DNA of 45,788 nt from contig JACPVC010000087.1 of the NCBI GenBank assembly GCA_016191955.1, forward strand, positions 1 through 45,788, given 5' to 3'. The stretch comes from Chloroflexota bacterium. Its GTDB lineage: Bacteria > Chloroflexota > Anaerolineae > Anaerolineales > Villigracilaceae. Made by a program: the position numbers and the translations under genes. Below are positions 1-45,788 of this stretch, in pieces. The notes below the pieces were generated by a model that saw nothing but the letters and a program-made list of their open reading frames with translations, had not been told where the DNA came from and made no database searches. Every line of letters begins with the position of its first letter. The first letter of the stretch is position 1.

Positions 1-117
1 GGGAACCGTATATTGTATTTCGCCCATACAGGGCATACAATGGAATCGTCCGGGCGGGAAACTAATTTTAGAGATTTGCCGTCTTTCACTCTTAAGAAAG
101 AAAGGAGGTGAAATGTC

Positions 118-567
118 ATGGCAAAAATAGACCAAACCATCGTCATCCACGCGCCTGTGGAGAAAATCTTCAAGTTCATGTCCGATCCCAATAACCTGCT
201 CGAAATCTGGCCCGCCATGGATACGATTCGTAATGTAATCCCAAGCCCAAACGGCGGCTTCAATTTCGAATGGACCTACAAAATGGCTGGCATGCACTTC
301 GACGGCGCATCGGAAACCACCGAGTATGTGCTCAACAAGCGGCACAGCACCCGCAGCAAGAAGGGCATCGAAAGCACCTTCCGCTGGGAATATGAGAGCA
401 TCGCCGAAGGGACGCGCCTGCACCTCGAAGTGGAATACAAAGTCCCCCTGCCGCTGATCGGCAAACTTGCAGAAGCGGTGATCCTCAAACAGAACGAGCA
501 CGAAGCCCACACCATGCTGCACAACCTCAAAGACCGCATCGAGATCGAAATGCCCGTTACCGCGTAG
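118..567 (+). CDS. SRPBCC / polyketide cyclase-like family protein
   Basis: 149-aa ORF with AAAGGAGGTG Shine-Dalgarno upstream; MAKIDQTIVIHAPVEKIFKFMSDPNNLLEIWP is a typical SRPBCC N-terminus. Confidence 0.85.
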   Translation: MAKIDQTIVIHAPVEKIFKFMSDPNNLLEIWPAMDTIRNVIPSPNGGFNFEWTYKMAGMHFDGASETTEYVLNKRHSTRSKKGIESTFRWEYESIAEGTRLHLEVEYKVPLPLIGKLAEAVILKQNEHEAHTMLHNLKDRIEIEMPVTA

Positions 568-648
568 AAACGCCCCGCCCAGACAGTACACCAACAGCCG
601 CCCTCGATGAACGGCGGTTGTTGGCAATCAAACAGCAATACAGGGGAG

Positions 649-676
649 TTGACTTTCAGAACTTGCGCCCTATAAT
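649..676 (+). promoter_or_regulatory. Sigma70/SigA-like promoter
   Basis: TTGACT (649-654), 16-bp spacer, TATAAT (671-676). Confidence 0.6.
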
Positions 677-712
677 TTAATTGGGCGCGGTTCATGCAAG
701 GAGTGAAGTCTC

Positions 713-838
713 ATGCTGAAAGAGGCTGGCTCAACCTCATCAAGGGGATATCAGGGCGATCCTTTAGTGGTTCCCATTTCCAAACCTCAAGCTAAAAAGA
801 AAATACGAAGGGGGGTGATGTTCAGCGGCATTTCCTAG
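713..838 (+). CDS. Putative 41-aa small protein
   Basis: ATG preceded by AAGGAG; downstream of the 649-676 promoter; MLKEAGSTSSRGYQGDPLVVPISKPQAKKKIRRGVMFSGIS; below the ORF track length cutoff. Confidence 0.4.
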   Translation: MLKEAGSTSSRGYQGDPLVVPISKPQAKKKIRRGVMFSGIS

Positions 839-847
839 GTTGTCGGT

Positions 848-1049
848 TTTAACTACTCACCTTACGCAATTTTCACTTTCTTGCGTCCTTCACCCTTCGA
901 CTGCGCTCCTCGTCCTTCGGCAGGCTCAGGATTCACTCGTCGCTCCGCTCAGGGCGGCTGCCGCGCTGAGCGGAGAGCGGGTGCTGAGCGAAGTCGAAGC
1001 ATCGTCCCGCTCGTAGTCGAAGCGTAGGTGTGTAAGGTGAGTTAACTAT
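848..1049. repeat. MITE/REP-like intergenic element with inverted ends
   Basis: TTAACTACTCACCTTACGCA at left and TGTGTAAGGTGAGTTAAC at right; internal CTCCGCTCAG/CTGAGCGGAG and CTTCGACT...AGTCGAAG inverted repeats. Confidence 0.5.
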
Positions 1050-1066
1050 TCGGAAGGAGAATCACC

Positions 1067-3124
1067 ATGAAAAAAATAAACCTTGCGGTCTGCCTCGTGC
1101 TGATCGCCAGTGTCGTCTTGCCGTTTACCAGCACGCAAGCCGCAGCAGACGGGGTGGACGACCTGCGCGGTCGCTGGGACATAGAGGCATTCTTCGCATC
1201 AGAGGAGCCTCTTCCAAACGTAGTCTTATACGTCAATGAAATGCGCGCCAGCACCACCCTCGCAAACACCTACTATGCAAATGGCTGTATGCGTTCAACA
1301 GACACCAACGCCTTTATGCCTTTATCCATCCGCGCCGTGTATGACGCGCAAAACAACGCCTACAATGCGACCATTTACAGTACGGTGATTCCAACGGAGG
1401 GCGAGCCGTTTGTCATCCGCTTCACGGGTATGGTCAATGTGGGCGGGGAGAGCGTAAAGGATGATTCAGCCGGCGGCGCATTGAAGACAGATTTCAACAC
1501 CGGCGAATGGAGCGCCGTCCATCACGACCGGCGCGTCACCAAATGCCCAAGCGTCCGCGATATTGGGCTGGGCGCGCAGGGAGATGTATACACTCATTTG
1601 GATTTGGGCAACAACCATATCTCCAGCGTCTACGAAACCTACACCATCATCGTATCCTCCGGCATGTTGATCGAAGCGCCAGACGGTTCGACGTTCACAG
1701 CGCAGGAATACACCGACATCTTCAGCCCCGATGTAGACTTTGTGGGACGCTTCCGCTTCGTTGGAGACCGTGAAGGTCAACCCATCAGCGGCGGCGTGTA
1801 TAAATTCACCCTGCTGGATATTTTCGGCGACCCGATCCCCGGCACGGAATCAACCGACGTTTGGATGGGATGCAACCAGACCGCGCCCATCAATTTGACA
1901 ACGAACTACGAACCCGGCTCCGGCGTGACCTTGGGCTGGGACGCCGTACCAGACGTCGCCGGTGAATTTGAGCCGATGCACGATCCGCAGATCGGCTTCT
2001 ATCAGATCGGCATCGACCCATTCCATTGGGGAGGCGCGGCTAATTTCGGGTCGAACTTGATCCGCAGCACACAGCACCTTATCCCGTGGAATCCTTTCGA
2101 GCCTGGTTCCACTGGCTTCCCGGATGGATTCAATTATGGCGTGTCGCTCTCCGAATTCGCGGACGGCGATTACAGGATCAACGTCTATGCCTTTGCCGAT
2201 GCCCAGCCCGCGAATGGCGGCGCAGGGCTGGAATGTGATGTGACCGATTCGTCTCACAGCCTGGTGATGAGCAAGCAAGGCGAAGAAGTGACCTTCAACC
2301 GCATCGGTTCGATCTCCGGCTATGTTTTCGATACTGAAGGCAACCCGTTGGGCGGCATCGGCGTGGATGTTGAATTCGGCGGATACGGAACTTGCACCGA
2401 CGAGAACGGGTATTACATGATGCAAGAGATTCCGTTTGGTTCATACAACGTTGTGGCAGGACGTCAATTCTGCGGTGAACATCCGTTCATGGAGCAGATG
2501 CAGACGAATGTACAAGTCGGCGCTACGAATGTGAACTTCATACTGGAGCAGGTACCCGTATATCCATCGGTTCTGCATGTTGTACCTGCCCACCCGGAAA
2601 TTCACGGGCACGAATGGAACCCAGATGCTTTCATCACGATCTATGTGGATGAAGACGACGACCTCACCAATGGCTTCCTCTATACTGCGACCAAGCAAGT
2701 CAACGATGAACCGACCTGGTGCATCGCGCCCTGCTTCGACGTGAGCGGAGTGCCGGAACTGCCGAACGGAATCCTACCGGGGTTCGTAGTGACCATGACG
2801 GATGGAGCCATAACGCGCATCGTCCACACCACGTCGCTGATCTGGGAGGGCACAGACATCGTTGTGGATACGGTCTTCGGCAGGGCGGAGCCGGGTACGT
2901 GGGTCGAGGTCACCTCGCATGGACCTCTTATGGGTCAGCGCCTGGTGCAGGCAGATGAGAACGGATTCTGGACCGCCGATTTCTCCGTGCCGGGCGTTCA
3001 AGATTTCGAGCAGGACGTATTGGATCTCACCCCCGGTTTCCACGGCAGGAGCATCCAATTCGAAGGCAGTATGCCGGATAACGGCACCCTGGCATATTGG
3101 TGGATCGACGAACCTGCGCCATAA
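1067..3124 (+). CDS. Secreted protein with carboxypeptidase-regulatory-like domain
   Basis: 685 aa, signal peptide MKKINLAVCLVLIASVVLPFTSTQAAA; GSISGYVFDTEGNPLGGIGVDVEFGGYGTCTDENGYYMMQEIPFGSYNVV. Confidence 0.75.
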   Translation: MKKINLAVCLVLIASVVLPFTSTQAAADGVDDLRGRWDIEAFFASEEPLPNVVLYVNEMRASTTLANTYYANGCMRSTDTNAFMPLSIRAVYDAQNNAYNATIYSTVIPTEGEPFVIRFTGMVNVGGESVKDDSAGGALKTDFNTGEWSAVHHDRRVTKCPSVRDIGLGAQGDVYTHLDLGNNHISSVYETYTIIVSSGMLIEAPDGSTFTAQEYTDIFSPDVDFVGRFRFVGDREGQPISGGVYKFTLLDIFGDPIPGTESTDVWMGCNQTAPINLTTNYEPGSGVTLGWDAVPDVAGEFEPMHDPQIGFYQIGIDPFHWGGAANFGSNLIRSTQHLIPWNPFEPGSTGFPDGFNYGVSLSEFADGDYRINVYAFADAQPANGGAGLECDVTDSSHSLVMSKQGEEVTFNRIGSISGYVFDTEGNPLGGIGVDVEFGGYGTCTDENGYYMMQEIPFGSYNVVAGRQFCGEHPFMEQMQTNVQVGATNVNFILEQVPVYPSVLHVVPAHPEIHGHEWNPDAFITIYVDEDDDLTNGFLYTATKQVNDEPTWCIAPCFDVSGVPELPNGILPGFVVTMTDGAITRIVHTTSLIWEGTDIVVDTVFGRAEPGTWVEVTSHGPLMGQRLVQADENGFWTADFSVPGVQDFEQDVLDLTPGFHGRSIQFEGSMPDNGTLAYWWIDEPAP

Positions 3125-3290
3125 TAAAGTAATTCGCTTTAACGGTAGATGCAAGGTGACGGTCACTTTGTACGCTCTGTGATGGGGCGCAAATGTGACC
3201 GTCGCCGCATTGACCAGGCGTGAGGTGGCGCAAAGTGGCGTTTTGATTGTAAAATCCTTATATCCAAACTTTAGACATAAGGAAAACGCC

Positions 3291-3728
3291 ATGAAAAATA
3301 AATTATCGTTCCTGATCCTGCTCGCGGCATTGACCGTCTCTTCGCTTGCGTGCAAACTGTTGAATGGCAACCAACCCACACCAGCCGACGCGTCACCAGT
3401 CTCGAACGTCTATATGGCAAGCGACCCGGAGGGTCTCAACAAAACGAACGTCTTCGCCCCGAAGGATGCGATCTATATCTTCTTCGATGCGAACCAGCCG
3501 AAGATCGGCACAGCCTTCGAAGCGCGCTGGTATGTATTGAACCTGCCGGAAGAAGTGGACCCGAACGTTCCCTTCACGACCAACAGCTACATCTACGACG
3601 GCGGCAGTACAACCATCCAAGCCTATATTCAAAGCTCTCACGAGGACGGCTTCGCCCCGTCCTTATGTAAAGTGGAAATTTACATGGACGGCGTCAAGGT
3701 GGCTGAACAGCTATTCAGTATCGAATAA
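3291..3728 (+). CDS. Hypothetical lipoprotein
   Basis: Internal start MKNKLSFLILLAALTVSSLACKLLNG with lipobox LACK; AAGGAAAA upstream. Confidence 0.65.
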   Translation: MKNKLSFLILLAALTVSSLACKLLNGNQPTPADASPVSNVYMASDPEGLNKTNVFAPKDAIYIFFDANQPKIGTAFEARWYVLNLPEEVDPNVPFTTNSYIYDGGSTTIQAYIQSSHEDGFAPSLCKVEIYMDGVKVAEQLFSIE

Positions 3729-3802
3729 GGCCGCGCAAAGACTCGTAATAAATTACCCACAGCATACGTCTACACAAAAACCAGACACATGGAGATTTGT
3801 CT

Positions 3803-4177
3803 ATGAAACTCTTCTACTGGCACTATGGGATCATCGCATGCAGTCTTTCGACCGCGACTTTACACATTATGTGTTACCCGTACTTTGGCTGGCTAGACTC
3901 GATTGTCTTGAACGGCTTTGGGTCACTGGCTTTGTTGGGGGCGTATTTTCTGCCCATCCCCTTCTTTAGAAAAAGGCGTCCCATCGTCTACTGGACGATC
4001 ATCGGTTACACCCTGTTGACCATCGTGCTCTGGATCTTCCTGGGCGATAAGGCGTTCAACTTCGCGAACACCTCCTGGATCGGGTATTTCGCCAAAGTCT
4101 CCGAAATGTTCCTGCTGGTCTTTATGGGATTCGACCTGCCCTTGCGCAAACCCGTTCAGGTTAAAGAAAGGGTATAA
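3803..4177 (+). CDS. Small integral membrane protein, hypothetical
   Basis: Hydrophobic helices; ATG at 3803 within the TTG-started track ORF. Confidence 0.6.
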   Translation: MKLFYWHYGIIACSLSTATLHIMCYPYFGWLDSIVLNGFGSLALLGAYFLPIPFFRKRRPIVYWTIIGYTLLTIVLWIFLGDKAFNFANTSWIGYFAKVSEMFLLVFMGFDLPLRKPVQVKERV

Positions 4178-4656
4178 AGCATCGTAAATATGGCTTTGGC
4201 AAAGTCGCTTGAAAAGCAAGGTAGTTAAGAGCAAAGCTTAACGCGACACCTGCACCGCACTGCGCATGCAGTGCAGGTGAAAGCACGAACAAAGCGAATT
4301 CCGCGAAAAAAACTTGCGTTTTTCGCCGTTTTTGCGTAATTCGCGTTAAGACTTTCTGACTTTGCAACAGCCATGGCATCGTAAAGGATCATGCGACTCA
4401 CCCCGAAATCAAAGTTTCGCAGGTGAGTTTGTTTTTAAGGGCAAATGGGATGCAGATGAAATCGAGATTCTCAACGCAAAGGCGCAGAGCCGCAAAGAAA
4501 AAACATTGATTCTTGGCATCTCCCTGGCACCGCCCGCCAGGGCAGGTGTAGCGGCTTTGCGTTAAAACCGGCGAAAATTCAGCAAGATGGCACTTGCATT
4601 AATTGTTCTTTTGACCTTACGGGAGGTGTGCGCTAAAAGTTTGTAGATGACCTGCT

Positions 4657-4731
4657 CCCTTCGCCGTCCTCGGCGAAGGGTTTACTCGCAGAACGCCGCC
4701 GTCCACAGGATGCTTCGCAAAGGACGGCGGC
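4657..4731. repeat. Pair of strong intergenic hairpins
   Basis: CCCTTCGCCG-tcct-CGGCGAAGGG (4657-4680) and GCCGCCGTCC...GGACGGCGGC (4695-4731). Confidence 0.6.
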
Positions 4732-4799
4732 TTGAGCCAAACTACTAACAGACTTTGAGTGCTCCCTATGGGAGGTGTGCTTGCGAAATCCCCGTCAGT

Positions 4800-5768
4800 T
4801 TAACGGATGGGATTCAGCGTTTCCATGATTTTCTTCCGATACCAAACCCTACCGGATAAATCTTCAAAGAAGCCATTATGCCCGCCGTAACGCTGAACGA
4901 TGAGTTCGGTGGAGGGATGCAGTTTGAGGTCGTAAAAATCCTCGACCGGGATGATAGGGTCATCCTGGGAAGTGATGATCGTGGTTGGGACGGTAAGAGC
5001 CGCAAGCGCGTCATCCAGAACGGCATATTTGCGAAAATAATCTGACGGATTTTTATAGTCGCTGTAACGATTAAGCAGCACTTCGGTCATCCCGGTGATG
5101 GTTTCGAGCGGAAATACATCGTTGAAATCGTACAGGGACGGGTAGAGGGTCTGCTTCTTCAGCAGCGAGCGCGACCAATTCCTGCGGAAGTATCTTTGGA
5201 GAAAGCGATATTTATCAATCGCATAAGTGGACTTTTCGGGGTCGAGGACGGGGCTGATGCTGAAGATGTGGCTCAGGTTTGGGATGGGCTGCCCGGCACA
5301 CTTGCGGGCGATGCGCAGGGCGAAGTTACCGCCCATCGAAAAGCCGATGACGTAAAAGGGAAGTCCACTCTCGTATCCTGCAACTTGTTGAACGGCACCG
5401 AAGACTTCATCCAGCAAAATGGCATAGAACAGACCGGGGTTGAGGTGATGCGTCTCACCGTGGTCGCGGTAATTCAAGCGAAAGACAGAATAGCCGTTTT
5501 CGTAGAGGAATTTGCCAGTGCGCAGAATATAAGCAGAGTTGACGCTGCCTTCCCAGCCGTGCAAGAGCATAACCAGACCTTTTGCCTGCCCGTCGGGTTG
5601 GGGTGAATAAAATCCCTGCAAGCGCACGTCATCGATTGGGTTGAGGATCACTTCCTGGGCATGGGTTAGCACGGGGTTATTGCGCCGCATGCCGAGTTTG
5701 TTACTGGCGAAGAGGGTCTGGGTAAAGGCATTTCTCAGATAGAAGGGCGGAGTGAAGAGGTTGGTCAT
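4800..5768 (-). CDS. Alpha/beta-fold hydrolase (YheT-like)
   Basis: 322 aa; LLHGWEGS, GFSMGGN nucleophile elbow, C-terminal GGHNGF. Confidence 0.85.
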   Translation of the reverse strand: MTNLFTPPFYLRNAFTQTLFASNKLGMRRNNPVLTHAQEVILNPIDDVRLQGFYSPQPDGQAKGLVMLLHGWEGSVNSAYILRTGKFLYENGYSVFRLNYRDHGETHHLNPGLFYAILLDEVFGAVQQVAGYESGLPFYVIGFSMGGNFALRIARKCAGQPIPNLSHIFSISPVLDPEKSTYAIDKYRFLQRYFRRNWSRSLLKKQTLYPSLYDFNDVFPLETITGMTEVLLNRYSDYKNPSDYFRKYAVLDDALAALTVPTTIITSQDDPIIPVEDFYDLKLHPSTELIVQRYGGHNGFFEDLSGRVWYRKKIMETLNPIR

Positions 5769-5981
5769 AAGGCTGGGATTTTATCTGTCACTGATTGGGG
5801 CTGTCAATCTGGCTATCAACATTGGGATTGCAGAATCACAGAACAACCCCTCCCCAGCCCTCCCCAAATGGGGAGGGAGCTTTTTGACCTGTAAAATTTC
5901 TGTGTTTCAATAACAGACTTCGCTTTGCAAACGGATGGGCTTCTGCCCTTTAATGGACGAGTAAGGTAGCTAAATTGGGTG

Positions 5982-7181
5982 TTATAGTGGAAACTCATCC
6001 TGACCAAATGGTTTTGATTCTCCCTCAAAATAATGCATATGCGATTGAAGTTCATCCCAATTCTTTTGATCTTCGTCCGTCCATTCCGGCTTATGCATGT
6101 AAATCAAATCAAGTGAAAATCCTTGGTTAGGGACATAGACTTCCGTAGCGATACCAATTACAGTCGCCCGATCCTTAAACTTGCCTCGTGCAACGAAGCA
6201 TCTTAATAATAGTTCATTAGTTCTGTCTTGACGACTATCACCCAAAGGACAAGCTAAAAACACATAAGTTGCATTATCAGACTTACCTAGCCGTGCACGA
6301 ACTTTGTGTGATTGTTGTAAAAAATCATTATAGGAGTCACCGAGCAACCTTCTTTGGTATCGATGCTCTGACGCCATCTGACGCAAAGCCAATTCTGTAT
6401 CGGATAGGTTTGATCTAGGTTCCAAGGTACCAGCTAATAAATGTTTTGTTATATATTCAATTAAATTATCCCAGACGATACTAACTTTGTCCGCTTCTTT
6501 CTTATTGATATACTGTGGATTCTGCAAAAATTTATCCCAAATGCCTGACCCGATTGAAATAAAATTCGTTGCAGTTGGGAATTCCCGTCCGTTATGCAAA
6601 TATAAAGCTAATAGATCTTCTTCTCCACCTTCGATATCTTTCCATGCACTATTACTAACAAATACAATCTTCTTAGTTAGATATTCAAACAAATCAGGCG
6701 CGGTATCCAGTTCTTCCATGATGATTGAGAACGAAACCTCGTCAAATACATGGACAAATCCTTTACCATAATCTCCAGATGGAATCGGAATTTTTCTTTG
6801 TGAGCCTAAACCAACGACAATTCTATAGATAGTCGGTTCAGAAGGTAAAGTTAATCCAGCTGAACCATCTGCACGAATAACGTACGGCAAAGAGCGTATC
6901 GTTTTCTGAGCACCATATACAGATCTTATTCCGGCATCAATCACTTCGCGCTTCCATCGCTGTATATGATGATCAGAGTCGGACTTGAGCTTACTTTCCT
7001 TTACACTGAAGATAGCAACATTCGATCCAAATACGGTTAATACATCACATAATTCATTCTTGTCTGGTTTTTTGGGGTTCGCATAACTCCATAATGACAG
7101 AAATGATTTACGTGTGACATTGTATACAAATTCCTCAGATTTATTCTGAAAAGTCATTTTAGCAAGAATCCAAGTTTGCAC
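5982..7181 (-). CDS. Hypothetical protein with PD-(D/E)XK nuclease-like N-terminal region
   Basis: 399 aa; NELCDVLTVFGSNVAIFSVKE resembles E-x2-D-x(n)-V-K core; AT-rich relative to neighbours. Confidence 0.5.
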   Translation of the reverse strand: MQTWILAKMTFQNKSEEFVYNVTRKSFLSLWSYANPKKPDKNELCDVLTVFGSNVAIFSVKESKLKSDSDHHIQRWKREVIDAGIRSVYGAQKTIRSLPYVIRADGSAGLTLPSEPTIYRIVVGLGSQRKIPIPSGDYGKGFVHVFDEVSFSIIMEELDTAPDLFEYLTKKIVFVSNSAWKDIEGGEEDLLALYLHNGREFPTATNFISIGSGIWDKFLQNPQYINKKEADKVSIVWDNLIEYITKHLLAGTLEPRSNLSDTELALRQMASEHRYQRRLLGDSYNDFLQQSHKVRARLGKSDNATYVFLACPLGDSRQDRTNELLLRCFVARGKFKDRATVIGIATEVYVPNQGFSLDLIYMHKPEWTDEDQKNWDELQSHMHYFEGESKPFGQDEFPL

Positions 7182-7326
7182 TTAGCATAAGCATTTTATA
7201 TGGAAAGGCTAGACTAGCTCCGCCCCTGCGCTTCCCAAATACAACATTGTTACTTTGATTCGGCATACGAAATTTCCCTGTCGGGTTTGGGGAGGTGTCG
7301 CATAGCGGCGGGAGAGGGTATAGCAA

Positions 7327-7407
7327 TCAGCACTCACTGAACCCGCAGGCGTAGCACTTGCGACAACCTTCTTCTAACACTGCAGCTTTACTAAATTCGA
7401 TCTTAAC
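7327..7407 (-). pseudogene. Stranded fragment of class II RNR C-terminal Cys motif
   Basis: Minus strand reads [26 protein letters not shown]; nrdJ ends [22 protein letters not shown]. Confidence 0.8.
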
Positions 7408-7535
7408 ACACCTAGCCCTTCGATTTGACCATCGCTTTTAGCATGGTTTTCACCACAACAAAGTCCATGTGTTCGAAAGCCACGGATTTTCCTAAAAGAC
7501 TTTCCGTGAAATCCGTATCTTCCGTGTACAACGCT

Positions 7536-7919
7536 CTATTTATTCTTGGTATTACTCCCCTTCGTAAGCCACTTCCCCACCAAGGAACCGAGCCAAGTAA
7601 TCAAAGTCCACGGGAGGAGCGGGGCGAGCAGAATACCCACCAGCCCATACAGACCGCCACCCACCATGAAGATCATCGCCACGGGGGTTGCAATTGCAAA
7701 GGCGATCAGCACCGCCCACCAGGCTTTGTCTGCGGTTTGACGGTTGAGGAAGAGCGAGAGGACTAGTCCGCCCAGGGCACCGGCGAAGAAGAAGTACAAA
7801 TAATCCTGCCACAAGGCATACGGGTTGAACTGTCCAAACCGGAAATAGAACGTGAATACCTGCCAAAGAATGGCGAATACCCCAACTCCCAGCGCCCAAT
7901 ATAAAGTCTTTTTATTCAC
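7536..7919 (-). CDS. Small integral membrane protein, hypothetical
   Basis: Likely GTG start at VNKKTLYWALGVGVFAILWQ; several hydrophobic segments. Confidence 0.6.
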   Translation of the reverse strand: MNKKTLYWALGVGVFAILWQVFTFYFRFGQFNPYALWQDYLYFFFAGALGGLVLSLFLNRQTADKAWWAVLIAFAIATPVAMIFMVGGGLYGLVGILLAPLLPWTLITWLGSLVGKWLTKGSNTKNK

Positions 7920-7944
7920 TATAAATTTTCCTCTCAATAAACAT

Positions 7945-7969
7945 AGGGGCGGGAAGACCCCGCCCCTAC
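7945..7969 (-). terminator. Hairpin downstream of nrdJ
   Basis: TAGGGGCGGG-aagac-CCCGCCCCTA. Confidence 0.5.
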
Positions 7970-7994
7970 ACCAATCTACCAACTTACCAATTTA

Positions 7995-10900
7995 TTAGCA
8001 CTCACTATACCCACACGCATAACACTTGCGGCAGCCTTCTTCGTTGATGACGGCGGCTTCACCGCATTCGGGGCAAATGTCACCGATCTTCATTTTGGGG
8101 GCGTGTTCGGCATGGCTTCCGCCGTTACTACCGCCGCTTGTCCCCGAATGGGGGTTGGATTTGACTTCCTCAACCGGTGCGCCGTCCTTGCTGTTCAGGT
8201 AGCCTTCGAGCACCTGTCCAATGCCATCGGGCAGGGAACGCACGCGGTTAATGCCGAAGCCCAGTGAGCGTCCGCCGCCGATGCCGATCAGTTGCACGAC
8301 GACTTCGCGCAGTCTGTCCGTGGGGGCGATGGGCGACGCCATGCGCAGGATGTAGGAGATCAAGCGTCCAATCGCCTCGGAGACGGCGGCAATTTCAGAG
8401 CCAGCCTTGGCGGTATTGATGAATGCCTCGAAGGGCTGGTCACCGCCGTTTTCGTTGATGGTGATGAACGCCTTGCCCACGGGCGTGTCGATGTTATACG
8501 TCCTGCCGGGCAATGCCTTGGGGCGCGGCTTCTTGGTCCCATGCCAGAGGGTAGGAGAGGCTTGGATAACAGGAGCAGTCTTCGGTTCGACCGAGGCGGG
8601 AGTCTCTTTCTTTTCCGCGGTGGCATTTGTCTCCAACACCACCTTGTCGCGTGAGCCGGTCACATAGACGGTGATGCCCTTGCAGCCGAGTTCCCATGCG
8701 AGTTGGTACGCAATCGCCACGTCGCCTTCGGTGGCGCCTTCGGGGAAGTTGACGGTCTTCGAAAGTGAGTTATCCACGAAGGCTTGTAGCGCGCCCTGCA
8801 TCCGCACGTGTTCCTCGGCGGTCACATCGCCCGAGACCACAAAGGTGTCGCGGATGTTCTGCGGCAGTTCAGGCACATGCTGGCAGGTTCCCGCGCTCAT
8901 CACCTGCTCGACGATCTCCTGACGTTTCTCTTCGCCCAAACCGAGTTTCTTCAACGCCTCATCGAAGCGCGGGCTGGCGTAGGTTAATTTCAAATCCTTG
9001 CCGTTATCGTTGACGTGGCGGATGTATGCCAGCGCGAAGACGGGTTCACAGCCGTAGCCTTCACAACCGGCGACGGTGGCGATGGTGCCGGTCGGCGCGA
9101 CGGTGGTCTGCGCGGCGTTGCGGATGCCATGCTCTTTGATGCCCTTCACCACCGCATCCCACTTAATCTCGGGCCTGTTCCAGTTATGCTCATAGCTGAC
9201 CAACGATTTGGGCGCTTCCCACTTCATATCGTCCATATCGTAAATGGAACCTTGAATGGCGGGGAACGGTCCGCGCTCCTGGGCAAGCTCGACGCTCGTC
9301 ACCATCGCATGATAGCGCACGAACTCCATCACCTGCGCTCCGAATTCCTGCCCTTCCGCCGAACCGTAGCGCACGCCCACGTGGTACATCAAGTCTGCGA
9401 GACCCATGATGCCAAGCCCGATACGCCTCGCTTTGTGAGCCGCTTCTTTCAACTGCGTCACAGCCGGAACATACGCATTGGCTTCTACCACATCATCAAG
9501 GAAGCGCGTGGACGTCACAACGCTCTTGCGCAGGCTTTCCCAATCGACAGAACCATCGGGTCCGCAATGCTCGTTGAGATTCACCGAACCGAGACAGCAG
9601 TTCTCATACGGACCAAGCCATTGCTCTCCGCATTGGTGTGCCACAACGCCGTTGGTAATCACGCTGTGCGTCTGCATTTCGGTCAAGTCATAAACATCCG
9701 CATAACCTGCATCTTCAATCGAAATGATGGAGGTTTGGAAGTTCTCCGAATTTGAATTGCGAGATTTGCCATTGATGAATTCTTCAACCTTGCTTTGTTT
9801 GGAGGCGTCAAGGAAACCGATCAATTCTGTAAAAGTATCGCGATTTGCCTTATCCAACAGCAATTCGTAATCTGCATGGGTAAAGTATTCTTTCAAGCCA
9901 CCTTTTCCATCTGGAAGTGCGCGGAAACCATCTGAGCGGCGCTTGTGGATGCGGCTGACAATCCCAAAGTTCTGGAGAAGGATTTGCACATCTTGCAATA
10001 ATTCAAGTGAGGCGCTTGCTAATCGGACAGAACAGGATTTTTTGAATGAAGATACATTCACAGTTCCATCGGTGGTGAACAATCCCTGTAAGAAACCGAT
10101 CACAGCTTCACGAGGCGCGCTCCAAATAGAAGCAGGCACACGTTTTTCATGAGCAGGGGCATGCAGGACACCCAGCGATTCAAAGAATACATACGGCAGT
10201 CTGCCATAGGTCAATTGGCGCACAGAACCACGTTCGTGCAGATGTCCCGCTCCAAAATGAGCCTGCATGGTTTCATGAACAACACTTAGCAATTCGTCGC
10301 TCTCGTAGTTGAAGACCATACCTACCGGAGAATTGCTCGTCGGGCTAAGCCATCCGTCACCTACCAACGCACCGAGAACGACGCCCAACTCGTGCGACCA
10401 TTGGGTCGGAAGTTTGGAATATTGCTCCGCAAAATCTGCACGGGTGGTTGTGTGACCGGAAGCATGGTCACCGCCCCGCGCCATAACTGCCATCTTTTGG
10501 CGCATCGCTTCTATATTCGGAAGTTCGTAATTTCGGCTCCACACGCCTTCTCCCGATTGAAGGAGGAGTTCGTCACCTTCTTTGAGGTCGCCTAATTCCA
10601 CATACCCACGGTCTGATGTCAGGAATTTATGGTCAGGTGTGGCGGTGACCGAATAGCCGTGTTTGGTGGTCATCTTCAAGACACGGGTATTTTCTCTCGT
10701 CATCCAGGCAGGCGAGGAAACGCGATAGGCAACGCCAAAATCTTCCTCTGCATTGCCATGCCCACCTTGCGGCGCGCGCAAGTCAGTCGCCACCATGAAA
10801 TTCGCACCAGACTCGGCAAGTTCCTGAATGGTGAGCAAGCCCAAGTCGGTAGTAATACGGGTGGAGCCGACAAAGCACGGATTCGTCGCTTCAAGCGGAT

Positions 10901-13181
10901 ACAAATGCGGAACGGGGTTGCCGCGATTCGCCGCATCAAGGAACAACACGCCAGGTTCACCGTTGTGGTGCGCCTGTTTGACGATCTTATTGAATAACTC
11001 GCGCGCATTGACTTTCCTATAAACATTTATCTTGATCCCGGTCGCTTCCGCTTGTTCGAGCGTGCCGCTGAATCCTTTTTGTTTCATCTCGATCAAGTCA
11101 GGAAAACGCAGTTCCCATTCCTTGTCTTCCTCCACGGCTTGCATGAACGCGTCGGTGATCCCGACCGAGATGTTGAAGTTGGTGATGGAGTTCTCATCGA
11201 TCTTACAAGTGATGAAATCTTCCACGTCCGGGTGGTCCACGCGCAGCACCGCCATATTGGCGCCACGGCGGGTATTATGCGTCACCATGCCATAAGCAAG
11301 ATAGGTGTGATTGTCGGCAACTTCCAGGTCAAGTGTGAGCGCTCGACCCGCCTCTTCCACGCCACGGACTTCCACAAACCAGTATCCCTCCGCGGAGGGC
11401 GAATTTTCAAATACATCGGGATAGTCCCGCTTTAATAACTCGTATCCCGACCATGTCAAATTGCGATCATCGCGCATGTAGCGTAAAAGTTTGCGGCGCA
11501 ATCCCGGCTCGGTGGCGCGGAAATTAATATTCCTGCCGCGTTCCTGTTTATCAATTTGCCCGAGGGTGATCTCTTCCAAAACAGTCTGAAGCCAATACTT
11601 CGGATTCGGCAGAACATGAGAGGTCTCGCGGCGCAAATCACTTTCCCATGCATAGGCCGAGACAAAGCGTGAGCGCTGGTCACAACCGATATTTTCGCGC
11701 CAGGCTAGCAGCCCAACCGTTGAAGCGATTTTCACTCGATGAATGTCAGAATTGCCCCAACGATCCAACCCGGCAGAAGTCGTACTAATCCCGACCGGGC
11801 AACCCAGACCAATCAATAACGTAGCTGCTTCTCGCGCAAGGCGGGCAGAGGAGGTCGTCAAAGTAGGGTAGCCATGTGTCAATGACCCATCTGCTTCAAA
11901 CAGCCCGCGCAGATACGCACCCACAATATTTTTCGGTGACTGGCGGACCAGGCGTGGGATGGATACGTCGCGGCTTCCCTGTTTCTCCAATCCATTCAAA
12001 TACAGGAAATCCTTGATTGCGCGGTTATCCATAACGAATGTCACCGAACGATCATTCGGCTTCTGCATTTTATGAACGTTTACATTGAAGAGTCTCTGCA
12101 GCATTGCAGGCATTTCCTCCATAAGGTAGGAAGAATGAGCCACACTGACACCCACGCGATGATCATTTTCGGCTTTTCCCATAAACCCGTCACCGGCAAG
12201 ATAACCAAGGAAGAATGCAAATTCTTCATCCAGAATGGAAGGTAATTCAGCCATGATCTGGTTGCCGTGTTTTTGCGAGGGCATCTTCAAGATTTGCAAA
12301 TTACCAGTATGTTCACCCAATCGCATAACGATCCAATCGCCCTGCCCAAGATCCTGGAGTTGCTTCCATTGAGGGCCGGAATCGGTCATTACTTTCACTT
12401 TGTGATTGGGTGTGCCTGTAATACTCAATCCCTCGCGGGTATGCACGCGTTGGACTTCCGCCATGCCGTTATTGAATCCGCGCATGGAGTCTTTAACCCC
12501 TTCATCAGTCGGCACAGACAAATCATGTTCCTGCCAGCCTTCCACGTTTGAATTTACGATTTCATCCAAACGTAACAATCCGTTGGTTGTAAACACAAGA
12601 GTCTCAGGCAGCAAACAACCGCCCTGCGCAATCTCACCGAAGGCATGGTCATAGACGCGCAAAAAGCCGACCGGTCCTGTAGCCTGACCCGCCGAGGTTT
12701 GCACGTGAGTACCCTTGGGGCGTAAACGCGAGAAGGAGAATCCATTGCCGCCGCCTGTCTGCTGGATCAGGGCAGCGTCGCGCAACGTCTGAAAGATGCC
12801 CGCGCTGTGACGTCCCATATCGTCGGTAATCGGGAGTACAAAACATGCGGCCAGCTGTCCCAACGGAGTGCCGGCACCGGTAAAGGTTGGGGAGTTCGGG
12901 AAAAATTTCTTGCTCGAAAGTAAATGGTAGTATTCAACGGTGCGGGCTTGCACATCCGCGCCCCATTGTTCTTCGACCTTGGCGACATGATGCGCCACAC
13001 GCCAGAACATCTCTTCGACGTTCTCAGCGGGCTTACCATCGTCACCGCGGCGCACGTAACGCTTCATCAGCACCTGACGGGCGTTATCTGTCAGCGCTGC
13101 CTTGGGCAGTCCCTTCGCCATGGGCGGCGTCGGCAATAAGCCGTTTTTTACGATTTTGGTTTCAGCAGATTTTGTTGCCAT
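7995..13181 (-). CDS. nrdJ: Adenosylcobalamin-dependent (class II) ribonucleoside-diphosphate reductase precursor with two inteins
   Basis: Start MATKSAETK with AGGAGAG SD; extein motifs [50 protein letters not shown]-terminal [12 protein letters not shown]. Confidence 0.95.
9633..10877 (-). mobile_element. Intein 2 of NrdJ (~415 aa, LAGLIDADG-type)
   Basis: Begins [17 protein letters not shown] after EATNP; TPDH block; [14 protein letters not shown] and [15 protein letters not shown]; ends GVVAHQ before CGEQWLG. Confidence 0.92.
11274..12617 (-). mobile_element. Intein 1 of NrdJ (~448 aa, LAGLIDADG-type)
   Basis: Begins [15 protein letters not shown] after GEIAQGG; TPNH block; [12 protein letters not shown] and [12 protein letters not shown]; ends YGMVTHN before TRRGANM. 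Confidence 0.93.
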
Positions 13182-13256
13182 CTCGGACTCTCCTGTAAAG
13201 TTTTTTTTATCACATGGACGTTTACCCATGTGGTATAGACATATTAGAGAAACGAA

Positions 13257-13293
13257 AAGGCAAAGACAGTCCCCCCTTGAGGGTCTTTGCCTT
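13257..13293 (-). terminator. Rho-independent terminator-like hairpin after nrdR
   Basis: AAGGCAAAGAC...GTCTTTGCCTT followed on the minus strand by TTTTCGTTTCTC. Confidence 0.65.
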
Positions 13294-13297
13294 GTAA

Positions 13298-13747
13298 TTA
13301 ATCTTCGAGTAACTGGTCGATCTCGGTGCGAATGGACTGGAGATCATCCAAGCCCAAATACACAATCGCATAGCGGATGTACGCGATCTGGTCCACCTCC
13401 TTCAACGTTTGCATAACGAGGTCGCCCACCACGCGGGAGGAAACCTCGGCTTTACCCATCTTGGTCAATTTCACTTCCACTTGCCCGATCATGCGCTCGA
13501 TGTCCGCCGCCGAGACGGGTCGCTTCGCACAGGAAATGCGGATACCGCGTGCCATCTTCTCGCGGTCAAACTCCTCACGGTTGCCATCTTGCTTGATGAT
13601 GAGCGGCGTGGCGAGGATCGGACGCTCGTAGCTGCTGAAGCGCTGGCGGCACTTCAGGCACTCACGCCGACGGCGAATCCCGCCGTGACTGTCGTGAGAG
13701 GTGTCCAACACCTTCGAGTCATGATGTTTACAATACGGACAACGCAT
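13298..13747 (-). CDS. nrdR: Transcriptional repressor NrdR
   Basis: MRCPYCKHHDSKVLDT...RRRRECLKCRQRFSSYER zinc ribbon and ATP-cone region. Confidence 0.97.
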   Translation of the reverse strand: MRCPYCKHHDSKVLDTSHDSHGGIRRRRECLKCRQRFSSYERPILATPLIIKQDGNREEFDREKMARGIRISCAKRPVSAADIERMIGQVEVKLTKMGKAEVSSRVVGDLVMQTLKEVDQIAYIRYAIVYLGLDDLQSIRTEIDQLLED

Positions 13748-13780
13748 CCGAAACAGGCTCCATAATTAGAACAAATGATT

Positions 13781-13828
13781 TAGCCATATATGGGCGTAGA
13801 AGCTCTGCATCCCCGTACATATGGCTAA
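13781..13828 (-). promoter_or_regulatory. Tandem NrdR-box-like operator upstream of nrdR
   Basis: TAGCCATATATGGGCG (13781-13796) and CCGTACATATGGCTAA (13813-13828), 32 bp centre to centre; outer dyad TTAGCCATAT/ATATGGCTAA. Confidence 0.65.
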
Positions 13829-13916
13829 TGTGTTCGGCATTTTAGCACCATGACCAATGCTTGGCAAGAGGGTATTTGGAAACTGCAATCTTAAAATATT
13901 GACTCAATTCCCCGCT

Positions 13917-14043
13917 TCAGATTCTTCGATGCAGAGTGCGTCGCACCATACGGGTAGACGTATCTGATAAAACAGACGAATCTACACTGTAGACTCGTCT
14001 CAATCATGTTGGTGCGACGCACCCTTTTGCCTCAGATTCCTCG
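13917..14043. repeat. MITE-like hairpin element with flanking direct repeats
   Basis: 13-bp perfect IR GTGCGTCGCACCA (13936-13948) / TGGTGCGACGCAC (14010-14022); flanks TCAGATTCTTCG and TCAGATTCCTCG. Confidence 0.6.
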
Positions 14044-14889
14044 CAAAAACTCCATCACATGCGGGTTGAAATCTTCGGGGTGGCATTGATGCGGCACATG
14101 TCCGCAGACTGGGAAATGATGTGCCTTCACCAAATTCGGCAACTGTTCTGCCAATTGCGAGAAGGACGAAGGCGAAAGGGTTTGGTCGCGCCCGCCCCAC
14201 AGGAGCAGAGTCGGCTGGGTAATGCGCGACAGGTCCAGGTCCACGTGGCGAAGCGTGCGCGGAATGTTGTAAATGCCAGACGACGCCCGTTTGTAATCCA
14301 GCGCAGTCTGATAGCGGATGTGCTCCGGCAACACATGCGACTCGCGATTCCCGATGTAACCGCTGAAACTGGTCATATCCACAAAAAAGCGGAAGAGCTG
14401 ATACGGCGTGCGTTCGATCAAGGAGGTGTTGATCAACTGGTGGTGGAACATCCGCTGCAAAATGAGCGGCAGTTGTCCCATCGAATAGAACGGGTTGACG
14501 ATCACCAGCGCCTTCACGCGGTCTGGGTTGCGATAGGTGTACAACAACGAAAGCCCTGCGCCCAATGAATGCCCCACAAGGATGAACGGCGCTTTGACAT
14601 TCACCGAATCGATCCACGCCGAAAAATCGGCATACGCGTTCTCCACGGAATAATCATGGGCATGCGTGGGTTTTTCGCTCTCGCCGTGACCAAGCAGGTC
14701 GAGGGCGTAGCCGGCGTACCCGGCGTCTGCTAGTGCGGGCATCAGGTCGTCCCAATCATGCAGAGACGCAGCAAGTCCGTGAACCATAATGACCGGCTCC
14801 CCCACGCCCTGATGCACATAATTGACATTACGCCCGTTCGTGAGCGTCGTAGTGCGATATTCGATCTTGTTCTGTACTCTTACATTCAT
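14032..14889 (-). CDS. Alpha/beta hydrolase
   Basis: 285 aa; MVHGLAASLHDWDDL, GHSLGAGLS, CGHVPHQCHP. Confidence 0.88.
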   Translation of the reverse strand: MNVRVQNKIEYRTTTLTNGRNVNYVHQGVGEPVIMVHGLAASLHDWDDLMPALADAGYAGYALDLLGHGESEKPTHAHDYSVENAYADFSAWIDSVNVKAPFILVGHSLGAGLSLLYTYRNPDRVKALVIVNPFYSMGQLPLILQRMFHHQLINTSLIERTPYQLFRFFVDMTSFSGYIGNRESHVLPEHIRYQTALDYKRASSGIYNIPRTLRHVDLDLSRITQPTLLLWGGRDQTLSPSSFSQLAEQLPNLVKAHHFPVCGHVPHQCHPEDFNPHVMEFLRGI

Positions 14890-15017
14890 TCTTCATCTCT
14901 CAAAGAGCCGTATGGCAGCGGCATGGCATATTGGGTTTGATGCTACTGCAATCAAATTAATTGTAGGTGAAATATATTTCTGTGAACCTTACACACAATC
15001 AACAAAAAAAACATTAA

Positions 15018-15043
15018 GTACGGCGACATAAATGTCGCCGTAC
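15018..15043 (-). terminator. Intrinsic terminator after the hydrolase/AMP-ligase fusion
   Basis: GTACGGCGACAT-tt-ATGTCGCCGTAC then TTAATGTTTTTTTTG on the minus strand. Confidence 0.8.
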
Positions 15044-15048
15044 CGATT

Positions 15049-17520
15049 TTACTCGCTCGCAATTTGCTTTCCATAACGCTTTGCCAATTCGCGCCTCAGC
15101 ACTTTGCCGATAAACGTGCGCGGAAATTCATCCATAAAGATCACGAAGCGCGGGACGAGGTGCGGCGGCAGGCGGCGTTTGCAATAGGCAATGACCGACT
15201 CCGCGCTGGGTTTCTCTTTGCCTGCGATCACGAACGCGAATGGATGCCCAGCCACGGCAACGACCGCCACTTCCTTCACCTGTGGGATTTCATAAATCAC
15301 TTCTTCCACATCGCGCGGGAAGGCGGGTTCCTTGCCGCCTTTTTCGGGATACCACATGTCGGCTTTGCGGGCGATAATGTGACAGAAACCATCTTCATCC
15401 ACTTGCGCTACATCGCCGGTGAGCAGCCAGCCGTCGTCCGTGATAACTTCTTTTGTGGCAATATCGTTCTTCCAATACCCCATCATCACCTGCGGACCGC
15501 GAACGGCAAGCTCGCCGATTTGTCCTTGCTCCACTTCCTTGCGCCCCGTCATCAAATCGACAATGACGGCTTCGGTGGAGGGCAGCGGCACACCAATAGT
15601 ACCGAGGCGGCGGTTCTTCCCCAGCGGGTTGGCATGTGTGATCGGCGAAGCCTCGGTCAGTCCGTAGCCTTCGACCAGCTTGCCTTTGGTAAGTTTCTCG
15701 AATGCCTCCTGCACCTCCACCGGCAAAGGAGCAGAGCCACTGATGCACGCCTTGATGGAGCGGATATTATATTTACGCACACCCGAAAAATTATTGATGG
15801 CAACGTACATGCTCGGTGAACCGGGAAAGATGGTCGGCTTATATTTCTTGATAGATTTCAACACGTCCAACGTTTTGAACTGCGGTTTCAAGATCAACGC
15901 CGAGCCCAGTGAGACGGGCACGTTCAAGGCAGCCGTCATGCCGTAGCTATGGAAGAAAGGCACCACACACAAGAATCGCTCCCGACCTTCAACAGCGCTC
16001 GGCAGCCAGTGACGCGTCTGCAAGGCGTTGGCGACCAGGTTACGGTGCGAGAGCATCACGCCCTTAGACAACCCGGTGGTGCCGCCAGTATAAATGATGA
16101 CTGCCATATCATCTGGCTGGACGTCCACGGCGGGAGATTTCGTATCTTGTTGCAAGAACCAGCGGTTCCAGTGCAGGGCATTGCGAAAGTCCAAGCCGCG
16201 GTTACGCCAGCGTGAGATCAAGTATTTCGGTAATGACAAATATTGTCCGGGGTCGGTGAGCACTACATGTGGCACGCCAGCCCCATCTTGAATTTGCTTC
16301 GCCAACCCCGCCCAAGTGGACATGGTCACCAGCACACTGGCATCCGCTTCCTTTACCTGGCGGATCAATTCCTCTGGCTCGGTCATGGGCGGAATCAAAA
16401 CCGCCACACCTCCCGCCTTCAATGTGCCATACAAACCGATCACCATCTGCGGGATGTTCGGCATAAGCAGCACCACACGCGCACCCTTGCCAATCCCCTG
16501 CGCCAGCAGCGCATTGGCAAAACGATTGACTTCGTGATTCAAACCGCGGTAGCTTATCTTCGAGCCTTCGAAGAAGATCGCAGGGCGATTCGGGAAACGC
16601 CGCACAGCCGAACGCAAAAGGTGATGCGCAGGGATACGCGGTATGTCCACGGTGTAAGGCACACCTTCTTCGTAATGGTTGAGCCACACTCGCTCGCGTT
16701 TCAGGTCGTCGCGCTGAGTCTTGGAGACGACAAAGGACTTATCGCGCCATGATTTTTTGGACTCGCCTTTGAGGAAGTTCGTAATCGCCCGATCCACTGC
16801 CTCACGCCTCTCCAACATGACCATGTGGCCGGATGCGCCAATATCAACATCCTCTGCGCCGGGAATGGACCCTGCCACTTTTTCAAACAGTGGACGGTCG
16901 AAGACAATATCGCGGTGCCCTCGTATGACGAGGGTCGGCATGGTGAGCTGCGAGAATTTGTCCCATCCGCGCCAGATGGCCATATTGCGGTGATAGAACT
17001 CTCTGAGCGCATGAGGCGGGGCATGGAGCCACCTGCGCGTAAAGGGACCAATAAGCCTCAAGACTGTCGAAGGCAAGATCAAGCCCAGCTTGAAAAGCGG
17101 ACTTAACCTGAACTCGCCAGCGGTGGCGATGATGATCAAATTTTCGATATGGTCAGGGTGGTTTAGGGCATAGTCAGTAACGATCGCACCGCCGAAGGAA
17201 TGTCCCACTAAAACAAACGGCGGAGATACTTTCAACTGGGTCAGAGCAGTTTCCAGGTCCAGTTGGATGCGTTGCATGTCGTAGCCTGTCGAAGGCTTGT
17301 CGGAGAGTCCATGCCCGCGCAAGTCCAGGGCAACGACGCGGTTATCCATCGCGAACTTTTGCATTTGGTATTGCCACTGCTCCGCCTTGCCGCCGAAGCC
17401 GTGGACAAAGACTATGGTATGTTTTGGGCTTGCCGGGGAAACGTCGATGGCGGAAAGCCGCACCAACGGGTTTGAGGAAATGCGTACTTCGTACCGGTAG
17501 AGATCGAAGTCTATGTCCAT
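15049..17520 (-). CDS. Fused alpha/beta hydrolase - AMP-dependent acyl-CoA synthetase/ligase
   Basis: N-terminal FVHGFGG, GHSFGGA; C-terminal IYTGGTTGLSKGVMLSHRN, GYGLTEASP, GWLLTGDVA, GKVLRREL. Confidence 0.92.
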   Translation of the reverse strand: MDIDFDLYRYEVRISSNPLVRLSAIDVSPASPKHTIVFVHGFGGKAEQWQYQMQKFAMDNRVVALDLRGHGLSDKPSTGYDMQRIQLDLETALTQLKVSPPFVLVGHSFGGAIVTDYALNHPDHIENLIIIATAGEFRLSPLFKLGLILPSTVLRLIGPFTRRWLHAPPHALREFYHRNMAIWRGWDKFSQLTMPTLVIRGHRDIVFDRPLFEKVAGSIPGAEDVDIGASGHMVMLERREAVDRAITNFLKGESKKSWRDKSFVVSKTQRDDLKRERVWLNHYEEGVPYTVDIPRIPAHHLLRSAVRRFPNRPAIFFEGSKISYRGLNHEVNRFANALLAQGIGKGARVVLLMPNIPQMVIGLYGTLKAGGVAVLIPPMTEPEELIRQVKEADASVLVTMSTWAGLAKQIQDGAGVPHVVLTDPGQYLSLPKYLISRWRNRGLDFRNALHWNRWFLQQDTKSPAVDVQPDDMAVIIYTGGTTGLSKGVMLSHRNLVANALQTRHWLPSAVEGRERFLCVVPFFHSYGMTAALNVPVSLGSALILKPQFKTLDVLKSIKKYKPTIFPGSPSMYVAINNFSGVRKYNIRSIKACISGSAPLPVEVQEAFEKLTKGKLVEGYGLTEASPITHANPLGKNRRLGTIGVPLPSTEAVIVDLMTGRKEVEQGQIGELAVRGPQVMMGYWKNDIATKEVITDDGWLLTGDVAQVDEDGFCHIIARKADMWYPEKGGKEPAFPRDVEEVIYEIPQVKEVAVVAVAGHPFAFVIAGKEKPSAESVIAYCKRRLPPHLVPRFVIFMDEFPRTFIGKVLRRELAKRYGKQIASE

Positions 17521-17589
17521 TGAATGAGTTTACAGGAGACGGAGAAGATTGTCAATTTTTATTGTGAAATTCGGTATATAATGCGAAAT

Positions 17590-17916
17590 ATGAGCATCGA
17601 GAAAGTGGTCGAAGCCATCATAAAGGAAGCATAGGAACGCGGCGATTTTGATAACCTCAAAGGCAAGGGGCAGCCTATTGACCTCGACGCCTACTTTGAG
17701 ACCCCGGAAGATCTGCGCCTTGCCTACTCTGCTTTGAAGAATGCCGGCATTATCTCTCCTGAAGTGGAATTGCTCCAGGAAATTGCCGCTCTAAAGGAAC
17801 GGCTCACCAACACCTACGAGGAAAGCCAGCGCAGCAAGATCAAGAAGCTCATCAACGACAAGCAGTTGCGGTTGAACATCATGATGGAACGCCAGAAGAA
17901 ACACCGCAAGGGATAA
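17590..17916 (+). pseudogene. DUF1992 / DnaJ-related domain protein, interrupted by in-frame TAG
   Basis: MSIEKVVEAIIKEA*ERGDFDNLKGKGQPIDLDAYFETPEDLRLAYSALKNAGIISPEVELLQEIAALKERL; amber at 17632-17634. Confidence 0.75.
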
Positions 17917-17986
17917 AACATGCCCGCCGCGCCGAGGATGTATGCCCAGATATGGGTACGGCGGTGTGAGTGCAAGAAAACCTTCT

Positions 17987-18015
17987 TTGACAAAACCCGC
18001 CTGCCCTGCTATACT
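17987..18015 (+). promoter_or_regulatory. Near-consensus sigma70/SigA-like promoter
   Basis: TTGACA (17987-17992), 17-bp spacer, TATACT (18010-18015). Confidence 0.75.
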
Positions 18016-18021
18016 TCCAAG

Positions 18022-18128
18022 CGTTAAGTTGACTTTTCTGGCGCTAAAGCGCCATTTGTTTGAGAACAATCGTGTTTTACCGGCACCGATCTTCGCGAGC
18101 AAGTCAGCGAAGGTCTTTTTGTTTGTTT
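18022..18128 (+). ncRNA. Candidate small RNA or terminated 5' leader of rnj
   Basis: Promoter immediately upstream; internal hairpin GGCGC-taaa-GCGCC; ends in terminator GATCTTCGC...GCGAAGGTC TTTTTGTTTGTTTG. Confidence 0.5.
18088..18128 (+). terminator. Rho-independent terminator in rnj 5' region
   Basis: 9-bp stem (one G-U) followed by TTTTTGTTTGTTTG. Confidence 0.65.
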
Positions 18129-18292
18129 GAGGGAAAAGACCTTTCACCATTCCGCCGAACCAAAACCAATGGGAACTTTGAGGGATTCTCATTCTGCGTG
18201 CATGCAGGTATCGTGTCGGCACTTACCTTGACTTTAACCGCATAGGCGGTTTACTAAAATTTTGAAATCTGTGAGGTATACAGAAAAACTAT

Positions 18293-19936
18293 ATGAGTAA
18301 AAAAAATAAATTAAGAATTATCCCGCTCGGGGGGCTCGGCGAAGTGGGAAAGAACATGATGGCGTACGAGTTTGGTAACGACATCATCGTGGTCGACGCT
18401 GGCATCATGTTCCCGAAGAATGACATGCTGGGTGTGGACTACATCATCCCAGACTATGAGTATTTGAAGAAGCGGGCAAACCGCGTCCTGGGCTTGTTCA
18501 TCACTCACGGACACGAAGACCACATTGGGGCGATCCAACATTTTATCGAAGACATTCCCGTCCCGGTCTATGCCACGCCGCTCACCCGTGGGCTGATCGA
18601 AGCAAAATTACATCGCAATGGCGCGCAGCACAAAGCCCAGATGAAGACCATTCAAGCGGGTGAAGCGACCAAGGTGGGTCCCTTCACGCTCGAATATTTC
18701 CACGTCAACCATTCCATCCCAGATGGAGTTGGCATCGGCATCACCACCCCGGCGGGTCTCATCGTTCACATGAGCGACTTCAAATTCGACCAAACCCCGG
18801 TGGATGGCTGGCCCACCGACTTTGCCAAACTCTCCGAATTCTCGAATCGCGGCGTGGACTTGTTGCTGTCTGATTCGACCAACGCCGAGCGCCCCGGTTG
18901 GACTCCTTCCGAGATGGTCATCGGCCCCGCCTTCGACAAAGTTTTTGCAGACGCCAAAGGACGGATCATCATCGCCACCTTCGCTTCGCTCATTTCGCGC
19001 GTACAGCAAGTGGCAGATGCCGCAGCCAAGACCGGACGCAAGATGGCATTAGCCGGTCCGAGCATGGTGGATAACGTCAAGATCGCACGCAAGATGAAGT
19101 ATCTCGAAATTCCAGACGAGCTCATCGTGCCCATTGAGCAGGCTCTGCAAATGCAGAACCACAAAGTGGTCATCATGTGTACAGGCTCGCAAGGCGAACC
19201 GTCTTCCATCGTGGGGCGGCTCTCGGCTGGTACCAACCGTCAGTTCGACCTCAAAGAAGGCGATACGGTCGTACTTTCCTCACACCCAATTCCGGGCAAC
19301 GAAGAGTCCATCAGCAAGACCATCAACCGTCTGCTGAGGCGCGGCGCGAAAGTCATACACGATGGCATCGCCCCCATTCACGTATCCGGGCACGCGGCGC
19401 AGGAAGAGCAGAAGCTGCTCATCAACCTCGTCAAGCCGAAGCACTTCATGCCGATCCACGGCGAACTGCGCCAATTGACGCGTCACGCCGAACTTGCCCA
19501 ACAGTTGGGCATCGAACAGGAAAACATCATCGTGACCGAGAACGGTCAGGTGGTGGAATTGGTCGGCAAAAAGCTCATGCGCGGCGAACGCATTCCTGGC
19601 GATTATGTCTTCGTCACCGGCGAGTCCATCGGCGACATCGACCACGACGTGATGCGCGAACGCAGTCAACTTGCCCGCAACGGCATCCTGCTGATCGACA
19701 TCAGCATCGAAAAGAAAACCGGTCGTTTGCTGCACGCTCCTGAGATCATCACGCGCGGCTTCGTCTCCCCCGAAGAAGCCGAAACCCTGCTGCCCGAAAT
19801 TCGCAAGCTCGTCTTGCGCATGGTCCACGATGACGGCTTCGACGACGAGAAAGACATCATCAACGCCGTGAAAAGTTATTTACATCAACAGACCAAACGC
19901 AGACCAATGGTCTTCGTCACATTGAGCAAAGCATAA
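18293..19936 (+). CDS. rnj: Ribonuclease J
   Basis: 547 aa; LRIIPLGGLGEVGKNM, THGHEDHIGA, LLSDSTNAERPG, CTGSQGEP, SGHAAQEEQ. Confidence 0.96.
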   Translation: MSKKNKLRIIPLGGLGEVGKNMMAYEFGNDIIVVDAGIMFPKNDMLGVDYIIPDYEYLKKRANRVLGLFITHGHEDHIGAIQHFIEDIPVPVYATPLTRGLIEAKLHRNGAQHKAQMKTIQAGEATKVGPFTLEYFHVNHSIPDGVGIGITTPAGLIVHMSDFKFDQTPVDGWPTDFAKLSEFSNRGVDLLLSDSTNAERPGWTPSEMVIGPAFDKVFADAKGRIIIATFASLISRVQQVADAAAKTGRKMALAGPSMVDNVKIARKMKYLEIPDELIVPIEQALQMQNHKVVIMCTGSQGEPSSIVGRLSAGTNRQFDLKEGDTVVLSSHPIPGNEESISKTINRLLRRGAKVIHDGIAPIHVSGHAAQEEQKLLINLVKPKHFMPIHGELRQLTRHAELAQQLGIEQENIIVTENGQVVELVGKKLMRGERIPGDYVFVTGESIGDIDHDVMRERSQLARNGILLIDISIEKKTGRLLHAPEIITRGFVSPEEAETLLPEIRKLVLRMVHDDGFDDEKDIINAVKSYLHQQTKRRPMVFVTLSKA

Positions 19937-19940
19937 AATT

Positions 19941-19967
19941 GTAGCGCGAGATAATATCTCGCGCTAC
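19941..19967. terminator. Bidirectional terminator between convergent rnj and mutY
   Basis: GTAGCGCGAGAT-aat-ATCTCGCGCTAC, then TTTATTTTTC on the plus side; its right arm overlaps the mutY stop codon. Confidence 0.8.
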
Positions 19968-21001
19968 TTTATTTTTCGGGCAATTTGTCGATCCACCTTC
20001 CCCATCGGGTAATCCTCCAACTCGCTGAGCTTCACCCACTTCAAACTTTTATTTTTAGGGATGGAAACCCTGTCGCACAAAAATGGATGTACTGTGACTC
20101 GAAAGTGGCTGTAGGCATGTTCGACGACTTGCAGCGCCTCTTTTTTCTTAACCTGTAACTGGGTCGCTCCCTTCAAAGCTTTGACCAACGCCTTAGCCGC
20201 TTCGCCCTTCACTCGCGCGTTCGGAAATTCCCACATCCCCCCCAACAACCCCTCCGCCGGGCGTTGACTCAACAACACGCGCCCACGCTCCACAATCACC
20301 GCCGCCGCATGGACATAAGATGGTACAGCCTTCTTCGGCTTCAAGACCGGGCGTAACTCTTGCGTCCCATTTTCACGCGCCTTGCACAATTTCATTAGCG
20401 GACACAGCAAACAGCGCGGGTTTTTCGGCAGACAGATCGTCGCGCCCAAGTCCATCAACGCCTGGTTGTAATCGCCTGCCTGACCCGTGGGCAAATTCTG
20501 CGCCGCCAACTCCCAGAGAATTCTTTCACCTGCTGGAGAATCCGCAAACTCATCGACATCGAAGAGACGCGAGAACACACGTCGCAAATTACCATCGAGA
20601 GTTGGCTCATCCATGCTGAAAGCCATCGAAGCAATCGCGCCGACGGTATAGCGACCAATGCCGGGCAAACTTCGCAAATCGTCCAAATTACGCGGCAACT
20701 CGCCGTTGAATTTTTCAGCAACAACTTTTGCAGCTTTATACAAGTTCCGAGCGCGGCTGTAATAACCAAGCCCTTCCCACGCGTTGAGCACATCCTGCTC
20801 GCTGGCAGAGGCAAGCGCTTTCACGGTGGGAAATAACTTCATCCATTTTTCAAAATAAGGAATGACCGTATCCACCCGCGTTTGCTGGAGCATGATCTCA
20901 GAGACCCACACCGCGTATGGATCCGGATGGTCGCGCCAGGGGAGAGTCCGCTTTTGGGTGTGGTACCAGCTTAGGAGTTGGGAAGCAATGCGGTTTTTCA
21001 T
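19964..21001 (-). CDS. mutY: A/G-specific adenine glycosylase
   Basis: WYHTQKRTLPWRDHPDPYAVWVSEIMLQQTRVDTVIPYF; Cys cluster CLPKNPRCLLCPLMKLC. Confidence 0.95.
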   Translation of the reverse strand: MKNRIASQLLSWYHTQKRTLPWRDHPDPYAVWVSEIMLQQTRVDTVIPYFEKWMKLFPTVKALASASEQDVLNAWEGLGYYSRARNLYKAAKVVAEKFNGELPRNLDDLRSLPGIGRYTVGAIASMAFSMDEPTLDGNLRRVFSRLFDVDEFADSPAGERILWELAAQNLPTGQAGDYNQALMDLGATICLPKNPRCLLCPLMKLCKARENGTQELRPVLKPKKAVPSYVHAAAVIVERGRVLLSQRPAEGLLGGMWEFPNARVKGEAAKALVKALKGATQLQVKKKEALQVVEHAYSHFRVTVHPFLCDRVSIPKNKSLKWVKLSELEDYPMGKVDRQIARKIK

Positions 21002-21042
21002 GAGTTACCAGTAAACATTGGATAGTAACCAGCGGACAGTGA

Positions 21043-23511
21043 TCAGTTATCAGGGCAGGGGTCGGTTAGTGGAGCGCTTTGGTATGAGGTGCCTTTGAAA
21101 GTGACCACACGGACATTGAGAAGGTCGTTGTCGCCGGAGCAGGCAAGGACGATGCTATCCGCTCCTTGCGGGAAGTCCAGCAATTCCTTGGTCGGGTAGA
21201 TCAGGTTCTGATGGCTGGAATTGATAAGGATGAAACCGATGCGGGGAAAGTCTTGTATGACATAGGCGGGCCAGGGATTGGCAGAGGAAAGACCCTCCCC
21301 TCTCCAATACATGCGCGGGAAGAGCAGCCTGCCCTCCGCGAGAACCGCTTTGGGCTGCTGAAGAAATGCTTGAATCTCGTTCCGGTCATACCCGCTCGAC
21401 TCAAGTTTTGCGATCAACTCATCTTGCGTGGATGTGTAACGCGGTTCGGCTAATCCCTTTGCAAGCCAGGGCAAAGAGCCAACGAACACAAATGCCAGCA
21501 CAGGCAAAAGATGCAGAAGGCGGAAATCGCCGAATTGAATCGTCTTCACTTCGGGAGCTTCGTACTCTGTAAGTATTTTTTCGCCCTTCACACCAAACAA
21601 TAGGGGCAAAGCGCCGAAAATTTCCGCGACGCCAATTGCAAAATAGAAGTAGACCACCCAGTCCACGGGCATGTTGTAGCGCCAACTGGAAAAGCGAGCG
21701 ATGCCATTCGACAGCGCATACCCCAAATTGAACACCAGCGGGATGAGCGAAAGCCATCTCATGCGCCGCCACGCCGCGCCGAACCCGATTGCGATGAGAG
21801 CGAGATAGACCAGGAGCAGAATGATGTTGTACCACTCCAGCGTTCCGTTCCATTCGACCCAATACAAGTTGACGGGTTCCTGCAATCCGTTGAACGGCTT
21901 GATGAGCGGTAACGAAAGCAGACCGCCAATCTCCGTATTTAGGAAATGGGAGGTGATAAAGTTCGCCACATAGGCGGGGTTTTCGAGAGTAAAAGAAACG
22001 ATCCGTTCCCGCACACTGTCGGTTTTCGGGTCGAACTGGCTGAGGTCGAGGTTGCCAGTGAAGGCATATTGGCTGTAAATGATCGCCACTTGATTGGGGT
22101 CATCAAAGGAAAATTTCCCTGAAATAGTGTAGTTGTGGGTCAACCACGGCAGGACAGCAAGCAGCATGGTAGCGGCAAAGACAATGCCTGCTTTGATCCA
22201 CTCGCCCCATTTGAAATTCAGGACCAGCAAGACCAGCAGGAACAGGAATGGCAGCGTCAACATGGACTGGGTGCGGAACAAGAGAAACACGCCAAAGGCA
22301 CCGCCCGTAATCAACGTCGAGCGAAGGTCCCGCCGTTCGAGCCACCAGAGGATGACCAGACAGATTATCACGATGCTAAATGCCGTTGGGAAGTCGGTGG
22401 TAAATACTTTGGAGTTGGCAACGCGGGTATTCGAAGCGATCCACAAACCCGTATATTCGCGGAAGATGGCGAAGAGGGCAACCGTCACACCGGCGGCGGG
22501 AGAGTGAAGTTTCTTTGCGAGAAAATATAGCGCAACGGGAAAGAGTGCCAACACCAAAGTCTGCGCGGCGATGATGGCAGGATAGCTCTGGTCAAAGAGC
22601 AAGTGCAGGAAGGCAAGAAAGACTACATACAGCGGACGAGGCGGAATCCCACCGAAGTAACCGGTGCCGATCAGCAGGCTTTGGGCAGAAAAATCATAAA
22701 AACCGGCATCTGAATATGGCAGTGGCATGTTCGTCGGCGGGGTAATAGAGACATAAAAGCTGTTTGCCAGAGTCTCAAGTGGAACGCCGGGCCAGAGGAT
22801 GGCGGCGAGGAGATAAAGAGCGAAGGGAATGAAGGATAAAGGATGAGGGATGAGGGATGAGTTGGAAAGTCCCACAGGGAGGCTTCGCACTGATGAGTGG
22901 AAAGTGGAAAGTAGAAGAGTGGAAAAACCAATGAGAAGTGCGACGACGAAGTGCCAGCCTTGAATGGCTACGCCGGGTTCGCCCCAGTAGCCGGTGTCTG
23001 GTGTGATGCCGATCTTGGTGATGGCGACGAAGAGAAAGACAATAATCAGTGAGCAGTAAACAGTGAAGGCTGCAAGATAGATTGGCTTGCGGTCGGATAA
23101 AGAGCGCGAGTGGAATCCGTTTTTGAGGAGAAGGAGGAAGATGGTCGCTTCGAAGGCGAGGAAAAAGAGGAGCCAGAGGAGCGGGCTGAGACGTTCATAA
23201 AATGGCAGGAGTCGCTCTGGGTTGAGATAACGTAAGAGGAACAGGATCAGGCTAAACGTCAGTGTGAGAAGCGCGGAAAATAAAATGACTGGCGTGGTGA
23301 TAAATCGTTCGAAGCGTGAAAGATCGCGGCGTGCGAAAAGTCCCAATCCAATCCCTGCAAGAAAAAGCCCCCCCATCACGCCAAGCAAAACCAGGCGTGC
23401 GAATGAAATACCTTCGGATGGGATGCGAAGGAGAATGACTATGGCAATTAGAGACTGAAATGCCGCGGCAAAGAAAAACCACGGCAGGAATTTGGTGAAT
23501 TTATTTTGCAT
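21043..23511 (-). CDS. Polytopic membrane protein, glycosyltransferase (ArnT/PMT)-like
   Basis: 822 aa, many hydrophobic segments. Confidence 0.65.
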   Translation of the reverse strand: MQNKFTKFLPWFFFAAAFQSLIAIVILLRIPSEGISFARLVLLGVMGGLFLAGIGLGLFARRDLSRFERFITTPVILFSALLTLTFSLILFLLRYLNPERLLPFYERLSPLLWLLFFLAFEATIFLLLLKNGFHSRSLSDRKPIYLAAFTVYCSLIIVFLFVAITKIGITPDTGYWGEPGVAIQGWHFVVALLIGFSTLLLSTFHSSVRSLPVGLSNSSLIPHPLSFIPFALYLLAAILWPGVPLETLANSFYVSITPPTNMPLPYSDAGFYDFSAQSLLIGTGYFGGIPPRPLYVVFLAFLHLLFDQSYPAIIAAQTLVLALFPVALYFLAKKLHSPAAGVTVALFAIFREYTGLWIASNTRVANSKVFTTDFPTAFSIVIICLVILWWLERRDLRSTLITGGAFGVFLLFRTQSMLTLPFLFLLVLLVLNFKWGEWIKAGIVFAATMLLAVLPWLTHNYTISGKFSFDDPNQVAIIYSQYAFTGNLDLSQFDPKTDSVRERIVSFTLENPAYVANFITSHFLNTEIGGLLSLPLIKPFNGLQEPVNLYWVEWNGTLEWYNIILLLVYLALIAIGFGAAWRRMRWLSLIPLVFNLGYALSNGIARFSSWRYNMPVDWVVYFYFAIGVAEIFGALPLLFGVKGEKILTEYEAPEVKTIQFGDFRLLHLLPVLAFVFVGSLPWLAKGLAEPRYTSTQDELIAKLESSGYDRNEIQAFLQQPKAVLAEGRLLFPRMYWRGEGLSSANPWPAYVIQDFPRIGFILINSSHQNLIYPTKELLDFPQGADSIVLACSGDNDLLNVRVVTFKGTSYQSAPLTDPCPDN

Positions 23512-23521
23512 GTCTTTTTAT

Positions 23522-23617
23522 GTCGTTGCGAGGAGGGTGTCCTTCCCGACGAAGCAATCTCAAGGCTTGCAGAGGTCTGTTGTTTCGGGCAAAGAACAAC
23601 TGCGCCCTCGCAATGAC
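23522..23617. repeat. Palindromic intergenic repeat
   Basis: Imperfect inverted ends GTCGTTGCGAGG ... CCTCGCAATGAC. Confidence 0.6.
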
Positions 23618-23625
23618 GGGAGTAC

Positions 23626-23928
23626 CTAAAACTGAAACCCAGCGCGAACGGGCACGACCTTATAGGAATAGTTTTTGACATAGCCGAACAAGCGGTCTTG
23701 CAGCATGCCCCACTCCGGCGAGGCAAGCACGCGGCGTGCTTCGAGCGCGTCGGTGGCGAGCAAGCCAACCTGGATCTGCGGGTAAGAACCGTAGAGCGTT
23801 GCCCAGGCTTCGGCGGGCTGCAAGCCAAGCCGCTGCACGCCGGGCACGAATTCACCGATGATGAATTCGAAATATTCCTGATCGCGTTCCGCCGCGATGT
23901 CCCAGGTCATGATGACTTTGACAGCCAT
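23626..23928 (-). CDS. Conserved hypothetical protein, dimeric alpha/beta-barrel-like
   Basis: MAVKVIMTWDIAAERDQEYFEFIIGEFVPGVQRLGL; likely start internal to the track ORF. Confidence 0.6.
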   Translation of the reverse strand: MAVKVIMTWDIAAERDQEYFEFIIGEFVPGVQRLGLQPAEAWATLYGSYPQIQVGLLATDALEARRVLASPEWGMLQDRLFGYVKNYSYKVVPVRAGFQF

Positions 23929-23929
23929 G

Positions 23930-24577
23930 CTATCCTTGTTGGTAGTCAAGCACGACCACCTTCGTTTCCTGCGGCAGAGACGAGCGTGTGGCTTTCAAGG
24001 ACGGCAAAGACTCGACCTTGCCGAGACCCATTTCCTTGAGGAACTTGCTCAATGGATCGAGTTTGACCTTGACGGCGTCGGTTGCATAATGCATGGGGAT
24101 GACAAGATTCGGCTCGATGGTGCTGACCACCTCCGCGGCTTTGGCGGCGTTGAGACTGTTCCCGCCTCCCACCGGAAGAAGGAGCACGTTGACCGTCCCC
24201 AAGGCTTCGACTTCGCTTTGAGTGGGGACTTCCTGCAAGTCGCCGAGGTGGGCAACGGTAATGCCTTCATAATCGAACACATAAAGCGTATTGCGAGACT
24301 TGTCTTTTGCTTTCTTGCCGCCGCCCGCGGTCTGCACGGCGGTGATGAATACGCCGCCGATCTCGAATTCGCCTGCGCCATCGATAATATGCTCCGAGCC
24401 TTTGACGACGTCCATATTGTTGTGACCGGGCGCGTCGTGGCTGACGGTGACGATATCCGCCTTGAGTTTGAGTGCGCCATACCCCACCGCCTTGTGATCG
24501 AACGGGTCGGTGACGACGGTCGCGTAATTGCGTTCTGTCAGTCTAAAACAAGAATGTCCATACCAGGTAATTTCCAT
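23930..24577 (-). CDS. MBL-fold metallo-hydrolase-like protein
   Basis: MEITWYGHSCFRL, TDPF, VSHDAPGHNN, HLGDL, VIPMHY. Confidence 0.88.
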   Translation of the reverse strand: MEITWYGHSCFRLTERNYATVVTDPFDHKAVGYGALKLKADIVTVSHDAPGHNNMDVVKGSEHIIDGAGEFEIGGVFITAVQTAGGGKKAKDKSRNTLYVFDYEGITVAHLGDLQEVPTQSEVEALGTVNVLLLPVGGGNSLNAAKAAEVVSTIEPNLVIPMHYATDAVKVKLDPLSKFLKEMGLGKVESLPSLKATRSSLPQETKVVVLDYQQG

Positions 24578-24761
24578 GTAACTAGTGCCTCCGAAGAGGA
24601 TATTATACCCGATGGACTCAAGTGCCCGATGAAAAAAAACATAACACTCTTTTCAGGAAAAGCAGGCAGTCGTTCGACGTAATCGCCGCAGGAAATACCG
24701 CGTCATTCGCAGGGTACTGCAATAATTCAACACATACTGAACGATGATGGAGGGTTGGAAT

Positions 24762-25442
24762 TCATAGATTATCTGCCTTCATTTTCATAATCATATCTTC
24801 AACATCCTTCACATATTCCTCGACATGTTCGGGCGGGGATAATTTTCTTGTGTTATGTTCGTTGTCACGATCCAGTTGCCAGTTGAGCGGATTATTGACA
24901 ATATACCACGCAATATTTTTTAGTTCACGGTCGTTGCGGATGATGTGTTCGTAGTAGTTGCGCTGCCAAATTCCCGTCATATTCAATTCGCGCCCAGCCC
25001 GTGATGTGACCGATGCTTTGAACCCCGCGATGAACGACCCTAACGAACGCGGCGCCCTCTGTATGGACGCACGACGCGCGTCCTGTTGGTCGGTAGGGGC
25101 GGATGGCATCCGCCCAGTATTTGGATCGATGCCATTATCAGGGCGGACACCGTCCGCCCCTACGTGTTCCACGATCCAATTAATCCCGTGGGCATGGTTG
25201 GGCATGACGACAAATTCATCGTCAAACAATCGAATCTCTTTGCGGATTTCGCTTGATCGAAACCATTCTTCCTGTACGATCTTTCCCAGCGGGGATAATA
25301 CCATTTCGCCGTTTTTGATCTCTCCAAAGATTCCATCGCGATGATAGGCGACCATTGTGACGAAATACGCGCCCGGTTGGGTGTAATCATATCCCTTCAG
25401 GCGAATGGATCGGCGATGGTGAATTTCAGGGTTGTATTTCAT
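24762..25442 (-). CDS. REP-associated tyrosine transposase (RAYT / Y1_Tnp family)
   Basis: HHRRSIRLKGYDYTQPGAYFVTMVAYHRDGIFGEI...FVVMPNHAHGINWIVEHV...NMTGIWQRNYYEHIIRNDRELKNIAWYIVNNP. Confidence 0.9.
   Translation of the reverse strand: MKYNPEIHHRRSIRLKGYDYTQPGAYFVTMVAYHRDGIFGEIKNGEMVLSPLGKIVQEEWFRSSEIRKEIRLFDDEFVVMPNHAHGINWIVEHVGADGVRPDNGIDPNTGRMPSAPTDQQDARRASIQRAPRSLGSFIAGFKASVTSRAGRELNMTGIWQRNYYEHIIRNDRELKNIAWYIVNNPLNWQLDRDNEHNTRKLSPPEHVEEYVKDVEDMIMKMKADNL
25093..25163. repeat. Inverted pair of REP-like palindromes inside the RAYT ORF
   Basis: GTAGGGGCGGATGGCATCCGCCC (25093-25115) and GGGCGGACACCGTCCGCCCCTAC (25141-25163). Confidence 0.85.
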
Positions 25443-25453
25443 GGTTTATTCCT

Positions 25454-25508
25454 GTAGGGGCGGACGGCGTCCGCCCTAGTGAAAAGGGCGGACGCCGTCC
25501 GCCCCTAC
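25454..25508. repeat. Inverted pair of REP-like palindromes upstream of the RAYT gene
   Basis: GTAGGGGCGGACGGCGTCCGCCC (25454-25476) and its exact reverse complement (25486-25508). Confidence 0.9.
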
Positions 25509-25602
25509 GCCAACCTCCCACAAATAAAAACGATTGTACAAGACTTAACTATGAGCGTCAACGAAGAATTATAATTCCCCATCCTCTCCTATAGGAATCT
25601 AA

Positions 25603-26493
25603 ATGCCCAAAACAAAAGTCATCCCTTACCTCGAAGCCCTATTCTCCGTCCTCGTTTGGGGCGGGACGTTTATTGCCACAAAGATCGCCCTGCGTGAAGT
25701 TTCTCCCGCCACCATTGTGTGGATCCGCTTTGGGATGGGGACAGTCATTCTCGGCATCGTGGTCTTCGCCAGAAAACAATTCGCCTTGCCCGAAAAAAGC
25801 GAATGGTTGTACTTTGCGATGCTTGGCTTCCTCGGCGTGACGTTTCATCAGATCCTGCAAGCCACGGGTCTGCAAACCGCCAAAGCCACCACCACCGCAT
25901 GGATCGTGGCAACCACACCGGTCTTCATCGCCATCCTCGGCTGGATCGCACTCAAGGAGAGGCTGAACGGAATCCAAATTCTCGGTATCGTATTGGCGGC
26001 GTTCGGAGTGCTGCTCATCGTCAGCAAAGGGAATTTTGCAGCGCTGTTCACCGGCGAGGAGGGCACCATTGGCGACCTGCTCGTTTTAATCAGTTCAGTC
26101 AATTGGGCGGTGTATACCATCCTTTCACGGCGCGAATTGGCGCGTCACCCCGCGGCGCGGATGATGTTCTTCGTGATGCTGCTCGGTTGGATACTCGTCA
26201 ACATCTGGATATTCGGTTTTGGTCCCGGTGTCAGTGAGCTCGCAAACCTTACTTCCTCCGGTTGGACCGCGATCATCATCCTTGGCATTTTCGGCTCCGG
26301 GCTAGCGTACATTGCGTTCTATGACGCGCTTCAAGAAATCCCTGCTTCGCAGCTCGGGGCGTTCTTCAACGTCGAGCCATTGGTCACTACAGTCCTCGCG
26401 TCATTTATGATTAACGAAGCCATCACTGCCATCACGCTCATCGGCGGCGCGATTATTATTTTGGGCATCTGGCTGGTAAATAGGAAAGGATGA
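25603..26493 (+). CDS. EamA/DMT-superfamily transporter
   Basis: 296 aa; ALFSVLVWGGTFIATKIALREVSP; internal EamA duplication ending FFNVEPLVTTVLA. Confidence 0.9.
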   Translation: MPKTKVIPYLEALFSVLVWGGTFIATKIALREVSPATIVWIRFGMGTVILGIVVFARKQFALPEKSEWLYFAMLGFLGVTFHQILQATGLQTAKATTTAWIVATTPVFIAILGWIALKERLNGIQILGIVLAAFGVLLIVSKGNFAALFTGEEGTIGDLLVLISSVNWAVYTILSRRELARHPAARMMFFVMLLGWILVNIWIFGFGPGVSELANLTSSGWTAIIILGIFGSGLAYIAFYDALQEIPASQLGAFFNVEPLVTTVLASFMINEAITAITLIGGAIIILGIWLVNRKG

Positions 26494-26510
26494 ATGATGA
26501 GGGATGAAGG

Positions 26511-27236
26511 ATGAAAGCGCGAACGACTCCAAACGCGAGCATCGACAAAACCGAAAAGGGACACTTGTTGAAAATCCCCGCCGGAGATTCGTCTGCCTAC
26601 CGGTTCGCGCAGATCGACGATTACTTTGGTCTACCTCGACGAAAATTTCCGCATCACTCCTTGACGTTGAGCCTGCGTGCGCGGACCTCGAGCCTTTCCA
26701 TCCCCGGAACCTGGGGCTTCGGCTTATGGAACGATCCGTTCGGTATGTCGCTTGGGTTTGGCGCGAATCGACTTCGCCTGCCGACACTTCCGAACGCGGC
26801 TTGGTTCTTTGGGGCATCGCCAGAAAATCACCTGTCATTTAGCGACAAGCCTGCGCAAGGTCTTCTTGCCCAAAGTTTTCGCTCGCCCAAGTTTCATCCG
26901 TCGCTCATTCCTGCCGGGCTGGCGCTGCCCTTCTCCGCAAAGGCGACGCGCCGCATGTTGGGCAAAATCATCGGCGAGGACTCATCCGCCCTCGATGTGG
27001 ATGTGACCCAATGGCACAGTTACAAAATAGATTGGAACGAGAACGGCGTGAAATGGCTCGTGGACGATTTTCTCCTATTCGAGTCTCCCGTCAGCCCCAA
27101 TCCCCCGCTTGGCTTGGTCGTGTGGATCGACAACCAATTTGCCTCATTCACCCCTGAAGGCAAGATCGGATTTGGAGTGTTGGAAGGTGATGAAGCCTGG
27201 TTGGAGATTGAAAATTTGGACGTAGGCAGAGGTTGA
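26511..27236 (+). CDS. Concanavalin A-like / GH16-like hypothetical protein
   Basis: WGFGLWNDPFG, VTQWHSYKIDWNENGVKWLVDDFLLFES. Confidence 0.6.
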   Translation: MKARTTPNASIDKTEKGHLLKIPAGDSSAYRFAQIDDYFGLPRRKFPHHSLTLSLRARTSSLSIPGTWGFGLWNDPFGMSLGFGANRLRLPTLPNAAWFFGASPENHLSFSDKPAQGLLAQSFRSPKFHPSLIPAGLALPFSAKATRRMLGKIIGEDSSALDVDVTQWHSYKIDWNENGVKWLVDDFLLFESPVSPNPPLGLVVWIDNQFASFTPEGKIGFGVLEGDEAWLEIENLDVGRG

Positions 27237-27322
27237 GCAACCAAACCGCGATACGCAAAACACCAATTTTTGACTGCGTTTCGTGTCAGGTGTTTTACGT
27301 TTTACGCATCACGCATTACACT

Positions 27323-28408
27323 TCACATCCCCAACCCCTTCGCCTCATTCCAAAAGGAGTCCATTTCCTCGAGGGTCATATCCGATAAATTCCGTCCCTG
27401 CGCTTTGGCGCTTTTTTCCACATAAGCGAATCGTTTCTTGAATTTCAAATTCGCCTCCCGCAGCGCAGACTCGGCATCCACATCCCGCCAGCGGGCGAGA
27501 TTGACAAGCACGAAGAAGAGATCGCCCAACTCCCCTTTTACCTGCTCAGGATTCTCAGCCGTCTTAACTTCCTCAATCTCTTCACGGATTTTATCAAGCA
27601 CGCCCTCGATCTCGGGCCAGTCAAAACCGACTCTTGCAGCGCGGTCTTGATACTCCTGCGCCTGACTCAATGCGGGCAGCGCAGCGGGGATGCCATCTAA
27701 AATTCCCTTGTCTTCCTTCTTGCCCTTGCGTTCCTTTTCTTTCAACTTCTCCCAGTTTTGCAAAACGCCGTCCACGCCGTCTAATTTCAAGTCGCCAAAC
27801 ACATGCGGATGCCTGCGCACGATCTTGTCGTAGATATGCCTGGTCACTTCGGTCATGGTGAATTCGTTGTCTTGATAGGCGATATACGAATTCAACACAA
27901 TCTGCAAAAGTAGGTCGCCAAATTCTTCACGCATGCCGTCTATATCATCGGCATCGAGCGCGGATAAGGTCTCGTAGGATTCTTCGAGTAGATGCTTGCG
28001 TAAGGTTTGGTGAGTCTGCTCTTTATCCCACGGGCAACCATCCGGCGCGCGCAAGTGAGCAACGATTTCAGCAAAGGCTTCGAAGGACGTGCCCATGCCG
28101 AGTGATGGAATGAAGAGTGAAACGGGATAGGAAAGATCTCCGCCTCCAAACTCGCCGAGGCTTGTTTCTGTCACCCCAGCTTTTCCCACCGCTGACACTT
28201 TATGGCTACCCGGATAGACTGCCAGCAACACCGTCCGCACCTGAGCCGCCATTTCTGGCGAGTCGATGCCGAGGATCAATGTGTCCACATCCGGCGGGGT
28301 GGGAGGATAATGCCGCAGCGTAAACTCCTGCCCATTGAGCAGAGTCAGTTTCGAGGGCGGGCTGAGGCGCAGCGTCTCAAAGATGGAATTGAGGATAGAA
28401 AAGTCCAT
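27323..28408 (-). CDS. mazG: Nucleoside triphosphate pyrophosphohydrolase MazG family
   Basis: LRAPDGCPWDKEQTHQTLRKHLLEESYETLSALD; second MazG repeat RAARVGFDWPEIEGVLDKIREEIEEV. Confidence 0.92.
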   Translation of the reverse strand: MDFSILNSIFETLRLSPPSKLTLLNGQEFTLRHYPPTPPDVDTLILGIDSPEMAAQVRTVLLAVYPGSHKVSAVGKAGVTETSLGEFGGGDLSYPVSLFIPSLGMGTSFEAFAEIVAHLRAPDGCPWDKEQTHQTLRKHLLEESYETLSALDADDIDGMREEFGDLLLQIVLNSYIAYQDNEFTMTEVTRHIYDKIVRRHPHVFGDLKLDGVDGVLQNWEKLKEKERKGKKEDKGILDGIPAALPALSQAQEYQDRAARVGFDWPEIEGVLDKIREEIEEVKTAENPEQVKGELGDLFFVLVNLARWRDVDAESALREANLKFKKRFAYVEKSAKAQGRNLSDMTLEEMDSFWNEAKGLGM

Positions 28409-28431
28409 GAAATGTCCTATGGTTAAACGCG

Positions 28432-28482
28432 TAATCCGTAATGCATAACTCGTAGCTTTTACGGATTACGCATTACGGATTA
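28432..28482. repeat. 13-bp perfect inverted repeat downstream of rpsI
   Basis: TAATCCGTAATGC (28432-28444) / GCATTACGGATTA (28470-28482). Confidence 0.6.
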
Positions 28483-28507
28483 TTGTAAGGGATAAATCCC
28501 AAAAATT

Positions 28508-28900
28508 TTAACGCTTGGTGTAGGTCGGAGCCTTGCGGGCTTTCTTGAGACCGGGCTTCTTGCGTTCCTTGATGCGGGCATCGCGGGTGAGCAAACCCTT
28601 CTTGCGAAGAGCGGAAGTCCAATCCGCGTTCATGATCTGGAGGGCGCGAGCCACACCGAGGCGAACGGCGTCGGTCTGTCCAGCTACGCCGCCGCCGCTG
28701 ACCAGAACGGATACGTCATACTTGGCGGCTGCTTCCCCCACCGCGCCGAACGGGCGCAGGATGTCTTCAACGTCGCCGAAGCGGCTGAAGAAGATTGCGC
28801 CTTCTTTTTCGTTCACGGTGAACTTACCACTGCCAGCAGTCAAGCGCACACGGGCGGTGCTTTCCTTGCGGCGTCCGATACCTTCGAAATATTGAGCCAT
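28508..28900 (-). CDS. rpsI: Ribosomal protein S9
   Basis: YFEGIGRRKESTARVRL...KARKAPTYTKR. Confidence 0.97.
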   Translation of the reverse strand: MAQYFEGIGRRKESTARVRLTAGSGKFTVNEKEGAIFFSRFGDVEDILRPFGAVGEAAAKYDVSVLVSGGGVAGQTDAVRLGVARALQIMNADWTSALRKKGLLTRDARIKERKKPGLKKARKAPTYTKR

Positions 28901-28915
28901 ATTTTCTTTCCTTCT

Positions 28916-29359
28916 TTATTCCAAAGCCTTAAGTTTCTGAGCGCCATGCGGGTGTTCAGCGCCACCGTAGACCTTCAAATGCTTGAGCACGGCACGTCCC
29001 ATGCGGTTGTGCGGCAGCATGCCCCACACCGCTTCGCGCAGGGCGCGGTCGGGATAGGTAGCGAGTTGGTCGCGCAGGGAAATGCTCTTCAACCCACCGG
29101 GGTAACCGGAATGGTGTTGATAGACCTTGGAAGTGAGGCGCGACTCAGTCTTGGTACCGGTCACGGTCACTTTCTGTGCGTTGACCACCACCACAAAATC
29201 GCCCATCTCCACGCCGGGCGTGAAGGTCGGTTTGTGCTTTCCAAGCAAAAGGTGCGCAATGCGCGTGGCAAGACGCCCAAGGTTTTGACCTTCTGCGTCA
29301 ATGAGTACCCAGTCGCGCTGAATCTCAGCGGCTTTCGGATAGTACGTCTTCTGTTGCAC
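28916..29359 (-). CDS. rplM: Ribosomal protein L13
   Basis: [33 protein letters not shown]. Confidence 0.97.
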
Positions 29360-29377
29360 TTTCGTCTCTCCGTTTCT

Positions 29378-30139
29378 TTATTTTCTTTTCAATGATCCAT
29401 ACTCGACATCGATCAGGCTCAAACCATGCGCGGGAGCCAGCCCGGCGGGAAGTTGTTTCACCTCTCCTTTTTTCAAGGCAAGGCGCACATCCTCCACCGA
29501 ACAGCGCCCCTGCGCCACAGCGGCCTGAACGAACACCAGTCTGCGCACCATGCGATATAGGAACGCATCTGCCCGGACTTCGAACTGCCACTCACCATTG
29601 AGCTTTCGTCTCCACTCGGATTTTGTCACCGTGCGGGTCGTCGTCCCCTTTTCAGAGGTCGGTGAGCCGAAGGCGGCAAAATCATGTGTGCCGAGGAAGA
29701 CTTGAGCGGCTTGGTTGAGGACATCGCCATCGGGTCGGGGCCACAAGCGCCATGTAAACCTTTCACGTAATGGGTCGCGGATGGGTTCACAGAACAGCCT
29801 GTAGCGGTACAACCGCGAAAGCGCATCGAACCGCGGATGAAAGTCCGCGTGGACTGATTTTATCTTCGTCACCGCCAGGTCAGCAGGGAGTTTCGCGTTG
29901 AGCGCCTGCAACAATCTTTCTGCCGGGTGCGACCATTCGTTGAAATCGAATGCCGCCACCTGCCCTGCTGCATGAACGCCGGTATCGGTCCTGCCCGCCA
30001 TGATGACGGATGTTCCAGTCCAGCCGATCTGGTGAAGGGCATGTTCAAGCTCGCCCTGCACCGTCCGGGAGTTCGCCTGACGCTGGCTGCCGGTAAACCC
30101 GGAGCCGTCGTAGGCAAGGATCACTTGGTAACGTGCCAT
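29378..30139 (-). CDS. truA: tRNA pseudouridine synthase A
   Basis: LAYDGSGFTGSQRQ, AGRTDTGVHAAGQVA. Confidence 0.95.
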   Translation of the reverse strand: MARYQVILAYDGSGFTGSQRQANSRTVQGELEHALHQIGWTGTSVIMAGRTDTGVHAAGQVAAFDFNEWSHPAERLLQALNAKLPADLAVTKIKSVHADFHPRFDALSRLYRYRLFCEPIRDPLRERFTWRLWPRPDGDVLNQAAQVFLGTHDFAAFGSPTSEKGTTTRTVTKSEWRRKLNGEWQFEVRADAFLYRMVRRLVFVQAAVAQGRCSVEDVRLALKKGEVKQLPAGLAPAHGLSLIDVEYGSLKRK

Positions 30140-30201
30140 TACTTTTAGAGATTAGAGATTGGTTACTAGAGACTAGTCTCTACTCTCTATTTAACTAGTC
30201 T

Positions 30202-30579
30202 CTATTCCTCTACCAGTTCCAAGACCACCATCTCAGCGGCGTCGCCGAGTCGGGGTCCGAGTTTCGTCACGCGGGTGTAACCACCGTTGCGTGAAGCAAA
30301 GCGAGGAGCAATCTCGTCAAACAGGCGTTTGATGATCTGGTTGTCGCCCAGTTTGGAGATCGCAACGCGGCGAGCGTGGACCTTCTGGTCCGCGGTTGCG
30401 TCCGCGCTGTTTTTCGCGAGCGTGATGAGGCGTTCGGCGTCACCGCGAATGGCGGCAGCCTTGGCTTTAGTGGTTTGGATGCGCTCGTGTGTAAAAAATT
30501 GTTTGATCAGGTTGCGACGCAGAGCGATACGTGAGCTCTTCGTGCGTCCCAATCGGTAACCAGCTACTGAATGTCGCAT
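30202..30579 (-). CDS. rplQ: Ribosomal protein L17
   Basis: MRHSVAGYRLGRTKSSRIALRRNL. Confidence 0.96.
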   Translation of the reverse strand: MRHSVAGYRLGRTKSSRIALRRNLIKQFFTHERIQTTKAKAAAIRGDAERLITLAKNSADATADQKVHARRVAISKLGDNQIIKRLFDEIAPRFASRNGGYTRVTKLGPRLGDAAEMVVLELVEE

Positions 30580-30582
30580 TTC

Positions 30583-31551
30583 TTAGTTCTCCGAAGGTGT
30601 GTCTTTCAGGAAGCCCTTTTCGCGCATCTTGTCGCGAAGTTCATCGAGGCTCTTCTCACCGAAGTTGCGGATGGACATGACCGCGGACTCACCCTTTTCG
30701 AGGAGTTCAAGCACGTCACCCACCGTGGTAATGCCGGTACGCTTCAATGAGTTGAAGACGCGCACGGAGAGGTCGAGGGCTTCCACTGGCGTTTCTGCCA
30801 GTTCACTGCTCAGGCGGCTGCCGGATGATTCGCGCTCGATTGCCACCGTCAGCATTTCTTCGTTGACACCAGCGATGTAGCGCAAGTGGTCGATGAGAAT
30901 GCGGGCGGAGGAGCTGAGGGCGCGTTCGGGGGAAACGGTGCCGTCTGTCCAGATTTCCAAAATAAGTTTGTCGTAATTCGTGCTCTGCCCAACGCGCGCA
31001 GATGCCACTTCCCAATTGACGCGCTTGACCGGGCTGAAGATCGCATCCACCGGCAATTCGCCGATGGGCGTATGCCCGGAGCGGTCGTTGGCGGGAGAAT
31101 AGCCGCGTCCGCGTTCGACGACGAATTCAACGTCGAGTTTGGTCTTGGGGTTATCCACGGTGAAGAGATACGTGTCGGGGTTGACGATCTCGATCTCGGC
31201 GGGAGTAATAATGTCCGCCGCAGTGACCGTTCCCTCGCCGCGCACTTCGAGGTGCATACGCGCGCTGTCCACGCCATCCATTTTGATGCGGATCTGTTTG
31301 ATCTGCAACATGATCTGGATAACATCCTCACGCACGCCGGGGACGTCGCTGAATTCATGCAACACATCCGCGAAACGCACCGATGTAATCGCTGTGCCTT
31401 CCAAAGAGGAAAGCAGGACACGCCGCAGGGCGTTTCCAAGCGTAACACCGTAGCCGCCTTCCAGCGGGCTGATAACAAATTTGCCGTAGTTTCGAGCTTC
31501 TGCTTCGCGCTCGATCTTGGGCATGACCATGTTCGTAATGAGACCCGTCAC
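30583..31551 (-). CDS. rpoA: RNA polymerase alpha subunit
   Basis: PLEGGYGVTLGNALRRVLLSSLEGTAITSVR; C-terminal alpha-CTD. Confidence 0.97.
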   Translation of the reverse strand: MTGLITNMVMPKIEREAEARNYGKFVISPLEGGYGVTLGNALRRVLLSSLEGTAITSVRFADVLHEFSDVPGVREDVIQIMLQIKQIRIKMDGVDSARMHLEVRGEGTVTAADIITPAEIEIVNPDTYLFTVDNPKTKLDVEFVVERGRGYSPANDRSGHTPIGELPVDAIFSPVKRVNWEVASARVGQSTNYDKLILEIWTDGTVSPERALSSSARILIDHLRYIAGVNEEMLTVAIERESSGSRLSSELAETPVEALDLSVRVFNSLKRTGITTVGDVLELLEKGESAVMSIRNFGEKSLDELRDKMREKGFLKDTPSEN

Positions 31552-31576
31552 GGTTCACCTTTCCCTTTTGATCATG

Positions 31577-31614
31577 CTCCGGGTCGAGGACCAGTTCAAG
31601 GTCCAGACCCGAAG
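31577..31614 (-). promoter_or_regulatory. Bulged hairpin between rpsD and rpoA
   Basis: Plus strand: CGGGTC-ga-GGACC-agttcaa-GGTCC-a-GACCCG; no downstream T-run. Confidence 0.4.
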
Positions 31615-31625
31615 CGTAAGAAGGA

Positions 31626-32279
31626 TTAGCGTCGGGAGTAGTATTCGACGATCAACTGTTCGTCGAGACTTCCGTCGATTTCGGCGCGTTCCGGCATGCG
31701 AGCCACGGAACCGCTCATCGCTTTTAGATCGCGGCTGAGCCAGCTTGGAGAATTACGCTTCTCGGCATACGCGTTCAAATCCTTGAAATAGGAAAGCTTA
31801 CCTGAGCCTTCGCGCACAGCAATCACATCCCCATCGGAAAGAAGCATCGAGGGAACATCGGTACGGCGACCATTCACGGTGAAGTGTCCGTGGGTCACGA
31901 GCAGGCGAGCCTGCGCGCGGCTAGACGCAAAACCAAGGCGGAAGACCACGTTATCGAGGCGGGACTCAAGGATCTGAAGCAAGTTCAAACCGGTGAGACC
32001 GCGGCGAGTGATCGCCGTATCGTAATAGCGGCGGAACTGGCGTTCGAGCACGCCATAAATACGGCGGGCTTTCTGCTTGGCGCGCAATTGGCGGGCGAAG
32101 TCGGAGGCACGCCCGGTGGAACCGGGGTTGCCGCGACCAGCGGTTTTGCCATGCTGACCAGGCGCGAAACTGCGTCGTTCAAACGCGCATTTTGGAGTAA
32201 AACAACGCTCGCCTTTGAGGAAGAGCTTTTCGCCCTCACGGCGGCAAAGTTTACAAACCGGACTTAATGATTTAGCCAT
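31626..32279 (-). CDS. rpsD: Ribosomal protein S4
   Basis: [21 protein letters not shown]...[29 protein letters not shown]. Confidence 0.97.
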
Positions 32280-32295
32280 AAATTAACAACCTCAC

Positions 32296-32700
32296 TTACA
32301 CGCGTCTTCGTTTCGGCGGACGGCAGCCGTTGTGCGGCACCGGGGTAATATCCGCGATCAACAACACTTTCAAACCCATCGACTGGACGGCGCGAATTGC
32401 ATTCTCGCGTCCGGGTCCGGGACCTTTGACATATAACTCCACTTCCTGCAAACCCTGTTGCTGGGCGGTCTTGATCGCCTGTTCAGCGGCAAGGCGCGCA
32501 GCGAAGGGGGTGCTCTTGCGGGAACCCTTGAAACCGGCGGAACCAGCGGAGCCCCAGGAAATGGTATTGCCGTCGGTATCGGTGACGGTCACGATCGTAT
32601 TATTGAAGGACGCGAAGATATGAACCTGTCCGCGAGACAGGGAACGCTTTCCTTTTTTCGCACCGGCTGCGCGGCGCGTGGAACGTACACTCTGAGCCAT
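32296..32700 (-). CDS. rpsK: Ribosomal protein S11
   Basis: [18 protein letters not shown]...[13 protein letters not shown]. Confidence 0.97.
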
Positions 32701-32724
32701 AATTTCTTAACCTTTCGGACAGGA

Positions 32725-33111
32725 TTACTTCTTGGCGCCACGGCGACGACCGCGACCGGCAACCGTTTTCTTGGTGCCTTTGCGGGTGCGCGAATTCGTC
32801 TTGGTGCGCTGACCACGAACGGGCAGGTTGCGGCGATGGCGTAAACCGCGATACGAGCCGATTTCGATCAGGCGCTTGATGTTCATCTGGACTTCACGGC
32901 GGAGATCACCTTCCACCTTATAGTGTTTCGAGATGTACTCGCGAATGGCGGAAACTTCGGCTTCCGTCAGGTCTTTGATGCGCGTGTCGGGATTGACTTT
33001 GGTATCTACCAAAATCTTCTTGGCGCGGGTAGGTCCAATACCAAAAAGGTAGGTTAGACCCACTTCTGTCCGCTTGTTGCGGGGAAGATCAACACCTTCA
33101 ATTCTTGCCAT
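32725..33111 (-). CDS. rpsM: Ribosomal protein S13
   Basis: [26 protein letters not shown]...[13 protein letters not shown]. Confidence 0.97.
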
Positions 33112-33118
33112 GGTTCAA

Positions 33119-33232
33119 CTACCCTTGTCTCTGTTTGTGTTTAGGATTTTCGCAAATGATGAAAACTACTCCCTTGCGCCGAACGATACGGCACTTGGCA
33201 CAACGCTTGCGAATGGAGGGCGATACTTTCAT
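33119..33232 (-). CDS. rpmJ: Ribosomal protein L36 (not in supplied ORF track)
   Basis: Minus-strand translation [47 protein letters not shown] upstream. Confidence 0.97.
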
Positions 33233-33279
33233 GATAATTCTCCTTGCATAATGCTGTGTTTAACACAGCCAAAGGTCTG

Positions 33280-33308
33280 ATTATACTGGTCGTTCTTGAA
33301 TTCGTCCA
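33280..33308 (-). promoter_or_regulatory. Possible internal promoter upstream of rpmJ
   Basis: Minus strand TGGACG-17 bp-TATAAT; followed by 5' hairpin GCTGTGT-taa-ACACAGC. Confidence 0.45.
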
Positions 33309-33331
33309 TATTTACACGGGTTTCCGCAGGG

Positions 33332-34102
33332 TCATAAGACAGTCAGGATTTGAGGTTCTCCTTCGGTAACGGCGACCGTGTGTTCAAAGTGCGCCGTCAA
33401 CGACCCGTCTGCAGAAACTACCGTCCATTTATCCGGCAGGACGCGTGTTTCATACGTCCCGACAAGCACCATGGGTTCGAGGGCGATGGTCATCCCCGGT
33501 CTGAGGACCAGACCGGTTCCCGCCGCGCCGTAATTTGGCACCTGCGGACCTTCGTGCATATCCTTCCCGACACCGTGTCCGGTGTATTCGCGGGTGACGT
33601 GCAGCCCATGGTTTTCTACATACTTCTGTATCGCCGCGGAGACGTCTCCCGTGCGTCTGCCCTTGCGCATCTGTGCGATGCCCGCGTGCAGAGCCGCTTC
33701 GGTGACTTCGAGCAGGGTTTGTGCCTCTTGCGAGACCTGCCCCACCCCAGCCGAAAAGGCTGAGTCTGCCACATAGCCCTGGTACACCGTGCCGCAATCG
33801 ATTGAAACGACGTCCCCTTCCTTCAGCTTGCGCCTCAAGTTGGGGATCCCATGCACCATCTCGTCGTTGATGCTGACGGTGATAGATGCCGGGAATGGCG
33901 GGTGTCCATAGCCTTTGAACGGCGATACACATCCGTGTGACTTCAGCACTTCCTCAGCAGCCGCGTTGAGGTCCGCTGTTGTCACACCTGGTTGTAAAAG
34001 TTCTTTCACTTTCGCCAGAACGCTTGCATTGATGTGCCCTGCCTCGCGCATGATCTTGATCTCGGCAGGAGTTTTGAGTTTGATCTGACGTTCATGAAAC
34101 AT
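33332..34102 (-). CDS. map: Methionine aminopeptidase, type I
   Basis: IKLKTPAEIKIMREAGHI...SINDEMVHGIP...YTGHGVGKDMHEGPQVPNYG. Confidence 0.96.
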   Translation of the reverse strand: MFHERQIKLKTPAEIKIMREAGHINASVLAKVKELLQPGVTTADLNAAAEEVLKSHGCVSPFKGYGHPPFPASITVSINDEMVHGIPNLRRKLKEGDVVSIDCGTVYQGYVADSAFSAGVGQVSQEAQTLLEVTEAALHAGIAQMRKGRRTGDVSAAIQKYVENHGLHVTREYTGHGVGKDMHEGPQVPNYGAAGTGLVLRPGMTIALEPMVLVGTYETRVLPDKWTVVSADGSLTAHFEHTVAVTEGEPQILTVL

Positions 34103-34150
34103 TTTGTAAACCTTATCTTACACAGGGCTTGTCGCCCTGACCATGCGTAC

Positions 34151-34801
34151 TTATTTATTCAAGGCACCAAGCAGAGCTTTGGTTACATCTTCCACTGCTT
34201 GAGTACCGTCTATCTCGATCAATTTTCCAGCCTTGCGGTAGTACTCCACAAGCGGCATGGTCTGTTCGATGTATACACGGATACGCTTTGTCACCGTTTC
34301 CACTTTATCGTCTTCACGCTGGTAGACCTCGGATCCGTCCACATCGCATACGCCAGTCTGTTTGGGCGGGTTGAATTTCTCGTGATAGATGTGTCCGTGC
34401 GCCCGGCAGGTCCAACGTCCGCTGGCGCGCTCCACGAGGATGTTCTCGGCGGCGGTGATATACGGGACCGCATTTACCTCGCCTTTGAATTCCTTGAGCA
34501 TGTTCTCGAGTGCATCTGCCTGAGCCGGGGTGCGGGGAAAGCCGTCGAGAATGGCACCCGCTCCACAGTCCGGACGAAAGAGGCGGTCACGGATCATTGC
34601 TATCGTCACATCATCGGGGACCAGTTCGCCCTTATCCAGGTACGATTTGACAACTTTACCTAGTTCGGTCTGGTTTTTGATATTTTCCCGAAAAAGATCG
34701 CCCGATGAAATGTGTGCGAGTTTTTTCGTTTCAGAAAGAATGCGAGCCTGCGTTCCCTTGCCAACACCGGGAGGACCGAGCAAGACAATGAAGGTTGCCA
34801 T
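34151..34801 (-). CDS. adk: Adenylate kinase
   Basis: LLGPPGVGKGTQA, DGFPRT. Confidence 0.96.
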   Translation of the reverse strand: MATFIVLLGPPGVGKGTQARILSETKKLAHISSGDLFRENIKNQTELGKVVKSYLDKGELVPDDVTIAMIRDRLFRPDCGAGAILDGFPRTPAQADALENMLKEFKGEVNAVPYITAAENILVERASGRWTCRAHGHIYHEKFNPPKQTGVCDVDGSEVYQREDDKVETVTKRIRVYIEQTMPLVEYYRKAGKLIEIDGTQAVEDVTKALLGALNK

Positions 34802-34809
34802 AAATTCCT

Positions 34810-36189
34810 TTAGCGGACGAGCAACGAATCCTGATAGCCGTGCAATTTGAGTTCCGCATCGATGTTTTGGAAGGTATCACGGACGACACCGACCACAATG
34901 AGCAGACCCGAAGATGTAATGAGGAAAATGCCGGTGTTATTGGAGGCAGAGATATTGAACGCGCTCAACAACAACCCGAGCAGGAATGGCATAATGGCGA
35001 CGAGACCCAGGAAGACCGCACCCACCAACGTGATGCGGCTCTGCACCGTGCTCAAATATTTCTGAGTCGGTGCGCCGGTCAGCACGCCAGGGACGCTGGC
35101 GCCGACCTTTTTCAGGTTCTCGCCGTAGTTTTGCTGGTCGAACAACACGGTTGTATAGAAGAACGTAAAGATCACAACCATGAGGAAGTAGATCGTCCAG
35201 TAGCCCCAATTGCTTGTTCCCGTAGCGCCAAAGAAGTTCTGCACGCCAAGGAAGAAGTTTGCCACACCCTCGTTCTCGTTCTGAGTGAAGTAACTGGCGA
35301 TAATGGCAGGGAACTGAAGGATGGCGCTGGCAAAGATCAGCGGGATCATGCCGGAGAGGTTAACCATCAAAGGCATGGTGCCCTTCACAGGCATCGACAT
35401 GCGGTTCCCCACGCGGCGACCCGGGTACATGACGGGCACATTGCGGCGTCCCTGTTGGACGTACACAATCGCAAGCACGGTAAGAACGATAATGATGATG
35501 GTCAGAATAAGCATGATCCAGCGGCTTCCTTCGTCTAACAAGAGACTATAAAAGTTCGCAGGGATACGAGCCACGATACCGGCAAAGATGACGAGGGAAA
35601 GACCCTGTCCGCGAATACCGTATTCGGAGATCAACTCACCCAACCAGATGGCAAACATGGTTCCGGCGGTCATCGCAACCAGCACAGACCAGGATGCCAA
35701 TGCAGTCTCAGGATTGAATAGACCGAACGAGAGGATGGGTTGTCCAATCGCTTGAATAGAGAGAGAATTAAAGATGTTGATCTGACCAACTGCGGAAAGC
35801 GCCGCCATCGGTACTGCAAGATAATATGTCCACTTTTCCTGCCAGCGGCGTCCTTCGCGGGGGTCGTCTTGAATTCTCTGCTGGAGGGAAGGAATGATCG
35901 GGATCAGAAGCTGAATGATGATCTGAGCGGTAATGTATGGATAAACGCCCATGGACAACAACGAGAAGTTGGAGACCGTACCGCCAGAGAGCAGGTCGAG
36001 GAAGCCAAGGAAGCCTCCCGACCCGGTCGATGAATTGCGGAATGCGGCGAGGATGTCATGATCCACACCGGGAGCCGGGATATTCGCGGCAAGGCGATAG
36101 ATCACCAAAAGCACAAAGGTGATGATCAACTTGCGGCGAATATCTTCCGATTTCCAGAGGTAGTGCCAGCCTGAAAAGGTGGTCTTCAT
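34810..36189 (-). CDS. secY: Preprotein translocase subunit SecY
   Basis: 459 aa, IPAPGVDH; SLLSMGVYPYITAQIIIQLL. Confidence 0.97.
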   Translation of the reverse strand: MKTTFSGWHYLWKSEDIRRKLIITFVLLVIYRLAANIPAPGVDHDILAAFRNSSTGSGGFLGFLDLLSGGTVSNFSLLSMGVYPYITAQIIIQLLIPIIPSLQQRIQDDPREGRRWQEKWTYYLAVPMAALSAVGQINIFNSLSIQAIGQPILSFGLFNPETALASWSVLVAMTAGTMFAIWLGELISEYGIRGQGLSLVIFAGIVARIPANFYSLLLDEGSRWIMLILTIIIIVLTVLAIVYVQQGRRNVPVMYPGRRVGNRMSMPVKGTMPLMVNLSGMIPLIFASAILQFPAIIASYFTQNENEGVANFFLGVQNFFGATGTSNWGYWTIYFLMVVIFTFFYTTVLFDQQNYGENLKKVGASVPGVLTGAPTQKYLSTVQSRITLVGAVFLGLVAIMPFLLGLLLSAFNISASNNTGIFLITSSGLLIVVGVVRDTFQNIDAELKLHGYQDSLLVR

Positions 36190-36209
36190 AAGAAGTATCC
36201 TTTGTTGTC

Positions 36210-36665
36210 CTAGGCGATCAACTCAACCGAGCCGCCAGCCTTTTCGATCTTGGCTTTGGCACCGGCGCTGACGCGATGGACGCGGACCTTGAGGGCAACG
36301 TTCATTTCACCGCGCCCAAGAATGACGATGGGATTGCGGATGTCGCGCAAAAGATGCGCTTCAGCCAGGGACTCAGGATTCACTTCAGCACTGGCTTTGA
36401 ACGCCTCAGAAAGCTGGTCCAGGTTCACTTCATTGAAGTCCACCTGATTGGGCGGGGTGAAGCCTTCACCACGGATGAACGGCAGGCGACGATAGAAAGG
36501 CAGGTTACCGCCCTGGCGGTACAAGTGACCGCCTTCGCCGGAGCGCGCACCGGCGCCCTTGGTACCGCGACCGGCAGTTTTACCCTGACCGGCAGAGATA
36601 CCGCGTCCCACGCGTTTTCGGTTCTTTTTCGACCCAGCATTGGGTACAAGATCGTGTAGTTTCAT
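36210..36665 (-). CDS. rplO: Ribosomal protein L15
   Basis: GSKKNRKRVGRGISAGQGKTAGRGTKGAGARSG. Confidence 0.97.
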   Translation of the reverse strand: MKLHDLVPNAGSKKNRKRVGRGISAGQGKTAGRGTKGAGARSGEGGHLYRQGGNLPFYRRLPFIRGEGFTPPNQVDFNEVNLDQLSEAFKASAEVNPESLAEAHLLRDIRNPIVILGRGEMNVALKVRVHRVSAGAKAKIEKAGGSVELIA

Positions 36666-36674
36666 ATCAATAAC

Positions 36675-36872
36675 CTACTCTTCAATCTTGATCAAATGAA
36701 TGATCTTGTTCAACATGCCGCGCAAAGCGGGCGTGTCTTTGTGTTCAACGGTCTGATGCATTCGGCGCAGACCAAGCGCCTTGACGGTCGCCTTCTGGTC
36801 CTTGGTGTAACCGATGGCGCTGCGCACCAGGGTCACGCGAATGTTCTTGCCGGATGTTTCTTTCTTAGGCAT
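36675..36872 (-). CDS. rpmD: Ribosomal protein L30
   Basis: Internal start [53 protein letters not shown]. Confidence 0.95.
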
Positions 36873-37410
36873 GCTGCTTCCTCCGTTCCCAGAATGGGAG
36901 CAATTCTTCAGCGCGCTTGCCGCGGCGGGCAGCTTCGTTGGCGGGCGAACGGAGTCCGTCCAGCGCATCGAAGGTCGCCATCACCACATTGAGGACGTTC
37001 GCGCTTCCCATGGATTTGGTCAGGATGTCGCGCACGCCAGCTACTTCCAATACCGCACGCACACCGCCTGCGGCGATAACGCCCGTACCAGCGGAAGCGG
37101 GCTTGAGGAAGACTCTTGCACCAGCCACCTTGCCGAGCGACTCATGCGGGATGGTCGTTCCGGCAATGTTGACGGTGCGGATGTCTTTGCGGGCACGCTC
37201 AGATGCCTTGCGCATCGCATCGGGAACGGCGTTGGCTTTGCCGACGCCCATGCCGATATTGCCCTTCTTGTCACCAACCACAACGGTCACGCGGAAGCGG
37301 AAGCGGCGACCACCCTTCACCACTTTGGCAACGCGGGCGATTTCGATCACGCGTTCTTCGAAAGCATCCTGCGATTCGTACTGCTGTTTATCGAATTGAT
37401 TTTCTGCCAT
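36865..37410 (-). CDS. rpsE: Ribosomal protein S5
   Basis: [39 protein letters not shown]; start likely MAENQF. Confidence 0.96.
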
Positions 37411-37431
37411 ATCTTTCTCCAATGTTCCGCG

Positions 37432-37797
37432 TTAGAACTGAAGGCCGCCTTCGCGCGCGCCGTCTGCCAGGGCTTTGACACGCCCGGTGTAGCGGAAACC
37501 GCCGCGGTCGAACACGACCGAAGAGATTCCCTTGGATTTCGCGCGTTCGGCGATGGCTTGGCCGATGGCTTTTGCCTGTTCGGTCTTCTTCATGCCTTTC
37601 ACCTTTTCACGCAGGTCCTTGTCAACGGTGGAGGCGGAAACAAGGGTGTTGCCGTCCATATCGTCGATGATCTGGGCATAGATGCCCGTAAGGCTCTTGA
37701 AAACGTTCAAACGCGGACGTTCAGGATTTCCGAAAACCTGTCTGCGAACACGTGTGTGACGGCGTTCGCGAGCCAGAGCACGATTTTTGTTAGCCAT
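37432..37797 (-). CDS. rplR: Ribosomal protein L18
   Basis: [35 protein letters not shown]. Confidence 0.96.
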
Positions 37798-37800
37798 GGA

Positions 37801-38349
37801 TTACTTGGCTCCTTTCCCGGCTTTACCAGCCTTGCGGCGAACTTTTTCGCCCAGGTAGCGTAAGCCTTTGCCATGATAAGGCTCCGGCGGGCGGACGTTA
37901 CGAACGTTCGCAGCCACCTGCCCCACCAATTCCTTATCGAAGCCCAATACCTTGATCTGGCGGGTCTTCGCGTCTGTTTCAAAAGAGATACCGGTGGGCG
38001 GTTCGATCTTAACCGGATGGGAATATCCAACGAACAATGCCAGATTCTTCCCTTCCAGTTCAGCGCGGTACCCAACGCCTTCCACTTCGAGAACTACTTC
38101 AAATCCCTTGCTCACACCGTGGATCATGTTGGCGAGCACAGCGCGGGTGGTTCCATGCAAAGCGCGTTCTTCGGGGTTATCCGATGCGCGGGCGATCTTC
38201 AACTGGTTGTCTTCCACCTTGATATCGATCAATTTGGAAAACTCCCGAAAAAGTTCACCCTTCGGTCCCTTTACGCGGACTTTGGAGCCGGTGAGCTCCA
38301 CCTGCACGCCACTGGGGATGTCTACAGGTAAACGACCAATGCGAGACAC
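37801..38349 (-). CDS. rplF: Ribosomal protein L6 (GTG start)
   Basis: VSRIGRLPVDIPSGVQVELTGSKVRVKGPKG; AGGAGGTTT SD upstream of GTG. Confidence 0.95.
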   Translation of the reverse strand: MSRIGRLPVDIPSGVQVELTGSKVRVKGPKGELFREFSKLIDIKVEDNQLKIARASDNPEERALHGTTRAVLANMIHGVSKGFEVVLEVEGVGYRAELEGKNLALFVGYSHPVKIEPPTGISFETDAKTRQIKVLGFDKELVGQVAANVRNVRPPEPYHGKGLRYLGEKVRRKAGKAGKGAK

Positions 38350-38359
38350 AATAAACCTC

Positions 38360-38773
38360 CTACCAAACCTTGCAGATGATCTCGCCACCCACGCCCAACT
38401 GTCGGGCACGTGCGCCGGTCATTACACCCTTGGGGGTCGAGAGGATGGCAACGCCAATTCCGGAGAGAACCCAGGGGATGTCTGTTTTCTTGGTGTAAAT
38501 GCGGCGACCGGGCTTGCTGACGCGCTCCAAACCGGAGATGACTGCGCGTCGTTGGCGGCGTTCGCCCACGTATTTGATTTTGAGGCGCAAAACCTTCTGC
38601 GCTTCCTGTTCGCCGTCCACCACCTCGAAGCCTTCGAGGAAACCTTCTTCCTTGAGGATCTTGGCGATTTCGAGCTTGATCTTGGAACTCGGCATAGCAA
38701 CCTGGGCATGGCCCGCCATAACGGAGTTGCGGATGCGAGTTAACATATCGGCAATTGGATCAGTGAATGACAT
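38360..38773 (-). CDS. rpsH: Ribosomal protein S8
   Basis: [33 protein letters not shown]. Confidence 0.97.
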
Positions 38774-38792
38774 GATTTACCTCCACCCGGTT

Positions 38793-38975
38793 CTACCAGG
38801 ATGCCTTTACGACGCCGGGGATTTGGCCCTTCAACGCCAGTTCACGGAAACAAATGCGGCACAAGCCGAAGCGGCGGATGTACCCGCGGGGTCGTCCACA
38901 GCGCTGGCAGCGATTCCGTACTTGCACCGCATGGCGGCGGCGCAGTTCACGATATTGCATACATTTCTTTGCCAT
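38793..38975 (-). CDS. rpsZ: Ribosomal protein S14 type Z (zinc-binding)
   Basis: [38 protein letters not shown]. Confidence 0.96.
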
Positions 38976-38978
38976 ACC

Positions 38979-39530
38979 TTACGCTTCCTTCTTGCCGCTG
39001 AACGGCATTCCGAGCTGTCTTAACAAAGCGCGGGCTTCATCATCGTTTTGGGCACTCGTCACAATCGTGATTTCCATACCGCGCAATTTATCGATTTTGT
39101 CGTACTCGATCTCAGGGAAGACCAATTGGTCTTTGAGACCAAGCGTGTAGTTCCCGCGGCCGTCAAACGCGTTGGGAGAGATCCCGCGGAAGTCGCGCAC
39201 GCGCGGCAAAGCGATGTTCACGAGGCGGTCAAAGAACGCCCACATGCGGGGACCACGGAGGGTCACCTTGGTACCGATCAAACGTCCCTCGCGCAGCTTG
39301 AAGTTCGCGATGCTTTTGCGAGCCTTGGTCTGCACGGGCTTCTGACCGGCGATGGTGGTCAGGTCGGTGACAGCGGCTTCGAGCGCCTTGGGGTTATCCA
39401 ACGCCTCGCCGAGACCGATGTTGACGACGATCTTTTCCAACCGCGGCACCTGCATGACATTCTTGAAACCGAATGACTTCAGCAGAGCCGGGGCTACTTC
39501 CTTGTTATAAAGTTCCTGCATTCTGTTCAT
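38979..39530 (-). CDS. rplE: Ribosomal protein L5
   Basis: [15 protein letters not shown]...[30 protein letters not shown]. Confidence 0.97.
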
Positions 39531-39549
39531 GTTTTACCTGCTCCGGTGC

Positions 39550-39879
39550 CTAGTCAATCGTAGCTTGACAATTTTTGCAAACACGATGAGCGCCTTCCTC
39601 GTCGCGCTGGACAGCCACACGTGTGGCTTCACCGCACTTCGGGCAAACGAGCATCACGTTGGAAATAGCGACAGGACCTTCGAACTGAACGCGACCTGGG
39701 TTCATCTGGCGGTTCCCAGCCTGGACCTGTTTCTGGTGCTTGGTACGGATGTTGACACCCTGCACCACCACACGGCGTTCGTCCAAAATCACGTTGACGA
39801 CTTCACCGCGCTTGCCTTTATCTTCGAGACGGCCGCTGATCACTTCGACGGTATCACCTTTTCGAATCTTGACTTTCAT
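39550..39879 (-). CDS. rplX: Ribosomal protein L24
   Basis: KVKIRKGDTVEVISGRLEDKGKRGEV. Confidence 0.96.
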   Translation of the reverse strand: MKVKIRKGDTVEVISGRLEDKGKRGEVVNVILDERRVVVQGVNIRTKHQKQVQAGNRQMNPGRVQFEGPVAISNVMLVCPKCGEATRVAVQRDEEGAHRVCKNCQATID

Positions 39880-39888
39880 TCTCAGCTC

Positions 39889-40260
39889 CTACAACACTTC
39901 CGGGGCAAGCGACACGATCTTCATGTAGCCCATATCGCGCAGTTCGCGCGCCACGGGTCCGAAGATACGCGTGCCCCTCGGGTTTTCGCCATCGGCATCA
40001 AGGATAACGGCAGCGTTATCGTCAAAGCGGATGTACGAGCCGTCTTCGCGGCGCCATTCCTTGGTGCAGCGCACGATCACGGCTTTCACAACTTCACTCT
40101 TTTTCACAGAGCCCTGTGGAGTGGCTGCCTTGACAGTCGCCACGACCACGTCACCGATCGAACCGTATTTGCGTCTGGAACCGCCCATTACATGGATGAC
40201 GAGCAGCTCGCGGGCGCCGGTGTTATCGGCAACCTTTAATCGAGATTCATGCTGGATCAT
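39889..40260 (-). CDS. rplN: Ribosomal protein L14
   Basis: [28 protein letters not shown]. Confidence 0.97.
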
Positions 40261-40263
40261 GGC

Positions 40264-40536
40264 TTATTCTCCTACGCCCTGATCGGCAGTACGCACTTCG
40301 CGTTTCACGACGGTTTCAACCGCCCAGCGCTTCTCGCGGGACAACGGGCGGGATTCGACGATACGGACTTCATCACCGATCTGGCAGCCGATCTCATCGT
40401 GAGCCTTCACGCGCATGCTCGAGAACACCACCTTCTTATAAAGGGGATGGCGATACTTGCGGGTAATTTCCACGACGACCGTTTTGGTCATTTTGTTGCT
40501 GGTGACGACACCAGTCATACGACGACGATTGTTCAT
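40264..40536 (-). CDS. rpsQ: Ribosomal protein S17
   Basis: [32 protein letters not shown]. Confidence 0.96.
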
Positions 40537-40754
40537 TTTGCACCTTCCACTGCAGCATTCTTGAGCAATTCAGCCAGAATGGTTTCCATACGGGCAATAT
40601 CCTTGCGGAGGATGTTCAAGCGGCTGGCGTCGGTCAACTGTCCACTCACCTGCTGGAAGCGTAGTTTCATCAACTCATCGCGCGCATCGGAAATCTTCGA
40701 GCGGATTTCCTCGGGAGCCAGCTTGCGGATTTCTGCGGGTTTCATAGCCTTCAT
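40533..40754 (-). CDS. rpmC: Ribosomal protein L29
   Basis: MKPAEIRKLAPEEIRSKISDARDELMKLRFQQVSGQL. Confidence 0.95.
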   Translation of the reverse strand: MKAMKPAEIRKLAPEEIRSKISDARDELMKLRFQQVSGQLTDASRLNILRKDIARMETILAELLKNAAVEGAK

Positions 40755-40756
40755 GA

Positions 40757-41176
40757 CTATTCTCCTCCCGCGTGGCGAGCCACAACTTTGGTCTTGATGG
40801 AGAACTTATACTGGGCAGCGCGCAGGGCAGCCACGGCGATGTCCTCAGACAAACCGCTGACTTCGAACATAATGCGCCCAGGCTTTACCACGGCGACGTA
40901 GTATTCCACATTCCCTTTACCGGAACCCATACGAGTCTCGGGTGGTTTGTGAGTGAACGGTTTCGCGGGGAAAATGCGAATCCAGATCTTGCCGCGGCGT
41001 TTCATCTCGCGGACGATCGAGCGGCGTGCCGCCTCAATTTGACGGGCTGTGATCCAGCCCGGTTCCAACGCCTGCAGACCGAATTCGCCGAAGGAGACTT
41101 CCGCACCGCGGAGAGCCTTGCCTCGCATACGACCACGCATCTGCTTGCGCCACTTTACACGTTTAGGCATCAACAT
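40757..41176 (-). CDS. rplP: Ribosomal protein L16
   Basis: [42 protein letters not shown]. Confidence 0.97.
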
Positions 41177-41207
41177 AGCAATAACCTCATCTCAAGCGAC
41201 GTCGCGA

Positions 41208-41957
41208 CTATTCGCTGACGTACACGCCTTCCGTCGCTTCGGTTTTTTCTTCAACATCCGGTTTCACCTCGCCCTTGTAGATCCACACCTTGACGCCGAT
41301 CTGACCGTACGTGGTCAGGGCTTCATCGGTGGCGAAATCCAGGTTGGCGCGCAGGGTTTGCAGAGGAACGCGTCCTTCACGGAGCCAGACATCGCGGGAC
41401 ATTTCAGCTCCGCCCAAGCGGCCGCCGACGAGAATTTTGATGCCCTCGGCACCCTGTTTCATGGCTTGTTGGATGGCGCGTTTCATGGCGCGGCGGTACG
41501 CGATACGGCGTTCGAGCTGGTCAGCAATATTCTTAGCAACCAGTTTCGCGTCGAGGTCAGGATTCGAGATTTCCTTGATATCCAATTCGATCTTCTTGCC
41601 GACCAAGGCTTCGAGCGCAGCACGGATTTTTTTCACACCTTCACCTTTGCGCCCGATCAAAATACCGGGCTTGGCAGTGTGAATGGCGATACGAATTTTG
41701 CCAGGAGTGCGTTCCACATCGATGTGGGAAACGCCAGCCTTGCCGTCGCGAATGGCATCGGGAAGTTCCTTGCGAAGTTCGCGAACTTTCTCATTGGCAG
41801 CAGCGCCGCCCTTTGAAAGCTTGCCAACCAACAGATTACGGATGGCAAGGTCCTGGTGCAACTGCTGGCGATATGTGCTTCCCTCAGCGAACCAACGGCC
41901 GCCCCACGGCTGGTTGATTCCGAGACGAAAACCAACGGGATGTACTTTTCTACCCAT
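41208..41957 (-). CDS. rpsC: Ribosomal protein S3
   Basis: [26 protein letters not shown] domain. Confidence 0.97.
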
Positions 41958-41966
41958 ATAATCTCC

Positions 41967-42308
41967 TTATGCTCCGCGCTCGCGCAAAATAATCGTTATA
42001 TGCGAACTGCGGCGCAAAATCGGCTTGAAACGACCGCGGGCGCCGAAGCGACGCCACTTGCGGGTCGGGGCTTCGTCTGCGGTGATCTTGGCAACGAACA
42101 GGTCATCGCGGCTGACGCCGAAATTTTCTTCGGCATTCGCCACAGCGGAGGCGACCAGCTTGTAAACGGGACCAGCGGCGCGCTTGTTCACAAACTTGAG
42201 GATCTCCAGCGCTTCGAGGGCACTTTTACCGCGCACCGTATCGATCACGGCGCGGACCTTTTGCGCGGACTGAGGGAGAAAACGAACGTGAGCTTGAATA
42301 TCAGTCAT
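41967..42308 (-). CDS. rplV: Ribosomal protein L22
   Basis: QAHVRFLPQSAQKVRAVIDTVRGKSALEALEIL. Confidence 0.97.
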   Translation of the reverse strand: MTDIQAHVRFLPQSAQKVRAVIDTVRGKSALEALEILKFVNKRAAGPVYKLVASAVANAEENFGVSRDDLFVAKITADEAPTRKWRRFGARGRFKPILRRSSHITIILRERGA

Positions 42309-42320
42309 GTCCTTCTCTCC

Positions 42321-42593
42321 TTACGCAGCCTTCTCGGCGGCTTGATGTCCGCGGAATGTGCGTGTCGGGGCGAATTCGCCCAAGCGGTGACCGACCATGT
42401 TTTCCGTGATGTAGATCGGCACATGGCGGCGTCCGTCGTGAACCGCGATCGTGTGACCCACCATCTGAGGGAAGATCACAGAAGCACGGCTCCAGGTGCG
42501 AACCACCTTCTTTTCTTTTTTCTGATTCATGGACTCGATGCGTTTGAGCAGTTTCGGCTCAATGTACGGGCCCTTTTTCAATGATCGTGACAT
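42321..42593 (-). CDS. rpsS: Ribosomal protein S19
   Basis: [19 protein letters not shown]...[19 protein letters not shown]. Confidence 0.97.
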
Positions 42594-42611
42594 ATCTGCT
42601 TACCTCATCTA

Positions 42612-43448
42612 CTAGCGGTTCGTCTTGCTGCGACGACGCACAATGTACTGATCCGTCTTCTTATTAAGGCGGGTCTTCTTACCAAGGGTAGGCTTACCCC
42701 AGGGACTCTTAGGACCGGGAAGACCAACCGGCTGGCGGCCTTCACCACCACCATGTGGATGGTCACGGGGGCTCATGGCTGTACCGCGAACCGTCGGGCG
42801 AATGCCGAGGTGGCGCTTGCGACCGGCTTTACCAAGTTTGACATTGCCGTGGTCGAGATTTCCAACCTGGCCAATGGTCGCGTAACAAACCTGGTGGATG
42901 AGACGAACTTCACCGGAAGGCATGCGAATCTGGGCAAAGTCGCCTTCTTTGGCGAGCAGTTGCGCCGCGCCTCCAGCCGAACGGACCATCTGTCCGCCCT
43001 TGCCGGGTTTCATCTCAACGTTGTGAATGAGCGTACCGACCGGGATGTTGCTGATCGGCAATGAGTTGCCAATTCGAATCTCAGCGGTAGGACCAGACAT
43101 GACGGTGTCGCCAACTTTCAGGTCCAGGGGAGCGACGATGTAGCGTTTTTCTCCGTCCGCATAATTAAGAAGAGCAAGGCGGGCGGTGCGGTTGGGATCG
43201 TATTCGATCGCCGCGACCTTTGCAGGAATTCCAAACTTTTCGCGCTTGAAGTCCACCATACGGATGTAGCGACGAGCGCCACCGCCACGATGACGAACGG
43301 TCACGCGTCCATAGGCATTGCGGCCGCCCGAGCGCTTCTTGATGACGAGCAGCGAGCGTTCGGGAGTGGACTTGGTGATTTCCTCAAAGGTGTAACCGGT
43401 CATGTCGCGCATGCCGGGGGTAATCGGTTTATATTTCTTGACGGCCAT
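42612..43448 (-). CDS. rplB: Ribosomal protein L2
   Basis: [20 protein letters not shown]...[18 protein letters not shown]. Confidence 0.97.
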
Positions 43449-43753
43449 TATTGCACCCCTTCAAAGATCTCGAGGGGCTTGCTGCCCTGGGCAAGGGTAA
43501 CGATCGCCTTCTTGAAAGCGGGACGGCGAATGACCATGCGGCGAGATCGGCCGCGGCGTCCGCGCTTTGCAGGGGCGTTGACAATATTCACGCGCGCCAC
43601 GGTGACATCAAAGAGAGTCTCCAGTGCGTCCTTCACCACGGTACGAGTAGCATCGCTCCGAACGACGAATACATAATGACCCAGCTTGCTCGATTGGGCA
43701 TTGGACTTCTCGGTCACCAGCGGGCGGACGAGGACACTATAAAGTTCAGCCAT
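43448..43753 (-). CDS. rplW: Ribosomal protein L23
   Basis: [14 protein letters not shown]...[24 protein letters not shown]. Confidence 0.96.
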
Positions 43754-43762
43754 GTCTCTCTC

Positions 43763-44392
43763 CTATCCTAGGTGCGCAACGAGCGCATCGATTGTCTTGA
43801 CGGGCAAGACAACTTTTTCAAAATTAAGGATGTCGCGTACATTCAAATAGCTCGCGAGCAGCACTTTGGCGCTCTCGATGTTGTTTGCACTGCGCATCAC
43901 CAAATCGTAATTCTGGTCCTTGGTGGGCATCAACACCAACGCGGTGGAAGCGCCGACCAAATTGCTCAACGCCTGAGCCACCAACTTGGTCTTGGGCTCT
44001 TCGAAGTTGAGATCGTCCACAATGACGATGGAAGCTTCGGAAGCCTTCACAGACAAAGCCGAACGGAGAGCCGCCTGGCGCATCTTCTTGGGCATGCGAA
44101 GTTCATAGCTGCGAGGATGCGGGGTGTGGATACGACCACCACCAACCCACTGAGCCGCGCGCCGCGAACCCTGACGGGCGCGACCGGTTCCCTTCTGCTT
44201 CCAGGGCTTGCGGCCACCGCCGCGAACTTCACCACGGACCTTCGTATCATGCGTACCGAGGCGGGCATTTGCCATCTGACGGGTGTACGCCTGGTGCATG
44301 AGATCTACATTCACAGGGGCTTCGAAAAGATTCGCGGGAAGTTCGATCTCGCGCACCTTCTTGCCCTTCATATCAAGAACATCTACTTTCAT
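43763..44392 (-). CDS. rplD: Ribosomal protein L4
   Basis: RGGGRKPWKQKGTGRARQGSRRAAQWVGGG. Confidence 0.97.
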   Translation of the reverse strand: MKVDVLDMKGKKVREIELPANLFEAPVNVDLMHQAYTRQMANARLGTHDTKVRGEVRGGGRKPWKQKGTGRARQGSRRAAQWVGGGRIHTPHPRSYELRMPKKMRQAALRSALSVKASEASIVIVDDLNFEEPKTKLVAQALSNLVGASTALVLMPTKDQNYDLVMRSANNIESAKVLLASYLNVRDILNFEKVVLPVKTIDALVAHLG

Positions 44393-44421
44393 GGTATTCT
44401 CGCTCCGATTTCCTGCGCGCC

Positions 44422-45060
44422 TTACTGCTTGCGCGACTCCTTGATCATGACGAGGCTCCCCTTGCCACCGGGAACAGCGCCGTTGATGGCGATCAGGTTG
44501 CGTTCAGCATCCACCATCACGACTTTAATGTTCTGCGCTGTAACACGGTCCACGCCCATATGACCGGCGCCACGAGCACCCTTTAACACACGACCCGGCG
44601 TAGTGCCGGAGCCGCGCGAACCAGGCGCACGATTGCGGTCGGAAGTACCATGAGTTGCGTTCATACCGTGGAAGTGGTAGCGCTTCACGCCGCCAGCAAA
44701 ACCTTTACCCTTGCTGATACCGATCACATCCACGCGCTCACCAACGGCAAAAGCATCGCCGACAGTAACTTTGTCGCCGATCTTCAAGCCATGTTCCTTG
44801 GCGCGGAATTCGCGAAGATATCGCAGAGGGGGAATTTCATTGGCTTTCAAATGTCCAACCTGCCCCTGTGTGAGGCGTTTGGGATTTGTTTCGCCAAAAC
44901 CAAGTTGCACTGCCGAATACCCTTCCTTCTCTGGCGCGCGAACCTGGGTAACAAAACAAGGCCCAGCTTCAATGAGGGTCACTGCATAAGCAACGCCTTG
45001 CTCATCGAAGATCTGGGTCATGCCGATCTTTCGACCTATCAGCCCTTTCAACATGCTCAA
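44422..45060 (-). CDS. rplC: Ribosomal protein L3
   Basis: LIGRKIGMTQIFDEQG...KGKGFAGGVKRYHFHGMNATHG. Confidence 0.97.
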   Translation of the reverse strand: MSMLKGLIGRKIGMTQIFDEQGVAYAVTLIEAGPCFVTQVRAPEKEGYSAVQLGFGETNPKRLTQGQVGHLKANEIPPLRYLREFRAKEHGLKIGDKVTVGDAFAVGERVDVIGISKGKGFAGGVKRYHFHGMNATHGTSDRNRAPGSRGSGTTPGRVLKGARGAGHMGVDRVTAQNIKVVMVDAERNLIAINGAVPGGKGSLVMIKESRKQ

Positions 45061-45123
45061 TTTTCTCCTTTACAAGATATTGACGAGACTGCCAGTCGGG
45101 GCAACGACCGCATCATCTCCGTG

Positions 45124-45187
45124 CGGCACAGTCAGATGGTCTGTGAGGCGAACCTTGTTGTTCGCGCACAGACCAACTCTTGTGCCG
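45124..45187 (-). promoter_or_regulatory. Nested three-stem structured element upstream of rplC (candidate r-protein leader)
   Basis: CGGCACA/TGTGCCG, GGTCTGTG/CACAGACC and GCGAAC/GTTCGC nested collinearly. Confidence 0.55.
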
Positions 45188-45199
45188 TCTCTAACTTAC

Positions 45200-45227
45200 C
45201 GTCATTCGGGAATTATCCCGAATGACG
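45200..45227. repeat. 12-bp perfect hairpin between rpsJ and rplC
   Basis: CGTCATTCGGGA-atta-TCCCGAATGACG; no clear T-tract on the minus strand. Confidence 0.6.
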
Positions 45228-45239
45228 CGTTATTCAAAA

Positions 45240-45548
45240 CTAGATTTTGATCTCGATATCAACGCCTGCGGGCAGATTAAGCCGCATCAACATGTCGATT
45301 GTCTTCGAGTCGGGATCCAACACATCGATCAAGCGATTGTGTGTGCGGATCTCAAAGTGCTCATGGGAATCCTTGTCAATGAAAGCAGAGCGCCGTATTG
45401 TATAGCGTTCTTTCTTGCTTGGCAAGGGTACGGGACCAACAACATGGGCGCCTGTGCGTTCGGCGGTTTCAACAATCCGCTTGGCGGACTGGTCGAGAAC
45501 GCGATGGTCATATGCCTTGAGGCGAATACGTATTTTTTGTTTAGCCAT
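45240..45548 (-). CDS. rpsJ: Ribosomal protein S10
   Basis: [40 protein letters not shown]. Confidence 0.97.
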
Positions 45549-45559
45549 TTCTCTCCGCC

Positions 45560-45788
45560 TTACGCAATGATCTTGGTGACGACACCGGCGCCGACGGTGA
45601 GACCGCCTTCACGAATGGCGAACTTGGAACCCTGCTCGAGAGCCACTGGCACGATCAACTCCACCGTCAGGTTCACATTGTCACCCGGCATCACCATTTC
45701 CACGCCTTCGGGAAGGGCAATGTCACCCGTCACATCCATCGTGCGGATGTAAAACTGGGGTCGATAGCCAGAGAAGAACGCCTTGTGA
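45560..45788 (-). CDS. tuf: Elongation factor Tu, C-terminal part (truncated by window edge)
   Basis: Minus strand: [75 protein letters not shown]. Confidence 0.96.

Follow-up and report, generated by a model that had tools for sequence, protein, structure and literature searches.

The gap between rpsJ and rplC on the minus strand of an Anaerolineales (Villigracilaceae) genome carries an RNA element of two hairpins, A and B. This element is probably a new lineage-specific r-leader of the rplC-rplD-rplW-rplB... part of the S10 cluster, with one of the proteins encoded in the operon binding it as a translational operator. We favor this reading because a two-hairpin RNA is conserved here in mRNA orientation, in single copy, and always just upstream of rplC. 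The S10 cluster encodes many core ribosomal proteins, and most of what is understood about its feedback control comes from Enterobacteria. The element offers a well-defined candidate control point in a phylum for which we found no r-leader of the S10 operon described. With a compact hairpin, bases that do not vary, and few candidate ligands, the proposal is directly testable.

At the end of the window (the whole 45,788-nt stretch of DNA analyzed here), the minus strand contains, in order, the end of tuf, rpsJ, the gap, rplC, rplD (encoding L4), rplW, rplB, and the remaining S10-spc cluster (Table 1). Relatives of its S10 were found in 49 of 61 genomes. The distance from the rpsJ stop codon to the rplC ATG was measured as 185 nt, in agreement with an earlier reading of this DNA (hereafter, the original prediction), which had put the gap at ~180 nt and had considered it unusually long. 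As tuf ends 11 nt upstream of rpsJ, there is no space in the window for a leader ahead of rpsJ. The gap itself folds at -83.8 kcal/mol, compared with -57.0 kcal/mol for shuffled sequences (z = -6.2), and none of 200 shuffles folded as well.

Table 1. Features of the rpsJ-rplC region, with positions in the window
Feature	Position	Strand	Basis
rpsJ (S10), upstream of the element	45240..45548	-	ORF, 102 aa
Candidate sigma70-type promoter in rpsJ: -35 TTGCCA (45425-45420), 17-nt spacer, -10 TACAAT (45402-45397)	45397..45425	-	Consensus scan
Hairpin GTCATTCGGG/CCCGAATGAC, directly 3' of the rpsJ stop	45201..45226	-	Sequence, fold
Hairpin A (stem of the original prediction)	45124..45187	-	Covariation of basal helix, two-pair segment, and upper arm
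Hairpin B, core	45085..45119	-	Invariant loop bases, covariation, model R2 matches before rplC
Shine-Dalgarno AAGGAG of rplC, presumed regulated site	45065..45070	-	Sequence
rplC (L3), ATG at 45054, first gene under presumed control	44422..45054	-	ORF

The original prediction had placed a nested element of three stems at 45108-45187. All three stems are present on the minus strand, namely an outer stem pairing CGGCACA (45187-45181) with TGTGCCG (45130-45124), a middle stem pairing GGTCTGTG (45174-45167) with CACAGACC (45145-45138), and an inner stem pairing GCGAAC (45165-45160) with GTTCGC (45153-45148) around the loop aacaag. They do not, however, form one uninterrupted hairpin, as internal loops (agagtt/atctgac and c/ct) intervene. 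Hairpin A accordingly consists of a basal helix (CGGCACA/TGTGCCG), a conserved internal loop (AG/GAC), a two-pair segment (AG/CU), and a variable upper arm. The interval originally proposed contains hairpin A but cuts through hairpin B, which is the most conserved part. Hairpin B lies 3' of hairpin A and is followed by the rplC Shine-Dalgarno sequence; it is built from the base GAGAU/GUCUC, a bulged GA, UG/CA, a bulged purine, the upper helix CGGUCG/CGACUG, and the loop UUGCCC.

The gap was compared across 30 related genomes and across the 80 top-ranking rplC loci from a large genome collection. An absent or unstructured gap in close relatives would speak against the element; instead, the gaps of Anaerolineales hold the same structured element almost without exception. 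An alignment of 50 distinct homologous copies was used for covariation analysis of a 28-pair structure comprising both hairpins, in which 95.3% of the cells were paired and 21 of the 28 pairs had changed on both sides. The covariation score was 0.398, compared with 0.199 for shuffled and at most 0.10 for slid alignments, and every covariation measure exceeded all 500 shuffles and all slides. Applied independently to the same alignment, RNAalifold returned nearly the same fold. The resulting consensus reads CAGCGCA-AG-AG...CU-GAC-UGCGCUG for hairpin A, with a variable arm, and GAGAU-GA-UG-CRGYCN-loop(GCCC)-NGRCYG-R-CA-GUCUC for hairpin B, with the Shine-Dalgarno sequence conserved downstream of the two. 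Compensatory events, defined as pair-to-pair double changes, were then placed on an independent rplC codon tree, which yielded 93 events, in contrast to 5-11 in controls whose 3' partners had been slid by 1-3 columns. These events were distributed over the base of hairpin A (25), its two-pair segment (5), its upper arm (36), and hairpin B (27). The covariation that the original prediction had proposed as a check is therefore present in the alignment and on the tree. Furthermore, G-U pairs were common, and one U-G pair was constant in 50 of 50 rows, which fits an RNA made from the minus (mRNA) strand.

Alternative folds of the gap were weighed on the same alignment and tree. The original prediction had drawn a further stem, CCGCA/TGCGG, as mutually exclusive with the outer stem; this stem is drawable, but it showed one double change on the tree, and its pairing was no better than that of shuffles. 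An outer helix, GAGAC/GTCTC, that would close a three-way junction was rejected, as it acquired one compensatory event and 11 breaks even though 88.8% of its cells were paired; the helix is lost beyond the close relatives of the window genome. A two-state switch between the hairpins and CCGCA/TGCGG (or GAGAC/GUCUC) would draw on the alternative pairs being drawable in most rows (88.7% of cells) and on the window's genus, where the 5' GAGAC can pair with GUCUC and, in computed ensembles, competes with the hairpin B base. Such a switch is nonetheless the least probable of the explanations we considered, given a single compensatory event for each alternative stem against 27 for hairpin B, 9-11 breaks, and the absence of the alternative pairing from other families.

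Searches with covariance models delimited the distribution of the element. Within the order, model R1 detected the element in 204 of 251 genomes (128 of 139 when restricted to good genomes) and in 88 of 104 genera, at rpsJ-rplC and in essentially a single copy per genome. In a search of 400 genomes of the phylum, its matches were confined to the order, plus weak matches in the class. Second R1 matches in two genomes (G127 and G276) were discarded, as the extra sites were absent or had E > 0.4 with model R2, which represents hairpin B alone. Model R2 extended hairpin B to further families across much of the class; beyond the order, hairpin A usually is absent or cannot be recognized, and hairpin B shifts to just before the Shine-Dalgarno sequence. 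R2 also gave weak matches (E 0.002-0.008) in other classes of the phylum, which were taken as chance, since they do not lie at rplC. Among 31 diverse class members, AUGAUG and CAGU of the hairpin B internal loop (GAUGAUG/CAGU) were invariant, while 9 of the 13 hairpin B pairs had changes on both sides. Because hairpin B persists across the class where hairpin A is missing or unrecognizable, we take hairpin B, and not the stem of the original prediction, as the ancient functional core.

The position of hairpin B relative to rplC varies within the class. In other orders, it often abuts the rplC Shine-Dalgarno sequence, with CAGUCCC a few nucleotides before GGAGG, as exemplified by CAGUCCC-AAGGAGG at locus L204. 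In three distant members (L102, L109, and L110), AAGGAGG precedes hairpin B and the rplC start codon follows it, an arrangement in which the hairpin would be looped out between the Shine-Dalgarno sequence and the AUG. At locus L031, an unusually long leader places hairpin B 156 nt upstream of rplC, with another structured stretch in between. Within the Anaerolineales, two families gave no model match, f10 (G045, G058, G070, and G083) and f15 (G050 and its relatives), and the element was absent from the rpsJ-rplC gaps inspected in G045 and G058 (f10) and G050 (f15). Both families have lost the element, which weighs against the r-leader reading, and they could serve as a natural contrast in a study of regulation.

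Two properties by which r-leaders are recognized can be read from these data, namely a consistent position upstream of r-protein genes, as all high-scoring loci inspected with R1 or R2 sit before rplC, and a structure supported by the covariation described above. A riboswitch controlling ribosomal-protein synthesis in response to a metabolite or ion is very unlikely. Although a pocket might arise from two adjoining conserved hairpins whose internal loops are invariant, together with the conserved GCCC loop, the element belongs to a single operon, occurs once per genome and never before a metabolic gene, and matches no Rfam riboswitch; moreover, its core in most of the class is one 35-nt hairpin, which is small for a metabolite pocket.

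Alternatively, the element might serve the tuf-rpsJ-rplC mRNA as a structural or processing element (an RNase site, a decay barrier, or a ribosome standby site) without feedback. Such elements need no ligand, and the gap is an intergenic spacer of a polycistronic cluster that has another hairpin directly after rpsJ. This latter hairpin, a perfect 10-bp stem separate from hairpins A and B and without a T-run in the window, may act in processing or as a weak terminator; its site is common among relatives, while its sequence and strength vary. Different hairpins, often with an AUUAUUU tail, were observed at this site in relatives. A terminator scan of 45040-45640 found no intrinsic terminator. 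We consider a purely structural or processing role improbable, although less so than a riboswitch, since the unpaired GAUGAUG, CAG, GCCC, AAG, and AC are invariant throughout the class, which points to specific recognition, and since the position of the element is tied to the rplC Shine-Dalgarno sequence and not to rpsJ (L222, L031).

The r-leader reading also bears on where transcription of the regulated genes might begin. A consensus scan located a candidate promoter within rpsJ, with a predicted start near 45390. Codon use was assessed in 52 distinct rpsJ genes of at least 95% protein identity, in which the mean modal-codon use was 0.67. The only codons with a modal use of at least 0.95 were P41 CCC, L42 TTG, P43 CCA, E47 GAA, F49 TTT, T50 ACA, I51 ATA, and R53 CGC. 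In the Villigracilaceae, these frozen synonymous codons (41-53) correspond to both promoter hexamers and their edges, and the TTGCCA and TACAAT hexamers are identical and in the same place in nearly all family members. Families that lack the site within rpsJ (L093-L100, L151-L155, and L173) carry strong extended -10 promoters within the gap, 115-145 nt upstream of hairpin B. With a candidate promoter in either place, the element would be a true 5' leader of an rplC transcript. The control point would thereby lie inside the super-operon, with a promoter-like site preserved in the codons of rpsJ.

As an r-leader, the element would respond to an operon-encoded large-subunit protein in excess over rRNA. 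This primary-binding protein would bind hairpin B at its invariant internal loop (GA bulge, UG/CA, and bulged purine) and, in the Anaerolineales, the GCCC loop and hairpin A's AG/GAC loop as well. Once bound, it would lock the hairpin beside the rplC Shine-Dalgarno sequence and block initiation, and the genes downstream of rplC would follow by translational coupling. Computed accessibility of the Shine-Dalgarno sequence with and without hairpin B revealed no consistent switch, under a constraint that was too broad, and we therefore prefer a steric block over sequestration of the ribosome-binding site by base pairing.

Mimicry of rRNA is common among r-leaders but not obligatory. Searching four rRNA loci with model R2 gave a best score of 12.7 bits, with the upper arm deleted. 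Pattern scans of 23S rRNA in both strand orders gave 0 and 2 matches, compared with 2.7 and 2.4 in shuffled sequences, and those of 16S rRNA gave 4 and 0 matches, compared with 1.3 and 1.8; all of the 16S matches had two mismatches and lay within the shuffled range. A pair of 8-mers in 23S domain II (UGGCAGUC...GGAGAUGA) that resembles a permuted copy was dismissed, as it is absent from the 23S rRNA of another family. With no rRNA mimicry above the shuffle level, the sequence does not decide the ligand. The best guess for a ligand is a protein already known as a ligand in another lineage (PMC7247131); r-leaders act on the operons to which they belong, and in Escherichia coli the S10 operon is regulated by L4 (PMC7247131; PMC10931766). 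By this rule, L4 is our first candidate, and we regard it as the likeliest ligand, with a chance somewhat short of even, whereas L3, the second candidate, is rather unlikely, and L2, L23, L22, or another protein would rank after these two. Were L4 the ligand, the element would represent an independent solution for the same protein; were it L3, a new r-leader ligand would be added. We also entertain, again as a rather unlikely possibility, a more specific version, in which a protein new as an r-leader ligand (most simply L3, the product of the first gene under control) has hairpin B as its operator, the loop motif that it recognizes does not copy the 23S site, and the rpsJ promoter separates tuf-rpsJ from the rest of the cluster in the str-S10 super-operon.

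The element is very probably previously undescribed. Rfam 15 yielded nothing at or above the gathering cut-off for the window and 10 relatives, and scans by E-value returned chance matches only; the comparison with known r-protein leaders that the original prediction had suggested thus gave no match. The published surveys that we consulted list no Chloroflexota r-leader before rplC, and literature searches that did not extend to subscription journals found no further candidate; an earlier description is possible. The earlier proposal of an independent r-leader before rplC is therefore borne out in its position, its covariation, and its lack of an Rfam r-leader match, but its essential element is hairpin B.

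Among known structured RNAs, Chloroflexi-1 RNA (RF01698), reported from Chloroflexus aggregans, is a structured RNA candidate from the same phylum, but it matched neither the window nor its relatives in the Rfam scans (PMC2864571). The surveyed r-leader candidates of the S10 cluster come from Alphaproteobacteria (L2), Archaeoglobi (L4), and Peptostreptococcaceae (an rpsJ motif) (PMC7247131; PMC11109978). The alphaproteobacterial L2 r-leader (rplB) and the Clostridioides difficile rpsJ motif RLC-47-1 (PMC11109978) are, like our element, lineage-specific, associated with the S10 cluster, and defined by covariation, yet they occupy other positions (before rplB and before rpsJ, respectively) in other phyla and are set apart by lineage and position. 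The S10 leader of E. coli and other Enterobacteria, whose ligand is L4, shares with our element the operon and a presumed structured feedback on S10-cluster proteins. That leader lies before rpsJ, whereas the Chloroflexota element follows rpsJ and precedes rplC and belongs to another phylum; the enterobacterial leader acts on both transcription and translation and has no recognizable sequence or structure in common with the element. The E. coli leader uses a terminator and is not widely conserved (PMC10931766), and this intrinsic terminator has no counterpart in the window at 45040-45640. Finally, although it is archaeal and gave no model match here, the Archaeoglobi L4 r-leader (Eckert and Weinberg 2020, PMC7247131) precedes rplC-rplD-rplW-rplB and thus occupies the same position relative to rplC as the element described here.
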